This document shows, piece after piece, positions 1 through 64,000 of a stretch of DNA of 64,000 nucleotides. The notes below the pieces were generated by a model. That model had not been told where the DNA came from. It saw only the letters and a list, made by a program, of their open reading frames with translations, and ran no database searches. The stretch comes from Halocatena halophila (GTDB lineage: Archaea; Halobacteriota; Halobacteria; Halobacteriales; Haloarculaceae), in assembly GCA_027563145.1 (NCBI GenBank), contig CP071306.1, forward strand, positions 2,294,001 through 2,358,000, read 5' to 3'. A program made the translations under genes and the position numbers. The stretch's first letter is position 1. Each line of letters begins with the position of its first letter.

Positions 1-249
1 CGTGAGCCTGCCGACGATCTGCTCTGTGTCGTCGGCTCACAGAAGGTTTCGTTCGACGTGTATGAGCGTGCTGATTACAACGTCGCCGTGACGAACCAGC
101 CACATTCGGAGGTTGCGGGGCTTGCCGTGTTTTTAGATCGGTTGTTCGAGGGCGATGAGCTCGATCGGGAGTGGGACGATGCCGATCGGCGGGTTATTCC
201 GAAGGAAACGGGAAAGAAGGTGGTGCCCACAGAAACGCTCGATGAGTGA
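1..249 (+). CDS. trm56: tRNA (cytidine(56)-2'-O)-methyltransferase, C-terminal part
   Basis: This is the last 82 codons of a gene cut by the window edge; the frame is open from base 1 to TGA at 247-249. The stretch TNQPHSEVAGLAVFLDRL (about residues 31-48 of the visible part) matches the conserved C-terminal end of archaeal Trm56, a SPOUT-class enzyme that methylates the ribose of C56 in the tRNA T-loop using SAM. The knot that binds SAM lies partly in this segment. The downstream cupin gene overlaps its stop codon, so the two are probably co-transcribed. The identification rests on family recall of this motif; the N-terminus is not visible. Confidence 0.85.
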   Translation, partial: REPADDLLCVVGSQKVSFDVYERADYNVAVTNQPHSEVAGLAVFLDRLFEGDELDREWDDADRRVIPKETGKKVVPTETLDE

Positions 250-824
250 TGGAACGGAGTGGGCTCAAGCAGCTGGCTGCTGATTCGCTTTCCGGTGGCG
301 AGCGGTACTCGCTCGGCGATTCGCTGGGAACGGAGGCCTGTGCGATAAACTGGTATGTGATCGAGCCGGGTGGGGAGCTGCCCGGCGGTGTTCACGCTCA
401 CGGCGATCAGGAAGAGCTGTTCGTGGTGCGTTCGGGAACGGCGACGTTCGAGACGTTCGACGGGCGCGTTTCAGTTGGTGCTGACGAGGCGATTCGATTC
501 GAGCGAGGAGAGTTTCATCATGGCTACAACGCTGGCTCGTCGACGCTGGAGCTAGTGGCTATTGGTGCACCGAAAGACACCAGCGAGATTTTTGTGCCGT
601 TTGCGTGTGCCGACTGTGGTCACCAGTGGCTTCAATTGGAAACTGACGGGCGGGTCACCTTCGAGTGTAACGGCTGTGGAACGACGAAAACACCGCTATT
701 GCGCTGTCCGGAGTGTGAAACAGGTGGGCTCTCGTGCCGGCTTGATGCGGACTGTGTGCCGATCGTTCGGTGTGATGAGTGTGAGAAGGCGTTCGATCGT
801 TCGAATTTCGATTTGGGGTTCTAG
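246..824 (+). CDS. cupin domain protein with C-terminal zinc ribbons
   Basis: The 192-aa protein has two parts. Residues 30-110 form a cupin barrel with the metal-binding signature HAHGDQEELFVV (H50, H52, E56) and a second motif near H91-H92. Residues 118-185 carry four CxxC pairs (121/124, 141/144, 154/157, 176/179), enough for two zinc ribbons. GTG at 246 or ATG at 249 can start it; both overlap the trm56 stop, suggesting translational coupling. Cupins of this type bind small ligands or a metal, and the ribbons suggest binding to nucleic acid or protein. The substrate is unknown. Being beside trm56 hints at RNA metabolism, which is inference only. Confidence 0.8.
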   Translation: MMERSGLKQLAADSLSGGERYSLGDSLGTEACAINWYVIEPGGELPGGVHAHGDQEELFVVRSGTATFETFDGRVSVGADEAIRFERGEFHHGYNAGSSTLELVAIGAPKDTSEIFVPFACADCGHQWLQLETDGRVTFECNGCGTTKTPLLRCPECETGGLSCRLDADCVPIVRCDECEKAFDRSNFDLGF

Positions 825-837
825 GAAACTGGACTGT

Positions 838-1044
838 TTATTCATAAGCAGTGATCAATAAGACAATAAGGAAACAACCGGCTGCAATGAGAAAGAGTAA
901 CGAATCGCTCCCGGCTATCTCACCGGACCATAGCACATTCCGCAAGCCGATATACCCATTCACAACAAATGCGATAGCGATCGCAAGAATTCCAAGCGCA
1001 TCTTTTAGATTCTCAGCAATAATATATCTCTTTTTGTCTACCAT
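838..1044 (-). CDS. small two-helix membrane protein, unknown function
   Basis: The 68-aa product has a charged N-terminus (MVDKKRYIIAENLKDA) followed by two hydrophobic segments, about residues 16-36 and 46-65, so it should be a small integral membrane protein. Just upstream on the minus strand (bases 1045-1080) the sequence is very AT-rich, consistent with a promoter and a short or absent leader. It converges with the cupin gene, 13 bases away. I do not recognise a family. It lies downstream of the cobalt-transport pair, but its own AT-rich upstream sequence argues against it being the last gene of that unit. Confidence 0.6.
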   Translation of the reverse strand: MVDKKRYIIAENLKDALGILAIAIAFVVNGYIGLRNVLWSGEIAGSDSLLFLIAAGCFLIVLLITAYE

Positions 1045-1153
1045 ACATAAACTAAGAAGTTCTAATATACTAAGATATTAGGATGCAACGTGATCCTAGA
1101 AATCTTAACTAGATTGAAGCTGAGTGATTGCCAAGCAAAGGATACAGCAGCAC

Positions 1154-1462
1154 TTACTCAGCCAGTCCCTGTCCCACACCGAGCGCAACGGCTAGCGTGA
1201 GCACGGTGCCAACCGCTCCAGCAATGAGCGTGCCGGCGGCGGTTCCCAGCCCAGGAATCCCATACTCAGTGAACAGCCCTGCAACGATCACCGTCGCATG
1301 TGTTCTCGCACCAGTGAGTTCGGCGGCGTGTTCCAGCGGTTCGATGTAGCCAACGGCTTCTGCGCCGATCGCAAACAGCGGCGACACAGCCACCAACAGG
1401 GCAAGTCCACCGATCGCTTTGATCATCCAGTCGCGATCGATATGTGAACCCTGCACGCTCAT
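1154..1462 (-). CDS. cbiN: PDGLE-domain cobalt transport accessory membrane protein (CbiN-like)
   Basis: The 102-aa protein has two transmembrane segments (about residues 14-34 and 74-98) and an extracytoplasmic loop with SPLFAIGAEAVGYIEPLE, which fits the PDGLE-domain proteins that pair with CbiM in cobalt ECF transporters. It starts 4 bases inside the end of cbiM (ATG overlapping the cbiM stop), a typical coupled arrangement. In this family the small protein supports substrate capture by the S component. The literal PDGLE motif is degenerate here, so the family call relies on position and topology as well as sequence. Confidence 0.75.
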   Translation of the reverse strand: MSVQGSHIDRDWMIKAIGGLALLVAVSPLFAIGAEAVGYIEPLEHAAELTGARTHATVIVAGLFTEYGIPGLGTAAGTLIAGAVGTVLTLAVALGVGQGLAE

Positions 1463-2097
1463 GCCTGTGCCCCCTGTCGGCTCACATCACTCGCCGTCGA
1501 TCCAGTCGTCTCCAGCAGCCACACGCCGAGCAGCGTCAGTAGCCCTTCACCGACGCCGAGCAGCGCGTGACCGCCACCCATGACGACGACCGTCGTCACC
1601 AGCTCGTAGCCAAACGCGGGGCTGAGTCCCAGTTCGATCCCAGCAGCGAGTGCTGCGAGCGTGATCGACCCCCAGCCGGCAGCCACGATCGCGGTCGGCC
1701 GGTGGTAGCCAGCGAGCAGCTGATAGATCGCATAGCCACCAAGCGTCTCAACAATTGCCATGTTGAACACGTTCGCACCCAGCGCGAGCACGCCGCCATC
1801 ACCGAAGACGAACGCCTGAATGGCGAGCACGATCGACACCGACACGATCCCGAGCCGTGGCCCGAGGACGATCGCCGCCAGCGCACCACCGACGAAATGC
1901 GCACTGACGGGCGTGGGAAGCGGCCAGTTGAGCAACTGCGCCGCGAAAATCCCCGCGGTAACGATGGCAAACAGCTGAATGCGCGCCGTCGAAAGCGTGC
2001 CACGAAGTCTGTGTAAACACGTTCCGACGACGAGACTCGAAACGACGAGCAACGCGCCAACCATCCATGGATGTAAAAATCCGTCTGGTGTGTGCAT
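1459..2097 (-). CDS. cbiM: cobalt/nickel ECF transporter substrate-binding subunit CbiM
   Basis: The 212-aa membrane protein begins MHTPDGFLHPW; in CbiM/NikM the conserved N-terminal His (H2) coordinates the incoming metal, so the ATG at 2097 is well supported. Six or seven hydrophobic segments follow, including the conserved run PVSAHFVGGALAA near residue 63. A TATA-like sequence lies 27 bases upstream, as for a leaderless mRNA. CbiM gives Co2+ (or Ni2+) specificity to an ECF importer. The partners CbiQ (permease) and CbiO (ATPase) are not encoded next to it, so they must lie elsewhere or be shared. Cobalt would serve cobalamin synthesis. Confidence 0.9.
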   Translation of the reverse strand: MHTPDGFLHPWMVGALLVVSSLVVGTCLHRLRGTLSTARIQLFAIVTAGIFAAQLLNWPLPTPVSAHFVGGALAAIVLGPRLGIVSVSIVLAIQAFVFGDGGVLALGANVFNMAIVETLGGYAIYQLLAGYHRPTAIVAAGWGSITLAALAAGIELGLSPAFGYELVTTVVVMGGGHALLGVGEGLLTLLGVWLLETTGSTASDVSRQGAQA

Positions 2098-2120
2098 ACG
2101 TCTGATCTGTTCGTGATCAC

Positions 2121-2127
2121 TAATAAA
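2121..2127 (-). promoter_or_regulatory. TATA-like box of cbiM
   Basis: On the minus strand this reads TTTATTA, centred 27 bases before the cbiM ATG. That spacing is what haloarchaeal leaderless promoters show. A partly palindromic TGATCAC lies just downstream (2114-2120) and could be an operator, but this is unproven. Confidence 0.5.
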
Positions 2128-2182
2128 CGCTCGTCCGCGACTGTGGCTCCGCCTTCATACCGATCCCCGCAAGAGAAATGAT

Positions 2183-2281
2183 ATGAAAAATCACGACGCA
2201 GTTTCGACTCATGTCATTGTTTACCTCGATGAGGTTCTGGAGCAGGCAAAGTGGCTCGTGGGGAACGGATCTGATATTTGA
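2183..2281 (+). pseudogene. 32-aa ORF, possibly a gene start cut off by the IS relic
   Basis: ATG at 2183 opens a frame of 32 residues (MKNHDAVSTHVIVYLDEVLE...) that ends in TGA exactly where IS-like sequence begins on the opposite strand. The composition is protein-like and acidic. It may be the surviving N-terminus of a gene interrupted by the insertion, or a chance frame. I do not recognise it. Confidence 0.25.
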
Positions 2282-2700
2282 GGATCAGTGAACTACCGCG
2301 CCCAACCGCCCTCGGGGCTACTCGCCCCTCGTTGTAGAGGACGAGGATTCCTGTATCGACGTCAGAACTTGCATCCACGGTAGACACAGAAGTTATAGAC
2401 TCCGCAGGCGATTTCCCTTCACAGGCGGTTTGGAGTGTCCCACTCCTACGAATCGACACTCGAACCACACATCAGCCGCACGCTTATTGTCGCGTTTGAA
2501 CGGCGGACGCGATATGGTGAGTATCGTAATATCTTATTGTGAACGATTGGGTAGTAACTTTGCCGAATTGGACGGAAGCAACCAAAGACGGCGGTAACGA
2601 ATCGCAGAGCGATTCGTTTGCTAACCAGAAGCCGGAAGCTTCTGGTGAACACTGTCCCCCCTCCCTGCTCACACATTCGGTGCTCGCTGAGGAAAGGGGT
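2282..2700 (-). mobile_element. decayed IS200/IS605-like remnant (3' end of a tnpB-like gene plus hairpins)
   Basis: No intact gene fills this stretch. On the minus strand a broken frame (about 2468 down to 2290) gives phrases typical of the variable tails of haloarchaeal TnpB-like proteins, for example DASSDVDTGILVLYNEG, followed by a GC-rich imperfect stem (2305-2335). Upstream in the same orientation are two perfect hairpins (2596-2618 and 2624-2646), the type of subterminal structure recognised by IS200/IS605 transposases. No tnpA or complete tnpB is present, so it is a relic. The assignment is from pattern memory, not a database match. Confidence 0.45.
2596..2646. repeat. two tandem perfect hairpins
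   Basis: The first stem is AACGAATCGC / GCGATTCGTT (2596-2605 with 2609-2618; loop AGA). The second is ACCAGAAGC / GCTTCTGGT (2624-2632 with 2638-2646; loop CGGAA). Only five bases separate them. Both stems are perfect, inside otherwise decayed sequence. Confidence 0.85.
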
Positions 2701-2747
2701 CTGAGCGACTAATTTCAGGTAAAATGTTCGCAGGTGAGATTCACTTT

Positions 2748-3872
2748 TCAAAACCGCTCCACAGAGAACGCACTCGCATCAATTGGTGAGGTATCTTCGG
2801 CCACCAACGCTGCGGCGAGTTCACCGACTGCAGGTGCCAACTTAAACCCATGTCCAGACATCCCGACAGCCACAACAACCCGATCACGTCCCGGAAGATG
2901 ATCAATGATAAAGTCACCGTCGGGCGTGTGCGTAAGCACACATTCGCGTATCCCCATCGTTGAGCCATCACCCGCAGGGGCGAAATCCTGTGCGAATCCC
3001 CTCGCTGCGTCAGCCTCATCTAGTGACGCGCTGGGATTGTCTTCAGGATGAACATCTACTCCATCGACGTGGGGAGCGCCCACCTTGAATCCCCCTAGTC
3101 GGGGTTCTGGCATGCCATAGAAGTGCCGCCCGTCAACAACATCCATTACGAATACGGGGAACGATTCCGGTGCGAACGCTGCGCGATCGGTTGGAAGGAA
3201 TCGACACGCGACGGACCGTTCGCGTTCCAAGACCGATCCTACAGTCTCAAGGCTGTGGGCAGCCCATGCTCCGGATGCAATAACAATTTTCTCTGCTCGC
3301 CACGTCGTCATGGGAGTTTGCACTGCAACCCCATCACTGGTTTCGGTCCAATTGGTGACTGGCTCACGGGCACGGAGCCGTGCTCCCGAGTTGAGTGCTG
3401 CATCAGCTAACGTAACAAGACACTGGTGGGCGTCGAGCACCCCTCCTTCAGGTTGATAGACAGCTCGATACTCGTCGGGGAGTTCGTAGGCTGGGAACCG
3501 ATCGTTCACCGTCTCAGCGTCCAATACTTCATGGTTGATGTCATGGACACGGCACGTTTCAAGCGCACCAGTGAACGTGTCACCGTCGCTCTGACCGATC
3601 GTGAGTGAGCCAGTTGTGACGAATAGGTTCTCGGATGTGGAGTTGTCAAGTGTGAGCCACCGCTCTCGACTCCGCTCCAGGAGGGGAAGGTATTTCTCTC
3701 CCTCGTGGTAGGCAAACCGAAATATTCGACCCGAACCGTACGATGTGGCCGTTGGATTGGGGAAATCTCCCGCCTCAAGAATGAGAACGTCCTGTCCCTC
3801 TTTCGCGAGGTGGGCAGCGGTCGCACACCCGACAATCCCTGCACCGACTACGATGATGTCAGCTTCATCCAT
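2748..3872 (-). CDS. FAD-dependent oxidase, sarcosine / N-methyl-amino-acid oxidase family
   Basis: The 374-aa protein opens with a Rossmann dinucleotide motif (VVGAGIVGCATAAHLA, residues 8-23, GxGxxG) and ends with the family C-terminal block GMSGHGFKLAPAVGE (337-351). Cys311 in IRECVLTHTPDGDFIID sits where monomeric sarcosine oxidase and N-methyltryptophan oxidase attach FAD covalently. The expected reaction is oxidative demethylation of an N-methyl amino acid, giving the amine, formaldehyde and H2O2. The length is normal for the family (370-390). The enzyme is cytoplasmic and stands alone between the IS relic and the AT-rich island. The exact substrate cannot be told. Confidence 0.88.
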   Translation of the reverse strand: MDEADIIVVGAGIVGCATAAHLAKEGQDVLILEAGDFPNPTATSYGSGRIFRFAYHEGEKYLPLLERSRERWLTLDNSTSENLFVTTGSLTIGQSDGDTFTGALETCRVHDINHEVLDAETVNDRFPAYELPDEYRAVYQPEGGVLDAHQCLVTLADAALNSGARLRAREPVTNWTETSDGVAVQTPMTTWRAEKIVIASGAWAAHSLETVGSVLERERSVACRFLPTDRAAFAPESFPVFVMDVVDGRHFYGMPEPRLGGFKVGAPHVDGVDVHPEDNPSASLDEADAARGFAQDFAPAGDGSTMGIRECVLTHTPDGDFIIDHLPGRDRVVVAVGMSGHGFKLAPAVGELAAALVAEDTSPIDASAFSVERF

Positions 3873-4007
3873 ATTCAGTCATTGTATCGCGTCTACTCCT
3901 TACTTTCGCCCCTAAAATAATCTGTAATCGAACCTTCTATCTATGGCACATTTACTAACTTCAATCTAGAAAAATTGACATGTATCCTGAACTAACCAAC
4001 AACGTTA

Positions 4008-4034
4008 ACAAATATCATGGCATACCTATATGAC
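4008..4034 (+). promoter_or_regulatory. candidate promoter of the 476-aa gene
   Basis: Two AT-rich TATA-like stretches precede the gene: ACAAATATC (about 4008-4016) and CTATATGA (4026-4033). The first would place a transcript start near an in-frame ATG at 4035. The second would place it near 4055, giving a short leader ahead of ATG 4080. Which one is used decides whether the upstream stop codon discussed for the gene matters. Confidence 0.4.
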
Positions 4035-4079
4035 ATGAGGCAGACATGAAGGTCGCTGATCCGAACTCTTGCAGGAGCT

Positions 4080-5510
4080 ATGACCGTTTTCGGAGGAATC
4101 GATGGTGGAGCGCTAGCAGCTTCATCTACCGGTACCGTTAATATAGATAAAAAACAACAATCTGGTCTCTATCAGACCATGCAACAGGAAGGATATACAA
4201 CACTTCCAGGACTATGTTTTACAACACTGTACTCTCATCTTCCTCAAATACTCAATCAGAGTCGTCACCAGCCGGTTATTTTCATCGACACATATGATTA
4301 TGAGCGGTTGCGCGGACAAGCTGTGCGACAACGAGACAATGAGTACGCACAGATTCGTGCGATGATCACAGAGACTCTCCAACAGCAAGGGATCATCCGG
4401 GTAATCGACTATTCACGCTTCTACTCTGCTTCGAAAAAAGAGCGGTACCTGCGCCGCTACCGGAGAGCGCTTGAATCGCTCTCGGAGCACGAGAACCAAA
4501 GAATCGCAAGCCAGGCCCTTGATGGCTACGCTCAATTCGGCCGGGGAAGCTACGCACGGGCGTTCCGAGAAGCCTTGGACAACTGGGATATCAACAAAGA
4601 CAAACTCAGGCAACTACGATCTCATCAAGACCGGATCGAGCGCGGGCTTGCTGATCCCATCCAATTCAACGAGGATCTTGCGGCACAGTATCTCGCGGCA
4701 CTGGCCGTTCGAGAGGGAGCTAACAGGTACTTCGACGGAATCAATGTTGTCGGCACTATTGGTCAAGGTGAGCAAGAATCCATCGCAAACGTACTTCGTG
4801 AGACTGATGTCCCAATTAGTGATGATGTGCTCGGACTGAGTTCGAGCGGACAATCTCTTCGGACAGTTGGCCGCCCCAGCATCGAAGAAACAGCAGGCTA
4901 TCACCGCGTTTTCGAGGCAGTCAAGACCGCTGCTCAAGAGGCATTAGACGTCCAGCACAACAATTGGTACACTCTCGGCTCCCGATTAGCAGTCCCATTG
5001 CACTCAACTCTCTTTGCTGGCACTAGCCTCTCCAAAGTTGAACAGAATCCACAGGAAATAGCTAAGGAAACGAAACAGGTCCTCGACCGTCTCGATCAGC
5101 GCGCCGAGACGAACCAAATAGAACATATCCAATACCAGGCTGAGCGGATCGCAGAGGAACACGAAATGACGAACCAAACGACAAACAAGATAGAGAGCCA
5201 ACTCAGGGAAGCCGCGAACCTCGCCAACTTTTCCGACGATATCTACGAGTTGCAGGATACAGGAGATTATTCTTCAGAAGCGTTATTCACGGCAGCTGCG
5301 ATAAAAACTGATCCGCACCACCGACAGAACACAGATGCAATTCATCGACGAGCTGAGTCGCTCCAACGCTGGCTCTCGTCGGTCACAGCACCCGATCATG
5401 AGCTGACAGACTATTTTGACCGGGCAGACTTCAAACGGAAAGAAAAAGATCGAAGTAGAACCAACGGATTTTGGGTCTTTTCCCAGCAGCAACGAGCAAT
5501 TTCAGGCTAA
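4080..5510 (+). CDS. unknown 476-aa protein, possibly a Tat-secreted protein with a disrupted signal
   Basis: I do not recognise this protein. From ATG 4080 it begins with a short hydrophobic stretch (MTVFGGIDGGALAAS), then a mixed globular region with VIFIDTYDYERLRG near residue 66, a very basic helix around residues 115-130 (KKERYLRRYRRALES), and a long helical, Gln/Glu-rich region (about 320-400) that could form a coiled coil. In the same frame an upstream ATG (4035) encodes MRQT-stop-RSLIRTLAGAM, so the N-terminus resembles a Tat signal whose first Arg codon (CGA) has become TGA. ATG 4080 is the first start after that stop. AGGAG lies only 2 bases before it, which is too close for a normal Shine-Dalgarno site. 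The gene converges with and overlaps the next one by 4 bases. Confidence 0.7.
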   Translation: MTVFGGIDGGALAASSTGTVNIDKKQQSGLYQTMQQEGYTTLPGLCFTTLYSHLPQILNQSRHQPVIFIDTYDYERLRGQAVRQRDNEYAQIRAMITETLQQQGIIRVIDYSRFYSASKKERYLRRYRRALESLSEHENQRIASQALDGYAQFGRGSYARAFREALDNWDINKDKLRQLRSHQDRIERGLADPIQFNEDLAAQYLAALAVREGANRYFDGINVVGTIGQGEQESIANVLRETDVPISDDVLGLSSSGQSLRTVGRPSIEETAGYHRVFEAVKTAAQEALDVQHNNWYTLGSRLAVPLHSTLFAGTSLSKVEQNPQEIAKETKQVLDRLDQRAETNQIEHIQYQAERIAEEHEMTNQTTNKIESQLREAANLANFSDDIYELQDTGDYSSEALFTAAAIKTDPHHRQNTDAIHRRAESLQRWLSSVTAPDHELTDYFDRADFKRKEKDRSRTNGFWVFSQQQRAISG

Positions 5511-6490
5511 CGTCCCTTGTTATCGAGTTCTCCAAACATTAAGCTGACATCTTCAGTTTGAGGTTGTATCATCCACGTCAAATCGAGAGGGGTATCTTCG
5601 TCGTATTCTTCTCGTAGACGTACCGCTTCTTCAACGAACTCCCCAACGGTCACCGTGTTCGAAAGCGTTAAGACTGATTTATTCCCCAGTTGGTACTCGG
5701 GGACGATTGCCATTTTGTCTGATGCGGTATCGACCGTGAGGGGTATTCCACTGTTTTGAGTGGGAGGGGAAGCGATGAGCTGGTCCTTGGCCGACGAGGG
5801 TTCCCATACCGGTGGATCATCCCCACGCGTATTTCCCACGGATTTTATAACCTGTTCGATAAATCGTTCCTGTGCCTCGCCTTTGTCAGTGAGTGTTACT
5901 GTTGCATCTTCAAATATTATAGAACCAGCTTCTGCCAACTTTGTTACTTGTTGTCGAACGTGCTTTCGCTCGACTGTTTCCCCACGTTGATCCTGACGTG
6001 TACGAACATCAGAAATGATCGTAGAGAGTTTAACTGGCTCTTGCTTGAGAAGATCGATCTGTTCACCGACAGAATTATTCACGCCAATTGAATGAAAGAC
6101 TAAAAATGAGAGTGGCCCACGAGCAGCAGGTAGTGGATCGAGACATCTCTCTACCTCTGCAAGTTCGGCATCTTCCTGCCAGTCAATACTCGCAAGAGAT
6201 ACTCCAAGGCGATGTAGCAGAGAATCGATCTCCCCATAGATCTCAGAGCCTACAGTAGTGAGCGTGTTATCTGGTTTGTTGACAATTGGTGTTGGGAGAT
6301 TGCTAAGTGTCGTTAGATGCTTTGAGATCAAGGATGAGGAACATCCTAGCTCTTCTGCCATCTCAATTTGAGTGTCATGACCATCCCCCAAGACCGCCAG
6401 TGTTGCCAGTCGTGTCGCGGTTAAATACTGGATAATTTCACCAGCTTCGATTATTAACTTCGTTTCCCTTTCGGGACGTTCGGCAGACAT
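5507..6490 (-). CDS. winged helix-turn-helix regulator, accessory type
   Basis: The 327-aa protein has an ArsR/MarR-like DNA-binding region at its N-terminus (about residues 20-100: RLATLAVLGDGHDTQIEMAE, then recognition-helix-like CSSSLISKHLTTLS). A second winged-helix-like region follows (about 125-225), with HVRQQVTKLAEAGSIIFED and a TLTDKGEAQERF wing. The C-terminal 90 residues are acidic and unassigned. It probably acts as a transcriptional regulator in the cytoplasm. It is convergent with the 476-aa unknown gene (stop codons interlock in CTAA at 5507-5510) and divergent from the TFB operon, so either could be its target; this is inference. Confidence 0.75.
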   Translation of the reverse strand: MSAERPERETKLIIEAGEIIQYLTATRLATLAVLGDGHDTQIEMAEELGCSSSLISKHLTTLSNLPTPIVNKPDNTLTTVGSEIYGEIDSLLHRLGVSLASIDWQEDAELAEVERCLDPLPAARGPLSFLVFHSIGVNNSVGEQIDLLKQEPVKLSTIISDVRTRQDQRGETVERKHVRQQVTKLAEAGSIIFEDATVTLTDKGEAQERFIEQVIKSVGNTRGDDPPVWEPSSAKDQLIASPPTQNSGIPLTVDTASDKMAIVPEYQLGNKSVLTLSNTVTVGEFVEEAVRLREEYDEDTPLDLTWMIQPQTEDVSLMFGELDNKGR

Positions 6491-6610
6491 ATCTAGTCAC
6501 AACGAAGAGGCCAGTAAAGAAATTTGTGATAACTTTCCATATCCACTCTTTTCGTGGTTAGATAGTGATATCCATATATAACAGTGGATGATTAGAAGTT
6601 AGTAGGAAAT

Positions 6611-6620
6611 ATTTTAATAG
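6611..6620 (+). promoter_or_regulatory. TATA-like box of the TFB operon
   Basis: TTTTAATA (6612-6619), preceded by a purine-rich GGAAAT that could serve as BRE, is centred 29 bases before ATG 6645. The spacing supports a leaderless mRNA and selects ATG 6645 over the GTG at 6639. Confidence 0.6.
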
Positions 6621-6644
6621 TATAGGTGATAAACATGGGTGTGC

Positions 6645-7556
6645 ATGAACACATATTCCGTGGCCCAGTCTTGCATAAACTGCGACGGGCCAGTTGAAAA
6701 AGACCCAAAACACGGTGAGAAGGCATGTGCAGAGTGTGGCGAGATACTTAGTGACAAAGAAATTGATCACGGACCCGAGTGGCGCTCGTTCAGCTTCGAA
6801 GAGAGTCAGCAGAAATCTCGCGTCGGCCCGCCAACGGGTCGATCACTCCACGATCGTGGCCTGTCGACCACGATCAGCTGGGCTGACAAGGACGCGAACG
6901 GAAACGTCCTGCCGGCGCAGAAGCGCCGGCAGATGAACCGGCTTCGAACATGGCATTTTCGCTCTCAGACGCCTGACTCGAAACACCAGTATCGCAAACA
7001 GGCACTCGGAGAGATCGATCGTATGGGCTCAGCGCTCGGTCTTCCAACGGATGTCCGCAAGACAGCAGGAGATATCTTCCGGCAGGCACACCAGAACGGA
7101 ATCGTGGTTGGTCGATCAATCGAGGCAGTCGCAGCGGCTGGGCTGCATATCGCCGCCGCAATCGCTAGCCTCCACCGAACTCTTGACGAGATTACCCACG
7201 TCGCTCGTGTCGAGCGGACAGCCATCGCACGGGCAAAACGCGCAATCAACGCCGAATTCAATCTCGCGCTCGAACCCAGTCACCCATCGACATTTCTGGA
7301 GCGGTTTGGATCGGAGCTCGATCTGAACGCAAAATCTATCCAGAAAGCACGGGCGGTGCTTGAATCAGCTCCTGAGGAGTATCTCGGCTCGGGAGCCAGC
7401 CCCGTCACCATTGCGGCCTCTGCACTCTATCTCGGAGATAGACTCACCGGCGGACCAGCAGTCACCCAGCAGGAAGTCGGAGACTGTTGTGATATCTACG
7501 ACAGGGTGATCCAGAACCACTACCCACAGCTCGAAGCGTTCTACGAGGTGCGCTGA
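6645..7556 (+). CDS. tfb: transcription initiation factor IIB (TFB), accessory copy
   Basis: The 303-aa protein has the TFB plan: an N-terminal zinc ribbon (CINC near residue 9, CAEC near residue 28), a B-finger/linker region (GPEWRSFSFEESQQKSRVG), and two cyclin-fold repeats (about 105-200 and 205-300). TFB binds TBP and the BRE and recruits RNA polymerase to the TATA box. Haloarchaea carry several TFBs, and extra ones rewire subsets of promoters. This copy sits in an AT-rich accessory island and heads a compact operon: the next gene starts 2 bases after its stop. That suggests a dedicated initiation factor for local or mobile genes, which is inference. Confidence 0.92.
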   Translation: MNTYSVAQSCINCDGPVEKDPKHGEKACAECGEILSDKEIDHGPEWRSFSFEESQQKSRVGPPTGRSLHDRGLSTTISWADKDANGNVLPAQKRRQMNRLRTWHFRSQTPDSKHQYRKQALGEIDRMGSALGLPTDVRKTAGDIFRQAHQNGIVVGRSIEAVAAAGLHIAAAIASLHRTLDEITHVARVERTAIARAKRAINAEFNLALEPSHPSTFLERFGSELDLNAKSIQKARAVLESAPEEYLGSGASPVTIAASALYLGDRLTGGPAVTQQEVGDCCDIYDRVIQNHYPQLEAFYEVR

Positions 7557-7558
7557 TC

Positions 7559-7933
7559 ATGGCTGCGTACACAGGATTCACCGATCTGAACGCGCCCAAG
7601 CGAGATCTACTAACTGTCCTTTCGCATGGAGAGCCAGTGAAAGAGGCGGAAATAGGGACCAATCTCGAAGAAGAGACAGGGAAAGTTGTGAGCTACGCTC
7701 GCATCTACGACCAGCTCAAAGCGCTCGAAGAACGGGGGTTTGTCGTCAAACAAACGGGCGACTGGGCCACCTATCAGATCACGCCGCTTGGTCGAGCTGT
7801 CGTACAGGAGTACTACCGATTGCTCTGTGACTTTCTTGGCGAACCCGATCAGAAGCGTGACGCGTTCGAGCTCGTGTACTCCGGTGGCGGAGCGTGCCGA
7901 TCAATCCCACCTGGAGGGCCAGACGATGACTAG
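7559..7933 (+). CDS. PadR-like winged-helix transcriptional regulator
   Basis: This 124-aa protein has a single winged-helix domain (residues 10-95): KRDLLTVLSHGEPVKEAEIG, then VSYARIYDQLKALEERGFVV, then the wing TGDWATYQITPLGRAVVQEY. That layout resembles PadR and other small archaeal winged-helix proteins. The C-terminal 30 residues are Gly-rich and probably disordered. It starts 2 bases after the TFB stop and its end overlaps the following gene by 8 bases, so it is translated as part of the TFB operon. Its likely role is local control of that operon or partnership with the TFB. Confidence 0.8.
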   Translation: MAAYTGFTDLNAPKRDLLTVLSHGEPVKEAEIGTNLEEETGKVVSYARIYDQLKALEERGFVVKQTGDWATYQITPLGRAVVQEYYRLLCDFLGEPDQKRDAFELVYSGGGACRSIPPGGPDDD

Positions 7934-8162
7934 CGACAGTAGCACAAAGCAATTCGACGAAACACATCGTTGTCGAACGATCACGACGGATCACCGGATG
8001 GTTAGAACCTGCGAGTCAGTGTTTGGCGCTGCCATCTGTCCACACAACGGCTGTCGGACACCGCTTCATGGAGATCCATCGGCGTTTGAAAACACCGCCT
8101 TCCGCTGTCTTGGATGCAACTGGATCGTCATCATCGACCAGGTGGCCATCGATGGCCTGTGA
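7926..8162 (+). CDS. small zinc-binding protein, unknown function
   Basis: The 78-aa product starts at ATG 7926, 8 bases inside the preceding gene. It carries two Cys pairs that could hold one zinc: CPHNGC (residues 39-44) and CLGC (61-64), plus isolated Cys residues. The rest is polar and soluble. Haloarchaeal accessory operons often contain such short zinc-ribbon proteins, thought to contact nucleic acid or protein. The start is chosen because it gives the coupled overlap and excludes an arginine-rich out-of-frame extension. No function can be assigned. Confidence 0.65.
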   Translation: MTSDSSTKQFDETHRCRTITTDHRMVRTCESVFGAAICPHNGCRTPLHGDPSAFENTAFRCLGCNWIVIIDQVAIDGL

Positions 8163-8511
8163 GCACGAGCCCCAACGCATCAGCATCGTCGAAACCTCCG
8201 GCACAACGGTCGAAATCGAGACCAAGTGTCGTCACTGTGGGACACAGTTATGGACAGCAGCAGAATTGATGGCTGTTGGGGATCACTCAGTCGGCGATGC
8301 GTTTGAGGGTCCAGAGGGACGTTGTTGGACGATTCTCAATCCAAGAACACCAGGTCAGGCGGGATCAGCAGGACTGAAAATCGAACAGCTCCACGATCCA
8401 CTCAAAGATCGTACAGTTGGCGTCCACTTGAGAGCGGACGACGGCGACGAACAGTGGTTTCAGCAAGCACAATTTGAGTCCATCGTTGGTGACATCCTCG
8501 TGGAACTCTGA
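8152..8511 (+). CDS. small Cys-containing protein, unknown function
   Basis: From ATG 8152 (11 bases inside the previous gene) the protein has 119 residues and starts MACEHEPQRISIVETSG. An early CRHCG pair and the N-terminal CEH could bind zinc. The C-terminal half (DRTVGVHLRADDGDEQWFQQ) is acidic and predicted mixed alpha/beta. Its C-terminus touches the next ATG by one base. It looks like another member of the coupled TFB operon. I do not recognise a family. Confidence 0.65.
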   Translation: MACEHEPQRISIVETSGTTVEIETKCRHCGTQLWTAAELMAVGDHSVGDAFEGPEGRCWTILNPRTPGQAGSAGLKIEQLHDPLKDRTVGVHLRADDGDEQWFQQAQFESIVGDILVEL

Positions 8512-8787
8512 TGAGTCCTAACTGTGATCACCAGTTCGAGGTGGAGGATGTCCTCAAAATCCGACAACGTGGCCCTCAAACAACTGAAGTCTCGTGTCGA
8601 CGGTCTCATCCATGTTTCCCAGGGCGATTCCACAAGAACGTATCCATCGTCCGCCACAACCTAAGGGTCGAGCGTTCGTTACCGTCCAAGACGGCTTAGG
8701 ATCGGACGACTGCGCTTCGAAGGCGGCGTCTGCTATCAGTTTCGAGAGACACCAGACGGTACCGTCGAGGAACTGCACGGCGACTGA
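8511..8787 (+). pseudogene. last ORF of the TFB operon, apparently frame-disrupted
   Basis: ATG 8511 shares its A with the previous TGA, a perfect coupling. The frame gives 62 residues (start MSPNCDHQFEVEDVLKIRQR) and stops at 8697-8699. Its tail loses protein-like composition after about residue 28. In the next frame, bases 8674-8787 encode a plausible C-terminus (LRFEGGVCYQFRETPDGTV) ending in TGA, but one stop (TAA 8662-8664) intervenes. The simplest reading is an originally about 90-residue gene with one frameshift and later decay. A short 62-aa protein remains possible. Confidence 0.4.
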
Positions 8788-8833
8788 TAGTTGGCCCCTC
8801 CGATTCTTCTTGAAGTTATTGATAAAAATAAAT

Positions 8834-8841
8834 CATATTTA
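8834..8841 (+). promoter_or_regulatory. TATA-like box of the 224-aa gene
   Basis: CATATTTA lies in an AT-rich run and is centred about 29 bases before ATG 8867. This fits a leaderless start there rather than at any of the upstream in-frame starts. Confidence 0.55.
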
Positions 8842-8866
8842 TGTGCAGTCGGAGCTAATAGAGTGC

Positions 8867-9541
8867 ATGTTCGAGCCAGTGGCATGCGCTCCCGGTCTAC
8901 CAAGCGAGTCAAAGGACTTGCTAAGCGACTTTCTGAGCCGATTTGGCGATACGGAGGACATGGATTCCATGCCGGCATTGGTTTTCGTTGATGTGTTGGC
9001 TGGAGAAAAACCAGCGATGATTTTCCAGCCCAACGAGAATCAATTTCCCAACCATCGCTTTGCGCCACACCAGGGGCTTGCTGATCTCTGTGATCAGCTT
9101 GGATTACACGTGTCGTTTCGTGCTGGCACGAATTTCGTTTTTGTGGCTGCCAGTCGTGGACGCCTTGATCTCGTTCCAACCAATGGCCGTCGCAAACGGT
9201 CACGAGGATGGGCCAAGCGCCTTGGCGTGATCCTCGGTTATCCTCCATCAGCGGTGCAGACCTTCATGAGTCAGGACCAGCCATGGACAGAACCAGCTGA
9301 TCACGTTCGGGATGGCCATTTCACACCCGAAGAGATTGCTGACGTAGGGTTTGTACCATATCGTATGGATGATTCCGTGCAAGGCTACGAACGGGCGATT
9401 CAACGCGGTCAGCGCGCACGTGCAAGGTATGAACGGTTGGCGGAGGAATGGGACTTGCCCCAGCTCGCCAAATGTGTCGAACAGCAGCGCGAAAAATTCG
9501 TTGCGAATGCAACTCCCAAAGTTGTGTCTGCAGATGACTAA
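8867..9541 (+). CDS. unknown 224-aa accessory protein
   Basis: The start at ATG 8867 is chosen for its TATA spacing and because the upstream in-frame sequence is not protein-like. The protein has an N-terminal alpha/beta part with PALVFVDVLAGEKPAMIF, a central basic motif (NGRRKRSRGWAKRLGVILGY, about residues 109-128), and an acidic, helical C-terminus with VQGYERAIQRGQRARARYER. The phrase LGVILGYPPSAVQ recalls short motifs seen in haloarchaeal hypothetical proteins, but I cannot name a family. It is separate from the TFB operon (own promoter) and its stop interlocks with a small zinc-ribbon gene on the other strand. Confidence 0.7.
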   Translation: MFEPVACAPGLPSESKDLLSDFLSRFGDTEDMDSMPALVFVDVLAGEKPAMIFQPNENQFPNHRFAPHQGLADLCDQLGLHVSFRAGTNFVFVAASRGRLDLVPTNGRRKRSRGWAKRLGVILGYPPSAVQTFMSQDQPWTEPADHVRDGHFTPEEIADVGFVPYRMDDSVQGYERAIQRGQRARARYERLAEEWDLPQLAKCVEQQREKFVANATPKVVSADD

Positions 9542-9645
9542 TCGTAGACGAACTGATCACAGCCCTCACAACGAGGGTTGCCATTCTCTCCAGGATCAAT
9601 CTCCACAGTTCGTCCACAGTTTTGACAGGAAACTTTCTTTCCCAT
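9538..9645 (-). CDS. 35-aa zinc-ribbon microprotein
   Basis: On the minus strand ATG 9645 opens a 35-codon frame: MGKKVSCQNCGRTVEI, a short linker, then PRCEGCDQFVYD and TAG. Two CxxC pairs 19-20 residues apart are the standard spacing of a minimal zinc ribbon, and Gly, Pro and aromatic residues sit where such folds need them. Haloarchaeal proteomes are rich in zinc-finger microproteins of this size. Its stop interlocks with that of the 224-aa gene in CTAA (9538-9541). Upstream sequence is AT-rich. The function is unknown; nucleic-acid or protein binding is inferred. Confidence 0.7.
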   Translation of the reverse strand: MGKKVSCQNCGRTVEIDPGENGNPRCEGCDQFVYD

Positions 9646-10101
9646 ACATTCAAAAATTAGTTGATAGATAATAACTCATATGTGAAGTGTTGATGGATTC
9701 ATATGGGTGAAAATGAAATTAGCATGTTCTGATTACAGCACGAGTCCGGTATGAGATAGACACCGAAAAAGGTGGTAAAGACAGGCAAATATCATATATA
9801 TATGGGAAGCGAATATCTTTGGGTCCATCCATTTACCGCTGGATCGAACCCAGATATAGTTACGAATTTATAATATAAAAACTATTAGTAAATAATTCAC
9901 ATTAAGTTTGATTAGTTTATACAGCCACCATACAGATGGCAGCGAGCCATTACCTTTGCACCTGTGGTAACACAGGTGCCCCTTCAAGATACACCGAGTA
10001 GTAGTTTTCATTGGAAGTTACTTCCTTCATTTCTTCGAAAACTGTACTCGAATTGATGCGTTTTTCACAACGAATTAGTGGTGTGGGGGGCCACGGGCTG
10101 T
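9646..10101. other. AT-rich intergenic stretch with a hairpin, no clear gene
   Basis: This 456-base gap is the most AT-rich part of the window (9700-9930 especially). I find no convincing protein gene. It holds promoter-like runs for the microprotein (minus strand), a strong hairpin at 9958-9979, and a 21-codon frame (9936-10001) with a CTCG motif that I do not call. It marks the right-hand edge of the accessory island; GC content rises sharply at the ABC transporter. Confidence 0.6.
9958..9979. repeat. perfect 9-bp hairpin
   Basis: GCACCTGTG (9958-9966) pairs with CACAGGTGC (9971-9979) around a GTAA tetraloop. A TATA-like TTTATAC (9916-9922) lies about 40 bases upstream and TTTT (10004-10007) follows, so it could be part of a small RNA or a terminator. 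It is not part of a recognised gene. Confidence 0.55.
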
Positions 10102-11094
10102 ATGGCAGCGATCTCCGCAACCGATGTCGAGCTGGTGTACGCTGATGGCACCCGCGCCGTCAGGGGAGTGTCACTCGAAATTCCGGAAGGCGAGTTCTTT
10201 GGCTTTCTCGGTGCCAACGGTGCGGGCAAAACGACGATGATCAAAACGCTGGTGACGTTGCTGCGTCCCACCAGCGGGACGATCACCGTCAACGGCTACG
10301 ATGTCACCGACCGACCACGGGCGGTCCGCAGTTCGATCGGCTACATGGCACAGGAGACTAGCATCGACGAAGAACTGACCGCACGAGAAAACATTCGATT
10401 CGCGTGTGATGCTTACGGCGTCCGGTCGGCTGATCGTTCCGAGCGAATCGACACACTGCTCGATCTCGTCGACCTCCAAGCGGAAGCCGACTCGCTCGCA
10501 AAGAGCTTCTCTGGAGGGATGAAAAAACGCCTCGACGTGGCGACCGCGCTGGTCCATCAGCCACCAGTGGTGTTTCTGGACGAACCGACGACGGGACTCG
10601 ACCCGGAGGCCAGAAACCGCCTCTGGGACTACTTCCGAACGATCAACGATGACGGCACGACCGTCTTTCTGACAACGCAGTATCTTGAGGAGGCAGACCA
10701 GCTCTGCGATCGAATCTCGGTCATTCGCGATGGCACTATCGTTGCGGACGGCTCACCAGCAGCGCTGAAATCGACGGTTGGTGGCGACGTGATCGACATC
10801 ACCCTCACAGAACCGACGCCCGAAACGATCCAGCGCGCCAGGGCGACGATTGATGCAATCGAGGAGGCAGAACTTTCGGTCGAACCGACCGAATCGGGGA
10901 TTGCGGTTACCGCATCGAACGCGCACTCACTCGGCCCGGAGCTGATCACGACGCTGGCAGAATCGTTCGAAATCGCCGGCTTTCAGACCAGATCACCAAC
11001 GCTCGACGACGTCTTTCTCGCGCTCACAGATGAATCGAATGAGCACGGCAACGCGAGCAGCGACGCGCCAATGGATCTGGAGGCTGACCAATGA
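10102..11094 (+). CDS. ABC exporter ATP-binding protein, DrrA family
   Basis: This 330-aa protein carries Walker A GANGAGKT (residues 37-44), a Q-loop (YMAQETS), the signature SFSGGMKKRLD, Walker B PVVFLDEPTTG, and a Gln in the switch position (TTQYLEEADQLCD), which is common in DrrA-type proteins. The C-terminal 90 residues form the regulatory domain seen in that family. With the permease that follows (4-base overlap) it would make an ABC-2 exporter for a lipophilic compound or polysaccharide; the substrate is unknown. ATG 10102 is preferred over upstream starts because those add a short, unlikely extension before the conserved beta strand. Confidence 0.92.
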   Translation: MAAISATDVELVYADGTRAVRGVSLEIPEGEFFGFLGANGAGKTTMIKTLVTLLRPTSGTITVNGYDVTDRPRAVRSSIGYMAQETSIDEELTARENIRFACDAYGVRSADRSERIDTLLDLVDLQAEADSLAKSFSGGMKKRLDVATALVHQPPVVFLDEPTTGLDPEARNRLWDYFRTINDDGTTVFLTTQYLEEADQLCDRISVIRDGTIVADGSPAALKSTVGGDVIDITLTEPTPETIQRARATIDAIEEAELSVEPTESGIAVTASNAHSLGPELITTLAESFEIAGFQTRSPTLDDVFLALTDESNEHGNASSDAPMDLEADQ

Positions 11095-11972
11095 GCTCCC
11101 CACCCGCTGGCACGCGAAATCCATTCGTCGTGGACTGCTGGATCAATCTTGAGCGGTGGCTCCGGAAAACCGTCCGAAATCCGTTCGTTGTGGTCTCTTC
11201 ATTGTTGAATCCGATCATCTTTCTCTGGCTGTTTACGGCCGTGTTCGGCTCGGTTACCGGCGGTGCACTGACGAGCACACTCGGGGAAAACGTCAATTAT
11301 ATCACGTATCTCGTCCCGGCAATCGTCATCCAGACCGCCCTGATTGCCGCATCGTCATCCGGGATTGGGCTGGTTGACGACATCGAGAGCGGAATGTTTG
11401 AGAAGGTGCTCGTCAGTCCGATGCGCCGATCGGCAGTGTTTCTCGGCAAAGCCCTCTCTGAGGTGTTGCGAATCGTCGTCCAGGTGTCGATCGTGCTGGG
11501 ACTTGGCTACGTGTTGCTCTGGGCCGACACCGGCGGTGCCGTGGGAACGTACGTCGCGACTGGCTGGCCTGGCGTCGTTGGCATCTTTTTCATCAGCATC
11601 TGCTTTGCCGTCTGGTTTACGGCGCTGTCGAATCTGATGGCGCTGTGGACGCGAGATCAGGAGTCGACGATCATTGGCGCGAATCTGGTCCAGCTGCCGT
11701 TGCTGTTCGTTTCGAGCGCGTTTTTGCCGCTTGCGGTGTTACCGGGCTGGATCCAGACCGTCGCCCGCTTCAATCCGGTTACCTACGGAGTGGACGCGGT
11801 GCGTGCGCTCATGCTCGGCCAGGATCTGCTCACTGTAATTTCAATCAACTGGTTCGGTGGCGTCTGGAACACGCTCGTGCCGGCACTGGGCGTGCTCATC
11901 GGCCTTGATCTGGTGCTGGGTGGAATTGCCGTCTGGTCGCTGAATCGCGCGACGAGCGCCGACGTAGAATAA
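11091..11972 (+). CDS. ABC-2 type permease, DrrB family
   Basis: The 293-aa protein has six hydrophobic segments (about residues 35-55, 67-87, 115-150, 153-175, 185-210 and 258-280) and the ABC-2 permease layout, with conserved ESGMFEKVLVSPMRR in the first cytoplasmic loop after the third segment. The ATG overlaps the end of the ATPase gene (ATGA), so the two are one operon. It forms the membrane channel of the exporter. The gene ends 4 bases from the convergent CPBP protease gene. Confidence 0.9.
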   Translation: MSSPPAGTRNPFVVDCWINLERWLRKTVRNPFVVVSSLLNPIIFLWLFTAVFGSVTGGALTSTLGENVNYITYLVPAIVIQTALIAASSSGIGLVDDIESGMFEKVLVSPMRRSAVFLGKALSEVLRIVVQVSIVLGLGYVLLWADTGGAVGTYVATGWPGVVGIFFISICFAVWFTALSNLMALWTRDQESTIIGANLVQLPLLFVSSAFLPLAVLPGWIQTVARFNPVTYGVDAVRALMLGQDLLTVISINWFGGVWNTLVPALGVLIGLDLVLGGIAVWSLNRATSADVE

Positions 11973-11976
11973 CCAC

Positions 11977-12696
11977 TCACCCGATCGTCTGATAGAGCGC
12001 AGCGAAGAGAATGGCGTTGTACAGCCCGTGGGCAAACGCGGGAACGACGAGCGTTTCGGTGTACTCATAGAGCGATCCGAGCAAGAGCCCAAGGACAAAT
12101 GTGGTGAGAATGTAGCTTCCCACGCCGGCTGGAGTTGTGGCGATGATCGCAGGGATGTGCATCAAACCGAACAGCAAACTCGCCAGTGCGATCGCCGCTT
12201 TTGCCCCGAACGATTCCCGGAGTCGACCCTGGACGCAGCCACGAAACAGTAGCTCCTCGGACGGGCCGATGAGAAAGAACGCGATCGGAATGAGCGCGAG
12301 CAACAGCTGGGGATTGCTCCGGGCGATCCGCTCGATCTGGTTGGTTCCCCCAGGCACGTCCAGTTCCATGAACAACCAGCCGAGCAGCTGTGCGAGCCCG
12401 AGCAGAGCAATTGTTCCGAGAACAATGAGACCGAGGTGTCGAATCGTTGGCCGACGAATATTGAGTGAAACGCCGCTGTAGCGACTATACGCGACTGCCA
12501 CGCCGATAAACACGACCGCCTGCGTAAGAAACTGTAACACGTAGCTTGGTGGACTGGTGAGTGCGATGTCGGCAATCCACAGTGCGCCGACCACCACGAA
12601 CCCAACGACGTTCGTGAGAATCCACGTCACCACAATCAAACCGATCACAGAACCAACTGCCCGGAGTGTCTCCCTGTTCGAGCGATTACGCTGCAT
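11977..12696 (-). CDS. CPBP family intramembrane metalloprotease
   Basis: The 239-aa polytopic protein has the three CPBP/Rce1-like motifs: EELLFRG (E147, E148, R152), FGLMH (H180) and FAHGLYNA (H223), which form the catalytic glutamate and metal/base site within the membrane. In eukaryotes this superfamily processes CAAX proteins. In prokaryotes members handle immunity, signalling or protein maturation. Seven or eight hydrophobic segments are visible. It stands alone, convergent with the ABC permease and divergent from the phosphoribosyltransferase. The substrate is unknown. Confidence 0.88.
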   Translation of the reverse strand: MQRNRSNRETLRAVGSVIGLIVVTWILTNVVGFVVVGALWIADIALTSPPSYVLQFLTQAVVFIGVAVAYSRYSGVSLNIRRPTIRHLGLIVLGTIALLGLAQLLGWLFMELDVPGGTNQIERIARSNPQLLLALIPIAFFLIGPSEELLFRGCVQGRLRESFGAKAAIALASLLFGLMHIPAIIATTPAGVGSYILTTFVLGLLLGSLYEYTETLVVPAFAHGLYNAILFAALYQTIG

Positions 12697-12810
12697 GTCC
12701 GACGAGATTCGCCTGCCAGGTGAATATCTCCACCGGTGGTCTGCCCACTGGACTTGACGTCGGGGTCGCGTTCGTCTCGGAGGTGCATACTTACCAGTAG
12801 AGCGTTAAGT

Positions 12811-13440
12811 ATGGGTATGACCTTCACGGATCGAACGGACGCCGGCACCCAGCTCGCCCACGCGCTCAAGGAGCGATCGATCGACGGTGATGTCGTCTGT
12901 GCGATTCCCCGGGGTGGGCTTCCACTCGGCCGTCAGGTAGCGGATTCGCTTAATCGGCCCCTTGACGTGGTGGTGGCCACAAAAATTGGTGCGCCACACA
13001 ATCCAGAGTACGCGATTGGAGCGGTGGCAAGCGATGGCAGCCTCTGGCTGAACGACGAGGCGATCGAATCACTCGGTGTCGATGATGCGTATATCGATTC
13101 GAAGACCGAAGAGCTGGCTGGGGCTGCGCGTGAGAAGGCACGGCGATATCGCGACACGGAGACGCTCCGTTCGTTCACAGACCAGTCAGTGATTCTCGTC
13201 GACGATGGGATCGCAACCGGGGCGACCGTTCGTGCGTGTCTCAAACGGCTCGTCAACGACGACGTGGCTCGGGTTGTGCTCGCCGTTCCGGTCGGCTCTC
13301 CTCGATCGATCGCTGCAATCGAGGCCGACTTCGAGGCCGTCGTCTGTCTCGAAACCCCCGAGGCCTTCCGAGCTGTCGGACAGTTTTACGACCAGTTCGA
13401 GCAGGTAAGCGACGAACGGGCGATGTCCTATCTGGACTAG
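12811..13440 (+). CDS. phosphoribosyltransferase-family protein
   Basis: The 209-aa protein has a type I PRTase fold: an N-terminal lid region with VVCAIPRGGLPLGRQVADSL (residues 28-47), VATKIGAPHNPEYAIGAV, and the PRPP-binding motif VILVDDGIATGAT (127-139). Such stand-alone PRTases are often annotated only as phosphoribosyltransferase; the base acceptor is unknown. A TATA-like GCATACTTAC lies 23-29 bases upstream. ATG 12811 or the in-frame ATG 12817 may be used. Its TAG interlocks with the RtcB stop in CTAG (13437-13440). Confidence 0.85.
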   Translation: MGMTFTDRTDAGTQLAHALKERSIDGDVVCAIPRGGLPLGRQVADSLNRPLDVVVATKIGAPHNPEYAIGAVASDGSLWLNDEAIESLGVDDAYIDSKTEELAGAAREKARRYRDTETLRSFTDQSVILVDDGIATGATVRACLKRLVNDDVARVVLAVPVGSPRSIAAIEADFEAVVCLETPEAFRAVGQFYDQFEQVSDERAMSYLD

Positions 13441-14897
13441 CCCTTCACGTTGCAGACGGGAAACAGCCGCGCCACTGGCGTTCCGATCCCCAGTGACTCG
13501 GACACCGCCACCACGTCGTCGATATCTTTGTAGACGCCCGGAGCCTCCTCGGCGATCGTCGCGCCGCTATCAGCCTTGACGAACACCCGATTTTCTCGTT
13601 CGAGCTCGTCTTGCACGTCGCCGCCCCAGTACTCCTGTTTGGCCTGCGTGCGGCTCATGATCCGCCCGGCGCCGTGGGCAGTCGAGCCGAACGTCTGGAT
13701 TGGACCACCAGCACTGCCACAGAGGACGTAGCTTCCGGTGCCCATGCTGCCAGGAATCAACACCGGCTGGCCGACGGTCCGGTAGGCAGCTGGGATTTCG
13801 TCTCGACCGGCCGGGAATGCACGCGTCGAGCCTTTCCGGTGGACGAACAGCTCACGCTGTTCGCCATCGACCGTGTGGGGCTCGAGCTTGGCGCTGTTGT
13901 GTGCCACGTCGTACAACAGCTCTATCGCCATGTCTTCGAAGTCCGTCTCGAAGACGGATTCGAACACCCGCCGTGTTTCGTGGGCGATTACCTGTCGGTT
14001 CACCCACGCGAAGTTGATCGCCGCACACATTGCGCCGTAATACTCGCGGGCGAGTCGGCTGTCGGCCGGAGCGGCTGCCAGCTCATCGTCAGGCAACCGC
14101 TCAAGCAGATCGGCGTGTTCGGTTTCAATCGCCTCGAGGTAATCCGTACAGACCTGATGGCCGAGTCCTCGACTGCCGGTGTGAATCAACACCACGATCT
14201 GGTCGGTGGAAAGCTCAAACTGTTCGGCGATCGACGGATCGAACACGTCTGTCACCCGCTGGACTTCCAGGAAATGATTACCACTTCCAAGGCTTCCGAC
14301 CTGCTTTTTCCCCCGGTTTTTTGCGGTCTGAGAGACGGCCGTCGGATCGGCATCCTGTCGCCGGCCGTGGTCTTCACAGTGTGTCAGATCAGCGTCCACG
14401 CCGTAGCCCTCCTCGATTGCCCACTCGACACCATCCTCAAGTATCGCATCGATATCGACCGCATCAGCGTCGATCACGCCACCGCTGCCCAACCCGCACG
14501 GAATCGCATCGAACAACGATTCGACGAGCGCACGCTCGTTGCCCTGCAGATCGTCGTACGTGAGGTTCGTCCGCAGCAATCGAACGCCACAGTTGATGTC
14601 GTAGCCAACAGCACCTGGCGATATGCAGCCCCGTTCGGCGTCGATGGCGGCCACGCCACCGACGGGAAAGCCATACCCCTGATGGCCGTCGGGCATGCAC
14701 AGGGCGTGTGTCGTTATGCCGGGGAGTTCGGTCGTGTTTCGCAGTTGCTCTAACGTCCGGTCGTCGCTGATTTCATCGAGCAGCGACTCGTTTGCCAGCA
14801 CGCGGGCCGGCACGTTCATTGAGCCTGTCTGTGGAAGCTCCCAGACGTGCTCTCGCACCCGTTCGAGCGTGAATTCGCCGGTTTCATAGGTGCGCAT
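13437..14897 (-). CDS. rtcB: RNA-splicing ligase RtcB
   Basis: This 486-aa protein is a full-length RtcB. Metal-ligand and active-site blocks are present: CMPDGHQGYGFPVGG (67-81), YDINCGVRLLRT with Cys103, GSLGSGNHFLE, and the guanylylated histidine region GSTAHGAGRIMSR. RtcB joins 2',3'-cyclic-phosphate and 5'-OH RNA ends using GTP and Mn2+, which in haloarchaea completes tRNA intron splicing. The start is placed at MRTYETGEFT; an in-frame ATG five codons upstream is possible. The gene stands alone, convergent with the phosphoribosyltransferase. Confidence 0.95.
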   Translation of the reverse strand: MRTYETGEFTLERVREHVWELPQTGSMNVPARVLANESLLDEISDDRTLEQLRNTTELPGITTHALCMPDGHQGYGFPVGGVAAIDAERGCISPGAVGYDINCGVRLLRTNLTYDDLQGNERALVESLFDAIPCGLGSGGVIDADAVDIDAILEDGVEWAIEEGYGVDADLTHCEDHGRRQDADPTAVSQTAKNRGKKQVGSLGSGNHFLEVQRVTDVFDPSIAEQFELSTDQIVVLIHTGSRGLGHQVCTDYLEAIETEHADLLERLPDDELAAAPADSRLAREYYGAMCAAINFAWVNRQVIAHETRRVFESVFETDFEDMAIELLYDVAHNSAKLEPHTVDGEQRELFVHRKGSTRAFPAGRDEIPAAYRTVGQPVLIPGSMGTGSYVLCGSAGGPIQTFGSTAHGAGRIMSRTQAKQEYWGGDVQDELERENRVFVKADSGATIAEEAPGVYKDIDDVVAVSESLGIGTPVARLFPVCNVKG

Positions 14898-14969
14898 TGG
14901 TGATCGGTTCACCTAGGAGTCCCATGGCAATATATCACAGGGTGGGGCCGAGACGACGACGCTACCCGA

Positions 14970-15839
14970 TCACAAACACTCAGATCCCGTCTCGCACAGC
15001 CACTCCAAGAGTTCGGACACCGCAGCCGGGCCCGACACCTGAAAATCTGCAAGCGTTTCTGCAGTGCCCACGTGAATCCCGATACCTGCCGTCCTGGTGA
15101 CGCTAAATGCGTCTTCGTCGGTCGTGTCGTCGCCGATGAACAGTGGAATCACACTGGCCGTTTCCTCGTCGATGAACTGCCTGAGAGCTCTGCCTTTGTC
15201 CCAGTCTATCGGGGGTCGCAACTCGATTACGTCGTGGCCGGTCGTCAGTCTGAGTTTCCCGTCGTCGGTGGTGGCGTCACTGACAACCGCGTCGATCAGC
15301 TGATACAGCTGTTCGGGTTCGTGTCCGTCCGTTTCGACATCACGGTAGTGGACCGATGCGGTAATACCCTTGTTCTCGATCTGTACGCCGTCGATCGAAG
15401 CCAACTCTCGCTCGAGCATTCCACAGACCCGACCGATGGTCGATCGCACCGAATCCGGCGACTCGAGCGGTGGATTCGTGTCCATCTCGAGGCCGTGATT
15501 GCCCGCATACCGAATGCCATCGACATCGACACGCGACCGAAGATCTGCGAGCTCACGACCGCTGATAACCGCAACGGTGAATTTGGGGTGTGCCGCGAGT
15601 CGTTCGAGCAACTTGTGATTTCCCGAACGCATCGCTGCGCTGGTGGGATCGTCAACGTGTGGCGCGAGGGTTCCATCGAAATCCAGCCCAAGAAAGAGCC
15701 GTTCAGCATCGCTCGTTTCGAGACAGTGCCGAAATCTGTCTTTTCGCTTGCACAATAGCGGTGCTGGCGTTGGTGTAGGAGCTGGCGAGCGGTTCGTTTG
15801 CGCCGTATCGGCAACACTGTCGTTCGTGGAGTTTGTCAT
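14970..15839 (-). CDS. otsB: trehalose-6-phosphate phosphatase
   Basis: From ATG 15839 the protein has 289 residues. A Thr/Pro-rich, probably disordered N-terminus (1-30) precedes a HAD phosphatase core: GLDFDGTLAP (nucleophile D53, acid/base D55), VISGRELADL, GNHGLE, IDWDKGRAL (Lys of motif III) and FIGDDTTDEDAF (motif IV). This is the OtsB pattern. It hydrolyses trehalose 6-phosphate to trehalose. The gene starts 22 bases after otsA ends, so the two are one operon. Starts further upstream would overlap otsA and give a low-complexity extension. Confidence 0.92.
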   Translation of the reverse strand: MTNSTNDSVADTAQTNRSPAPTPTPAPLLCKRKDRFRHCLETSDAERLFLGLDFDGTLAPHVDDPTSAAMRSGNHKLLERLAAHPKFTVAVISGRELADLRSRVDVDGIRYAGNHGLEMDTNPPLESPDSVRSTIGRVCGMLERELASIDGVQIENKGITASVHYRDVETDGHEPEQLYQLIDAVVSDATTDDGKLRLTTGHDVIELRPPIDWDKGRALRQFIDEETASVIPLFIGDDTTDEDAFSVTRTAGIGIHVGTAETLADFQVSGPAAVSELLEWLCETGSECL

Positions 15840-15861
15840 TTGAGTGAATGTACACACTGTG

Positions 15862-17421
15862 TTACGGTCCGGTTTCGTCCGATTGACGCTCCGTGACGGT
15901 CGAGAACACGTCTTCGAGCCAGGCGGTGAGATCGTTTTCGTGGACGCTTCGTCTGAGCCGCCGACAACGGTGTCGGCGTTCTGCTTCTGGCATCGTGAGT
16001 GCCCGCTCGATGGCATCGGCCTGTCCCTCGATGTCGTAGGGGTTGATCGATAGGACGGCATCGCCGAGTTGCTCGTGCGAGCCGGCGAGCTCGCTCAGGA
16101 TCAACACGCCATCATCGTCGACCTGCGCGGCGACGTATTCCTGGGCAACGAGATTCATCCCGTCTCGAAGCGGCGTGACGAGTGCCACATCGCTGTATCG
16201 ATACAACCCAGAGAGCTGTTTTCGCGAGAGTGCAGCGTCGATCAACACGACGGGCTGCCACTCGTCGGTTCCAAAGCGCTCGTTGATTCGTGTGCTGATT
16301 TCGCGTACAGTCTGCTGGAGCTGTTGATACGCCTCGATCTGTGAGCGGCTCTCGGAGCCCTTCTGAACGTACGTGAATCTGCCACGCCACCGAGGGCGCT
16401 GTTCCCACAGGCGTTCGAGCGACCGGAGCCGCTCGGGTATCCCCTTGGTGTAATCGAGCCGGTCAACGCCGAGAACGAGCCGAACGTCCGGATCGATTCC
16501 CCGGTCAGCTTTGAACGAGCGCCACGTCGATTCGGCGACGTCCAGACTTCGGCGCTTGATCCGTTCTGCGTCGACCCCCATCGGATACGCACGGACGGCA
16601 GTTGTCCGCCCGTTGTAAGTGATCTCACCGGCTTCTACGTCGACTGAACTCTCCGCTAACAGCTCCGAGACGCAGTTGCAGAAGTTCCGACAGTACTCCG
16701 GCACGTGAAACCCGATGAGATCGTTGCCGAGCAGCCCCTTCAGGAGTGCCCGCGCCTGCGGACAGATTCGAAACACCGGCACTGAGGGCCACGGAATGTG
16801 CCAGAAGTGTAACAAAAATTGCTCGTCGCCACACTGCTCGCGAACCATTGCCGGCGCACACGCCAGATGATAATCCTGGAACCAGATCACACTCTCGGGC
16901 GTCGTGTGCGCTAAGATTGCCTCAGCAAACGTCTCGTTTACCGCTCGATACCGCCGATACTGCTGGGTGTCGAATTGCGTATTCTCCAGTGAAACGTGAC
17001 AGAGTGGCCACAACGCCTGGTTGCTGTAGCCATAATAATACTTGGCAACGTCCTCTTCGGAGAGCCACACCCGCTGGAGCGTGTACGTTGGCTCTTCGGG
17101 GGGGACACGAAGCTTTCCGTCGCTATCTGCGACCGTTCGGTCTGCGTCGCCATCACCCCATGCGATCCAGGTGCCGTTCAACCGCTGCATCACTGGATCG
17201 AGCCCTGCTGTCAGGCCACCGGTCGGACGATCGACAGCCACCGATCGATCGCCATCGTCGGGGGATTCGAATCGGTGGCGATACGGCTGTCGGTTCGAAA
17301 CGACGATGACGGACTCGGCCTCCAGCGCGGACGTGATCGTGTCGTCCTGCTCTGGCACGTCGGTTTCCTGGGAATGGCGCTGTCCCAGCCCGCTGATTGA
17401 AGACCACCAGTCGTTAGACAT
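15862..17421 (-). CDS. otsA: trehalose-6-phosphate synthase
   Basis: The 519-aa protein is a GT-B glycosyltransferase of family GT20. Recognisable blocks are VVSNRQPY, RPTGGLTAGLDP, VWFQDYHLA-type (VIWFQDYHLACAP), HFWHIPWPS, VLGVDRLDYTKGIPERL and the nucleotide-sugar site LRDGMNLVAQEYVA. It makes trehalose 6-phosphate from a nucleotide-activated glucose and glucose 6-phosphate. About 40 extra N-terminal residues precede the catalytic domain. With otsB it gives a complete two-step route to trehalose, a compatible solute. It is divergent from a GH15 gene across 215 bases. Confidence 0.95.
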   Translation of the reverse strand: MSNDWWSSISGLGQRHSQETDVPEQDDTITSALEAESVIVVSNRQPYRHRFESPDDGDRSVAVDRPTGGLTAGLDPVMQRLNGTWIAWGDGDADRTVADSDGKLRVPPEEPTYTLQRVWLSEEDVAKYYYGYSNQALWPLCHVSLENTQFDTQQYRRYRAVNETFAEAILAHTTPESVIWFQDYHLACAPAMVREQCGDEQFLLHFWHIPWPSVPVFRICPQARALLKGLLGNDLIGFHVPEYCRNFCNCVSELLAESSVDVEAGEITYNGRTTAVRAYPMGVDAERIKRRSLDVAESTWRSFKADRGIDPDVRLVLGVDRLDYTKGIPERLRSLERLWEQRPRWRGRFTYVQKGSESRSQIEAYQQLQQTVREISTRINERFGTDEWQPVVLIDAALSRKQLSGLYRYSDVALVTPLRDGMNLVAQEYVAAQVDDDGVLILSELAGSHEQLGDAVLSINPYDIEGQADAIERALTMPEAERRHRCRRLRRSVHENDLTAWLEDVFSTVTERQSDETGP

Positions 17422-17636
17422 GTTGTTGAGGGTGAATCACTTTACTCGCCGGCCAACTACACTCTGGTCGACCTTTTGTGTACCGCTGATCCGCCGATCG
17501 TGAGAAACGTTCGTCATCCTCTCCCTAATAATTATTTGGCTATCGAATCATAAATTAGTATTGGATTTCCGTACGAAACGTCTCAACGAGCCTTCGCCAC
17601 CGGAGACTTAACCCCAGAGCGATCGAACGTACGGAT
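17422..17636. promoter_or_regulatory. divergent promoter region between otsA and the GH15 gene
   Basis: This 215-base spacer has a strongly AT-rich core (17523-17565). For the GH15 gene, ACTTAACC (17606-17613) is centred about 28 bases before ATG 17637, as a leaderless promoter should be. For otsA, GAGTAAAG on the minus strand (about 17440-17447) is the best TATA-like candidate, though the spacing is short. Shared control of synthesis and breakdown is plausible. Confidence 0.5.
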
Positions 17637-19484
17637 ATGTCGAATGGTGGCGTTCACCAGCCGCTCGAACGCTACGGAATTATTGGCAATCTCGAGACCT
17701 GCGCACTGATCTGTGCGACGGGGTCAATTGACTGGTGGTGTGTGCCGACACTGGGGGCTGAAAGCGTCTTCGCCCGGTTGCTCGATGCAGACTCTGGTGG
17801 CTGCTGTCTGGTCCAGCCAACGGCCTCATTCGACGCCACGCAGTCGTACCGTGGACGAACGAACGTGCTAGATACGACGTTTCGGACGGCCGATGCCAAG
17901 GGGACGGTGACGGATTTCATGCCCGTGGCTGGACGAACCGACGCCGGACCAACGGCGATCTATCGCCGGCTTTCCTGCGATCGCGGGCCACTAGAGCTAT
18001 CCATCGAGATTATGCCCCGATTCGATTACGCGAGAGCGACCGTGTCCATGCAGCCGACGAGCGGGGGTGTGATTGCACGGGCCGACGAAACCGATCTGTT
18101 CGTCCGCACCGAGTATGGACTGACGATCGAGTCGGCTGCCGACGGGAGCGACATGGCGACCGGAACGATCACGATAGCGCCCGGCGAGACGAGCTGGCTC
18201 GTCTTGCAGTACAACCGACGTGACCCGCTACCGAACGCTGCGTGCGAGTCAGAACTCGGGGCTACCCTCGATTTCTGGCGATCGTGGTCCCACGAGTGTA
18301 CGCATCCGAACCGCTGTCTGTTTGCTGGCCCGCATCATGAGATGGCAGTCCGCTCGACGCTGGCACTGAAGCTGTTGAGCAACTGGCGCACCGGCGCGCT
18401 GGCTGCAGCCGCGACGACGTCCATCCCGGAAGTTGTCGGGGGGACGCGCAACTGGGATTACCGATTCAGCTGGATCAGGGATTCGGCGTTCACGATTCAG
18501 GCGTTGTACGAGCTCGGACACGTTCGCGAAGCTCGACGTGTGTATGATCGCTGTCTCGCACAGTGTCACGCGACCGAAAAAACCCGAAACAGCCAGCCAC
18601 TCTTCGGGCTCACAGAGCGCGAGGAGACAACCGAGCGGACGCTCGAACATTTTTCTGGCTATCGAGGCTCGACACCGGTCCGGATCGGTAATGCGGCATC
18701 TACACAGCTCCAGCACGACATGTACGGCGAGCTGTTGCTTTCGATCCACCGCGCGTATCGCTACGGCGAGCCGATCTCCGAGGCCACCTGGGAAATGATC
18801 AGGGGCGTAGTCGATCGCGTCTGTTCCGTCTGGGAGCAGCCGGATCACGGGATCTGGGAGATACGGACGGCACCCAGACAGTACGTCCACTCGAAGGTGC
18901 TCTGCTGGGCTGCCATCGATCGGGGGATCAAAATTGCTGCTGACGGGGGTTTCGATGCCCCCATCGATCGCTGGGTACGCACCCGTGATCGGATTCACAC
19001 GACCGTCATCGATCGTGGATTCGATGCCGATCGGAATAGTTTCGTTCAGTCGTTCGACGACAGCTCGCGCCTTGACGCCGCCACGTTACGGATCCCGCTG
19101 GTGGGCTTTCTCGATGCGACTGACGGGCGCGTGGTCGGAACGATCAACGCGATCGAGCGATCGCTCACCACCGAGGAGGGGCTCGTGTATCGGTATCGCG
19201 GTGGTGACGGGATCGAAACGACTGATCATCCGTTCATCGTCTGTACGTTCTGGCTCGTCGATTGTCTGGTGCTCCGAGGCGAGATCGAGCGGGCAAGACA
19301 GCTGTACGAGACCGTTCTGGACCATGCGAGCCCGCTCGGGCTGTTCGCAGAAGAGATCGACCCAGAAAGCGGAGAGCTTCGGGGGAATCTCCCGCTCGCG
19401 CTGAGCCACGTGGGGCTGATCAACTCAGCGCTCTATCTCCGCTATGCAGACGGTGAGGCCGGTATTCAGCCGCCGGGGGTCTAG
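17637..19484 (+). CDS. glycoside hydrolase family 15 protein (trehalase or glucoamylase)
   Basis: The 615-aa protein has the GH15 plan: an N-terminal beta domain with YGIIGNLETCALICATGSIDW-like start (residues 13-33), then an (alpha/alpha)6 barrel with NWDYRFSWIRDSAFTIQALY, a likely general-acid region DHGIWEIR, and the C-terminal catalytic block EEIDPESGELRGNLPLALSH. GH15 enzymes release glucose from alpha-glucans or, in several archaea and actinobacteria, hydrolyse trehalose. Its divergent placement beside otsAB favours trehalase. It is intracellular (no signal peptide). The stop interlocks with the next minus-strand gene. Confidence 0.9.
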   Translation: MSNGGVHQPLERYGIIGNLETCALICATGSIDWWCVPTLGAESVFARLLDADSGGCCLVQPTASFDATQSYRGRTNVLDTTFRTADAKGTVTDFMPVAGRTDAGPTAIYRRLSCDRGPLELSIEIMPRFDYARATVSMQPTSGGVIARADETDLFVRTEYGLTIESAADGSDMATGTITIAPGETSWLVLQYNRRDPLPNAACESELGATLDFWRSWSHECTHPNRCLFAGPHHEMAVRSTLALKLLSNWRTGALAAAATTSIPEVVGGTRNWDYRFSWIRDSAFTIQALYELGHVREARRVYDRCLAQCHATEKTRNSQPLFGLTEREETTERTLEHFSGYRGSTPVRIGNAASTQLQHDMYGELLLSIHRAYRYGEPISEATWEMIRGVVDRVCSVWEQPDHGIWEIRTAPRQYVHSKVLCWAAIDRGIKIAADGGFDAPIDRWVRTRDRIHTTVIDRGFDADRNSFVQSFDDSSRLDAATLRIPLVGFLDATDGRVVGTINAIERSLTTEEGLVYRYRGGDGIETTDHPFIVCTFWLVDCLVLRGEIERARQLYETVLDHASPLGLFAEEIDPESGELRGNLPLALSHVGLINSALYLRYADGEAGIQPPGV

Positions 19485-19837
19485 GGAGGGGTCACAGCGG
19501 CTGGCCGTGTCCGTTCGAGTGTCCTGCAAAGTGCCATAATGGGCGGTCGTTTTCCACCATCGCTGACTGACCTGATCGCATCCAGATACGCCGTGAGTGC
19601 TGTGGTCAGATCGTGATAGCTTGCGGCATAGCCAAGCAGCTCCGTCCGTTCGAGCCCATCGAACTTGAGCGTGTACGTGATCGTCCACCGCGTGGAGTGA
19701 TCGATTGCCGGGCTGCTTGTGGCCGTTTTCGCACCTTCCAGCGTGAGCTGTCCGTCGGCGGCGGCGATCGGGATTGCGATCGCCTGTCCCGTCTCGTCAG
19801 GATGGCTGTGTGATTCCCAGAGGGGTTCGGGCTGCAC
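19481..19837 (-). CDS. hypothetical protein, 118 aa
   Basis: The frame starts MQPEPLWESHSHPDETGQAI and is soluble, with a beta-rich middle (TRWTITYTLKFDGLE) and a helical C-terminal third. I do not recognise it. Its stop interlocks with the GH15 stop in CTAG (19481-19484), the same arrangement as at other convergent pairs here, which supports it being real. Base composition matches the neighbours. Confidence 0.6.
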   Translation of the reverse strand: MQPEPLWESHSHPDETGQAIAIPIAAADGQLTLEGAKTATSSPAIDHSTRWTITYTLKFDGLERTELLGYAASYHDLTTALTAYLDAIRSVSDGGKRPPIMALCRTLERTRPAAVTPP

Positions 19838-19909
19838 GAGTACACGTAGCAGTCATACTGGTATAGGGAACCCCCCTGCCTGTGCCAGAAGCAGCTCGAC
19901 GAGACAGAA

Positions 19910-19916
19910 TTTTATC
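19910..19916 (+). promoter_or_regulatory. TATA-like box of the DUF2797 gene
   Basis: TTTTATC is centred 26 bases before the GTG at 19939. The spacing decides in favour of that GTG over the upstream in-frame ATG at 19882, which lies before the box. Confidence 0.55.
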
Positions 19917-19938
19917 GGTACCACGTCTACCAACTGTC

Positions 19939-20682
19939 GTGCAGATCGTTGGCTACCGTGCCTCCTCGGGCACGCTCATGCTCGCATGCGATGGTGAGCC
20001 ACAGTCGATAGCGCTTACGCCGGGCACCGAACTGTCGTACGCACTCGGTGAGCGCCACTGTGCCGGCGTGCTCACGGCCGACAGCCACCAATCCTGTGAG
20101 AAAACGGGTGCACCGTACTGTCAATTACACGACCAAACCTGGATCTGTGCCCGCTGTATCGGGACGTGTTTGAAAGACGAAATGGACTGTACGGTCCCGC
20201 ATGCGGTGTATCTCGCCGCATTCGCACCAAATACGTTCAAAGTCGGGGTGACAAAGCGCGATCGGCTCACGACGCGACTCAAAGAACAGGGCGCAGACCG
20301 GGCGGCCCACCTCGAAACGGTTGCAGACGGCCGCATCGCCCGACAGCACGAAGCCGATCTCGCAACCAAACTCACCGATCGCGTTCGGATCGATACGAAA
20401 ATCGCCGGGCTCACTCGATCTGTCGATCCTGTGGCGTGGTCGTCGCTGCTAGATCGGCATTCGCCGGTCGAGACGTTCACATTCGACTACGGACTCGATC
20501 TCGAACGACCGCCGGTTCATGAAACCGTGTTGAGTGGGACGGTTCGTGGACGAAAAGGCCGGCTCGTGGTGCTCGAACGGGAAACAGAAACGTACGTCGT
20601 CGACTGTCGATCGCTGGTCGGCTATGAGATCACACGCGGTCGTCCCGATCGGCCACTCCAGCGCTCAATCGGCTCGTTCTAG
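19939..20682 (+). CDS. DUF2797 family protein
   Basis: The 247-aa protein fits the DUF2797 family by its Cys/His cluster and core: CEKTGAPYCQLHDQTWICARC (parts), a CLKDEMDC segment, then HAVYLAAFAPNTFKVGVTKR and RLKEQGADRAAHLETVADGR, followed by ARQHEADL. The central block resembles a GIY-YIG-like fold with conserved Y, R and E, so nuclease-like or nucleotide-related activity has been suspected, but the function is unknown. Five or more Cys residues near residues 50-90 probably bind zinc. GTG 19939 is the preferred start (TATA spacing). Confidence 0.82.
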   Translation: MQIVGYRASSGTLMLACDGEPQSIALTPGTELSYALGERHCAGVLTADSHQSCEKTGAPYCQLHDQTWICARCIGTCLKDEMDCTVPHAVYLAAFAPNTFKVGVTKRDRLTTRLKEQGADRAAHLETVADGRIARQHEADLATKLTDRVRIDTKIAGLTRSVDPVAWSSLLDRHSPVETFTFDYGLDLERPPVHETVLSGTVRGRKGRLVVLERETETYVVDCRSLVGYEITRGRPDRPLQRSIGSF

Positions 20683-21089
20683 TCTTCGAGTGCGTCTGCG
20701 ATACGCTCTAGTTCACGACGGGCGTCGTGGACCTCATCGCGGAGCTTTCGGAGCTCGCGGACCATCTCCTCGTTACTTTCGCCACCACCAGCACGACCGC
20801 CTGGGCCACCGCCCATGCCACCCATGCCGCCGGGACCGCCGCCGCCGCCCATCATGCCGCCCATCATCTGTGCGAATGGGTTGCCACCGCCACCACCCAT
20901 GCCGCCGGGTGCACCGCCGCCGCCGAACGGATCGTCTGGGCGGTCGTCACCCTCAGATTCACTCTCACGACGCTCGCGAATCTCCTCGACGCGCTCGCGG
21001 AACGATTTTTCCTCCTCGGACGACTGGTCTGCGTCGTCGTCGGCCGGTGTAGATTCGTTGGACTCCTCAGATTCGTCGTTCTCGGACAT
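20679..21089 (-). CDS. acidic, Gly/Met-rich low-complexity protein with C-terminal coiled coil
   Basis: The 136-aa protein has three parts: an acidic N-terminus (MSENDESEESNESTPADDDA), a GGM-repeat centre (about residues 58-100; MGGMMGGGGGPGGMGGMGG-like), and a charged helix at the C-terminus (NEEMVRELRKLRDEVHDARR, then ELERIADALED) that should form a coiled coil. GGM-rich tails occur in chaperonins and other multimeric proteins. A role as a binding or scaffold protein is possible but unproven. The start at ATG 21089 excludes a basic extension of unlikely composition. Its stop interlocks with that of the DUF2797 gene. Confidence 0.75.
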   Translation of the reverse strand: MSENDESEESNESTPADDDADQSSEEEKSFRERVEEIRERRESESEGDDRPDDPFGGGGAPGGMGGGGGNPFAQMMGGMMGGGGGPGGMGGMGGGPGGRAGGGESNEEMVRELRKLRDEVHDARRELERIADALED

Positions 21090-21188
21090 AATCGCAGTTT
21101 TCGCCCGCCTCACAAAAGCGTGGTGTCTCGGTGGCGTGACAGGCTGAGAGCGGGGGCTTTTTACCCGAGCAACACCCCTCACAGCACA

Positions 21189-21404
21189 ATGAGCGAAACG
21201 GTAACAGCCGAGTCAGACAAACGAACTGGGATCGCAATGGTCTTTGGCGTGCTCGGTCTCGTCGGCGCGCTGGTGATGCTCGCGATGGGATTCCAGCACG
21301 AGCAGTTGTTGGCAGCGTGGGGCTTTGCAGGCGCAATGGTCGCTGGTGCACTCTGTGTCACGGCCGTTCACCTGTCTGGATCGTCCGAAATCATTAATCC
21401 ATAG
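21189..21404 (+). CDS. small two-helix membrane protein
   Basis: The 71-aa product begins MSETVTAESDKRTGIAMVFG and has two hydrophobic helices (about residues 14-36 and 42-64) joined by a short loop (QHEQLLAAWG). Similar 60-70-aa proteins are widespread in haloarchaea as uncharacterised membrane families. It precedes a small winged-helix gene by 18 bases. No function can be assigned. Confidence 0.75.
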   Translation: MSETVTAESDKRTGIAMVFGVLGLVGALVMLAMGFQHEQLLAAWGFAGAMVAGALCVTAVHLSGSSEIINP

Positions 21405-21422
21405 AGCACATAGGTACTTTCC

Positions 21423-21647
21423 ATGGCCACCCTCACCGACGAGGATCAACGTATCCTCGATTATCTCCACGAGAGCGTCGAGTCCGGTAAACGCTATTTC
21501 AGGGCCAAGCGTATCGCCGACCAGCTCGGACTCTCATCGAAACAGGTCGGTGCACGGCTCCCACGGCTGGCCGACTCGGCCGAAGATGTCGAAATCGAAA
21601 AGTGGGGCCGTGCTCGCTCGACGACCTGGCGTGTGACACCAGAGTAG
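21423..21647 (+). CDS. small winged-helix protein (haloarchaeal DUF7123-like)
   Basis: The 74-aa protein is essentially one winged helix: DEDQRILDYLHESVESGKRY, then RAKRIADQLGLSSKQVGARL as the helix-turn-helix, and a terminal wing GRARSTTWRVTP. The haloarchaeal family I recall for this sequence is uncharacterised. DNA binding is likely from the fold. It lies just downstream of the small membrane protein and may be in the same transcript. Confidence 0.8.
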   Translation: MATLTDEDQRILDYLHESVESGKRYFRAKRIADQLGLSSKQVGARLPRLADSAEDVEIEKWGRARSTTWRVTPE

Positions 21648-21680
21648 GTGTGCTTTTTGCTCGGGTCCCGAAGGGCACAT

Positions 21681-22106
21681 ATGACCGTGGAACTCTCACA
21701 GACGATCGAAATTGCGGCTGCACCAGAGGCAGTCTGGCGATTTATTGCCGACCCCGAAAAACGCGCACAGGCCATTAGCGTCGTTCAGGAGTACGAAGCG
21801 GTCGGTCCCCAAAAGGCCATCTGGCACGTCGAACTTCCAATTCCACTCGTTCGTCAGACCATTCCGATCACCACCACAGAGACCGACCGCGAACCACCCG
21901 AATACGTTAGATTCACGGGTCGTTCCTCGGCGGTTACGGTGATTGGTGAACACGAACTCGAGCCGATGCCGACAGGAACGACGCTCACGAATACGTTTTC
22001 GGTGACCGGGAAGCTCCCCGGCGTCGAACGGTTTTTCAGACGAAATCTGGACCGGGAGCTCTCCAATATCGAAGCTGCACTGCAGAAAGAACTGAATCGT
22101 TGCTGA
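21681..22106 (+). CDS. SRPBCC / START-like domain protein
   Basis: The 141-aa protein begins VELSQTIEIAAAPEAVWRFI and continues with DPEKRAQAISVVQEYE, the usual N-terminal strand and helix of SRPBCC (polyketide-cyclase/START-like) proteins, and ends in a long helix (LDRELSNIEAALQKELNR). Such folds enclose a hydrophobic pocket for lipids or small ligands. ATG 21681 is chosen over an in-frame start 11 codons upstream because the fold begins right after it. It is cytoplasmic; the ligand is unknown. Confidence 0.82.
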   Translation: MTVELSQTIEIAAAPEAVWRFIADPEKRAQAISVVQEYEAVGPQKAIWHVELPIPLVRQTIPITTTETDREPPEYVRFTGRSSAVTVIGEHELEPMPTGTTLTNTFSVTGKLPGVERFFRRNLDRELSNIEAALQKELNRC

Positions 22107-22245
22107 GTTGGGCGGGATAACCGAGTGTAGTGAGGCGAACATTTATAGCGGGCCGAAATGTTACGGTAACTGCCGGCACGGCGCTTTTCTCGTCGGACCG
22201 GCGCAATCCGCTCGTCACCGTCGCCTCCTCACCCCTCGGTTTTCC

Positions 22246-23781
22246 TCAGTTGTCGGTTGTGATGTCTGCCGACAGTCCCTGTGCCATTTCAATATCTTTG
22301 GAGTTGTTGAGCGTCCAGGCAGTGCGCTCGGTGACGGCTTCGATCACTTCACGCGCGCTCGGGTAGCCGTTGCCCGACTTTTTCACGCCGCCGAACGGGA
22401 GATGGACTTCGGCACCGATACACGGGAGATTACCGTACGAGAGCCCGAGCTCTGCGTGGTCGCGGTAGTAGTTTATCTGACGGTAATCTTCTGAGATGAT
22501 CGCGCCGGCAAGCCCGTACGGGGTGTCGTTTTGGATCTCGACGCCGCGTTCGATGTCGCCTGAGTATTTCATCAGCGCGACGTGAGGGGCGAACACCTCT
22601 TCGCGGATCGAGCGGAGCTCGCCCGCATCATCGTAGTCGATTTCGTAGACGAACGGGCCAACCCAGTTTCCATCCTCGTGGCCGTCGGGAATCTCTTCTG
22701 CGTCGAGTTCGGCGCGGTCAACGAGGACGGTTGCGCCCTCATCGCGTGCGAGCTGGTTGTACTCGAAGAATCGCTCGACCTGGCGCTCTTCGATCAGCGG
22801 CCCCATGAACGTGTCTTCCTCGAGTGGATCGCCAACCGCCACGTTTTCGGCGAGCTCAACGTAGCGCGATTTGAACTCGTCGTACACGTCTTCGTGAACG
22901 ATCAGCCGCTCGCTTGAGACACAGCGCTGGCCAGTCGTCTTGAACGACGACATCACGGCGCTGTGGACGGCAATGTCAAGATCTGCCTTCTCGGTGACGA
23001 GCACGGCGTTTTTCCCGCCCATCTCGCAGGCACACGTGGTACCGGGTTGCTGTGCGACCTTCCCGGCAATCTCGTGGCCAACCTCTGCGCTGCCGGTGAA
23101 CAACACCGAATCGATCTCTGCGGAATCGACGATCTCCGCGCCAGCATCGCCAAAGCCCTGGACCATGTTGAACACACCGTCCGGGATCCCCGCTGCGTCG
23201 AACATCTCGGCGATAACCTGCCCACAGAGCGGCGTCTGCTCTGCTGGCTTCCAGACCACGGTGTTCCCCTCGACGAGCGCAACGGCCATGTGCCAGAACG
23301 GAATGGCGACCGGGAAGTTCCAGGGCGTGATACAGCCGATCGTCCCGACCGGCTTGCGGCGCATGTAGGCGTCTTTCGATGGAATCTCACTTGGGACAAC
23401 GTCGCCGTGTGGGTGGCGAGCGTCGCCGGCAGCCCATTCGACCATGTGAGCGGCCTCGACCACGTCAGCACGCCCCTCCGAGATCTCCTTACCGCACTCT
23501 TTGGTGACGATCTCGCCGAGCTCATCCGTTCGTTCTTTTAGCTCGTGGTAGATCTCCCAGAGATACTCCGCACGGCGAATGTGCGATAGGTTGCGCCACT
23601 CCTCGAACGCCGCGTTCGCGCTCTCGATTGCGCGCTCGATGTCGGCTGTCGTCCCGCGTTCGAAGGTGCCGAGCGTCTCGCCCGTTGCCGGATTCTCCGA
23701 GGTGAACGTCTCGTCTCCCGTCCCAGAGACGAACTCACCGTTGATGTACTGCTGGTGTACAACCGTTGACTCTCGACTCAT
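22246..23781 (-). CDS. NAD(P)-dependent aldehyde dehydrogenase
   Basis: This 511-aa enzyme has all ALDH residues: PWNFP with Asn155, Lys178 (VWKPAEQTP), FTGSAEVG (228-235), Glu253 in EMGGKNAV and the nucleophile Cys287 in TTGQRCVSSER. Substrate could be succinic semialdehyde, 2,5-dioxovalerate or another aldehyde; the sequence alone does not decide. It is a cytoplasmic homotetramer in related enzymes. It stands alone, with 139 bases of gene-free sequence after it. Confidence 0.92.
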   Translation of the reverse strand: MSRESTVVHQQYINGEFVSGTGDETFTSENPATGETLGTFERGTTADIERAIESANAAFEEWRNLSHIRRAEYLWEIYHELKERTDELGEIVTKECGKEISEGRADVVEAAHMVEWAAGDARHPHGDVVPSEIPSKDAYMRRKPVGTIGCITPWNFPVAIPFWHMAVALVEGNTVVWKPAEQTPLCGQVIAEMFDAAGIPDGVFNMVQGFGDAGAEIVDSAEIDSVLFTGSAEVGHEIAGKVAQQPGTTCACEMGGKNAVLVTEKADLDIAVHSAVMSSFKTTGQRCVSSERLIVHEDVYDEFKSRYVELAENVAVGDPLEEDTFMGPLIEERQVERFFEYNQLARDEGATVLVDRAELDAEEIPDGHEDGNWVGPFVYEIDYDDAGELRSIREEVFAPHVALMKYSGDIERGVEIQNDTPYGLAGAIISEDYRQINYYRDHAELGLSYGNLPCIGAEVHLPFGGVKKSGNGYPSAREVIEAVTERTAWTLNNSKDIEMAQGLSADITTDN

Positions 23782-23838
23782 GTGGCAATACTTGCACTAG
23801 GCAGGATAAAAACCAACCGACTGTGTGTCTCTGGGCCG

Positions 23839-24471
23839 TTAGTTCTCTTCGGACTGCATTTGGACGAATCTGACGGCACCGTCACTCGATCGTGTTAGTG
23901 TCCCGTCCGCGCGTTTTCGTGCGATGATGAGCTCCTGTGCTGTCGATCCGATGGGTGCCACGATCGTTCCGCCGGTGGTGACCTGATCGATGATGCCCTC
24001 GGGAATCTCGGCAGTGGCACACGTCAGATACGCCGCGTCGTAGGGCTCGTGTTCGGGCCAGCCGTCGTGGCCATCACCGTGTTTGACCCGAACGTCATAG
24101 CCGAGACGGTCGAGTTGTTGTTGGGCGGCTGCTGCGAGTGGCTCGATCAGCTCCACACTCGAGACGGGCCTTTCGACGAGTTCGGCCACGACCGCCGCGT
24201 GATAACCACAGCCCGTGCCGATCTCGAGGACGCCATCGTCAGGGGCGAGTCCGAGCGCGTCGGTCATGATCGCCACCATGTGTGGTGCGCTGATCGTCTG
24301 ACCGTGCCCGATCGGGAGCGGTCGATCGTGATAGGCGTGCTCTTGCTGGTCGTCAGGGACGAACTCGTGTCTTGGAACCGACCGTAGCGCCTCGAGGACG
24401 GCCTCGCTCTCGATTCGTCCGCTGCGTTCGAGGCCATCAACGAGTCGATTGCGAGCCGCGTCGTGTGTCAT
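23839..24471 (-). CDS. pcm: protein-L-isoaspartate O-methyltransferase
   Basis: The 210-aa protein shows the PIMT pattern: VPRHEFVPDDQQEHAYHDRP near the N-terminus, then IGHGQTISAPHMVA, and the SAM site VLEIGTGCGYHAAVVAEL. It methylates isoaspartyl residues in damaged proteins to start their repair. A homologous haloarchaeal pair is common; only one copy is next to the zinc-finger gene here, which starts 6 bases upstream of this ATG's opposite end, so they probably form an operon (zinc-finger gene first). Confidence 0.92.
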   Translation of the reverse strand: MTHDAARNRLVDGLERSGRIESEAVLEALRSVPRHEFVPDDQQEHAYHDRPLPIGHGQTISAPHMVAIMTDALGLAPDDGVLEIGTGCGYHAAVVAELVERPVSSVELIEPLAAAAQQQLDRLGYDVRVKHGDGHDGWPEHEPYDAAYLTCATAEIPEGIIDQVTTGGTIVAPIGSTAQELIIARKRADGTLTRSSDGAVRFVQMQSEEN

Positions 24472-24477
24472 GGGTAC

Positions 24478-25128
24478 TTACCAGGCAGACCAGGCCGAAG
24501 AGGTTTCATCGTCGGCGTAGATGCGCAGTACGTCTTTTGCATACGCGCTGTCACCGCTGAAATCGAGCTGTTCGTGGTCGTAGCCCGTTGTGTCGTCTCG
24601 CAGTTTGATGGATTTGATCGTGAACTCCTCGTCGGCCATCGACCGGGTGCTTCCAACAGCAAACTCCTCGTCACCGGGGACGAGCACCTCAAAACTCCGA
24701 GTGTCCTCGTGTCGGCCGTCGTTGGGATTGACGGTGACGTTCACGGAGACGTTGTCGACTGCACGTGTCCAGATCGTCGAGACCGCATCCGCGCGTGCCT
24801 CCTCTTCTCTGCCGTCAGGGAGTTCCAGTGAGGTGATTCGCACGGTCATCAGCGCCATCTCGCTGTCGACGACGAACTCCTCGCCGACGGCAATCGTCTC
24901 GGTGGGCGGTGCTTCAACGCGCGTGTGAAACGACTCGCCATCCTGTGAGACGATCACGTCGCATTCGATCGTCGGCTCGCGTTCGATCGTCGTTTTGTGG
25001 ACGTGGTCGCAGTCCGTACACCGGACGGTTGGTTGTCCGCCTGGTGAGAGCACCTCGTGGGCGGTCTCGTGTTCCGGAGAACAGGCCGGACACGTCGCTG
25101 GGACGTGACTCGGCGTCGTATCGCTCAT
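24478..25128 (-). CDS. HVO_0476-family zinc finger protein
   Basis: The 216-aa protein has a zinc-ribbon N-terminus (CPACSPEHETAH at residues 14-25, CTDCDH near 37) followed by a beta-rich acidic region with ECDVIVSQDGESFHTRVEAP. I recognise it as the haloarchaeal family named after HVO_0476, whose function is unknown. It lies 6 bases upstream of pcm on the same strand. It may act in RNA or ribosome metabolism like many such ribbons, but that is a guess. Confidence 0.85.
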   Translation of the reverse strand: MSDTTPSHVPATCPACSPEHETAHEVLSPGGQPTVRCTDCDHVHKTTIEREPTIECDVIVSQDGESFHTRVEAPPTETIAVGEEFVVDSEMALMTVRITSLELPDGREEEARADAVSTIWTRAVDNVSVNVTVNPNDGRHEDTRSFEVLVPGDEEFAVGSTRSMADEEFTIKSIKLRDDTTGYDHEQLDFSGDSAYAKDVLRIYADDETSSAWSAW

Positions 25129-25181
25129 ATCACGACTACTGGCTGGGCGCGTATAGGCGGTTCGGCACGGCTGTGGCCTGG

Positions 25182-26138
25182 CTACTCGTCAGCCGTGGGC
25201 AACGAGATCGTCTCGCCGTCCACCGTCACGGTGGGGTCGGTGATGATCCCGTCGAGATGCAACGGCGCACTCACGTCGCCACCGATCGATGCATCGTCGC
25301 CAATGGCGATGTGGACCGTTTGCGCTGCCTTTTCGTCGAGCAACACCGAGCCCACCAGCTCAGTGACAGCGACGTTCGTGCCGATCCCGAGTTCTGCGAG
25401 GTTGTAGGCTGCCTCGCCAACCTCCTCGGCGGCGGTTTCGATCTGTTCGCGGATTTTTGGATCCTCGATTTCGGTGACCTGCCCGTCTTCGACAGTGAAC
25501 GCGAGCGTCTGGCCGTCGTCGAGCAGTCCATGGGGCATCATCGTGCCGTCAACGACAAACGTGCCGGTGGCTGAGACGGGACTGACGAACGCTTCGCCCG
25601 CCGGCAAATTCGACATTTCGCCCGCCGAGTGGACGATACCGGTGTCCTGTTGGAACTGTCGGTCGCCGATCTCGAACGTGATGTCGGTGCCCGCTGGGGC
25701 CGTGACTCGAATGGTCTCTGCGTCGCTGACGGCATCGAACACCTGCTGGGTGTGGCGCTCGATTGCAGCGTAATCAACATCCAGCCCGGTGGTGAACACC
25801 CGTTCGGTGATTCCTGGGAGCGTTGCGACGCGGGCACCGGTTTCGTTGGCGTCCGAACGCGCACGAGTGTGGCTCAGGCTTTTCGTCGTCGGTGCGAGCA
25901 CCACATCGGCCGCCGCCATCGCGGCAGCGACGGGGGCTGGTGGCTCTTCGCCGTGCTGGTCACCGGGGGGATACCGGACGATCGTGGTGTCCGCAGAGAT
26001 CGTTCGGGCAACGTTGTAGAGTGCTTCGCCAATCGGTTGGGTCCCATCATCGGCGACAATCACACACCGCTCGTCGGCTGTCAGTCCCAAACACTGGTTG
26101 ATGGCGGTTTCTGCGGCCGTTTGCAGTTCGCTGGTCAT
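25182..26138 (-). CDS. M29-type aminopeptidase
   Basis: The 318-aa protein resembles thermophilic metallo-aminopeptidases (peptidase family M29). Likely metal ligands and neighbours are seen in LPAGEAFVSPVSATG, VGSVLLDEKAAQTVHIAIGD and LHLDGIITDP. It is shorter than classical M29 enzymes (about 400 residues) at its N-terminal domain. It would release N-terminal amino acids from peptides in the cytoplasm. A second family member lies at 28237-29319. The gene follows the zinc-finger gene region but has 53 bases between them. Confidence 0.82.
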   Translation of the reverse strand: MTSELQTAAETAINQCLGLTADERCVIVADDGTQPIGEALYNVARTISADTTIVRYPPGDQHGEEPPAPVAAAMAAADVVLAPTTKSLSHTRARSDANETGARVATLPGITERVFTTGLDVDYAAIERHTQQVFDAVSDAETIRVTAPAGTDITFEIGDRQFQQDTGIVHSAGEMSNLPAGEAFVSPVSATGTFVVDGTMMPHGLLDDGQTLAFTVEDGQVTEIEDPKIREQIETAAEEVGEAAYNLAELGIGTNVAVTELVGSVLLDEKAAQTVHIAIGDDASIGGDVSAPLHLDGIITDPTVTVDGETISLPTADE

Positions 26139-26252
26139 GATCTACCCTGGGTGGAGCTCGAAAAAGCGTTTGTCCTTCCAGTCTGTCTGCTCGGCTGAGA
26201 ACTCACTCAGAAACGAGTAAACGGGCAATAGAGCGCTCGATAACCTCGAAAC

Positions 26253-26259
26253 GTTTACC
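26253..26259 (+). promoter_or_regulatory. TATA-like box of the GAPDH gene
   Basis: GTTTACC is centred 28 bases before ATG 26284, consistent with a leaderless mRNA. Confidence 0.45.
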
Positions 26260-26283
26260 CACGTCGGTAGAGCACACTCAGGT

Positions 26284-27297
26284 ATGATCAGCGTCGGAGT
26301 GAATGGCTACGGCACGATCGGCAAACGGGTTGCGGATGCTGTCGTCGCGCAACCGGATATGGAGCTCGTCGGCGTCGCAAAGACGCGACCAAATTTCGAG
26401 GCAGAGACAGCGGTTAAAAACGGTTATCCCCTCTTTGCGGCCATCGAAGAGCGGATTGAGCAGTTTGACGACGCCGGCATCGAGCTTGCCGGCACCGTTG
26501 ACGAGCTGGTAGCAGCGAGCGACGTGGTCGTTGATGCCTGTCCGTCCGGGATTGGTGCTGAGAACAAGTCGCTGTATGCAGAACACGACACGCCCGCGCT
26601 CTATCAGGGCGGCGAGGACGCCGATCTCGTCGATGTGAGCTTCAACGCGCGGTCGAACTACGACGCGGCGACCGGCGCGGACCACGTTCGGGTCGTGTCC
26701 TGTAACACGACGGGGCTTTCCCGACTGCTCGCGCCGCTGGAGTCGGCGTATGGCGTCGAAAAGGCACGTGTGACGCTCGTGCGTCGTGGTGGCGACCCGG
26801 GACAGACTGGCCGCGGGCCGATCAACGACATCCTCCCGAATCCCGTGACGCTGCCGTCCCACCACGGCCCTGATGTCAACACGATCTTCCCCGAGCTCGA
26901 CATCGACACCCTTGGGATGAAAGTGCCGGCCACGCTGATGCACACCCACAGCGTCAACGTCACGCTCGAGACGGTGCCGGACGAGGCGGACGTGCGGGAG
27001 CTTTTGGCGGACGAATCCCGGCTGTTTTGCATCAAGCCATCGATGGCGATTGATGGCTCGGGAAAGCTAAAGGAGTACGCCCACGACGTGGGGCGTCCGC
27101 GTGGCGATCTCTGGGAGAACTGCATCTGGGAGGAGTCGATCAGCATTGAGGGCGACGACCTCTACTGCTTCCAGGCGATCCACCAGGAGAGCGACGTCGT
27201 TCCGGAGAACATTGATGCGATCCGTGCGGTCACCGGCGTGGCCGATGCAGACGAGAGCATCGCCCGGACGAACGAAGCGATGGGAATGGGGTTGTAG
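26284..27297 (+). CDS. gap: glyceraldehyde-3-phosphate dehydrogenase, archaeal type II
   Basis: The 337-aa enzyme starts with the dinucleotide fold [17 protein letters not shown] (residues 4-20) and has the catalytic Cys140 in [13 protein letters not shown], with HTHSVN supplying the active-site histidine. This is the archaeal (type II) GAPDH, which reversibly oxidises and phosphorylates glyceraldehyde 3-phosphate, acting mainly in gluconeogenesis in haloarchaea that use the semi-phosphorylative Entner-Doudoroff route. The gene stands alone with its own promoter. Confidence 0.95.
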
Positions 27298-27323
27298 GGC
27301 GTCCATCCACGGCGAAGTTCTTC

Positions 27324-27659
27324 TCAGCGAATGCTGGTCTCGGTGATCCACGCACCGAGATCATCGATGACGGTCTCCGTGACGTTCTCAAACGTGAACG
27401 TGACCGAAATCCCTCCGTCCTGCTCGGTGATGTTTCCAATTGAGGTTGGCGTACCGTACTGGGCGTGGAGCCCCCACCAGTACGATTCGAGCACATCGGT
27501 TGCATCCATCCCATCGCTGGGCAGAAACTCGGGACATTCCTCGACGATTGTGGCTCGTCCATCGTCGGTGAGCATGTGTGTTGCAGCCACAAACTGCCGT
27601 TCGATGAATCGTGATGCGAACGTTTTGACTGTCGCCGTGGAGAGTGGCTGCTCAGCCAT
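27324..27659 (-). CDS. hypothetical protein, DUF3887-like
   Basis: From ATG 27659 the protein has 111 residues. The layout (helical N-terminus FASRFIERQFVAATHMLTDD, then IGNITEQDGGISVTFTFENV) resembles the DUF3887/NTF2-like domain that often precedes hydrolase domains, but here it stands alone. A longer upstream frame gives non-homologous sequence. The function is unknown; ligand binding is possible. Confidence 0.65.
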   Translation of the reverse strand: MAEQPLSTATVKTFASRFIERQFVAATHMLTDDGRATIVEECPEFLPSDGMDATDVLESYWWGLHAQYGTPTSIGNITEQDGGISVTFTFENVTETVIDDLGAWITETSIR

Positions 27660-27847
27660 CGTCGTTTCATTTGAAAGTGGCAATTTGATAACTCTTCCGC
27701 AAGTGTTCGGTATGCTGGCTGATACTTTGGTGACAACTCTCACACACCACAGGTACGGTTCAATAGAAATTGCTATTAATTTAATGGGGGTGGTTGAAAG
27801 GGTCGCGTTCAGAAGGCTTTTGATCACACGGAGCTTCAGGTTTAATC

Positions 27848-28234
27848 ATGGGATCGCGCGACCGGGACCCGTTCGACGACATCTTCAACGAGCTCAGTCG
27901 GATGATGGACGAGATGATGGGTGGCAATTTCGACATGCATGTCGAAAATGGTGACTCAGGCTTTGGGACGGACGTTCACCTCACCACCCAGACTGACGAC
28001 GACCACGTCTACGTCATCGCCGATCTGCCAGGGATCGACAAGGAGGCGATTGACGTGAAATGCGATGGGAAGACGTTGACCATCTCGGCCAGCACGGAGC
28101 ACCGGGAGTACGAAGAACAGCTTCGGCTCCCCGTCTCGGTGGATGAACACGCTGCCAGCGCAACGTTCAACAACAACATCCTGGAGATCAAATTCGAACG
28201 GAACGACTCCTCGGCCAACATCAACGTCGAGTAA
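27848..28234 (+). CDS. Hsp20/alpha-crystallin family small heat-shock protein
   Basis: The 128-aa protein begins with a Met/Asp-rich segment (FDDIFNELSRMMDEMMGGNF) and has an alpha-crystallin domain (about residues 38-128) with DDDHVYVIADLPGIDKEAID, TLTISAS and EEQLRLPVSV. Small heat-shock proteins hold unfolded proteins in large oligomers. The N-terminus also resembles GvpH of gas-vesicle clusters, but no gvp genes are near. A TATA-like run (ATTTAATG, about 27778-27785) lies about 65 bases upstream. Confidence 0.88.
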   Translation: MGSRDRDPFDDIFNELSRMMDEMMGGNFDMHVENGDSGFGTDVHLTTQTDDDHVYVIADLPGIDKEAIDVKCDGKTLTISASTEHREYEEQLRLPVSVDEHAASATFNNNILEIKFERNDSSANINVE

Positions 28235-28236
28235 CG

Positions 28237-29319
28237 CTACGACAGCTGGAACTGCCCGTTTTTGAGCACCGTCTCACCATCAATACTGAGCGATGCGTCC
28301 GTGCTCATGTCCACGAGCATATCCACGTGGACCGCGCTGTCGTTGCCGTCTTCATCGGCCGGAAGGCACGCATCATACGCTCGCCCGAGCGCCAGATGGA
28401 TCGTTTCGCTCATTTTCTCATCGAACAGGATGTTATCGGTGAACCGATCGATGCCGTCGTTCATTCCGATGCCCAGCTCGCCGAGCCGTCGCGCGCCGGG
28501 ATCAGTTTCTAGAATCGTCTCAAGCAACTCGACGTTATCCGCGTCGTAGTCGGTTACCACGCCGTCTTCGAACGTGAGCTCGACTCTCTCGAACCGCTCG
28601 CCGGCGTAGGTCAATGGCAGATCGAACACGACAGTTCCCTCGGTGGTTGTCGGTGCAGTAAACACCTCTCCGGATGGAAGATTGTGTGAGTCGTATTCAA
28701 CGGAGGCCGCGCTGTTGATTGCGGTCCGGTTCGCGATCGAGAGGGTGAGATCCGTTCCTGCCCCCGTTTGAATACGGACGGTCTCGCCGTCATCGAGCGC
28801 GGATTTGAGCTGTGCCATCTTGGAGGCGAGTGCCTCCCAGTCGCGCAGAATGGCGTCGTAGACGAACTCCTGGTAGGCTGCAAATGACATTCCGGCCTGT
28901 TGTGCGAGCGCTCGGGTCGGATGGATCGTCGACACCCAGTCGGTGTCGAGACGCGCCTCTCGAATTGGAGCCCTGGCGGTGGCGAAGGCCTGCTGTGTCG
29001 CATCCGCGATATCGCTGGCTTCGCTGGTGTTCGTCGGCCCGCGGAGACTCAACACAACGTCTGCGTGTTCGTACAGCTGCTGTTCGTATGCGGGCGCAGC
29101 AGTGAACTCACCGTCGTGTGCACGGAGATACGCGCGGGATATCTCACTCGAGGCCGCGAGCGTGAGCATGTTCGCGTCGCGTTCGCCGAGCTCGTTCGCC
29201 ACGGCAACCGCCAGCTCGTGTGCACCATCGCCAACCAGAACGACGACATCGTCGCCCGCCTCGACGCCTGCGCTCCACTCCGTGAGAATCCGTGCGTGTT
29301 CTCGAATTCGTTCGTCCAT
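28237..29319 (-). CDS. M29-type aminopeptidase, second copy
   Basis: This 360-aa protein matches the M29 layout at full length: an N-terminal domain (VVVLVGDGAHELAVAVANEL, ADVVLSLRG), then LPSGEVFTAPTTTEG, RLGELGIGMNDGIDRFTDN and ILFDEKMSETIHLALGRAYD with likely metal ligands. It is distantly similar to the 25182-26138 protein, so the two are paralogs with probably different peptide preference. Convergent with hsp20, 2 bases apart. Confidence 0.85.
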   Translation of the reverse strand: MDERIREHARILTEWSAGVEAGDDVVVLVGDGAHELAVAVANELGERDANMLTLAASSEISRAYLRAHDGEFTAAPAYEQQLYEHADVVLSLRGPTNTSEASDIADATQQAFATARAPIREARLDTDWVSTIHPTRALAQQAGMSFAAYQEFVYDAILRDWEALASKMAQLKSALDDGETVRIQTGAGTDLTLSIANRTAINSAASVEYDSHNLPSGEVFTAPTTTEGTVVFDLPLTYAGERFERVELTFEDGVVTDYDADNVELLETILETDPGARRLGELGIGMNDGIDRFTDNILFDEKMSETIHLALGRAYDACLPADEDGNDSAVHVDMLVDMSTDASLSIDGETVLKNGQFQLS

Positions 29320-29439
29320 GACGGTGTGTGCCGATTGGCCGCCCTAACGATTGCGAATCGGCTCGCTCTGTCCGGTATGATGGTTGCGTGATGGCTTGGC
29401 AAACGCTGAAGGAAACGGCCGCTGATTGAGCGCATAATT

Positions 29440-29730
29440 GTGCGTGAAAACTCCACTCGAACGGTCTCTCGACGCCGGTTTGGGGCGATCATCGGCGGTG
29501 CAGGAACGCTTTCTGGCACGGGCGCTCGTGACACCATCGCACAGCTGACCGAAACGGAGCCGCCACAGAACGCTGCCACTGATGGTGATGACGATGAGGT
29601 TTCTCCGAGTCTACAGTTGATGCTCGTGGCCGTGGTGGCAGGAGTACTCTCGCCGATCGTGCTCGGACTGTTGCTCTGGCGCGGTGCCAACGAGACAAAC
29701 GCGGACGAACTTGATGATTCACGACGGTGA
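29440..29730 (+). CDS. small membrane protein with a Tat-like N-terminus
   Basis: GTG 29440 opens a 96-aa frame. The N-terminus TVSRRRFGAIIGGAGTLSGT has the twin-arginine pattern, residues 25-50 are polar, and a single transmembrane helix (LQLMLVAVVAGVLSPIVLGL) lies at about residues 58-79. No family is recognised. The gene ends shortly before ubaA on the same strand and contains the ubaA promoter near its end. A palindrome-like GCATAATTGTGC covers the start codon (29432-29443). Confidence 0.5.
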   Translation: MRENSTRTVSRRRFGAIIGGAGTLSGTGARDTIAQLTETEPPQNAATDGDDDEVSPSLQLMLVAVVAGVLSPIVLGLLLWRGANETNADELDDSRR

Positions 29731-29737
29731 TCCATCA

Positions 29738-29745
29738 GTTTATTC
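29738..29745 (+). promoter_or_regulatory. TATA-like box of ubaA
   Basis: GTTTATTC is centred about 26 bases before ATG 29768, supporting that start over upstream in-frame ATGs at 29684 and elsewhere. Confidence 0.5.
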
Positions 29746-29767
29746 CGATGCAAACCAACTGACGAGT

Positions 29768-30604
29768 ATGGTGGCGCTCGATCTCGATGCGACGCAGCTC
29801 GATCGGTATTCTCGGCACCTGATTATGGATGCTGTCGGACCGGAGGGCCAACAGCAACTGCTCAACAGCCGTGTTCTCTGTGTTGGTGCAGGTGGGCTGG
29901 GATCGCCGGCGATCGAGTATCTCGCTGCGGCGGGCGTCGGAACGCTGGGTATCGTCGATGACGATGTCGTCGAGCGATCGAATCTCCAGCGCCAGGTCCT
30001 CCACACCGAGGCCGACATCGGCACGCCAAAAGTCGAGAGTGCAGCCGCGTTCGTCGAGGCCCAGGCTCCAGACGTGACCGTCGAGCCGATCGAACGGCGG
30101 CTCACGAAAGCGAACGCCCGCGAGCTGGTTGCATCGTACGACATTGTACTCGATGGCTCTGATAACTTTCCCACCCGATTTCTGCTGAATGACGTCTGTT
30201 GGCTGCGTGGGACGCCGCTCGTTCACGGGGCTGTCCTCAGATTCGAGGGGCAGGTCACGACGATTGATCCACGTGCTGATGGTCCGTGCTATCGCTGTCT
30301 GTTCCCGTCTGCACCGCCAGCTGGCGCGGTTCCCGGCTGTGCAACGGCGGGCGTGCTCGGCGTTCTTCCAGGGACCGTTGGCTGTTTCCAGGCGACTGAA
30401 GTGTGTAAACTCATCATGGAGACTGGCGATCCACTCGTCGGTCGGTTGCTCAGCTACAACGCTGCTGGGATGACGGTTGATACGGTGGAGTACGCGGCCA
30501 ATCCGAACTGTCCCGTCTGTGGGACGAACGGCATCGACTCGATCGAAGAAATCGAATACACGGAGACGTGTGCCATCGACGATCACTGCGCCGGTGGCAG
30601 CTGA
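29768..30604 (+). CDS. ubaA: E1-like SAMP-activating enzyme UbaA (ThiF/MoeB family)
   Basis: The 278-aa protein has the E1 adenylation domain: VLCVGAGGLGSPAIEYLA (residues 37-54, GxGxxG), the Arg/Asn-containing DVVERSNLQRQVLHT, catalytic Cys191 in VPGCATAGVLGVLPG, and zinc-binding CYRC (174/177) with CPVC (248/251). In haloarchaea UbaA adenylates the ubiquitin-like SAMPs and is needed for protein sampylation, tRNA wobble thiolation and molybdopterin synthesis. Length and motifs are complete. The final 22 bases overlap the convergent BtuF-like gene. Confidence 0.92.
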   Translation: MVALDLDATQLDRYSRHLIMDAVGPEGQQQLLNSRVLCVGAGGLGSPAIEYLAAAGVGTLGIVDDDVVERSNLQRQVLHTEADIGTPKVESAAAFVEAQAPDVTVEPIERRLTKANARELVASYDIVLDGSDNFPTRFLLNDVCWLRGTPLVHGAVLRFEGQVTTIDPRADGPCYRCLFPSAPPAGAVPGCATAGVLGVLPGTVGCFQATEVCKLIMETGDPLVGRLLSYNAAGMTVDTVEYAANPNCPVCGTNGIDSIEEIEYTETCAIDDHCAGGS

Positions 30605-31479
30605 TCGAACCCGACCGCGAGATCTTCGTCCGGTTGTCCACAGAGCGCTGGATGCAACAGCTTCCCCAGTTGTTCTGCCGTGTCTGCGAGCGTGGTTCCA
30701 GGGCGATGCAGCAATCGATCCCCATCCATTGCGTAGACGCTATCGGACTGTACAGCCCGCAGCTGGTCGTATTCTTCTCGGCTTGTGAGCTCATCTCGGT
30801 TGGCAGCCGTTTGTTCGATCGCAAAGCCACACGGTGCGATGACGATCACCGCCGGATCCGCCGCAATGATCGCCTCGAACGACCGTGGAATCGATCGCTC
30901 GGCCACAAATGCCGGTTCACCGCCGGCAATCTCGACCAGTTCGGGGACCCAGTGACCCGCCGTCATGATCGGTTCGAGCCAGTCGAGCACGGCAACCGTC
31001 GGTCTGCCGGAGGCATCGGCGGTGGTGGCTTTGACATTCTCGATTCGCTCGTCGAACGTCTTCTGGACGGTCGCTGCGGTCTCGGTGACGCCGATTGCCT
31101 CACCAATGCGCTGGATGTCTTCGCGAACGTCATCCAGGCTGTGTGGATCGGTGGTGAGCACAGAACAGTCCAGCTCAAGCGTTTCGACCGCCTCGGTAAC
31201 GAGCACGCGATCGACGGCACAGACATCACAGAGCCCTTGCGTGACGATCAGATCCGGGTCGAGAGCTTCGAGTCTGTCGAGATCGATTGCGTAAACACCA
31301 CCGTTTCGTTCGGCCTGCAGCACCTGCCGATCTATCGCTCGACTTGAGGCGGTGGCGTCGATCCGGCTTTCGGTTACGGCGGGCGCTGGGTGGTCACACT
31401 CGTGGGAGACGCCCACTGGATCGACACCGAACGCAGTCACGATGTCGGTCGCAGACGGTAACAGTGTGACAACGCGCAT
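30583..31479 (-). CDS. BtuF-like substrate-binding protein without signal peptide
   Basis: The 298-aa protein has the class III periplasmic-binding fold of BtuF/FhuD proteins: it starts MRVVTLLPSATDIVTAFG, then LDPDLIVTQGLCDVC, and APCGFAIEQT further on. It begins directly at the first strand of the fold, with no signal peptide or lipobox, so it is predicted cytoplasmic, unlike transport-linked relatives. Related signal-less proteins are annotated as cobalamin-binding. It is not next to permease genes. Its last 22 bases overlap ubaA. Confidence 0.8.
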   Translation of the reverse strand: MRVVTLLPSATDIVTAFGVDPVGVSHECDHPAPAVTESRIDATASSRAIDRQVLQAERNGGVYAIDLDRLEALDPDLIVTQGLCDVCAVDRVLVTEAVETLELDCSVLTTDPHSLDDVREDIQRIGEAIGVTETAATVQKTFDERIENVKATTADASGRPTVAVLDWLEPIMTAGHWVPELVEIAGGEPAFVAERSIPRSFEAIIAADPAVIVIAPCGFAIEQTAANRDELTSREEYDQLRAVQSDSVYAMDGDRLLHRPGTTLADTAEQLGKLLHPALCGQPDEDLAVGFDQLPPAQ

Positions 31480-31530
31480 GGTAGTCGTCTAGCCAGTCAG
31501 CCTATTGGTCGTTGCGTTCTACTGGCGAGC

Positions 31531-31881
31531 ATGAAACGAGTCCTCAGAGCCGGGATCGTCGAGACATACACCGTGGTGCGGGTCGCGCTGGACCGGCGCT
31601 CACCACACCAGCTTCGGCTCGTGGTTATTTTGCTGTTCGTTGGCGGCTATCTGCTCTCGCCGGTTGATGCTGTCTCTGATCTTCTTCCCGTCGTGGGTCT
31701 TGGCGACGATCTGCTCGTGGGCTTGCTTGGTCGGCGATTGATCTATGGAACTACCCCAGCAGAGCTTCTCGAAGAACATCGAGAGGTGGCCCGATCGCAG
31801 TTCCGGCTCGCAGCGGTCGTGGTCGGGCTGTTCGTACTGTTGTTCGTTGTGATCGTCGTTCGTTCGCTCGGACTGCTGTAG
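31531..31881 (+). CDS. DUF1232 (YkvA-like) membrane protein
   Basis: The 116-aa protein contains the DUF1232 signature YLLSPVDAVSDLLPVVGLGD (residues 40-59), where a hydrophobic helix is followed by the conserved P-D-x-x-x-D-x-x-P pattern, and has a second hydrophobic segment at the C-terminus (about 90-113). The family is widespread in bacteria and archaea and has no established function. Two membrane segments are predicted. Confidence 0.88.
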   Translation: MKRVLRAGIVETYTVVRVALDRRSPHQLRLVVILLFVGGYLLSPVDAVSDLLPVVGLGDDLLVGLLGRRLIYGTTPAELLEEHREVARSQFRLAAVVVGLFVLLFVVIVVRSLGLL

Positions 31882-31925
31882 CGCCAATCGACAGGATCAC
31901 CGCATTCGAGAGCAAACTGTCCACC

Positions 31926-32504
31926 ATGACTACTGGCTCGTATCGCGTCCTTGAGAGCACTCGCGAAACAGACGAGCTATTATTGCTTGAGACGACGGAC
32001 GCAGATCCCGTCTACGTCAGCACGGTTGGCTACGAGCAACCGCTTGCCTCGACTGTCGAATCGATCGATCCCGGCAATCTGCTTGCTGCCTCGTTCGACT
32101 GGTCACAATCGCGTCCCAGATTCGAAACCATCACCATCGAAAGCACGACAACGTTCACGTTCGTTTCAGGGGCGACAAATCTCTTCGAGGCGGCGATCAA
32201 CTGCTGGGAGAACGCCAGAGCGAGCGGCGAACCGATGAACTCTATGGTGACTTACGACACGGATCGAAATCCCAATGGCGTCGTCTACGCCTTTGCCGAA
32301 CAGTCCGGTGAGCAATCGCTGTTCGAGGAGTTTCGCGACGGGATCAAACCGCTCGATCCGCTGCTCGAACCGATCGAGCGCGTCAAGCCACCGTACGCCC
32401 TGTTCTGTCTCGATCCAATAGAGTATCCCTGCGTGATCGTCACCATCGCCTTCGATCAGTCGGGACTGTTCGCGAAAACGGTGCGCGATACGTACGTCGA
32501 GTGA
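31926..32504 (+). CDS. haloarchaeal conserved protein, DUF6663-like
   Basis: The 192-aa protein reads as the haloarchaeal family I recall as DUF6663: YRVLESTRETDELLLLETTD at the N-terminus, FVSGATNLFEAAINCWENAR in the middle and VVYAFAEQSGEQSLFEEFRD after it. It is soluble and acidic with no known motif. It lies upstream of sepF, 54 bases apart on the same strand. The function is unknown. Confidence 0.8.
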   Translation: MTTGSYRVLESTRETDELLLLETTDADPVYVSTVGYEQPLASTVESIDPGNLLAASFDWSQSRPRFETITIESTTTFTFVSGATNLFEAAINCWENARASGEPMNSMVTYDTDRNPNGVVYAFAEQSGEQSLFEEFRDGIKPLDPLLEPIERVKPPYALFCLDPIEYPCVIVTIAFDQSGLFAKTVRDTYVE

Positions 32505-32528
32505 GCTGTCCCTCCCCACGGCGTAAGA

Positions 32529-32536
32529 ACTATACG
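32529..32536 (+). promoter_or_regulatory. TATA-like box of sepF
   Basis: ACTATACG is centred about 27 bases before ATG 32559, so sepF can be transcribed on its own as a leaderless mRNA. Confidence 0.5.
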
Positions 32537-32558
32537 CTCACCGGGCGCGCTTCGACCT

Positions 32559-32927
32559 ATGGGGTTTATGGATCGATTGCTGAGCGAAGGCGGGGGCCGA
32601 AGCCATCAGCACACCGTCGACGACTACGTCGAGATCGATCTCGACGCACTGGACTCGGAGGTTCCAGACGCCGGAACCAATATCCACGTCGCAAAACTCG
32701 ACAACAAACAGGATGTGATCGTCATCAAAGACGCAATCTACGACGGCGATATCGTCATCGCCGACATCACGCGACACTCAACGAGCGATCGCACAATGGA
32801 ACACATCACTGATGAACTGAAACAGGTTGCCAACGAAGTGGGGGGTGATATCGTCCAGAAAGACGACGATCAGCTCATCATCACCCCGAGTGGCATCGGC
32901 GTTAGTCGAAAAAAACTGGGGCGATAA
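32559..32927 (+). CDS. sepF: cell division protein SepF
   Basis: This 122-aa protein is archaeal SepF: an N-terminal amphipathic membrane anchor (MGFMDRLLSEGG), a short linker, and the SepF core with HVAKLDNKQDVIVIKDAIYD, GDIVIADITRHS and DIVQKDDDQLIITPSGI. SepF dimers tether FtsZ rings to the membrane; in haloarchaea SepF binds FtsZ2. FtsZ1 is encoded in this window at 51783-52958. The size is typical (110-130). Confidence 0.93.
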   Translation: MGFMDRLLSEGGGRSHQHTVDDYVEIDLDALDSEVPDAGTNIHVAKLDNKQDVIVIKDAIYDGDIVIADITRHSTSDRTMEHITDELKQVANEVGGDIVQKDDDQLIITPSGIGVSRKKLGR

Positions 32928-32957
32928 TCCCCCCGCTAACACACCGCAACGACGGTA

Positions 32958-33347
32958 TCAGGAGAGATCCGGCTCGTCGCTGTCTTCGACCGATCGCTTC
33001 ATCGAGTCGCGTCGGCTTTTTGCATCCCGTCCGGTTGCCTCGAGTAGAAAGTCATTTTTCGCGTTCACTGCGTTTTCAGCCGCATCGATGTGTCCCTCTG
33101 CGATGACTTCCTCGGCTGGGCGCTCTTTGAATTCGACAGCAAGCTTGTCTTTTTTCCCCGAGTACTCAACAGTGCCGGCGACGATCCGCTCGAAGACGGG
33201 GTTTTTGGGCTCATCGATCACGAAGAGATCGCTGTTTTTGAACGTCTTCGTCCCGGTGATCGGTCCAAAATACTCCTCGACCGTCGACTCCATGTCCGGG
33301 ATGCGTTCGTCGAGATGCTCTCCCCGTCGCATCTTGTATTCGCGCAT
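32958..33347 (-). CDS. haloarchaeal conserved protein, DUF5611-like
   Basis: The 129-aa protein starts MREYKMRRGEHLDERIPDME and has a beta-rich core (YFGPITGTKTFKNSDLFVID, GTVEYSGKKDKLAVEFKERP), as in the haloarchaeal DUF5611 family. It is soluble and charged, with a polar C-terminal tail. It is convergent with sepF. The function is unknown. Confidence 0.82.
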   Translation of the reverse strand: MREYKMRRGEHLDERIPDMESTVEEYFGPITGTKTFKNSDLFVIDEPKNPVFERIVAGTVEYSGKKDKLAVEFKERPAEEVIAEGHIDAAENAVNAKNDFLLEATGRDAKSRRDSMKRSVEDSDEPDLS

Positions 33348-33384
33348 GGAATGATCTTATCGAGAATCGGTTTAGGGTTTCCGT

Positions 33385-34122
33385 TCACCCGGTCGATTCG
33401 TTATCGGTTGACATCCGCTGTGGCGAAGAGAGATACGTCTCATGACAGTGTGGACAGAGATCTCCGGCTCGGAACGGACTGTCTCGGTTTCTCACGTCGA
33501 ACGAACAGTGTACACACTCGAGGACGGCCACAGACTGCGTCGTAGATTCCTCCTCAGGGGTGGTGTCGGTGGGGGCTGTCGGTCCTGTAGTGATGATTTC
33601 GCCGTCGTCGGACGCCGGACTGATTGGCTCTGCAAGCTGTGTCTCGCCCGATCCAGTGGCGCGAGCAGTCCCATCGCCCGAGATCGAAATCTCCGCTTTT
33701 GTCCCTCGATCGTGAGCCCACTGGCCATCAGCAGACGTGCTATCACTCGAGAGTATGACAGCGTCGTCATCGGCCGGTGGTGCAGGCTCATCACGCTCCG
33801 TCCAGCCATCGGCTGTCGGATGATCGGTCTCGCCAGTGGCCGTCTCGTCCACTGTGGCCTCTGCGTCGGCGGACTCGGACGTGGGCGTCGACTGTTCGGT
33901 GTCCGTTGGCACCGTCGTTTTTTCAGCCGAGGACTGATCACCCCCTTCACGTGTCTGAGATGTGATCTCTTTTCGTTCTGCGAGGATCCGCTGCTCGCCA
34001 CAGATCGAACAGTCCATGACCCGGCGTCGAACGGTGATGACCTCGTTTCCCCGCCGTTCACGCTCTGTTATGAGTTCCGGCTCCTCGAACCGGTGGCCAA
34101 GAACCGAACACTTGAACCCCAT
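33385..34122 (-). CDS. two zinc ribbons joined by a long acidic disordered linker
   Basis: The 245-aa protein begins MGFKCSVLGHRFEEPELITE with C5, H10 and CSICG (about residues 37-41), and ends with a second ribbon: CVHC, then CPHCHETYLS (about 201-229). Between them, residues 50-195 are Thr/Ser/Glu/Asp-rich and probably disordered. Similar haloarchaeal proteins exist without known function. The arrangement suggests a bridge between two nucleic-acid or protein partners, which is inference. Confidence 0.7.
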   Translation of the reverse strand: MGFKCSVLGHRFEEPELITERERRGNEVITVRRRVMDCSICGEQRILAERKEITSQTREGGDQSSAEKTTVPTDTEQSTPTSESADAEATVDETATGETDHPTADGWTERDEPAPPADDDAVILSSDSTSADGQWAHDRGTKAEISISGDGTARATGSGETQLAEPISPASDDGEIITTGPTAPTDTTPEEESTTQSVAVLECVHCSFDVRNRDSPFRAGDLCPHCHETYLSSPQRMSTDNESTG

Positions 34123-34204
34123 TGGTGGTATTTGTCACGCTTTATCCATAAATGCTCCCCTCGATTGGGGAACTGGTATATTCGAACCGAGAGTACGCAA
34201 CGAC

Positions 34205-34510
34205 ATGCGCGCGAACGAGGAGTATCGGAATCGCGATGCGACGGAAGTTTCGATACTCGACGCGCTGGTCGAGCGATCTGCAGAAGGAATGACAATTCTC
34301 GAGCTCCGGACCCGTGTTGGCGTAGAGATCGACGTTCTCGAGACGGCACTGGCGTCGCTGAACGACGACGGACTGCTCGAAACGTCCCGAACCGATGGGC
34401 AGTTGTTGCTCAGACCGGCCGACCGGGTGATTCCGGAGACGGCCACGGACGATCCTGGAGAGCCGACGCTGATCGAACGCCTCCGCGATCGGCTGTTTGG
34501 CGACAGGTAG
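34205..34510 (+). CDS. small winged-helix protein (DUF6432-like)
   Basis: From ATG 34205 the protein has 101 residues: MRANEEYRNRDATEVSILDA, then GMTILELRTRVGVEIDVLET as the helix-turn-helix, ALASLNDDGLLETSRTDGQL as recognition helix and wing, and an acidic tail ending in IERLRDRLFGD. I recall this as a haloarchaeal winged-helix family (DUF6432). It lies 41 bases upstream of the YgfZ-like gene on the same strand. Confidence 0.78.
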   Translation: MRANEEYRNRDATEVSILDALVERSAEGMTILELRTRVGVEIDVLETALASLNDDGLLETSRTDGQLLLRPADRVIPETATDDPGEPTLIERLRDRLFGDR

Positions 34511-34551
34511 CGACCGGGTGGTTAATTTACGCGGCGCGTCGAGTGTCATCC

Positions 34552-35622
34552 ATGAATGGGCTGGAGTCGGTTCACAACGAGTTCGGGGCGACGTTTACAA
34601 CCGTCGGCCCAAAGCGCGTCGTCGCCGATTACGGCAAGCCAGCACGCACGAGCCGTGCGGTGCGCAAGGGTGTCGGCGTGATCGAACACGCGTTCGATGT
34701 GATTGCGGTCACTGGCGACGATCGCGTGTCATTCGTGGATAACGCGGTGACAAACCACGTTCCACGTGACGATGGCACGGGTGTGTACGCGCTGCTCTGT
34801 GATCCCCGGGGCGGCGTCGAAACCGACTGCTACGTGTTCGTGACTGACGGACAACTGCTGGTCCTGACGCCGCCCCAACGAAGTGAGTGGCTGCTTGAGG
34901 AGTGGCGCTCGAAAGTGTTCCTCGATGACGTGACGATTACGCATCGATCGGAACTGGCCGTGTTCGGCGTCTATGGAGGGACGGCGACGGAAAAAGTCGC
35001 CTCCGTGCTCACGGGTCCAGGTGCCCCAGCAGAGCCGCTTTCGTTCGTTCGTGGATCGATGGACGATGTGGGTGTCACCGTGATTGCCGACGATTACTGC
35101 ATCGGTGATGAGGGCTATTTTGTGGTCGCCGATGCTGACCGCAGCGAACGGCTGTTCGATATCCTCCTCAATATTGGACTGAATGCCGTGCCGTTCGGTC
35201 ATACCGTCTGGAATGCGCTGACGCTAGAGGCTGGAACGCCGTTGTTCGAGTCCGAACTCCAGGGTCGCATTCCGAACGTCACCGGCGTTCGAAACGCCAT
35301 CGATTTCGAAAAGGGCTGTTTTCCGGGCCAGGAAGTGATCGCTCGGGTTGAAAACCGGGGGCAACCGTCACAGACGCTTTCTGGCGTGATGCTCTCTTCG
35401 ACGGTCGCGCCCGGTACCGAACTGACCCATGAGGGATCAACCGTTGGAACGATCACCAGAACAACGGCCAGCTCTCGGCTCGATGGTGCGATCGGGATGG
35501 CGCTTGTTGACGGTGACTCGCCACCGAACGCCGTCTCTGCTGATGGTGTCGAAGCGACGCTTTCGGCACTCCCGCTGGCTGAGATGCCACATCGTTCGGC
35601 TCGCTGTCCACGATACGAGTAA
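34552..35622 (+). CDS. YgfZ/GcvT-like folate-binding protein
   Basis: The 356-aa protein has the GcvT fold and the YgfZ signature KGCFPGQEVIARVENRG (about residues 257-273) instead of glycine-cleavage determinants. YgfZ proteins bind tetrahydrofolate and support repair or assembly of Fe-S enzymes (and some tRNA modification) in the cytosol. ATG 34552 is chosen because the fold starts there (GLESVHNEFGATF); a much longer upstream frame antisense to the zinc-ribbon gene is spurious. A glycine-cleavage gcvT is not in the window. Confidence 0.85.
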   Translation: MNGLESVHNEFGATFTTVGPKRVVADYGKPARTSRAVRKGVGVIEHAFDVIAVTGDDRVSFVDNAVTNHVPRDDGTGVYALLCDPRGGVETDCYVFVTDGQLLVLTPPQRSEWLLEEWRSKVFLDDVTITHRSELAVFGVYGGTATEKVASVLTGPGAPAEPLSFVRGSMDDVGVTVIADDYCIGDEGYFVVADADRSERLFDILLNIGLNAVPFGHTVWNALTLEAGTPLFESELQGRIPNVTGVRNAIDFEKGCFPGQEVIARVENRGQPSQTLSGVMLSSTVAPGTELTHEGSTVGTITRTTASSRLDGAIGMALVDGDSPPNAVSADGVEATLSALPLAEMPHRSARCPRYE

Positions 35623-35651
35623 CGGGCGGAAAATCGATTCAAATTGCGTTC

Positions 35652-36542
35652 TTATAAGAGACCGGACTTCTGGAGCTTCATGAGATCCTCGGTGTCGAGG
35701 GTCTCTCCTTCTTTGAACTTCTGGTAGATGTCTTCGGCTTCTGCGCGCGCCTCTTCGCGCTTTTGTGCGCGCTCGTCGCGACGCTCTTTTTCCTCTTCTT
35801 TGTCCAGCTCACGGAGCCGTTTCTGGACACGAACGAAGTCCTCGTGGTGTCGGTCGGCAGACTCCTGGGCCTCGACAAACCGCTCGTGGGCTTCGTCGGC
35901 CTCATCACGGATGTCGTCGGCTTCCCGATAGGCTGCGATCATCTGGTTGTGGTGCTCCTGTGCCTTATCGGCCAGCTCGGTCACCTTCTGGTGGTGCGTC
36001 GAGGCCTCAGAGCGGATCTCCTTTGCCTCCTCGCGGAGCTCCTCAATGTCACCTCCCTGGTCCAGCTTTTCCTTGCGGTTCTGGTACTGGTCGCGCTTTT
36101 CTTCGATCTTCTCGATGAGCTCGCGCTCGTCCTCCGAGGAGAGCACCTCGGTCTGCTGGCGGAACTCGAGCTGCTCGATTTCCTCTTCGAGCTGGTCTAG
36201 GCTCTCGCCGTCGTCGAGGTCAAGCTCGGATTTTGTCTCATCGACCTTCGAGAACAGTTCGTTGGCCTCCGCGTTGAGCTCGTTTCGCTTTTGTTTGTGC
36301 TCCTGGACTTTGTTGTTGAGCTCGTCGCGTTTTTCGCGGTGATGCTGGGCCTCATCGACCTTTTCGCGAGTTTTGGCGTTGAGTTCATCACGCGTTGAGG
36401 CGCGTTCTGAGGCCTTCTGATTCAGTTCGTTGCGTCGGTCACGCAACTGTCCGGCGCGCTTGATCAGTTCGCCTTTGGAGTTGTTCTCGAGTTCGTCGTC
36501 GGTGAGGTCTACGTTCTTGGATTTATCGATTGACTGTGCCAT
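35652..36542 (-). CDS. long coiled-coil protein (haloarchaeal, COG1340-like)
   Basis: The 296-aa protein is almost entirely helical and charged: after a short N-terminus (MAQSIDKSKNVDLTDDELEN) it has heptad-like repeats such as RDELNAKTREKVDEAQHHRE, REKRDELNNKVQEHKQKRNE and ERRDERAQKREEARAEAEDI. No signal peptide or membrane segment is seen. Relatives in archaea are sometimes mislabelled phosphoserine phosphatase; no phosphatase motif exists here. A structural or organising role is likely; the partner is unknown. Its upstream spacer (325 bases) is unusually long for this genome. Confidence 0.85.
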   Translation of the reverse strand: MAQSIDKSKNVDLTDDELENNSKGELIKRAGQLRDRRNELNQKASERASTRDELNAKTREKVDEAQHHREKRDELNNKVQEHKQKRNELNAEANELFSKVDETKSELDLDDGESLDQLEEEIEQLEFRQQTEVLSSEDERELIEKIEEKRDQYQNRKEKLDQGGDIEELREEAKEIRSEASTHHQKVTELADKAQEHHNQMIAAYREADDIRDEADEAHERFVEAQESADRHHEDFVRVQKRLRELDKEEEKERRDERAQKREEARAEAEDIYQKFKEGETLDTEDLMKLQKSGLL

Positions 36543-36867
36543 AGTTGGTTTGAGTGCTATCCATTACCGCCTCTGGCGATAGCGGGAGCCGGCCGTCTGT
36601 AACAACCATCGAATAAGCAGTGTTCCGTTTCATTCTGGTCGCCGAACGATGCTCCTCGAAACGCTAGAGGCGTTCTGGTGCTAGAACATACTGATACAAT
36701 CTACTTAAACCTTTCTCCACTGTGAACCGTCGAAACCTCCATCAACGGTGGGTACACGCCTCGTTAACGGCTAGCACAATTGTGCATGGATACTTAAATC
36801 ATGCGAGTACCCATGGAACGGACCGACACCGAACGGGTGAAGACGGTGAGTCTGTCAGGATATAGTA
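36543..36867. other. long intergenic spacer with promoter-like elements
   Basis: No gene is seen in these 325 bases between two divergent genes. On the plus strand there are two TATA-like TACTTAAA-type boxes (about 36701-36708 and 36791-36798), the second right after a perfect palindrome (36774-36785). The distance from the second box to ATG 36868 implies a leader of about 50 bases if it drives the DUF371 gene. Confidence 0.5.
36774..36785. promoter_or_regulatory. perfect 12-bp palindrome next to a TATA box
   Basis: GCACAATTGTGC reads the same on both strands and ends 5 bases before TACTTAAA (36791-36798). The position, at the BRE, is where a dimeric repressor or activator would act. No protein is identified. 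A similar site with one mismatch (GCATAATTGTGC) occurs at 29432-29443. Confidence 0.45.
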
Positions 36868-37296
36868 ATGGGCGGAGACGGAACAACGGTTGTGGTTCGG
36901 GCACAGGGACACGAACACGTTCGTGCAGAGCACGAATCGACGCTTGAGGTGACGACTGATGACTGGTTGACCCCTGCTGGCGACTGTATTGTTGGCGTTG
37001 AGGCTGACACGACGCTCGCGTCGTTCGATCCAGCGGTTGTCACCGCGTGTCAGGATCGTGCAACGGCAATCACCGTGACGCTTGCGGCTGGTGGCCACGA
37101 AGACACCGTCAGCGGCCACGGTCATCCCGAACTCACGTTCGAAGACGACCGGAGCATGGTGTTGCGCACGAGTGAGCACACCGACGATCGGACGCTGCTG
37201 GTTGGTGCGGACAAGGCGGCGTCGGATCTGGACCGGGAGCTTATCGCAGCGCTTGCTGACGGTGCCGATCTGACGGTGACGATCACCGTTGCGTAA
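36868..37296 (+). CDS. DUF371 family protein
   Basis: The 142-aa protein matches archaeal DUF371: GHEHVRAEHESTLEVTTDDW, LTPAGDCIVGVEADTTL, and SGHGHPELTFEDDRSMVLRT. It is a small beta-rich domain conserved across archaea with no known function. It is soluble. It precedes the endonuclease III gene by 19 bases and may be co-transcribed with it. Confidence 0.88.
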   Translation: MGGDGTTVVVRAQGHEHVRAEHESTLEVTTDDWLTPAGDCIVGVEADTTLASFDPAVVTACQDRATAITVTLAAGGHEDTVSGHGHPELTFEDDRSMVLRTSEHTDDRTLLVGADKAASDLDRELIAALADGADLTVTITVA

Positions 37297-37315
37297 CGTT
37301 TTGTGACCGAAGTCC

Positions 37316-38098
37316 ATGGATTCATTCATGCCCACGGAACCGACCGAGAACATCAGTGGTGGGCCGGCTGGGGGCGCAAGGAGCGATTCGTTCGATCGAG
37401 CGGAGAACCCAGCCACCGCCGAGCGGGTGATCGACCGGCTGGGTGAGCTGTACTGGGAGAAAACGTACGGCGGACAGGATGCGTTCGTCTGTCTCGTCCG
37501 GACGATTCTCAGTCAGAACACCACGGATGCGACGAGCCAGCCGGCCCACGACGCGTTGATAGAGCGCTACGAGGGTCCCGAAAGCGATCTTGCCCGCACA
37601 CTTGCGGCTGCTGATCACGACGAGCTCGCCGAGACGATTGCGCCGGCCGGGCTCCAGCACCAGAAGGCAACGTCGATTATTCAGGCCGCAGAGAGAATCA
37701 CAGAAGAATTCGACAACGCAACCGAATTCGACCGATTCGTCCGAGACACCACAACAGCGACGGTCCGCGAAACCTTACTCGAGTTTCACGGCGTCGGGCC
37801 GAAAACCGCCGACTGCGTGCTGTTGTTCGCCGGCGGCCAGTCCGGCGTGTTCCCGGTTGATACCCACGTTCACCGGATCTACCGGCGACTCGGTGTCGCG
37901 CCACCGGACGCCGACCACGAAACGGTTCGTGAGTCACTCGAAGCCACAATCCCACCGAAAAAGTGTGGCTTTGGACACACTGCGTCGATTCAGTTCGGTC
38001 GCGAGTACTGCACGGCCCGCCAGCCGGTCTGTGTCGACGATCCCAGTGCGTGTCCGCTATTCGATCTCTGTGATCGGGTGGGTGTCGAAACCGACTGA
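37316..38098 (+). CDS. nth: endonuclease III (DNA glycosylase/AP lyase)
   Basis: The 260-aa protein has an N-terminal extension (about 30 residues), the HhH motif LLEFHGVGPKTADCVLLF with the catalytic Lys, VDTHVHRIYRRLG with the catalytic Asp, and a [4Fe-4S] cluster motif at the C-terminus (C in PKKCGFGH..., then CTARQPVCVDDPSACPLFDLC). It removes oxidised pyrimidines and cleaves at the abasic site. The Cys spacing is slightly longer than in the E. coli enzyme. ATG 37316 or the in-frame ATG 37328 may be the start. Confidence 0.92.
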   Translation: MDSFMPTEPTENISGGPAGGARSDSFDRAENPATAERVIDRLGELYWEKTYGGQDAFVCLVRTILSQNTTDATSQPAHDALIERYEGPESDLARTLAAADHDELAETIAPAGLQHQKATSIIQAAERITEEFDNATEFDRFVRDTTTATVRETLLEFHGVGPKTADCVLLFAGGQSGVFPVDTHVHRIYRRLGVAPPDADHETVRESLEATIPPKKCGFGHTASIQFGREYCTARQPVCVDDPSACPLFDLCDRVGVETD

Positions 38099-38099
38099 A

Positions 38100-39290
38100 C
38101 TACTTCTCAATAATTGACTCTTCGACGGATTCACCGAAGTGACGCGCGACTTCCTCGTGATAGACCAGTACTTCATCGCCAACCTCGAGTTCGGTCACCG
38201 CTTTGCGTCCCTCGCTGGTTGCGACCTTGATCGTCTCTGCGTTCTGGAGCAGCGTTTCGATCACGTCACCGTTTACCTCCGCCTGGATTCGGAACATCGG
38301 TCGGCGTTCGATCTTCACGCGTCCCACGATCGCTTCGCGGGTGTTCCCGTCGGTGTCTACGACCTGGATTTCGTCGCCGCTGCCGAGCTCAGAGAGATAT
38401 TTCGTCGTTCCGTCGGGCGTTCGAGCGTAGGCGTGAACGGCACCGGCGTTCACCCGAAACGGCCGCGAGGCCACATACGGTGAGTCTGCGGTTTCTGCGT
38501 GGACGAAAAACAGGCCACGACTCATCGATCCGACGAGCATCCCCTCATCGTGTTCGAAGAGGCTACCGGTGTCGACACAGACCCGGTCGGCAGAGCCAGT
38601 CTGTTCGATGTCCGTAACGACAGCCGGCGTGAGATCGACCGTCTCTCGACCGATCGACTCGGAGACGGTGACCGTCTCTCTGATCGCGTCGGGATCGTCG
38701 CTGTCGAGCAACACGGCGTCAGCGCCCTGTTCTAGGGTTTCGAACGCCGTTCGTGCTTCTTCGGCGGTCTGCACGCCGGCGATGAGCGTCGTCTCCTCGC
38801 CGATCCGGGCGATCAGATTTTCCAGTGGGATGATCGTCCAGTCCTCACCGATTACGATCGTATACGCTCCGAGTTCGGCAGCCGATTCGGCGAACGACTC
38901 GTACGATTCGCCCAGGATACGGACGAACGCACCGTTCGTGTCGGTGTCCTCGCGCTCAAGAAGATTGCAGTCTGCAGAACCAGAGAGATCGGCAGGAAGA
39001 TCCAGCGTGCCGTCGCCTTCGCTGTTCTTGCCGGTGATGAGCGCATCAGGCTCGGCGGCAGTTCCGCCGTCCGTGTCGGCTGCTGGTACGGATTCGGCCG
39101 AACTGACGTGGACGCTGTCGTTGCCAAACGCTGCGACATTTACCGAGCCGAGTTCACGGACGCGCGCTACGTCCTCATAATCGACGAGTACCCAGTCGAC
39201 ACCGGCCTCGAGCCCTGTAGTGATTCGCCTGCGGCGGGCGTCCCAATCACCCACCTCGTCGTCGGCTTTGAGCCAGACTTCTCGAGTCAT
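38100..39290 (-). CDS. aroB': 3-dehydroquinate synthase II
   Basis: From ATG 39290 the protein has 396 residues and starts MTREVWLKADDEVGDWDARR, the conserved beginning of archaeal DHQ synthase II. Other family blocks are YTIVIGEDWTIIPLENLIAR, VDTGSLFEHDEGMLVGSMSR and GLFFVHAETADSPYVASRPF. It converts ADH (from the AroA'-type enzyme at 40125-40925) to 3-dehydroquinate with NAD+, bypassing DAHP. A longer frame upstream is rejected as it lacks family sequence. A convergent endonuclease III gene ends 1 base away. Confidence 0.93.
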   Translation of the reverse strand: MTREVWLKADDEVGDWDARRRRITTGLEAGVDWVLVDYEDVARVRELGSVNVAAFGNDSVHVSSAESVPAADTDGGTAAEPDALITGKNSEGDGTLDLPADLSGSADCNLLEREDTDTNGAFVRILGESYESFAESAAELGAYTIVIGEDWTIIPLENLIARIGEETTLIAGVQTAEEARTAFETLEQGADAVLLDSDDPDAIRETVTVSESIGRETVDLTPAVVTDIEQTGSADRVCVDTGSLFEHDEGMLVGSMSRGLFFVHAETADSPYVASRPFRVNAGAVHAYARTPDGTTKYLSELGSGDEIQVVDTDGNTREAIVGRVKIERRPMFRIQAEVNGDVIETLLQNAETIKVATSEGRKAVTELEVGDEVLVYHEEVARHFGESVEESIIEK

Positions 39291-39395
39291 TATCTGTAAC
39301 TGAACGTGAGACCCCTTGAGTATGCTGAAACAGTGTCGTGATACTGATTGACAAGATTGCGTGAGGCTTTTCTCACACCGCACCCATTGCAATGA

Positions 39396-40085
39396 ATGGA
39401 CGTCGATACCGTACTGTTCGATCTGGATGGGACGCTGTGCACCCATACTGTATCACCCGACCGCCAGCTCGCAGAGCTGTTCGACCGGACCGGTGTCGAG
39501 CCGTTTTTCGATCTTTCAGATGTTCACCGGACTGCTGCTAGCATCGATGCTCCCTCACGCGCGTCGTTTCAGCGCCAGCTCTACACACGACTCACGGCCG
39601 AGAACGAGAAGCCACCAGGTGTTGCCGATCGGCTGATCGCCGATGAGCCTCCCTACGATCCGACGAATGTGATGTTTCGAGACGGTGCAGAGCAACTGCT
39701 TGAGACGGTCGCAGGCTCCCATCGGGTAGGGCTCGTCACGAACGGCGACGAACGAACCCAGCGCCAAAAGCTCCAGCAGCTCGATATCGTCGATCTGTTC
39801 GACACGACAGTGTTCGCGGGTGGCGACCTGCCGACAAAACCCGCGACGGTTCCATTCGAGCTGGCGCTTGATGGGATCGATAGTGCCCCCAATATGACCG
39901 TTCACGTTGGCGACTCGCTCTATGCCGACGTGGCGGGAGCACACGCGAGCGGGCTCGAATCTGTGTGGACGCCCCTCGCACAGTCTCCACCGGAGTCGCC
40001 TGGAGCATACGAGACCACACACGGAGTGCGACAGCCAACCGCGGCCGTCAGCGAACTCACTGGTGTGCAGTCGTTGCTCCGGTGA
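39396..40085 (+). CDS. HAD-superfamily hydrolase
   Basis: The 229-aa protein has HAD motif I TVLFDLDGTLC (D8, D10), a helical cap (about residues 20-85), motif II VGLVTNGDERT, a Lys in TKPATVPFE and motif IV VHVGDSLYADVAGAH. It is a phosphatase of unknown substrate, possibly a sugar or nucleotide phosphate. It lies between the two archaeal aromatic-pathway genes but on the opposite strand, with no evident functional tie. Confidence 0.88.
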   Translation: MDVDTVLFDLDGTLCTHTVSPDRQLAELFDRTGVEPFFDLSDVHRTAASIDAPSRASFQRQLYTRLTAENEKPPGVADRLIADEPPYDPTNVMFRDGAEQLLETVAGSHRVGLVTNGDERTQRQKLQQLDIVDLFDTTVFAGGDLPTKPATVPFELALDGIDSAPNMTVHVGDSLYADVAGAHASGLESVWTPLAQSPPESPGAYETTHGVRQPTAAVSELTGVQSLLR

Positions 40086-40124
40086 GTTCGACACGTGCGT
40101 GAATGAAGATCGAGCCGATAGGTC

Positions 40125-40925
40125 CTACGCTTCGATCGCGAGGCCGGCCTGCTCAAGCGCCGCCTCGGCACTGAGATCGTCGTGTACGACGCCGGCGACC
40201 GCTCGCGTGATCGCGGCCGGGTCGTCGTGCTGGAAAATCGTCCGTCCCATCGAGACACCGGCCGCTCCAGCGTCCATTGCGCCACGAACCGCAGCCAGCG
40301 ACTCTCGGTCCGAATCCGGAGCCCCGCCCGCGATCACAACGGGCAGTGCCGTGGCAGCACAGACCTGCTCAAAACTGGCCGAGTCTCCACTGTAGGCCGT
40401 TTTTACCAGGTCTGCACCCAGCTCCTCACCGAGCCGGACGGCGTGGCTCAACGCCGCTGGATCGTGCTCGTCGACGCCCGGTCCGCGGGCGTACGTCATG
40501 GCGAGCACCGGAATGCCAAACTGATGGGCTTTCTCGGTAATCGTCGCGAGATCCTCGATCTGTTTTGGCTCGTGGTCGCTCCCCACGTTGATGTGAAGCG
40601 AGACGGCGTCACCCCCTCGGCGGATCGCGTCGGTGACGCTGCCAGTGATTCGTTTATCGTTCGTGTCCGGTCCCGATACCGTCGAGCCGTTCAGATGAAC
40701 GATGTACCCCGCACCGTTCGTGTTGCCGTGAACCCGTGGTGAGATCCCCTTTTGCGTCAACACGCTGTCTGCGCCACCACGCGTGACGGCGTCGATCGTC
40801 GATTCGATCGCTTCGAGCCCATCAACTGCGCCAAGCGTGATCCCGTGGTCCATCGGGACGATAACGTACCGTCCGGCTGTTCCGATTCGTTCGAGTCGTG
40901 CCTGTCTGCCTGTTTCGATACCCAT
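40125..40925 (-). CDS. aroA': 2-amino-3,7-dideoxy-D-threo-hept-6-ulosonate synthase
   Basis: The 266-aa protein is a class I aldolase of the archaeal ADH (ADTH) synthase type: VIVPMDHGITLGAVDGL (D26), GYIVHLNGSTVSGPD, and ELGADLVKTAYSGD with the Schiff-base Lys, then GVSMGRTIFQHDDP. It condenses 6-deoxy-5-ketofructose 1-phosphate with L-aspartate semialdehyde, the first step of the archaeal aromatic route. It lies 37 bases after trpA on the same strand, so it is the last gene of a trpC-trpB-trpA-aroA' cluster. ATG 40925 is chosen as the fold begins right after it. Confidence 0.92.
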   Translation of the reverse strand: MGIETGRQARLERIGTAGRYVIVPMDHGITLGAVDGLEAIESTIDAVTRGGADSVLTQKGISPRVHGNTNGAGYIVHLNGSTVSGPDTNDKRITGSVTDAIRRGGDAVSLHINVGSDHEPKQIEDLATITEKAHQFGIPVLAMTYARGPGVDEHDPAALSHAVRLGEELGADLVKTAYSGDSASFEQVCAATALPVVIAGGAPDSDRESLAAVRGAMDAGAAGVSMGRTIFQHDDPAAITRAVAGVVHDDLSAEAALEQAGLAIEA

Positions 40926-40962
40926 GATAGTAATTACCAAGCCTTCCAAAATGCGATTGCGG

Positions 40963-41784
40963 TCATGGCTGTTGTTGCAGCTTTGTGATGGCCGTTGTAA
41001 TTTCTCTCGATTTAGCTTCGAGTCTCTGTGCGACCATATCGGGCGAATCGCCTGCCCGATGGCCCTCGCCGATGATCTCAACCAATGCACTCCCGACGAT
41101 CACGCCATCAGCACCGCTTTCGATCACTGTCCGGGCGTGCTCGCCCGACGAAATGCCAAAGCCGACGGCAACCGGGAGCTCGATGTCGGTGAGCCGGTCC
41201 AGACTCGCAGCCGTCTGCTCGCTCACGTCGGAACGGGCACCTGTGACACCGAGTCTGGCCTGGACGTACAGATACCCAGAACAGAGCGAGACGAGCCGTT
41301 CGAGTCGGTCGGTCGTCGTCGTTGGTGCAACGATCGTGATCAGATCGAGTCCGTGACTCTGACACGCGCTGTGCAACGGGCCGGCCTCTTCGGCGGGGAG
41401 ATCCGGAACGATGATGCCATCGAGCCCCGCTGTGGCCGCTCGTTCGACGAACGGTCGTGGGCCATCGTGCGTTCCGTACTGGTAGATGAGGTTGTAGTAG
41501 GTCATACAGACCAGCGGAACCGTCACGTCGAGTTGCTCGAGGAATTTGAAAAATCGAACGGGCGTCATTCCTCCCTCGAGCGACCGACTGATCGCGTTCT
41601 GGATCGTTTTTCCTTCCGCGATCGGTTCGGAAAACGGAAGGCCCAGCTCGATCACGGACGCACCACCCCGTTCTAGCGCCTGGACATACTCCAGTGAGGC
41701 TTCAAACGTCGGATCACCGGCCGTGAGATACGGGACAAATGCCGGCCCAGTGTCGAACGCTGCAGTGATTGCGCTGTTATGCAT
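40963..41784 (-). CDS. trpA: tryptophan synthase alpha subunit
   Basis: The 273-aa protein has the TrpA barrel: [40 protein letters not shown] with the general acid/base Glu46, [12 protein letters not shown], and phosphate-binding [13 protein letters not shown]. Position 57, normally an Asp in bacterial TrpA (Asp60 of E. coli), is Glu here. It cleaves indole-3-glycerol phosphate and passes indole to TrpB. ATG 41784 overlaps the trpB stop by 8 bases. An in-frame ATG four codons upstream is possible. Confidence 0.93.
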
Positions 41785-43027
41785 CGGTTCCTCCATTGGC
41801 TGGTGGGTCAAACACGTCCATGTCTGGCGTTTCGGGAATGTTTCGTCGAGTTGATTCTTCGAGTACGGTCTCCAGATCTTTGTCTCCACGTCCGGAGACG
41901 GTGAGAACGATCTGCTCGCCGAGTTGCGATTCGGTTGCCTCCTCAAGCCAGCCCACGGCGTGTGCGGTTTCGAGCGCCGGAATGATTCCTTCAGTCTGTG
42001 AGAGGCGGTGGACGCCTGCGAGTGCCGTCTCGTCATCGACGGTGTGTGCACTCACTCGACCGGCATCGACGAGATGAGCGAGTTCGGGCCCGACCCCGGC
42101 ATAATCGAGGCCGGCAGAGACGCTGTGACTTGCCATGATCTGGCCGTGTTCGTCCTGTAAGACGCGGGTTCGTGCGCCATGGAGCACACCCTCGCTGCCG
42201 GTCTGAAGCGTCGCTGAATTCGGAGCCACGCCCGCATCGGCGTCGACCGTCAGCGACTCGCCGCCGGCCTCGACGGCGTGCAGGGCAACGTCGTCGTTCA
42301 GAAAGGTGGTGAACGATCCCATCGCGTTTGAGCCACCGCCGGCACACGCTACGACGCTCGTGGGCAACGATCCCGTCCGATCACGAATCTGTCGACGACT
42401 CTCCTCGGAGATCACCGACTGGAACTCCCTGACGAGCTTCGGAAACGGATGCGGACCGACGACGGAACCGATTACGTAGTGTGTCGTCTCCACGCTCTGG
42501 GCCCAATCTCGCATCGCCTCGCTGATCGCCTCCTTGAGCGTTCCGCGACCGACATCGACTGGTGTCACCGTCGCGTCGTTGAGTCGCATCCGAAACACGT
42601 TCGGTCGCTGACGGTTCGTGTCGGTACGGCCCATATAGATCTCACACGGCATGTCAAGATGGGCGGCAGCCATTGCGGTCGCCGTCCCGTGCTGGCCAGC
42701 ACCGGTTTCGGCGATAATCCGTTCTTTGCCCATATATTTTGCGAGCAGCACCTGTCCCAGTGCGTTCGTGAGCTTATGCGCACCCCCATGGACCAGATCC
42801 TCTCGTTTGAGATAGACATCCGTGTCGTATCGATCCGAGAGCGCGTCGGCTCGCTGGAGTGGCGTCGGACGACCGCCGAACGAGCGCATCCGCTCGTGGA
42901 ACTCGTCCATGAAGCCGTCTGCGTTTTCGAGCACGTACTGCTCGTAGGCCCCTTTCAACTCCGTCAGGGCGGGCATCAGCGCCTCGGGAACGTACTGCCC
43001 GCCGTATCGGCCGAAAGTTCCGGTCAT
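41777..43027 (-). CDS. trpB: tryptophan synthase beta subunit
   Basis: From ATG 43027 the protein has 416 residues, starting [23 protein letters not shown] is bound by Lys85 in [13 protein letters not shown]; the usual HTGSHKIN is HGGAHKLT here, a variant I recall from haloarchaeal Trp[14 protein letters not shown] and [12 protein letters not shown] (phosphate loop) are intact. It joins indole and serine to form tryptophan. The start overlaps trpC by 4 bases (ATGA). Confidence 0.95.
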
Positions 43028-43794
43028 TGGGCTGGAGTCGTCAGATCCCGCGTGGTCGTCGTCACGTCGCCGTCCATGATCGCCGTCCCGATCAACAGCG
43101 CATCTGCGCCAGCTGCTACCATACGACGACAATCGGCGGGGGTGCTCATGCCGCTTTCGGCAACCACGAGTCGATCATCTGGAACCGCCGGCGCAAGTCG
43201 CTCGAACGTGCCGAGATCGACCGTCAGCGACGCCAGGTCCCGATTATTGATGCCGATGATGGACGCTCCTGCCTCGATTGCCGATCGGAGTTCTTCGCGC
43301 GAGTGTACCTCGACGAGCACCTGAAAGCCACGCTCGCGTGCTGCGGCTACCATCGCTGGAAGGTCATTACAAAAGCGTGCGATCAACAACACCAGATCGG
43401 CCGCAACCGCATCGAGCTGTGACTCACGGAGAATGAAATCCTTCCGTAACACCGGAACTGAGACCGCGTTGCGGACGCGTGTGAGCGTTTCAATCGAGCC
43501 ACCGAAATGATCCGGCTCGGTGAGCACAGAGATCGCGGCTGCCCCGCCCGCAATCATTGACTGTGCCAGCGCAACCGGATCGTCCGCTCGAATCCCGTCG
43601 GTCGTCGGACTGGTTGGCTTTATCTCTGCGATCACCGGTCGCCGGTCGTCTCCCAACGCTGCCAGTCGATCAGGGAATGACCTGGCATCTACTGACACTC
43701 GATCGGTGTCTCCCGATCGGGTGCGCGCGCTGTGAAGAATCGATCGCACCGCTGGTGCGACCGAAGACTCCACAGGCGGTGTTCTATCAACCAT
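43024..43794 (-). CDS. trpC: indole-3-glycerol phosphate synthase
   Basis: The 256-aa protein has the IGPS barrel: [72 protein letters not shown] and [10 protein letters not shown], each with its catalytic residue. It makes indole-3-glycerol phosphate for TrpA. It is the first gene of the trpCBA-aroA' cluster. trpD, trpE, trpF and trpG of the pathway are not adjacent here. It is divergent from an alkyltransferase-like gene. Confidence 0.94.
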
Positions 43795-43888
43795 TGTTGT
43801 ACGCTAATGAACTCATCTGTACATAAGACTTGCGTCGTTGGGCCCGATGACCACATCGTTGATGGCGACGATCGCCCTACGAGAACGT

Positions 43889-44344
43889 ATGGACGCTCCA
43901 GGGGAGGCAGGCATTTTCGCGCGAGAGGCACCGACACTCGACCGAACATTGCAGTGTGGGGTTGCTGGCAGCCGGTTGCTTTCGGTCAGCTTTCCAGCGG
44001 AGCCCGATCCGTCGGCCAGCGGCTCACACCAGATTCTCGACCGAATCAGCGAGTATCTGCAGGGAGCGACCGATTCGTTTGACGATGTGACGGTCGGGCT
44101 GACCGTCCCGACCGACCAGCGGGCGGTGCTCGAGGCAACTCGGAAGATTCCGTACGGCGAGACGGCCAGTTGCGAGCAGCTCCGCTCGATGGCCGGGCTC
44201 GATGAGGATGAGACAGCGACCGTTCACACGGCGCTGCGTAGTAATCCGATTCCGATCGTGGTGCCGGATCATCGCGTTTCCGACGGACCGAGTGCCGTAC
44301 CGTCCGCAATCGAACGGCGGCTACGAGCGCTCGAAGGCCTGTAA
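43889..44344 (+). CDS. alkyltransferase-like (MGMT-fold) protein lacking the acceptor cysteine
   Basis: From ATG 43889 the protein has 151 residues. It has the winged-helix DNA-binding half of O6-alkylguanine-DNA alkyltransferases: LEATRKIPYGETASCEQLRS, then TVHTALRSNPIPIVVPDHRV. The invariant active-site PCHR is PDHR here (Asp127), so alkyl transfer to cysteine is impossible. It therefore resembles alkyltransferase-like proteins, which bind damaged bases and recruit nucleotide-excision repair. I recall haloarchaeal relatives with the same change. It is divergent from trpC with no functional link seen. Upstream in-frame starts add low-quality sequence. Confidence 0.8.
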   Translation: MDAPGEAGIFAREAPTLDRTLQCGVAGSRLLSVSFPAEPDPSASGSHQILDRISEYLQGATDSFDDVTVGLTVPTDQRAVLEATRKIPYGETASCEQLRSMAGLDEDETATVHTALRSNPIPIVVPDHRVSDGPSAVPSAIERRLRALEGL

Positions 44345-44408
44345 GGCCACGGGCACACACGATTGGTCTCGTTCAGTTCCGTTCAGCTGGCGATTCGAAA
44401 TGGTTCTC

Positions 44409-44630
44409 TTATGCTACGTCCAGGAACAGATCCAGAAAGTCGTTGTCCTGACTGTTATCGATTACAACGTTGTTCGAGTCGTCGATATCAACGCCATCGT
44501 TATCGACACCACAGTTGTCGTCGTCGTAGGTCACGTCAGTACCACTTGCGGCCGCTGGTGCTGCGCCTGCTCCGGCGAGGAGGCTAACCAGCACGAGTGC
44601 GGTCAGTGCAACGTTGAGTACTCGTTTCAT
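44409..44630 (-). CDS. small secreted Asp/Asn-rich protein
   Basis: The 73-aa product starts with a clear Sec signal (MKRVLNVALTALVLVSLLAG, cleavage likely after AAPAAA-S). The mature part is very acidic, with YDDDNCGVDNDGVDIDDSNN, whose D-x-D-x-D spacing could bind Ca2+, and one Cys. It ends FLDLFLDVA, a hydrophobic tail. No family is recognised. It would be exported to the cell surface or medium. Confidence 0.6.
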   Translation of the reverse strand: MKRVLNVALTALVLVSLLAGAGAAPAAASGTDVTYDDDNCGVDNDGVDIDDSNNVVIDNSQDNDFLDLFLDVA

Positions 44631-44993
44631 GGGTTTTTCGGCTGGGCTGTCGCTAACGGGTGGCCCCCGCCAGGGTACCCAGATGACGGGTCCACCCCGA
44701 CGACGTCCCAGTGAAATGGTCTTCTTGGAGATGTATTATAAACATTACTATTTATTGTAGATATAGATAGAAAATTCACATGTTTATGAAGGTGCTGTTT
44801 GTAAACTGGATCGAGCTGATAATTCGATTAGAAGGTCTGAGATCGGGTTTTTCGAACTTCCAAAATGTGGGCTCACTACAACTTTTCAATTATACTATCA
44901 TTTTATAATTTCGACGAATTGGAATCGAGCCCGCCGCACTCCGGTGTCTGTGCATCCCAAACCCCTTTGTTGGTTGTCCCGTATCTTGGCGTA
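44631..44993. other. AT-rich intergenic stretch, no gene seen
   Basis: These 363 bases lie between two divergent genes. The middle (44720-44920) is AT-rich with runs such as TATTATAAACATTACTATTT that could hold the promoter of the secreted protein gene. A 42-codon frame from about 44779 has no protein-like features and is not called. No strong hairpin was noticed. Confidence 0.55.
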
Positions 44994-45884
44994 ATGCCGA
45001 CGTGTGATATCTGTGGGGAGCAGGTCAGCATGCCCTATCAGTGTCATCATTGTGGTGGCACGTTCTGTGGCAATCACCGGCTCCCCGAGAGCCACGACTG
45101 CTCTGGACTGCAAAATTGGGGTGATCCGGGCGGGGTGTTCGATAGCGGCTTTGACGATAGTGTCGCAAACGAGCAATCCACGCTTGGCTCGCGACTCTCC
45201 GGCCCGAGTTCCATCATTGGCTATTTCCGCGGGAATATGTCGATGGTCTTTCTGGCCGCGATGATGATCGTGTTCCTGTTCCAGTTCATACTCTACCCCG
45301 CGATGTCGATTCCCCCCGGCTCACGGCTGTGGAATATGTCATTCACGCTTGATTCACAGCACCCGGAGTATCTCTGGACGTGGATCACGTCAATTTTCTC
45401 TCACGGCGGCATCTACCACATCTTTGCCAACGGTCTGGTGTTGTTCTTTTTCGGACCGATCGTCGAGCGCAAGCTTGGCTCGCGGGATTTCACGCTGCTG
45501 TTTCTGGGCAGCGGGCTCGCGGCCGGGCTCGCACAGTTACTGCTCAGTTACGCCACCGGTGAGCCGGCGTTGTTGCTCGGTGCCAGTGGCGCGATCATGG
45601 CCGTTATGGGCGTACTCACGGTGTTGAATCCAGATCTCAAGGTGTTGTTGTACTTCTTCATTCCCGTCCCGATCTGGCTGCTCACGGTTGGCTATGCGGC
45701 ACTGTCGGTGTTGGGCATGCTCTCGGGCTTCCAGGGCGGCGTTGCCCACGGCGCACATCTTGCTGGGCTCATCATCGGACTCATCTACGGAAAACACGAG
45801 AAAAACAAGGGCGTCAGCGCGCCGGGCGAACTGCAGTTCGGACGACGGCGCGGACCGGGTGGCCCCGGTCGAGGTCGGTTCTGA
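44994..45884 (+). CDS. rhomboid intramembrane serine protease with AN1-type zinc finger
   Basis: The 296-aa protein is a fusion. Residues 1-45 form an AN1-like zinc finger (CDICGEQVSMPYQCHHCGGT, then FCGNHRLPESHDC). Residues 85-270 form a six-helix rhomboid domain with the catalytic Ser in LLGASGAIMAVMG and His in GVAHGAHLAGLI. A Gly/Arg-rich tail follows. Rhomboids cut substrate helices in the membrane; the finger should face the cytoplasm and may recruit ubiquitin-like proteins or substrates. ATG 44994 is chosen because the finger starts there. Endonuclease V follows 3 bases later. Confidence 0.92.
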   Translation: MPTCDICGEQVSMPYQCHHCGGTFCGNHRLPESHDCSGLQNWGDPGGVFDSGFDDSVANEQSTLGSRLSGPSSIIGYFRGNMSMVFLAAMMIVFLFQFILYPAMSIPPGSRLWNMSFTLDSQHPEYLWTWITSIFSHGGIYHIFANGLVLFFFGPIVERKLGSRDFTLLFLGSGLAAGLAQLLLSYATGEPALLLGASGAIMAVMGVLTVLNPDLKVLLYFFIPVPIWLLTVGYAALSVLGMLSGFQGGVAHGAHLAGLIIGLIYGKHEKNKGVSAPGELQFGRRRGPGGPGRGRF

Positions 45885-45887
45885 ACG

Positions 45888-46631
45888 ATGCAACTCGACG
45901 ATCGGTTTCGACCGGATCCAGCGCTGGACCGCGAGGCAAAGCTCGCCCTCCAGGCGGAGATCGCAGACGCTGCGACGTTCGATGATCAGCTGTCGTTCGA
46001 TCACAAAACTATCGGCACGGGAACTGACGAGCCGCTCATCGCCGGTGTGGATCAGTCGTTTCCCGACGATCGAGTGGTGAGCGCAATCGTCGTTCTCCGC
46101 GGTGACACCGTCGTCGAACGGACGTACTCGGTCACCGAGCAGTCGTTTCCGTACGTTCCCGGACTGCTGTCGTTTCGCGAAGGAGGGCCGATCGTCTCCG
46201 CGCTCGAAACGCTTGAGATCACGCCCGATCTTCTCGTGTTCGACGGCAGCGGTCGCATCCACTATCGGGAAGCTGGCCTGGCCGTTCATCTCGGGGTGGC
46301 ATTCGATCTGCCAGCCATTGGCGTCGCCAAATCGCTTCTCTGTGGAACGCCCGAACGATCCACTGACAGCCTCCACACCGGCGAGAGCGTCCCGATCCGT
46401 GCTAACGACGAAATGAGCACCCCGAATGGAACGACCGTTGGATATGCACTCCAGACGCGCCAGTACGAGAACAACCACCGGATCAATCCGGTGTACGTCA
46501 GCCCCGGCCACCGGCTGTCGGCGGCCACTGCCACTGAAATCATCGATCAGTGTGGTGGTGAGTATAAGCTCCCCGAGCCGACGCGTCTGGCCGATCGGTA
46601 TGCCGACCATGCGAAAGAATTGGAAATTTAA
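45888..46631 (+). CDS. nfi: endonuclease V
   Basis: The 247-aa protein carries the EndoV residues: AGVDQSFPDD (first metal Asp), PYVPGLLSFREGGP (the strand-separating wedge and metal Glu), LVFDGSGRIHYREAGLAVHL (second metal Asp; more usual sequence is DGNG) and NPVYVSPGHRLS (metal His). It nicks DNA or RNA near deoxyinosine. It begins 3 bases after the rhomboid gene, so the two share a transcript without obvious functional link. Confidence 0.92.
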   Translation: MQLDDRFRPDPALDREAKLALQAEIADAATFDDQLSFDHKTIGTGTDEPLIAGVDQSFPDDRVVSAIVVLRGDTVVERTYSVTEQSFPYVPGLLSFREGGPIVSALETLEITPDLLVFDGSGRIHYREAGLAVHLGVAFDLPAIGVAKSLLCGTPERSTDSLHTGESVPIRANDEMSTPNGTTVGYALQTRQYENNHRINPVYVSPGHRLSAATATEIIDQCGGEYKLPEPTRLADRYADHAKELEI

Positions 46632-46684
46632 TAATTGCAATCGAAAAACGTAGGGTACGTAGGACTCCAGTGAAAGCACACAGT

Positions 46685-47506
46685 ATGGAAAAGACGGTGT
46701 TACTGACGGGCTGTTCGTCCGGTGTTGGAAGAGCGACCGCGAGTGCGTTTTTGGAGGACGGCTGGACCGTGTTCGCGACGGCCAGGGATCCGGCTGATAT
46801 CGAAGCGCTTGGAGAGGCCGGCTGTCGGACGCTTTCGTTGGATGTGACCGATGACGATTCGATCGACGCTGCCGTCGAGACGGTGTTCGACGCGGTCGAA
46901 ACGCTGGACTGTCTCGTCAACAACGCAGGGTACGGGCAGTTCGGGCCGATCGAGGACGTACCAGTCGAGGAGGTCGAGGCCCAGTTTGACGTAAACGTCT
47001 ATGGGCCCCACCGCCTGCTGCGGGCGGTGTTGCCGAAGATGCGCGAGCAGGAGTCTGGAACGATCATCAACGTCTCGAGTGTCGCTGGACAGGTTGCTGC
47101 GCCGGGGATGGGCACATACGCCGCCTCAAAATTCGCCCTGGAGGCGATGAGTGATGCGCTTCGGACAGAGCTTGCGCCGCTTGGCGTGGACGTTGCGCTC
47201 GTCGAACCGGGGCCGGTAGCCACCAACTTCGCGGATCGAGCGGACGATGAGTTGGCACAGCTCGAACGCACTGACGACTACGACACGGTCTACACCTTTT
47301 ACGAAGACACCTCGCTGTTCGGTGGCCAGTCACCCGTGGCTGTCTCCCCCGACATGGTCGCAGAAACGATTCTTGAGGCCGGCGTCTCGCCGAATCCGAA
47401 CGCCAGATATCCAGTCGGTCCGATCGCCTCAACGCTGCTCAAAGCGCGATTCCTCCCCGACAGCGCCCGGGACTGGCTGTTTACGCAACTGCTGCGGTTG
47501 CTGTGA
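46685..47506 (+). CDS. short-chain dehydrogenase/reductase
   Basis: The 273-aa protein has the SDR pattern: VLLTGCSSGVGRATASAFLE (TGxxxGxG cofactor motif), LVNNAGYGQFGPIED (NNAG), INVSSVAGQ (catalytic Ser) and YAASKFALEAM (YxxxK). It uses NAD(P)H and an unknown alcohol or ketone. The Arg in ATARD after the second strand suggests NADP preference. ATG 46685 fits the fold start. It is convergent with the ArsA-type ATPase gene. Confidence 0.92.
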   Translation: MEKTVLLTGCSSGVGRATASAFLEDGWTVFATARDPADIEALGEAGCRTLSLDVTDDDSIDAAVETVFDAVETLDCLVNNAGYGQFGPIEDVPVEEVEAQFDVNVYGPHRLLRAVLPKMREQESGTIINVSSVAGQVAAPGMGTYAASKFALEAMSDALRTELAPLGVDVALVEPGPVATNFADRADDELAQLERTDDYDTVYTFYEDTSLFGGQSPVAVSPDMVAETILEAGVSPNPNARYPVGPIASTLLKARFLPDSARDWLFTQLLRLL

Positions 47507-47512
47507 GCCAGT

Positions 47513-48586
47513 TCACGTGAGACAGGCCGCGACGAGCCGGAGCATCGCCGGCCCGCGCACTTCCGAGCCAAACAGCGGCACCCGCTTGATCGACCGACCA
47601 CGGAACACGTCCTGTGCTCGCTGGAGGGCCTCCTGCTGGCTCTCCCAACGGTGTTTGCAAAATTCACAGGACTCGACGTCCGGCGTGACAACCTGTTCGG
47701 GATCGATCTCGGTGAGCTGGTCGGCAGACTCGGTCACCCGGTTGACGATCAGCGTCCCTGTGGCGATCCCGAACTCATTGAGTCGATCGAGCAGTCGCTC
47801 GGACTCCAGAATGCTCAGCTGCTCGGGCACCATCACCACGCGAAACTCCGTCCGTCCCGGGTCGCGAAGCACGGTCCGGAGGTGTTCGATCCGCTCGCTG
47901 AACGTTTCGAGCTGACTCGTCGTCTCGTCGGTGTCCACACCGAACGGACCGGGCATCGAACCCAGCATGCCGCGCATTCGCTCGCGGAACGAGAGCAGCC
48001 GTCCCATCATTGAGTCCATGATGTCCGGGAGCTCCAGCAATCGAAGCGTGTGACCGGTCGGAGCGGTGTCAACGACGACGCGATCGAAGCGTGGATCGTC
48101 GAAGTACTCGAGCAACAGCTGCAACGCGGCGGTTTCGTCGCCACCCGGGACTGTTCCCCCAGCGCTGGCTGTCGGTCCCCCCTCAAACGGTGCGTCTATT
48201 CCGTCAAAACCTTCAAAGCCCAGCCCGTCCGCATCAAAATCGTCGAACAGATCGTTCATTTCTGCCACGTCGGCGTTCATCGACGACGGATCGATTTCGA
48301 CGCCGTACAGCGGATGGGCATCGCTGATTCGCGCGGGCTCGTCCGGCACCGGAAGCTGTAAGATATCAGACAATGAGTGTGCCGGATCGGTCGACACGAT
48401 CAGGGTCGGGGTGCCGTCGTTGGCGCTTGCGAGCGCGGTCGCAGCGGCGCACGTCGTTTTCCCGACGCCGCCTTTGCCACCGTACAGAACGAATTCGGGC
48501 GCATCGACGCCGGACGGCTCGGCAATCTCCGTCGCAACGTCGATAGTTTCGATGGAATCGACCGGTTCAACCTCGATATCGCTCAT
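47513..48586 (-). CDS. ArsA/TRC40 (Get3)-type ATPase
   Basis: From ATG 48586 the protein has 357 residues. It has a deviant Walker A (FVLYGGKGGVGKTTCAAATA), STDPAHSLSDIL (switch), DTAPTGHTLRLLELP and a CxxC zinc site in VESCEFCKHRWESQQEALQR, which in Get3/TRC40 forms the dimer. No arsenite-binding Cys triad is seen, so targeting of tail-anchored membrane proteins is more likely than arsenite efflux. A Gly-rich insert (about 150-165) and acidic N-terminus are haloarchaeal features. An in-frame ATG lies 24 bases upstream. Confidence 0.9.
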   Translation of the reverse strand: MSDIEVEPVDSIETIDVATEIAEPSGVDAPEFVLYGGKGGVGKTTCAAATALASANDGTPTLIVSTDPAHSLSDILQLPVPDEPARISDAHPLYGVEIDPSSMNADVAEMNDLFDDFDADGLGFEGFDGIDAPFEGGPTASAGGTVPGGDETAALQLLLEYFDDPRFDRVVVDTAPTGHTLRLLELPDIMDSMMGRLLSFRERMRGMLGSMPGPFGVDTDETTSQLETFSERIEHLRTVLRDPGRTEFRVVMVPEQLSILESERLLDRLNEFGIATGTLIVNRVTESADQLTEIDPEQVVTPDVESCEFCKHRWESQQEALQRAQDVFRGRSIKRVPLFGSEVRGPAMLRLVAACLT

Positions 48587-48707
48587 ACGGGTAATTTTCT
48601 CGCGAGTCATGTGTACCCGTCGATCTATCGGCAGCCAGAGTCGTCTGCTGGCCGAGACGGGCTGTGCCACACCAGAGTACAAGTCGGTTGCACTCCAGAG
48701 CAAACGT

Positions 48708-49241
48708 ATGGCTTCGACCGACGCCGACATCGAGCACGCGATCGGAACGGCGCTTCGAGAGACCAACACCACAGTAGCGGTGGCAGAATCGGCCACTGGC
48801 GGGCTGCTTGGCTCGCTGCTCACCAATGTTTCGGGATCGAGCGACTATTTCGATCGGGGCGTTATCACCTACTCTTATGGCGCAAAGCGCGAGCTGCTCG
48901 GCGTCGCTCGTGAGCATCTCGACAGCCACGGCGCTGTCAGCGAACCAGTCGCAAAGCAGATGGCCAGGGCGATTCGTGACACCTCTGGCACCACCTGGGG
49001 CGTCAGCACGACCGGGATCGCCGGTCCAGAGGGTGGATCAAGCGAATCCTCCGTCGGCACCGTCTACATTGGCGTTGCCTACGCTGGCCCGTGGGGCTCG
49101 AATCGATCGAACGCCACGGTCGAGCGCTATGAATTCACGGAGCTTGACTCCCGAATCGAACGCAAAGAACAGTTCGCCAAACAGGCGCTTGAAGATCTCT
49201 ACGAGCGGATCGAGATCGAACGCGAGGAGACAGACGCCTGA
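48708..49241 (+). CDS. CinA C-terminal-domain protein (nicotinamide-nucleotide amidase)
   Basis: The 177-aa protein is the stand-alone CinA/PncC domain: TVAVAESATGGLLGSLLTNV, YFDRGVITYSYGAKRELLGV, DSHGAVSEPVAKQMARAI and STTGIAGPEGGSSESSVGTV. It should deamidate nicotinamide mononucleotide to the acid form, recycling pyridine nucleotides. The COG1058 N-terminal domain of full-length CinA is absent, as in many archaea. It is followed by a small zinc protein gene 7 bases later. Confidence 0.9.
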   Translation: MASTDADIEHAIGTALRETNTTVAVAESATGGLLGSLLTNVSGSSDYFDRGVITYSYGAKRELLGVAREHLDSHGAVSEPVAKQMARAIRDTSGTTWGVSTTGIAGPEGGSSESSVGTVYIGVAYAGPWGSNRSNATVERYEFTELDSRIERKEQFAKQALEDLYERIEIEREETDA

Positions 49242-49248
49242 GTTACAA

Positions 49249-49440
49249 ATGACGGTCGATCCAGAGCAATCGTGTGTGTTCTGTGGGACGCGCGTGATTG
49301 ACCATGATCCGATCAGCGTTCGTTCTCATCCGCCAGCGACCGACGAGCCGGCGTTCTACTGTAATTACGCGTGTCTGTCAGCACGGATCGAGGAGCAGGG
49401 ACTCCACCTCGGCGATGCGTGTGCGTGGAATCCTGAGTGA
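49249..49440 (+). CDS. small zinc-binding protein
   Basis: The 63-aa protein has CVFCGTRVIDHDPISVRSHP and, later, FYCNYACLSARIEEQGLHLG; two Cys pairs (10/13 and 39/43 approximately) plus His could hold zinc in a treble-clef-like site. It is a recurring haloarchaeal family without known function. It lies directly after the CinA gene and shares its strand, likely one operon. Confidence 0.72.
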   Translation: MTVDPEQSCVFCGTRVIDHDPISVRSHPPATDEPAFYCNYACLSARIEEQGLHLGDACAWNPE

Positions 49441-49468
49441 TGGAAAAGATAGTTATCGGTTGCTGGTA

Positions 49469-49732
49469 ATGATTTCAGATATGGAAACAGCAACTATCTA
49501 TCATGTTTTGAACCTCAGTATGGGCATCCTGTTCGGTCTCTATGGGCTGCTGGAATCGACGGGGCTTGGGTTCGTGTTGATTGGGATCGGTAGTGTGATG
49601 ATCATCGTCGGTGCACTCTATCAGTTGTTCTCCGATGACGGGACAACGAAGGACATTTCTCCGGGATATCTCAAATTTCAGGCCGTTGTGGTCTTGCTGA
49701 TGGCACTTAGTGTCGGACTCACCCTCCTGTAA
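49469..49732 (+). CDS. small three-helix membrane protein
   Basis: The 87-aa protein (start ATG 49469; ATG 49481 also possible) has three hydrophobic segments: about residues 14-33, 36-54 and 68-86. AAAAGATAG (49444-49452) could be its TATA box. No family is recognised. It lies between the zinc protein and a membrane hydrolase-like gene. Confidence 0.65.
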   Translation: MISDMETATIYHVLNLSMGILFGLYGLLESTGLGFVLIGIGSVMIIVGALYQLFSDDGTTKDISPGYLKFQAVVVLLMALSVGLTLL

Positions 49733-49785
49733 CGGACGCGTCGAACGGCAAGCGCTAACTGTAGTGACCCAAAACCAATCTGACA

Positions 49786-50250
49786 ATGAATAAGGATGGG
49801 CACGTGCTCAACGGGTTGTTGTTCGGCATTGGTGTTGGCTTCTTGCTGGACCCATCAGGGAAAGAGACGACGATCATCTCGATCATCGAGGTGACGATCC
49901 CGGTGACGCTGGGCGCGCTAGTTCCCGACATTGACACGGAGTTCGGCCGTCACCGAAAGACGCTGCACAATCTGCCGGTGTTAGGGCTGTTCGTTGCGTT
50001 TCCATACGTGTTCGGAAACCTCCACTACGTCTGGCTTGGGGTGTTGACACATTACATTCTCGACATCGTCGGTAGCAAGCGCGGCATTGCGCTCTTTTAT
50101 CCATACACGCAGGAGTATGGCTTTCCAACCGGCGTCGCAACGAAAAACAAATACACGAACGTGGTCACGCTGGCGATCACGGCCGGCGAGCTGCTGGTCG
50201 TGTTCGCTGTGGTGCAAGGGCTCGCTCGCTATGGCGTGTCCATCGCCTAA
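49786..50250 (+). CDS. membrane-bound metal-dependent hydrolase-like protein (YdjM/DUF457)
   Basis: The 154-aa protein has four hydrophobic segments and the family motif GALVPDIDTEFGRHRKTLHN (residues 42-61), where the two Asp, Arg and His are conserved and probably bind a metal at the membrane surface, plus HYILDIVGSKRGIALFYPYT. This family was once called LexA-regulated membrane hydrolase; the reaction is not established. Its TAA interlocks with the stop of the PHP gene in CTAA (50247-50250). Confidence 0.85.
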   Translation: MNKDGHVLNGLLFGIGVGFLLDPSGKETTIISIIEVTIPVTLGALVPDIDTEFGRHRKTLHNLPVLGLFVAFPYVFGNLHYVWLGVLTHYILDIVGSKRGIALFYPYTQEYGFPTGVATKNKYTNVVTLAITAGELLVVFAVVQGLARYGVSIA

Positions 50251-51014
50251 ACGACCCGAACATCCTCGAAACGGCCCTCATAGGCGATGTGGCCAGGATG
50301 CGTCGGTTCGGTTCCAGAAAGGAGCTTGCGGTCGATCTTCCCCCAGCTGTTCTCATAGCCCAGATGTGCAAATTCTGCCAGACAGCGAAGATCGTGCTCG
50401 ACACCGGAGCGATGGAGCACGCGCCGGTCGGCGAAGCTTTTGAGCGCGCGAACGAGATCGTTGGTCGTCTCGATTGGCTGTTCGAACGCCGTCCAGGCCT
50501 CGCCGATCGTCCCTGGAAGATGCGCATAGGATGAGGTAAATCCGGGGAGGCCGGTCTCGCGGGCGATCGCCTGGGCGCGCTCGTTGTGCATCGATCGGTG
50601 TTTCGGATTGTACGTCTCGACGGCGTGAACCGGATAGCGCCTGATATCGGCCATTTCCAGTCCGACCGTCAGAAACTCCGGATGGGGTGCAAGAATGGCT
50701 GCGTTCTGGCGCTTGCACTCCTCGATCGCTCCCGAGAGCGTGATGAAATCCGGAACCGGTTCCTCAAGCCCGATCGCGAGCACGTGCTTGCGGTCGTGCC
50801 AGGTGCCGGTGAACAGCTCACGAGCGGGAAACACCGTGAGTTCGTCGTCCGAGTACGCCCGCGCACGCTGTGTGATGGTATCGAGTCGCACAAAATGGGG
50901 CGCATACACGAGCCCGTCCAGCCCGCGTGCCTTCGCTCGCTCGACGACTGCGTCGGTGAGAATCTTCACGTGCATGTCGATGCGAGTCTCAGTCGCGTCC
51001 CCGGCTGTCGTCAC
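50247..51014 (-). CDS. PHP-superfamily metal-dependent hydrolase-like protein
   Basis: The 255-aa protein starts at GTG 51014. Visible PHP-like parts are RIDMHVKILTDAVVERAKAR (first motif, with HVK replacing HxH), LVYAPHFVRL, ARELFTGTWHDRKHVLAIGL, LAPHPEFLTVGL and VETYNPKHRSMHNERAQAIA. The first metal pair is altered, so activity on phosphoesters is uncertain. I recall the same substitution in haloarchaeal relatives. The gene starts 65 bases from spt5, which lies upstream on the same strand. Confidence 0.8.
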   Translation of the reverse strand: MTTAGDATETRIDMHVKILTDAVVERAKARGLDGLVYAPHFVRLDTITQRARAYSDDELTVFPARELFTGTWHDRKHVLAIGLEEPVPDFITLSGAIEECKRQNAAILAPHPEFLTVGLEMADIRRYPVHAVETYNPKHRSMHNERAQAIARETGLPGFTSSYAHLPGTIGEAWTAFEQPIETTNDLVRALKSFADRRVLHRSGVEHDLRCLAEFAHLGYENSWGKIDRKLLSGTEPTHPGHIAYEGRFEDVRVV

Positions 51015-51078
51015 AGCTGACGGTACTCGGAGTCGATAGAAAACGATGACGCTTGGCGCTCAGCCCGTTTGGTAGCAG

Positions 51079-51516
51079 TTATCGATCTTCGCTGTCGAGG
51101 ACGCGGATCTGATCGCCACGTACCGTCACTGGGATCGGCACTGTTGCCTCGTACAGTTCGACTGTCACCTGGTCTTTGCCCTCGTCGATTCGCTGGACCT
51201 GTGCCTTCTCGCCTTTGAACGGTCCGGCGATCAGCTCGACGATGTCACCTTCTGCAATGCCCTCAACATCGGGCTTTGGCGAGAGAAAATGCTCAACCTC
51301 GGCGATCGAAGACTCGCCCTGCACGAGTCCGCGAGCGTGTGGAATCTCATCGAGAATCCGCTCGAAAACGCTCGCATCGTCGGCCTCGACCATCACGTAA
51401 CTCGTGAGTGAATCCGGTGCGAGCGCTGCGTGCACGGACTCTTCCTCGCGATTAATGATCATGTCGGCGACGGTTCGTTCCTGGCTCGCAGTGGTTTTGA
51501 CGGCGTAAATCGACAT
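51079..51516 (-). CDS. spt5: transcription elongation factor Spt5 (NusG-like)
   Basis: The 145-aa protein has an NGN domain (residues 1-85; starts MSIYAVKTTASQERTVADMI) and a KOW domain (about 90-145) with GDIVELIAGPFKGEKAQVQR. Spt5 clamps RNA polymerase and supports elongation, with Spt4 as partner. Its ATG overlaps the secE stop by one base, the standard secE-spt5 coupling in archaea. Confidence 0.95.
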   Translation of the reverse strand: MSIYAVKTTASQERTVADMIINREEESVHAALAPDSLTSYVMVEADDASVFERILDEIPHARGLVQGESSIAEVEHFLSPKPDVEGIAEGDIVELIAGPFKGEKAQVQRIDEGKDQVTVELYEATVPIPVTVRGDQIRVLDSEDR

Positions 51517-51689
51517 CAGATGCCACCCACGATGAAGCCCATGACGGTGAAGATGAGAAAGCCGAGCAGTCCAACCAGCACAATGCCCGCACCAGCGACG
51601 AGCGACACCTGGCCGAACTCCTGTTGGGAGGGAGTGCTCGCCAGTTTGAGCACCCGAATGTACGAGCTGAGTTCTGTCGGGATATCCAT
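51516..51689 (-). CDS. secE: protein translocase SEC61 gamma subunit SecE
   Basis: From ATG 51689 the protein has 57 residues: MDIPTELSSYIRVLKLASTP, then a single transmembrane helix (VAGAGIVLVGLLGFLIFTVM). Archaeal SecE is a one-helix clamp on the SecY channel. The short size is typical, and position directly before spt5 supports it. Longer upstream in-frame sequence is not conserved. About 90 bases separate it from ftsZ1. Confidence 0.92.
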   Translation of the reverse strand: MDIPTELSSYIRVLKLASTPSQQEFGQVSLVAGAGIVLVGLLGFLIFTVMGFIVGGI

Positions 51690-51782
51690 AGCGCCTCTTG
51701 ACGTGGCGTGTTTTTCACTCTTTCTTTCGAGCAGTAGCCCACCGACCGACCTCTTGCACGATGCGCCCAACGACAGACGGGA

Positions 51783-52958
51783 TCAGTCGATAAAATCGAT
51801 CGATTCCGCGGTCGATGACCGCGTTCGAGCCTCCTTGTCGGCCTCGCTCCGACCGTAGATCTGTGGGGATTCGACGCCGGTGACGACGACCATCGTCTCC
51901 ATCCGGTTTTCGAACGTCGGATCGACCGACGCACCCCAGATGATCCGTGCGTCCTGATCGATCCGTTCGTAGATCTCCTCGACGACGCCTTCTGCCTCCT
52001 CAATAGACATGCCGGGACCGCCGACGACGTTGATGAGCGCGCTGTTTGCGTTAGAAAACTCCACATCGAGCAATGGCGATCGCAGTGCCGACCGGATCGA
52101 GTCCCTGGCTTTGTTGTCCGATTCGGAATCGCCAAGGCCGATCATCGCAACGCCACCGTTTTCCATGATCGCCTTTACGTCAGCAAAGTCCACGTTCACC
52201 AACCCGGGCTTGGTGATCAGCTCGGTCATCCCCTTCACCGAGCGCATCAATACGCGATCACAGATCTTGAACGCATCCTGCAGCGGCAGATTTGGCGCAT
52301 AATCTAGCAGCCGGTCGTTCGGGATCACAATGACCGTGTCGGCGACCGAGCGGAGTCGTTCGAGCCCAGCATCGGCGTTCGACCGCCGTCGTTTCCCCTC
52401 GGCGGTGAACGGAATCGTGACGACCGCGATCGTGAGCGCGCCCGCTTCCTGGGCCGCTTCGGCGACAACTGGCGCAGAACCGGTACCGGTGCCACCACCA
52501 AGCCCGGCCGTGATAAACACCATATCCGAGCTCCCGATCGCGGCGTCGATGTCGTCTCGGTTTTCGAGTGCTGCCTGCTCGCCGATCTGTGGTACCGAAC
52601 CGGCACCGCGTCCGCCCGTCTGTTTGCGACCGATGAGAATCTTCGAATCCGCAGTGACCTGCTTTGCAAGATGCTGTGCGTCCGTGTTGGTGGCGATCAG
52701 CTCCGCGCCGTGGATCCCTTCCTGGGCCATTCGCGTCACCGTATTCCCGCCTGCACCACCACACCCAAACACTGCGATGTTCGTTTCGAGCTCTTTGACG
52801 ATGTCTGCGAGCTCGTCATCGGTCATCGTGCCGGACGTCGAAACCGTGGCATCCTCGGCCTCCGGGGCTCCATTGGCCTGGGGTTGCTCGACGCCCCCGC
52901 CGCCTCCGTCAGGGTCGCCCTCGGCCTCGTTGATCGCGTCCTCGATGATCGAGTCCAT
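51783..52958 (-). CDS. ftsZ1: cell division GTPase FtsZ1
   Basis: From ATG 52958 the protein has 391 residues: an acidic, Gly-rich N-terminal extension (1-45), nucleotide-binding [18 protein letters not shown] (61-78), the tubulin signature GGGTGTGSA (154-162), and [20 protein letters not shown], ending in a short acidic tail. Haloarchaeal FtsZ1 has a scaffolding role in cell-division assembly together with FtsZ2 and SepF. The order dtdA-ftsZ1-secE-spt5 identifies it as FtsZ1. ATG 52958 is the family start ([13 protein letters not shown]). Confidence 0.95.
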
Positions 52959-52989
52959 GCGTGCGTTGGATTTCAGCAACGCTGGATAA

Positions 52990-54324
52990 CTATCTTTCGC
53001 CACTAGTATGACGTGTGTCAGACAAACATACTGAGGAAAACATATGCGTCTGTCGTTCGCGAACGTCTTCTGGATTGATGGTTTCGCCATCGAGATCGAT
53101 GGCCTGACCGTTCGCGAGGCGACCAAACGCCGGCCCATCGGGGATGCCCAGTTCGCGAGCGCGCTCTGGGACGAACGCGGATCGGTGGACGATCAGTCGA
53201 TCGTCGTCGCGTTCGACGGCGTCGTATTTACGGTGTAAGAGTCTGGTAACTAGATCCATAAGTTCGTTTCGGTCGACACCCTCGTCAGTAACGACGAGTT
53301 GGCCCGCCGTTGCCCCGTTGTCCGTGGTCGTAAACGCAACCGAAAGCGCCTCGAGTTCAGCCCGGAGTTGCTCGCGGTCGATGCCGTTCAGTTCGGCCAG
53401 CAGTTGTTCGGGGATCTCGAATCGGTTGAGCGATGCCGGATCAAAAACGGCGGGCGCACGCTCGCCAAGCCGGAGACCATCTTCGATGGCACAGACCGAC
53501 GATTCGAGTCGTTCGACGAGTGAAATAGCGACGCCATCGGTTTCTCTGAGCCAGGTTTCGCTCACGACGCGATAGCCTAGCGACTCGATCGCCGATCGGA
53601 GTGCTGGCTCGTCGTCGAGCACGGCGAGCGAGGCGTTCGACTGTTCGAACAGCTCGTCGATCACGCCCATATTCGACTGGGGATTGCCCATCGCTTCAAG
53701 CGCCCAGTCGACCGCTATGTGGCCGACTGCCCAGTCGGTTTCGCGGACGATTCGCTCGAACCGTGGCACGTAGTGGCCGCCTCCGAATCCGACAATGGCA
53801 CGATCGGTGTCGGGCTCGACGCCGCGAAGATCGAGTATTGCGCTGGCGACCGCGCGGGCACCAGAAAGATCCTCCCATTGTTCGGGGCCGCTACCGAGTT
53901 CAATAAAGATTGCGGGCGTCGACAGCTCCGATGGCCCGTGGTGGGTGCCCTCAAGCCCCGTTTCGTACGATGTTGGAGCGTGACGGTCCAGCGCCGCGAG
54001 GGCGTGTGCGATCGCGTTGGGTCCAGTGCGAGCGAGCGAGCCGTCGGTCCCGCCATACTCGGCTGGCCCGAGATTTCCAGTGGGATGGGCGCTCAACAGC
54101 GGTCCGGTCTCTCCTCGGTGTCGTGAGGCGAACACGAGCAGATCGCAGCCCTCGAACTCGCGATCCACTCCATCGAGCTCGATATGCAACGAGTCGAATT
54201 CGCGCAGCACTGCGCCGTCAGTTCGGGCGCCGCCATCGATCGGCTCGAACTCCGTGAGCGACCGGAGCGCCTCGCCGATCAGGACGCTCGCGGGATCCGC
54301 CTTGCTGATGACGATTCCTATCAC
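52990..54324 (-). CDS. dtdA: D-aminoacyl-tRNA deacylase (archaeal/plant type)
   Basis: The 444-aa protein starts at GTG 54324 ([20 protein letters not shown]). Family blocks are [40 protein letters not shown] and [20 protein letters not shown], which hold the two metal-binding centres of DTD2/GEK1 enzymes. It hydrolyses D-amino acids from tRNA. Residues 225-444 include a haloarchaeal C-terminal extension. It lies 31 bases upstream of ftsZ1. Confidence 0.9.
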
Positions 54325-54429
54325 ATCGGCCCTCGGCGAGCGGGCGGCTAAAACGCTCCGTCTCAGTCGAACCTGACTGACTGGTCGGTAAATAGCACGG
54401 CTTAACTGGACCAGGACGATAGCCGAGAT

Positions 54430-55590
54430 ATGGTTGTCTCGAGCGCGATCGCGTCGATCGCGCTGGTGAGTTCGACGACAGCGGTTCGGGCTGTCCTGCT
54501 CGCTGGTGCATTCGTCCTGCTGTTGTTTGGCGCAGAGCTGTTCACGAACGGTGTGGAGTGGCTAGGCTACCGTCTCGGATTAGGATCGAGCGCGACGGGG
54601 TCGATACTGGCGGCGGTCGGAACTGCACTCCCAGAAACGATGATTCCGGTGATAGCGATCGTGAGCGCATATCTCGCTCACGACACGTCTGGGCGTGCAG
54701 AAAGCATCGGTGTTGGTGCGATTTTGGGCGCGCCGTTTTTGCTCGCAACGATCGCCACGTTTCTGATCGGCGTGAGCGTCTGGTGTTTTCGGGACCGACG
54801 CGATCACGGTGATCGATTTTACGTCAACCGGGCCGCCACCAGCCGGGATCTCCGGTTTTTCCTGCTGGGCTATGGCTTGGCCGTGCTCGCAGCGTTCGTC
54901 CACGTGGAGCTGGTGTCAGACGCGATTGCAGTTGTGCTGGTGGGGATGTACGGGGTGTATCTGTATCGCTCGCTCGCTGCTGATGAGTTCGTCGAGGACG
55001 AGTCCGATCTCGACGAGCTGCTCGTTGGTCGACTGTTTGCGGCCCGCGGTGTGACCGGTTCGAACCACGCCTCCGATCCAGGGCTGTGGATCGTCGCGCT
55101 CCAGACGGCGATCGCACTGGCGTTCATCATCGGGGGCGCGGATCTGTTCGTCTCCGAGATCGAGTTTTTCTCGACGGAGGTGTTACACATTCCTGGTGCC
55201 ATACTCTCACTGTTGTTGGCACCGCTTGCCACCGAACTGCCGGAAAAGTTCAACAGTATTCTCTGGATATCACAGGATAAAGACACGCTCGCACTGGGGA
55301 ACATCACGGGCGCGATGGCGTTCCAGGGGACGCTACCGGTGACCCTCGGCATCCTCTTTACGCCGTGGGATCTGTCGATCCGCTGGGGAACGACGGGCTT
55401 TCTGAACGCCACTTCGGCGCTACTTGCGATCGTGAGTGGATTCGTGCTCTATCTCCGGGTTCGAAAGCTTTCTGCGGAGCGAATGCGCCCAGCGCCGTTT
55501 CTGATCGGTGGGTGTTTCTATCTGCTGTTTATCGCCATCACGCTGTATCACGTTCTCGTGCTTGGTGTCGCGACCGTACCAGGCCACTGA
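54430..55590 (+). CDS. sodium/calcium exchanger family antiporter
   Basis: The 386-aa membrane protein has ten or so hydrophobic segments and the two alpha repeats of the CaCA family: [20 protein letters not shown] (alpha-1; conserved Glu) and [20 protein letters not shown] (alpha-2; Glu), with GAILGAPF and [15 protein letters not shown]. It exchanges Na+ (or H+) for Ca2+ or another cation. A long acidic loop (about residues 175-200) links the halves. It ends 25 bases before aroE. Confidence 0.9.
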
Positions 55591-55615
55591 TAGTGACTGG
55601 TTCACAAACCGTGAT

Positions 55616-56407
55616 ATGGACGTTTACGGACTGCTCGGTAATCCAGTCGAGCACTCGCTCTCACCGCCGCTCCACGAACGAGCCTACGAACTGCGCGAAC
55701 TCGACGCACGTTATGTCACCTTCGAGGTCGCCCACGGAGAGCTCGAATCGGCACTCGAGGGTGCACGCGCGCTCGGCATCGATGGACTCAACGTGACGAT
55801 TCCGTTCAAACGCGAGGTCTGTGAGTTCGTCGAACTCGATCCACTCGCCGAACGGATCGGTGCGGTCAACACGATCGATCTCGAAGCGAACGTCGGGTAC
55901 AACACGGATGCGATCGGCGCAGTGCGCGCGCTCACCGCACACGGTGTCGATCTCGATGGCACTGCCGTCGTCGTTGGTGCCGGTGGTGCTGGTCGGGCTA
56001 TCGCCTTTGGTCTCGCGGACGAAGGCATGCGCGTCCGGATCGCGAATCGGACGACCGAGCGCGCCAACAGCCTCGCTAGGGCGGTTCCGGGTGCCGATGG
56101 CCACGGCCTCGATGCACTCCCCGAGCTGCTCGCAGACGCCGAGGTGCTCATCAACGCGACGAGCGTCGGCATGGATGAAGACGCCACGCCAGTCCCACAA
56201 AGTGCGCTCTCTTCGGAGCTCACCGTTCTCGATGCGGTGTACACACCCATTCAAACACGCCTGCTAACCGAGGCAGATGCCGTCGGCGCACAAACCGTTG
56301 ATGGTGCCTGGATGTTGTTGTATCAGGGCTGTGCGGCGTTCGAGCGGTGGACGGGATACGACGCACCTGTCGACGCGATGAACGAAGCCCTGCGTAAGCA
56401 GTTGTAG
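55616..56407 (+). CDS. aroE: shikimate dehydrogenase
   Basis: The 263-aa enzyme has the shikimate-binding [11 protein letters not shown] and catalytic Lys65 in [23 protein letters not shown], and the NADP fold [16 protein letters not shown] with [10 protein letters not shown] (Arg/Thr for NADP). It reduces 3-dehydroshikimate to shikimate. The aroA', aroB' and trp genes lie about 12-17 kb away. ATG 55616 is chosen since [10 protein letters not shown] is the conserved start. Confidence 0.94.
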
Positions 56408-56470
56408 ATTAAGTATCAAACCGATCTAATCTGGTGCGTATTTAAGTACTGTGACTCTCTATCACCGTCC

Positions 56471-57235
56471 ATGAACCTGCTCAAGAAGATCAAATCGATC
56501 CTCAACGTGGACGAGCGAGGGTCCAGTAGTGAAGATGATACGAATGACGTTTCCATTCCCTCCGTTGGGACCGACGACGACGAGACGGAGTCGTCAAACG
56601 GAGCCAGTGGTTCGTCGAGTTCGGATGGCTTGTCGGACGGCGACGGGCTCGTGGAGGTAGAAGAGGCAGAATCTTCTTCCGATAGCTCGATGGACTCGAC
56701 CGAGGAATCATCAGTAGAGACTCCGATTAATTCGTCGGATGGGGGCGGTGGCACAGCACAGCTGACAACTGAGCCACAGTCATCGTCGGAGGTCTCGACA
56801 ACGGAGAACGGGATCCAGGCGAACGAACAGACGACCGAATCGGAGAGCGCCACCAGGAGCGCGTCCGGCAATGGTGGGACGCAGACGGAATCAGCTGATA
56901 CTGCGGCCGACACGAACGGGACGCAGACGGAATCGACTGATACTGCGGCCGACACGAACGGGGCGCAGACGGAATCGACTGATACTGCGGCCAACACGAA
57001 TGGAACGTCGACGGAATCGACTGATACGACGACACAAAGCGATACGACCTCCACGCCGAGCGAGCCAGTCGATACGATCAAGGGCGTCGGTTCGACGTAC
57101 GCACAGCGACTCGAATCTGCCGGCATCGAGACCGTCGACACGCTCGCGGAGGCTGACGCCGAGGCGCTTGCTGAAGAGACAGACATCTCACCGAAACGGC
57201 TCGAGCGCTGGATCGGGCGTGCCCAACATCGCTGA
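56471..57235 (+). CDS. disordered repeat protein with C-terminal helix-hairpin-helix domain
   Basis: The 254-aa protein has three parts: a short basic helix (MNLLKKIKSILNVDERG), about 180 residues of Ser/Thr/Asp/Glu-rich disordered sequence, and a C-terminal HhH domain (about 197-254: VDTIKGVGSTYAQRLESAGI, then VDTLAEADAEALAEETD and KRLERWIGRA). The disordered part includes four copies of a 14-residue unit (GTQTESTDTAADTN-like). The amphipathic N-terminus could bind membrane and the HhH domain DNA or protein. It lies between aroE and pabB on the same strand. Confidence 0.8.
   Translation: MNLLKKIKSILNVDERGSSSEDDTNDVSIPSVGTDDDETESSNGASGSSSSDGLSDGDGLVEVEEAESSSDSSMDSTEESSVETPINSSDGGGGTAQLTTEPQSSSEVSTTENGIQANEQTTESESATRSASGNGGTQTESADTAADTNGTQTESTDTAADTNGAQTESTDTAANTNGTSTESTDTTTQSDTTSTPSEPVDTIKGVGSTYAQRLESAGIETVDTLAEADAEALAEETDISPKRLERWIGRAQHR
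56876..57043 (+). repeat. 42-bp in-frame tandem repeat (4 units)
   Basis: Units lie at 56876-56917, 56918-56959, 56960-57001 and 57002-57043. The first three are near-identical (start GGGACGCAGACGGAATC); the fourth diverges in its second half. Each encodes 14 residues of the linker of the HhH protein. Unit identity at the DNA level suggests recent duplication and likely length variation between strains. Confidence 0.85.
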
Positions 57236-57277
57236 ACTTTCGCAAGAGGAATATCGACGCAGCGATTGGAACTGGTG

Positions 57278-58714
57278 ATGAGTACCGTCGTGACCGACCG
57301 TGAGACGTACCGTCAGCTCGCCCGTCCAGGCGTCCGCGTCCCGGTTGAACGGCGGCTGACAGTAGCGGATCCGTTCGTCGCGTATCAACGCGCCCGAGAG
57401 GAAACTGGAGGCGTTTTTCTCGAAACGACGGGAGGACAGGACGGCTGGGGCTATTTCGCCATCGCTCCTGAGGAGTGGCTCACGGTCGACAGTGGCGAGT
57501 CTGGTGCGCTCGACCGGCTACTCGACCGACTATCTCGGGAGACGCTCGTTCGCGGCGAGTGTGACGTTCCGTATCCGTGCGGTGCGTTCGGCTGGCTGTC
57601 GTACGACATCGCACGGGAACTCGAATCGCTCCCGGAGACGACAACAGACGATCGAGCGTTGCCACGGCTTGAGGTTGGAATCTATCCGTGTGTCGCAGCC
57701 TGGAAGGCGACGGATGATGATGCGATAACGCTCCGGCTCACGGCGTGTCCGCGCATCGACGATGGAGCGTCACTGGATGGGGCCTACGATCGGGGGGTTG
57801 CGATGACGGCCCGCCTCGAAGCGGCGATCACCTCCGGCGACCCATCGCATTCGCCCCCCCCAGCGACGACCGAGGGGTCGTTCACGAGCGAATGCGGTCG
57901 TGGAGCGTTCATCGAGCGTGTCGAACGCGTAAAGGAGTCGATTCGAGACGGCGATACCTTCCAGGCGAACATCTCACAACGGCTCAGCGGTCCGGCGTCG
58001 GTGCATCCGGTCGCCGCATACGAATCGCTCCGGCGGGTGAATCCAGCACCCTACTCGGGACTGCTCGAGTTTCCGAGTTGTGATCTCGTCAGTGCGAGTC
58101 CAGAGCTATTGCTCGAACGAGATGGCGATCGCCTCCGGACCGAACCGATCGCCGGAACACGCCCTCGGGGGACGACGCCGGCCGAGGACGAACGGCTCGC
58201 AGAAACGCTCACCACCGACGAAAAAGAGCGAGCCGAACACGCGATGCTGGTCGATCTCGAGCGCAACGATCTCGGCAAGGTCAGCGAATACGGTTCCGTG
58301 GAGGTCACGGATTACCGTCGGATTGATCGCTACTCGGAAGTGATGCATCTCGTCTCAGAGGTCGAAGGGACGCTCAGAGACGACTGTGATCTCGCCGATG
58401 CGATCGCGGCGGTGTTTCCCGGCGGCACGATCACGGGCGCACCAAAGCCAAAGACGATGGCGATCATCGACGAGGTCGAGAACACACAACGCGGTCCCTA
58501 CACCGGGAGCATGGGAATTTTCGGCTTCGATGACCGGGCGACGCTTAACATCGTGATCCGAACGCTCGTCCGCTGTGATTCGACGTACACGCTCCGTGTC
58601 GGTGCCGGGATCGTCCACGATTCCGTTCCCGACAAGGAGTACGAGGAGACGCTCGCGAAGGGAAAAGCACTGCTGAGAGCCCTTGAAATCGTCGCGAAAC
58701 CGCCCAACAAATGA
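57278..58714 (+). CDS. pabB: aminodeoxychorismate synthase component I (PabB; TrpE-like)
   Basis: The 478-aa enzyme has the chorismate-binding core: [30 protein letters not shown] (290-298), [40 protein letters not shown] and a C-terminal [15 protein letters not shown] end. Position 292 is Ala as in anthranilate synthase rather than the Lys of E. coli PabB, but the gene is coupled to a glutaminase and a class IV lyase, and the N-terminus lacks the LLES feedback motif of TrpE. Aminodeoxychorismate synthesis for folate/methanopterin-type cofactors is the more likely role. ATG 57278 follows family sequence. Confidence 0.82.
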
Positions 58715-59325
58715 CAACGGAGAAAATTCTCGTCATCGATAACTACGATTCGTTCGCGTACAATCTCGTTCAGTACGTTGGCGAGGCCATCAGCCAATAC
58801 GAGGACACTTCGGTGGTCGTTCGTCGCAACGACGCGATCGACGTGGCCGGAATCGAACGGCTGAATCCTGCCGCTATCGTGGTGTCGCCCGGACCGGGCA
58901 CTCCATCGACGGCGGGCGTCTCGGTGGAGGTGTTCGCGGACTGTTCGTATCCGACGCTCGGGGTCTGTCTCGGCCATCAGGCACTCTGTGTCGCCGCCGG
59001 TGGGACGGTGAATCATGCACCCGCTGTGGTGCACGGCAAGCCCTCGACGGTTACACACGACGGCCGTGGCATCTTCGAGGGGCTCTCTCAGGAGCTATCC
59101 GTCGGTCGATACCACTCTCTGGCGGTGACCGAATCGCTGCCACCTGCCCTGATCGAGACGGCAACAACGACGGATGAACGGATTGTGATGGGTGTGAGAC
59201 ACCGGAATCGCCCCCACGTCGGCGTCCAGTTTCATCCCGAGAGCATTCTAACGGCGGATGGGTATCAACTAATCGAAACGTTCTGTGACCGCGCACTCAC
59301 GGATGATCCATGTACGTTCACGTAA
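58711..59325 (+). CDS. pabA: aminodeoxychorismate/anthranilate synthase glutaminase subunit
   Basis: The 204-aa class I glutamine amidotransferase starts with [18 protein letters not shown] (residues 8-25) and has the nucleophile Cys86 in [10 protein letters not shown] and the His/Glu pair in [10 protein letters not shown]. It supplies ammonia to the chorismate enzyme encoded just before it (ATGA overlap). PabA and TrpG cannot be told apart by sequence; context with pabC favours PabA. Confidence 0.88.
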
Positions 59326-60182
59326 ACGGAGAGCTTTGTCCGGAGTCAGACGCGACGGTTAGCGTCCGTGATCGTGGCTTTCGGTACGGTGACGGCGTGT
59401 TCGAAACGTTGCGGGCCTACGGCGGATCGATCTTCGAATACGAGGCCCATCGTGATCGGCTCCACCGGAGCGCGAGTGCACTTGGAATGGCAGAGGCGAT
59501 TCCAGCAGATCTGGCCGAACGAATCAACGAGACGCTCGCGAAAAATGAACTCGAAGACGCCTACGTTCGAGTGTCGATCACCCGTGGCGTTCAGCCAGGA
59601 AAACTCACGCCCCGCCCAGCGACCAATCCGACGATCGTCGTTGAGGTTGCACCACTGGAACGCGGGGGCATCAACGGCTCTCGCGTCTGGGACGGACCGG
59701 CGGTCGTCCAGTCCGTCCAGACCCGACGCGTCCCAGACAGTGCCCAGCCGGTGGCGGCGAAAACGCACAACTATCTCGATGGCATCATGGCTCGCCTCGA
59801 ACTCGCCCAGGCCGCTACTGAGGACTATCGGGCTGATGAGGCGTTACTGCGCGCCACGGATGGAACGGTCGCCGAGGGCGCAACGAGCAACTGCTTTTTC
59901 GTTGATGAAGGGACGCTCAAAACGCCCGCTGAGGGAACGATACTCCCGGGCATCACGAGAGCCGTGGTGCTCGAACTCGCCCGCAAGGAGTCGTTTCCCG
60001 TGGAAACGGGCCGGTACACGCTTGCGGACGTTCGCTCGGCCGATGAGGCGTTTTTGACGAACACGACCTGGGAGCTTCGCCCCATCGAATCGCTCGATGG
60101 CATCGCGATCGGTGGCGGGCCAATCACGGCATTGCTCACGCGACTGTTCGACGAACGGGTCGAACGGCTCTACGACGACTGA
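59310..60182 (+). CDS. pabC: 4-amino-4-deoxychorismate lyase-like class IV PLP enzyme
   Basis: The 290-aa enzyme is a fold-type IV PLP protein: VRDRGFRYGDGVFETLRAY (phosphate/cofactor region), VAAKTHNYLDGIMA (Schiff-base Lys), EGATSNCFFVDEG and ILPGITRAVVLELA. The same fold includes branched-chain and D-amino-acid aminotransferases. Overlap of 16 bases with pabA and position after pabB favour the lyase that gives p-aminobenzoate and pyruvate. The last 13 bases overlap the next minus-strand gene. Confidence 0.85.
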   Translation: MYVHVNGELCPESDATVSVRDRGFRYGDGVFETLRAYGGSIFEYEAHRDRLHRSASALGMAEAIPADLAERINETLAKNELEDAYVRVSITRGVQPGKLTPRPATNPTIVVEVAPLERGGINGSRVWDGPAVVQSVQTRRVPDSAQPVAAKTHNYLDGIMARLELAQAATEDYRADEALLRATDGTVAEGATSNCFFVDEGTLKTPAEGTILPGITRAVVLELARKESFPVETGRYTLADVRSADEAFLTNTTWELRPIESLDGIAIGGGPITALLTRLFDERVERLYDD

Positions 60183-61234
60183 GGTTCCATCGCATCTCGA
60201 CGGACGACGCCGTCGAACGAGAGCACAAACTCCGGACCAAACGCGTTCGCTGGCGTCTGGTAGCCGATCGGAACGTCGCCCTCAAGCGTTCGTTTTGTAC
60301 ACTCAATGGCAGTTTTTGCGGTGAGCGCGTAACCGTTTGGTGCTTTGAGTCTGGCCACTCGTTCGGTGGTGCCGTCGGTCACCCGCCCCCAGAGCCGCGT
60401 GATGCCCGATTCGAGCTCGTCCTCGCTTGGTCCCGAAATCGTCCGTCGGATAACTGACTCAAGCGTTCGTTGTACTGGTGGGTAGCCAAGCAGTGGTGTG
60501 AGTCGGCCAGCGAGCGAGAGTGCGCGGATTACTGCCGGCGGGAGTGCCATGTAGAACTCGATCGATTCGATGCCCGTCGTTCGGTAGGCCGTGGAGACGT
60601 CGCCCCACGGAATCGTGACGGCCGCCCGATCGCCCTCGCCAAAGTCGATCGTTCGACGGTTGTACGCAGGATCGACCGATTTGAGCGAGCCACCTTCGCG
60701 AATCATGCCTCCACCAGCCAGCCCTTCGAGCGTCGACAATGCCGTCCCCGTTGTTGGCGAACCGAGCGAATCGAATCCGAGCTGGAGCGACGTGGGATCA
60801 TCAAGCGCGCCGGCAAGATGTGCACCCAGACAGTCAGACGGAACGACATCGAACCCCACCCCAGGTAACAGCGTCACGCCGGCCGCAGACGCTGGCTCGT
60901 CTTTCTCTGCGATCGCCTCGAAGACGCTGATCTCACCGGTAATGTCGAGATAATCCGTTTCGGTTTCCAGACAGGCCTCAACGATTGGCTCGTAGGTGGC
61001 TTCGAACGGGCCAGCACAGTTGAGCACACAATCTATCGATTCTAGCTGGCGAGCGACAATGTCCGCGTGTGTGGTCTCGAACACACGGTGTTCGAGGCCG
61101 AGCTCATTGGCCTGTGTTTCTACTTTCGAGACGTTGCGTCCTGCGATCACCGGCGTCATACCGCGTTCGATCGCTTCTGCAACGATCAGCTGACCAGTGT
61201 ATCCGTACGAACCGTAAACGAGAAGCGTTCCCAT
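60170..61234 (-). CDS. saccharopine dehydrogenase-like NAD(P)-binding protein
   Basis: The 354-aa protein starts with a Rossmann fold (MGTLLVYGSYGYTGQLIVAE; GxxGxxG) and has IAGRNVSKVE, VLNCAGPFEATYEPIVEACL and YLDITGEISVFE, as in saccharopine-dehydrogenase-like and trans-acting enoyl reductase proteins. The substrate is unknown: lipid-related reduction is known for some relatives, but true saccharopine metabolism is unlikely here. ATG 61234 fits the fold start. Confidence 0.85.
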   Translation of the reverse strand: MGTLLVYGSYGYTGQLIVAEAIERGMTPVIAGRNVSKVETQANELGLEHRVFETTHADIVARQLESIDCVLNCAGPFEATYEPIVEACLETETDYLDITGEISVFEAIAEKDEPASAAGVTLLPGVGFDVVPSDCLGAHLAGALDDPTSLQLGFDSLGSPTTGTALSTLEGLAGGGMIREGGSLKSVDPAYNRRTIDFGEGDRAAVTIPWGDVSTAYRTTGIESIEFYMALPPAVIRALSLAGRLTPLLGYPPVQRTLESVIRRTISGPSEDELESGITRLWGRVTDGTTERVARLKAPNGYALTAKTAIECTKRTLEGDVPIGYQTPANAFGPEFVLSFDGVVRRDAMEPQSS

Positions 61235-61340
61235 CGGTGAAACTGTCGCTGCTCACCGAGTAAATAACTGCGGCCGAACGAGATTTCTATACATTCTGTG
61301 GGCCACGAAATTGATTACGCTCCCAGCACTACGTGCAGCC

Positions 61341-61496
61341 ATGCCAAAAACCGTTGAAGCAAAATGCACGAACACGGAGTGCACTCTCGATATGATGGAA
61401 CTGCACTACACCTACGAGATGCCAGACGAAACGACCGTTGATGACTTCGTCTGTCCGTACTGTGAGTCCTCGACGCTCGAAGAGCTGGTTGTATAG
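61341..61496 (+). CDS. small zinc-binding protein, 51 aa (DUF7559-like)
   Basis: The protein starts MPKTVEAKCTNTECTLDMME and ends FVCPYCESSTLEELVV, giving CxxxxC (9/14) and CxxC (43/46) pairs for one zinc. The family is common in haloarchaea and uncharacterised. ATG 61341 is preferred over the in-frame start at 61311. Confidence 0.8.
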   Translation: MPKTVEAKCTNTECTLDMMELHYTYEMPDETTVDDFVCPYCESSTLEELVV

Positions 61497-61541
61497 CGTG
61501 CGATCCAAACGACTTCCCCGTTCGATGATGTATTATCAGTT

Positions 61542-61955
61542 ATGTTTCAGGATTACGTGACGGCGGCCGGACGAGCGATGGTCGAAACGCTGGGGCGCAC
61601 CTCGAGCTGTCTCTATGCTCGACGACCGCTGGCGGTCGATCTCCTCGAAAGCGAGGATGCGTATCTCGCCGTCTTCGATGCGCCAGGGGCAACGTCTTCT
61701 TCGGTGGCCGTCGAATATGAGGCCCCAACGATCACGGTGACGGTCGATCGCTCACGGGAGACACCCGGTGAGGTGCGCTTTGGTGGACGACCCCTGCACC
61801 AATCCCGGTCCGTGCAACTGCCAACTAGCGCGGTCGATTTCGACGGTGCAACGGCTGAGCTGACTGGAAACGGAACCCTTCACGTTCAGATTCCCAAAAC
61901 AGAATCCGGATTCGACGAACCGATTCGGATCGATCCGACAGAGGGCGACGCCTAG
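61542..61955 (+). CDS. Hsp20/alpha-crystallin-like protein
   Basis: The 137-aa protein has an alpha-crystallin-like beta sandwich: AVDLLESEDAYLAVFDAPGA, PTITVTVDRSRETP and SRSVQLPTSAVDFDGATAEL, then GTLHVQIPK, the last resembling the C-terminal strand of small heat-shock proteins. The N-terminus is hydrophobic and short. It is more divergent than the copy at 27848. Holdase activity is plausible. Its TAG interlocks with the next gene in CTAG (61952-61955). Confidence 0.75.
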   Translation: MFQDYVTAAGRAMVETLGRTSSCLYARRPLAVDLLESEDAYLAVFDAPGATSSSVAVEYEAPTITVTVDRSRETPGEVRFGGRPLHQSRSVQLPTSAVDFDGATAELTGNGTLHVQIPKTESGFDEPIRIDPTEGDA

Positions 61956-62758
61956 GCAAGCGTGACAGCCGCGGGATGGCAGATCACATCCGTCACGCCA
62001 CTCGCTCTAAGCGATTCGATTCGCTCTGCCACAGTGTTTCGGTCGCCGGCAATTCCGTACTGGTTTGTGGCCGTTCGCAACACCGATCGTGCCTCGCCAG
62101 TCGCATTGCTGTCAGTGTGATACGACCGGTCGAGCGCGCTAAGCGCCTCACGAACGGGCTTTCTTCTGGCGACGTAGTCGCCAAGCGCATCGAGCACCAC
62201 ATCGTCGTTGTCCGAGAGAACCGTTGGCGCATACACCGCGATCGGGGCGTCGTATCCAGCGTTCCTGAGCGCCCGTACCGTTCGACCGGTGGATTTCGAA
62301 AGGAGTTCGTACTGGACGCCACCGATCGCCATGGCGATCCGTTCGACGCTCTCAGTTCCGATCCAGGGCTGGTGAGCCAAATTGTCAGCCGCTACCGCCT
62401 CACGAAGGCGTGGGGCGATTGCTCGCTTTGCTTCCGTGCCATTGAGATACGCCGGATGCCCGGCGACAAGGACCCGGCCAATATGCGACGGAAGCTCCTC
62501 GACGATCGAGTGATCGCCCAGCGGGTCGAAGCCATCGGCACGAACTGGCGTCGTCACAAACACCTGGTGGTGCTCGGCGAGTGCGTCAAGCACGGCGCGC
62601 TCTGGAACGTGCTCGTGGCCCTCAAAATCGATCACCAGCCGATCGACATCGAGCGATCGATCGGTGAGCGATCGAAGCTCTGTGGCGGTCGGTTTGAGCG
62701 CTAGCCCGTCACAGGGAATGTCTGCAACGGTGGCGAGCTGCTTACGTTGTTGTGCCAT
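61952..62758 (-). CDS. haloarchaeal conserved protein, DUF7388-like
   Basis: The 268-aa protein has LVIDFEGHEHVPERAVLDAL, HQVFVTTPVRADGFDPLGDH and, at the C-terminus, NTVAERIESLRASGVTDVIC, which recalls the end of F420-dependent luciferase-like enzymes. The N-terminal half does not match that fold, so the relation may be partial. I recall the family as haloarchaea-restricted and uncharacterised. It is soluble. Confidence 0.72.
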   Translation of the reverse strand: MAQQRKQLATVADIPCDGLALKPTATELRSLTDRSLDVDRLVIDFEGHEHVPERAVLDALAEHHQVFVTTPVRADGFDPLGDHSIVEELPSHIGRVLVAGHPAYLNGTEAKRAIAPRLREAVAADNLAHQPWIGTESVERIAMAIGGVQYELLSKSTGRTVRALRNAGYDAPIAVYAPTVLSDNDDVVLDALGDYVARRKPVREALSALDRSYHTDSNATGEARSVLRTATNQYGIAGDRNTVAERIESLRASGVTDVICHPAAVTLA

Positions 62759-62859
62759 CGGTGAACACTGTCAAGCCATTGTCGGTCACGTAGGCGACCA
62801 TGTGACCAATCGGTCGGCCTGACCCAAAGCAATGGCGCCTGCGGCAGGTGTTTCGTCGC

Positions 62860-63459
62860 TCAAACCGGAAAGTCAGCATCAGGATCGACCTGGCGATCCG
62901 GCGTTTCGGGGACGGTCCAGTCGGTTACCAGCTCCAGAAACTGAACGAGCATGCGAGCCGTTGCACCCCAGACGGTGTAGCCATTGACGCGGAAGTAATG
63001 GAGTCGGATCTCGCCCTCGACCGGATGATCGCGTGCTTCGGATTCGTAGTTTGCCGGATCGGTGAGTGCCTCGATCGAGAGATGGACAATCTCGGCTACT
63101 TCTCGCTCGTCCGGTCGGTACGTCCGGTCCGGAACCGTCGCGACGACCGGGCAAATAGCATACTGCGTGACGGTCTGAATACAGTCGAGTCGCCCAAGCA
63201 CGGCAGCCTCCGAGCGAACGAGTCCGATCTCCTCGTGGGCTTCACGGAGCGCGGTCGCGGTCAGATCCCGGTCGAACGGCTCGACACCACCACCTGGGAA
63301 ACTCATCTGTCCAGGATGCTCCTCGAGATACTCTGCCCGTTTTGTAAACACCAGTGCAGGATCCACACCAGAGTCAATAACTGGAACGAGAACAGCGGCT
63401 TCCCGCCCGGCTGAACAGAGGGGAACTGGATCGTGGTCGGAGACCCGTGACAGATCCAT
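62860..63459 (-). CDS. Nudix hydrolase (CoA diphosphatase-like)
   Basis: From ATG 63459 the protein has 199 residues with the Nudix box in GGGVEPFDRDLTATALREAH followed by EEIGL (consensus Gx5Ex7REUxEExGU). MSFPGGG just before it is typical of CoA pyrophosphatases (NudL type). It cleaves CoA or another nucleoside diphosphate derivative. A longer in-frame start at 63525 would overlap the upstream gene. The C-terminal helix ends RQVDPDADFPV. Confidence 0.87.
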   Translation of the reverse strand: MDLSRVSDHDPVPLCSAGREAAVLVPVIDSGVDPALVFTKRAEYLEEHPGQMSFPGGGVEPFDRDLTATALREAHEEIGLVRSEAAVLGRLDCIQTVTQYAICPVVATVPDRTYRPDEREVAEIVHLSIEALTDPANYESEARDHPVEGEIRLHYFRVNGYTVWGATARMLVQFLELVTDWTVPETPDRQVDPDADFPV

Positions 63460-63521
63460 ACACAAACCACTCTCCGGACGGATATATTTCCCGCGGTCAC
63501 CGCCACGGATTTCGCCGGCGG

Positions 63522-63977
63522 TCACACGCTCTGTGTCGGTTCGGGGAGTAAGGATCGGACCTCCTCGAGATCGACTGCCGTCCAGGTTTCGAGATCGTAG
63601 CTCACATCGAGCAGTCGCCGGATCGTCTCGTGGTCGTCGGCTGCGACCGCCTGTGCGGTTTCCTGTCGAAACCGCCGCTCGACGGCGTTGCCGATCGCGT
63701 CACGATCCACGGCTCGCCGCTCGATCTGTAGAATGTGCGGAAGATCAACTGCATCCGCTGGAAGCGTCGGAAACGCTGTCGGGCCGACGACGAGCAGTTC
63801 ATCGGTTCGCACGAGGTGATACGTTGCGATAGCGTCCTCGACGATCGACTCCGGCGGTGGGGCGACACCATCTTTGAATGCAAGCTCTTTGGCTGCCTGG
63901 TGTAGCTCTGCGTCGGTGAGTGCCCCAAACAGATCGACGATTCCTGCCAGTTCGTCGGGCGTGAGCTCGAGCGTCAT
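63522..63977 (-). CDS. haloarchaeal conserved protein, DUF7109-like
   Basis: The 151-aa protein is helical and acidic: LTPDELAGIVDLFGALTDAE, LHQAAKELAFKDGVAPPPES, and a C-terminus ending in DLEEVRSLLPEPTQSV. I recall it as a haloarchaeal family of unknown function. It lies 62 bases upstream of the Nudix gene start on the same strand, probably one operon. The 23 bases beyond it at the window edge are too short to assign. Confidence 0.75.
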   Translation of the reverse strand: MTLELTPDELAGIVDLFGALTDAELHQAAKELAFKDGVAPPPESIVEDAIATYHLVRTDELLVVGPTAFPTLPADAVDLPHILQIERRAVDRDAIGNAVERRFRQETAQAVAADDHETIRRLLDVSYDLETWTAVDLEEVRSLLPEPTQSV

Positions 63978-64000
63978 CAGTCGGCTCAGTGATTCGTGCT

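Follow-up and report, generated by a model that had tools for sequence, protein, structure and literature searches.

A stop codon at the twin-arginine motif of a haloarchaeal gene that may encode exported and cytoplasmic forms of one protein

The window, i.e. the whole 64-kb stretch of Halocatena halophila DNA analysed, harbours on its forward strand a reading frame that opens at ATG 4035-4037, continues with AGG, CAG and ACA, meets a TGA stop codon at 4047-4049, proceeds with AGG TCG CTG ATC CGA and then reaches a further ATG at 4080. Translated from ATG 4035, it gives M-R-Q-T-TGA-R-S-L-I-R, in frame with the 476-codon ORF that starts at ATG 4080. The initial annotation had described this arrangement, with the TGA as codon 5, and its coordinates and reading were confirmed from the sequence. 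The preceding in-frame stop codon upstream of ATG 4035 is TAA 3993-3995, and no other in-frame stop follows the TGA until TAA 5508-5510. On the basis of the sequence and of the Arg codons found at the TGA position in relatives (see below), we consider segment 4035-4049 (forward strand) to comprise the original start codon within a stretch of four codons (MRQT) that the TGA terminates.

Most of the frame, from 4179 to 5510 on the forward strand, corresponds to a core protein of 443 open codons, as delineated from the ORF, an alignment and a structure model. Its 3' end is overlapped by 4 bases by a convergent partner gene (5507-6490, reverse strand) for a protein of 327 residues of the helix-turn-helix (HTH) type, an assignment based on homologues behind other family loci and on HTH matches below the curated cut-offs. 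This partner gene is intact and open. Just beyond it, a gene for TFB (archaeal TFIIB) is found at 6639-7556.

The gene with the TGA belongs to an unnamed haloarchaeal family, of which this genome harbours seven copies, two of which lie on contigs C3 and C4, respectively, plus one weak partial match. Within the genus, 6 of 7 genomes have members, as do 6 of 97 relatives and 5 of 391 genomes drawn from the class, each count including the genome of the window. Among the 7998 candidates sharing most words with the window protein, the nearest relative is P0002, with 88% identity, and P0003 and P0004 reach 77% and 74%, respectively. P0011 was the one new relative added by two additional protein searches. 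Of two scans of genome contigs, the first yielded none and the second a single locus. The queries used brought up no relatives among viruses or phages. On plasmids, two records were matched, at 28.9% and 27.3%.

Domain signatures did not identify the family. The window protein matched nothing over the curated cut-offs in Pfam and NCBIfam, its best E value in PHROGs was 0.93, and its one match in PADLOC was to HEC-01B (E 0.0017 over 51 residues). When the 35 rows of the family alignment (A1) were searched, Pfam gave scattered weak matches only, none of them shared by more than 2 members. Five matches up to E 1 were obtained from PDB sequences with a profile, the best one (0.0035) to a designed-looking short chain, and Foldseek found no match at E 0.001 against the PDB and viral models. 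In the structure model, the first domain has a mean pLDDT of 89.6 and looks Rossmann-like. It weakly resembles cyclodipeptide synthases, tyrosyl-tRNA synthetases and PIN domains, with Z scores in the range of common arrangements. We considered a cyclodipeptide-synthase or PIN-nuclease function but did not adopt it. A TraB-like resemblance was also considered, but none of the matches obtained pointed to it.

Comparison with the relatives reveals what the TGA interrupts. All 20 of the other signal-bearing loci examined have an Arg codon at the position of the TGA and another immediately after it, the window alone among the 21 loci harbouring a stop codon; as these 20 loci were chosen as signal-bearing by the presence of RR, the count makes the window an exception within the signal-bearing class and is not proof that every member of the family has a signal. 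Ten further loci and L016 are devoid of the extension and start directly at the core. The Arg codon at the TGA position is CGN in 18 of the 20 loci, three of which have CGA. The motif of the relatives is (T/S/P)RR, its first Arg coinciding with the TGA; P0003 and P0004 begin with M-(T/A)-Q-T-R-R-S-L-I-K. The claim of the initial annotation that the TGA replaces an Arg of a TRR twin-arginine motif is therefore borne out by the homologues, even though the window gene as written does not encode a twin arginine, the TGA standing in for the first Arg. Separate support was obtained from a profile of the 35 relatives, in which the row of the window itself started only at ATG 4080. This profile matches the window from base 4035, with '1 TGA' inside the match, indicating that the stretch upstream of ATG 4080 is homologous. 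The relatives are conserved there, and do not simply begin at the equivalent of ATG 4080 with nothing conserved before it, the situation that the initial annotation had opposed to its own reading.

Downstream of the TGA, the rest of a twin-arginine-type signal, RSLIRTLAGAMTVFGGIDGGALA, extends over 4050-4118 (forward strand) to a possible ALA-AS cleavage site, which was placed by eye. It is homologous to the signals of the relatives, and its uncharged run falls in the family range, with 12 residues after RR in the window versus 12 to 24 in 24 family rows. Three intact rows (L006, L018 and L021) also have runs of 12 residues. The Asp residue that had been thought to weaken the signal reading thus leaves a run that is ordinary for the family, and we rejected it as a sign of decay. 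Altogether, these comparisons support the view that the sequence surrounding the TGA is a twin-arginine signal conserved in the family, with the TGA at its first Arg.

We also looked for relaxed selection on the window signal, but the test did not show it: the window stands at 5 of 13 for differences from P0002, versus 1 of 13 for P0003 compared with P0004 (Fisher p 0.16). For two pairs of orthologs, we compared the non-synonymous share of the extension with that of the core and found it not to be lower (6/15 versus 53/244 changed codons). Of note, the L004/L014 pair displays 2 synonymous changes in 46 extension codons versus 94 in 436 core codons, and in these loci a GGAG sequence is found 8 bases before the internal ATG. 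The few synonymous changes and the GGAG may mark a regulatory element inside their extensions. Among the rows of A1, the pI of signal-bearing members ranges from 5.0 to 9.6, which is high for haloarchaeal proteins, with a value of 5.8 for the window, the signal-less members being more acidic (4.6 to 6.0).

As the TGA is known from one assembly, we weighed the possibility of a base error, in which case the strain would have a sense codon and an ordinary exported protein. A single base change would suffice, and the signal downstream is within the family range; against this, the gene has no other disruption, and the database call of P0002 starts at the equivalent of ATG 4080 and not at an upstream TRR start, as would fit a stop codon shared by the two genes. 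The latter argument is weak, since gene callers shorten intact copies too: the call of P0008 starts inside an open, TRR-bearing frame, which indicates that start calls in this family are unreliable. All in all, an assembly error appears improbable.

Recoding would represent another way to preserve the exported form, the TGA being read through into a signal that is in frame and of the family type. However, in this genome, which is 94.6% complete, no tRNA-Sec match exceeded the Rfam cut-off of 47 bits (best match 39.9), and the four weak matches are Ser, Arg, Arg and His tRNAs. Moreover, 0 of the 20 comparable loci have a stop codon at the TGA position. Selenocysteine readthrough is unlikely, and we give recoding of any kind hardly any credit.

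Next, we addressed how the locus might be transcribed. From the regions preceding the starts of 23 loci, a 15-base motif of consensus ATCGACAAAATTATC was learned, the matrix leaving out L007, L012, L014, L015, L019, L026, L035 and L036. It resembles the haloarchaeal BRE (CGAAA) and TATA (TTWT) elements. The best match in the locus, ACCAACAACGTTAAC at 3995-4009 (forward strand), is a promoter motif of the BRE/TATA type common to the paralogs, 40 nt before ATG 4035. It scores 12.0 bits, as computed with the window's own site omitted from the matrix, and it occupies the place where most paralogs have their motif. On both strands of the 64-kb window, five places including this one reach at least 10 bits. 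The strongest match to the family motif in the window (14.7 bits) is at 6065-6079 on the forward strand, antisense inside the HTH partner gene. In Haloferax, 72% of the protein-coding transcripts are reported to be leaderless (PMC4983044). Together with this habit, the motif at 3995-4009 predicts a transcript from approximately ATG 4035. The initial annotation had named a start at or after 4050 as evidence against its reading, and the predicted start lies before that position. The TGA would therefore be inside the message, and translation would end after four codons.

A GGAG sequence (4074-4077) precedes ATG 4080 by two bases, making segment 4074-4082 (forward strand) a possible, though non-conserved, restart site. 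Ribosomes stopping at the TGA might restart at ATG 4080, 30 nt downstream, in which case the main product of the gene would be a protein of 476 residues without RR. In addition to the GGAG, the database call of P0002 from the equivalent Met is consistent with this alternative, and there is a precedent in Haloferax volcanii, in which termination-reinitiation has been established at pairs of overlapping genes and does not depend on a Shine-Dalgarno motif (PMC6728339). Here, however, the stop and start codons do not overlap, and the spacing of the GGAG is short. In the close alignment, moreover, the codon at 4080 is a Leu codon in six rows and an Ile codon in one, the window and P0002 being the sole rows with Met. 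Restarting at this codon is thus possible, but as an account of the main product we find it rather unlikely. Among the outcomes proposed in the initial annotation, a restart at ATG 4080 is feasible but involves a non-conserved codon, and rescue by readthrough, if through selenocysteine, is not supported by the tRNA search.

A better conserved start candidate is found farther downstream. The internal Met codon at 4179-4181 (forward strand) is the start of a predicted cytoplasmic form. After removal of P0009, L014 and L019 as duplicates, 18 of the 23 remaining signal-bearing rows have a Met located three to five residues ahead of the core, versus 23 Met among 1154 other extension residues, which corresponds to a binomial value of 1.7e-18 that ignores kinship; identity to the window is as low as 26% among the rows counted. 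The codon is absent from positions -3 to -5 in L007, L012, L025, L026 and L027; L025 and L027 have a Met at -8 and -10, and the other three are without it. In all 9 signal-less rows of the alignment, Met is found five residues before the core, at the position where these rows start. P0011, which was found afterwards with L017 as the query, harbours both TRR and the internal Met, and database entry P0001 starts at ATG 4179. In the structure model, residues 1-33 are of low confidence and the fold starts at residue 36, just after the internal Met, so that a short form initiated at ATG 4179 would hold the whole fold. An inverted repeat, TGGTCT-CTATC-AGACCA, is present at 4163-4179, abutting the internal ATG and including its first base. 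Internal starts are common in Haloferax, with 1153 found, 51% of them with a recognisable promoter (PMC4983044).

We therefore examined the region upstream of the internal Met for a promoter. A weaker copy of the motif, ACCGGTACCGTTAAT, is present at 4128-4142 (forward strand), 51 nt before ATG 4179. With 8.5 bits, it is the second-best match in the locus, and several paralogs display a match in a comparable location. When the 25 codons that precede the internal Met were recoded with synonymous codons, the promoter-like score of the actual sequences was higher than that of the recoded ones, with a combined p of 2.6e-4 for the -56 to -36 range, which was picked after a first scan, in 14 of the 21 signal-bearing loci, namely those with a Met near the core (L007, L012, L014, L019, L025, L026 and L027 being left out). 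When the third-position AT content was matched to its local value, the combined p for these 14 related loci was 5.7e-4. Control positions gave nothing below 0.051 (25 positions) or, with AT matching, below 0.105 (15 positions). Taken alone, the window is not significant in either test (0.19 and 0.30). Within the 14-locus set, L023 and L035 have no inner motif, and the distance between motif and Met varies from about 42 to 54 nt. An inner promoter before the internal Met is plausible but no more than putative.

Phylogenetic analyses of the cores showed how the signal is distributed in the family. In a tree of 34 cores, without P0009, the nine signal-less rows form one side of a single branch (support 100/98), and the window groups with P0002, P0003 and P0004. 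With midpoint rooting, the signal-less rows are nested among the signal-bearing ones, which, if this root is correct, would mean signal loss. One signal-less member, L016/L038 (G004:C4), harbours an in-frame TAG in its core, and L016 was kept out of the protein set for that reason. A convergent gene homologous to the HTH-type partner is found behind 17 of 21 signal-bearing loci and behind 0 of 11 signal-less loci (within about 1.5 kb per locus, and less for L030). The signal-less clade thus has neither signal nor HTH partner. With a TGA in its signal and an open partner gene, the window copy is without signal yet keeps the partner.

These observations also bear on whether the window copy is simply a decaying allele, that is, one of seven paralogs hit by a nonsense change, yielding little or no useful protein and heading toward a pseudogene. 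With six other copies in the genome, it might be dispensable, and the TAG-containing core of L016/L038 indicates that other family members may be disrupted. However, no stop interrupts the 476 remaining codons, the partner gene is itself intact, identity to P0002 is as high as 88%, and the comparison of signals described above did not show extra decay of that of the window. We regard plain decay as unlikely, although it comes first among the alternatives.

The window copy has probably lost the exported form, as judged from the conserved motif that the TGA interrupts. Our best explanation, to which we give about an even chance of being right, is that the family is a nested dual-start one, and that the window copy has lost the long, likely Tat-exported form and retains a shorter, cytoplasmic form made from ATG 4179. 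In the relatives, the long form would be exported by Tat. In the window, the outer promoter would still be used, transcription beginning around 4035 and translation of the outer message ending after MRQT at the TGA. The short form would be made from ATG 4179, either by way of the motif at 4128-4142 or by a restart downstream of the TGA. A single stop codon would thus suffice to turn the window copy of a nested dual-start gene cytoplasm-only. A broader proposal, which we put forward as a tentative one that may well be wrong, is that the family generally encodes its protein twice, as an exported form through the outer promoter and as a cytoplasmic form through a promoter embedded in the linker codons, and that its members move between compartments. 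The window copy would then have just become cytoplasm-only by one stop, its inner gene untouched.

If the nested dual-start explanation is correct, the TGA amounts to a natural experiment in which two forms of an archaeal protein are uncoupled, the exported one being gone and the inner one left. Export versus retention by nested starts would then be testable in an archaeon, in a family where clades with and without the signal, as well as a convergent regulator-like gene, are available for comparison. It would also follow that a start call at 4080 or at 4179 conceals the broken signal from annotation. A literature search in general terms, the family being unnamed, found no haloarchaeal gene with both an exported and a retained form.

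Related arrangements are nevertheless known. In Shigella, the virF gene yields two proteins from one gene by means of a leaderless mRNA (PMC5101355). The shorter of the two is translated from a leaderless message internal to the gene, as proposed here. In contrast, VirF is a bacterial regulator without an export signal, and no homology to the window gene is claimed. With respect to export, Tat is the major route in haloarchaea (39-55%; PMC2945643). The signals of the relatives resemble haloarchaeal Tat signals of the non-lipoprotein type, with RR after T/S, a short uncharged stretch and a small-residue cleavage site, whereas a stop codon takes the place of the first Arg codon in the window gene. 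In the aligned family signals, no Cys lipobox was seen. Finally, internal transcripts that yield shorter proteins were reportedly described in haloarchaea by ten-Caten et al. in 2018. The proposed arrangement is similar, in that a shorter in-frame protein would be translated from a leaderless message whose promoter lies within the coding sequence. It differs in that the two forms encoded by the window family would be distinguished by an export signal, and in that a natural stop codon would remove the long form only.
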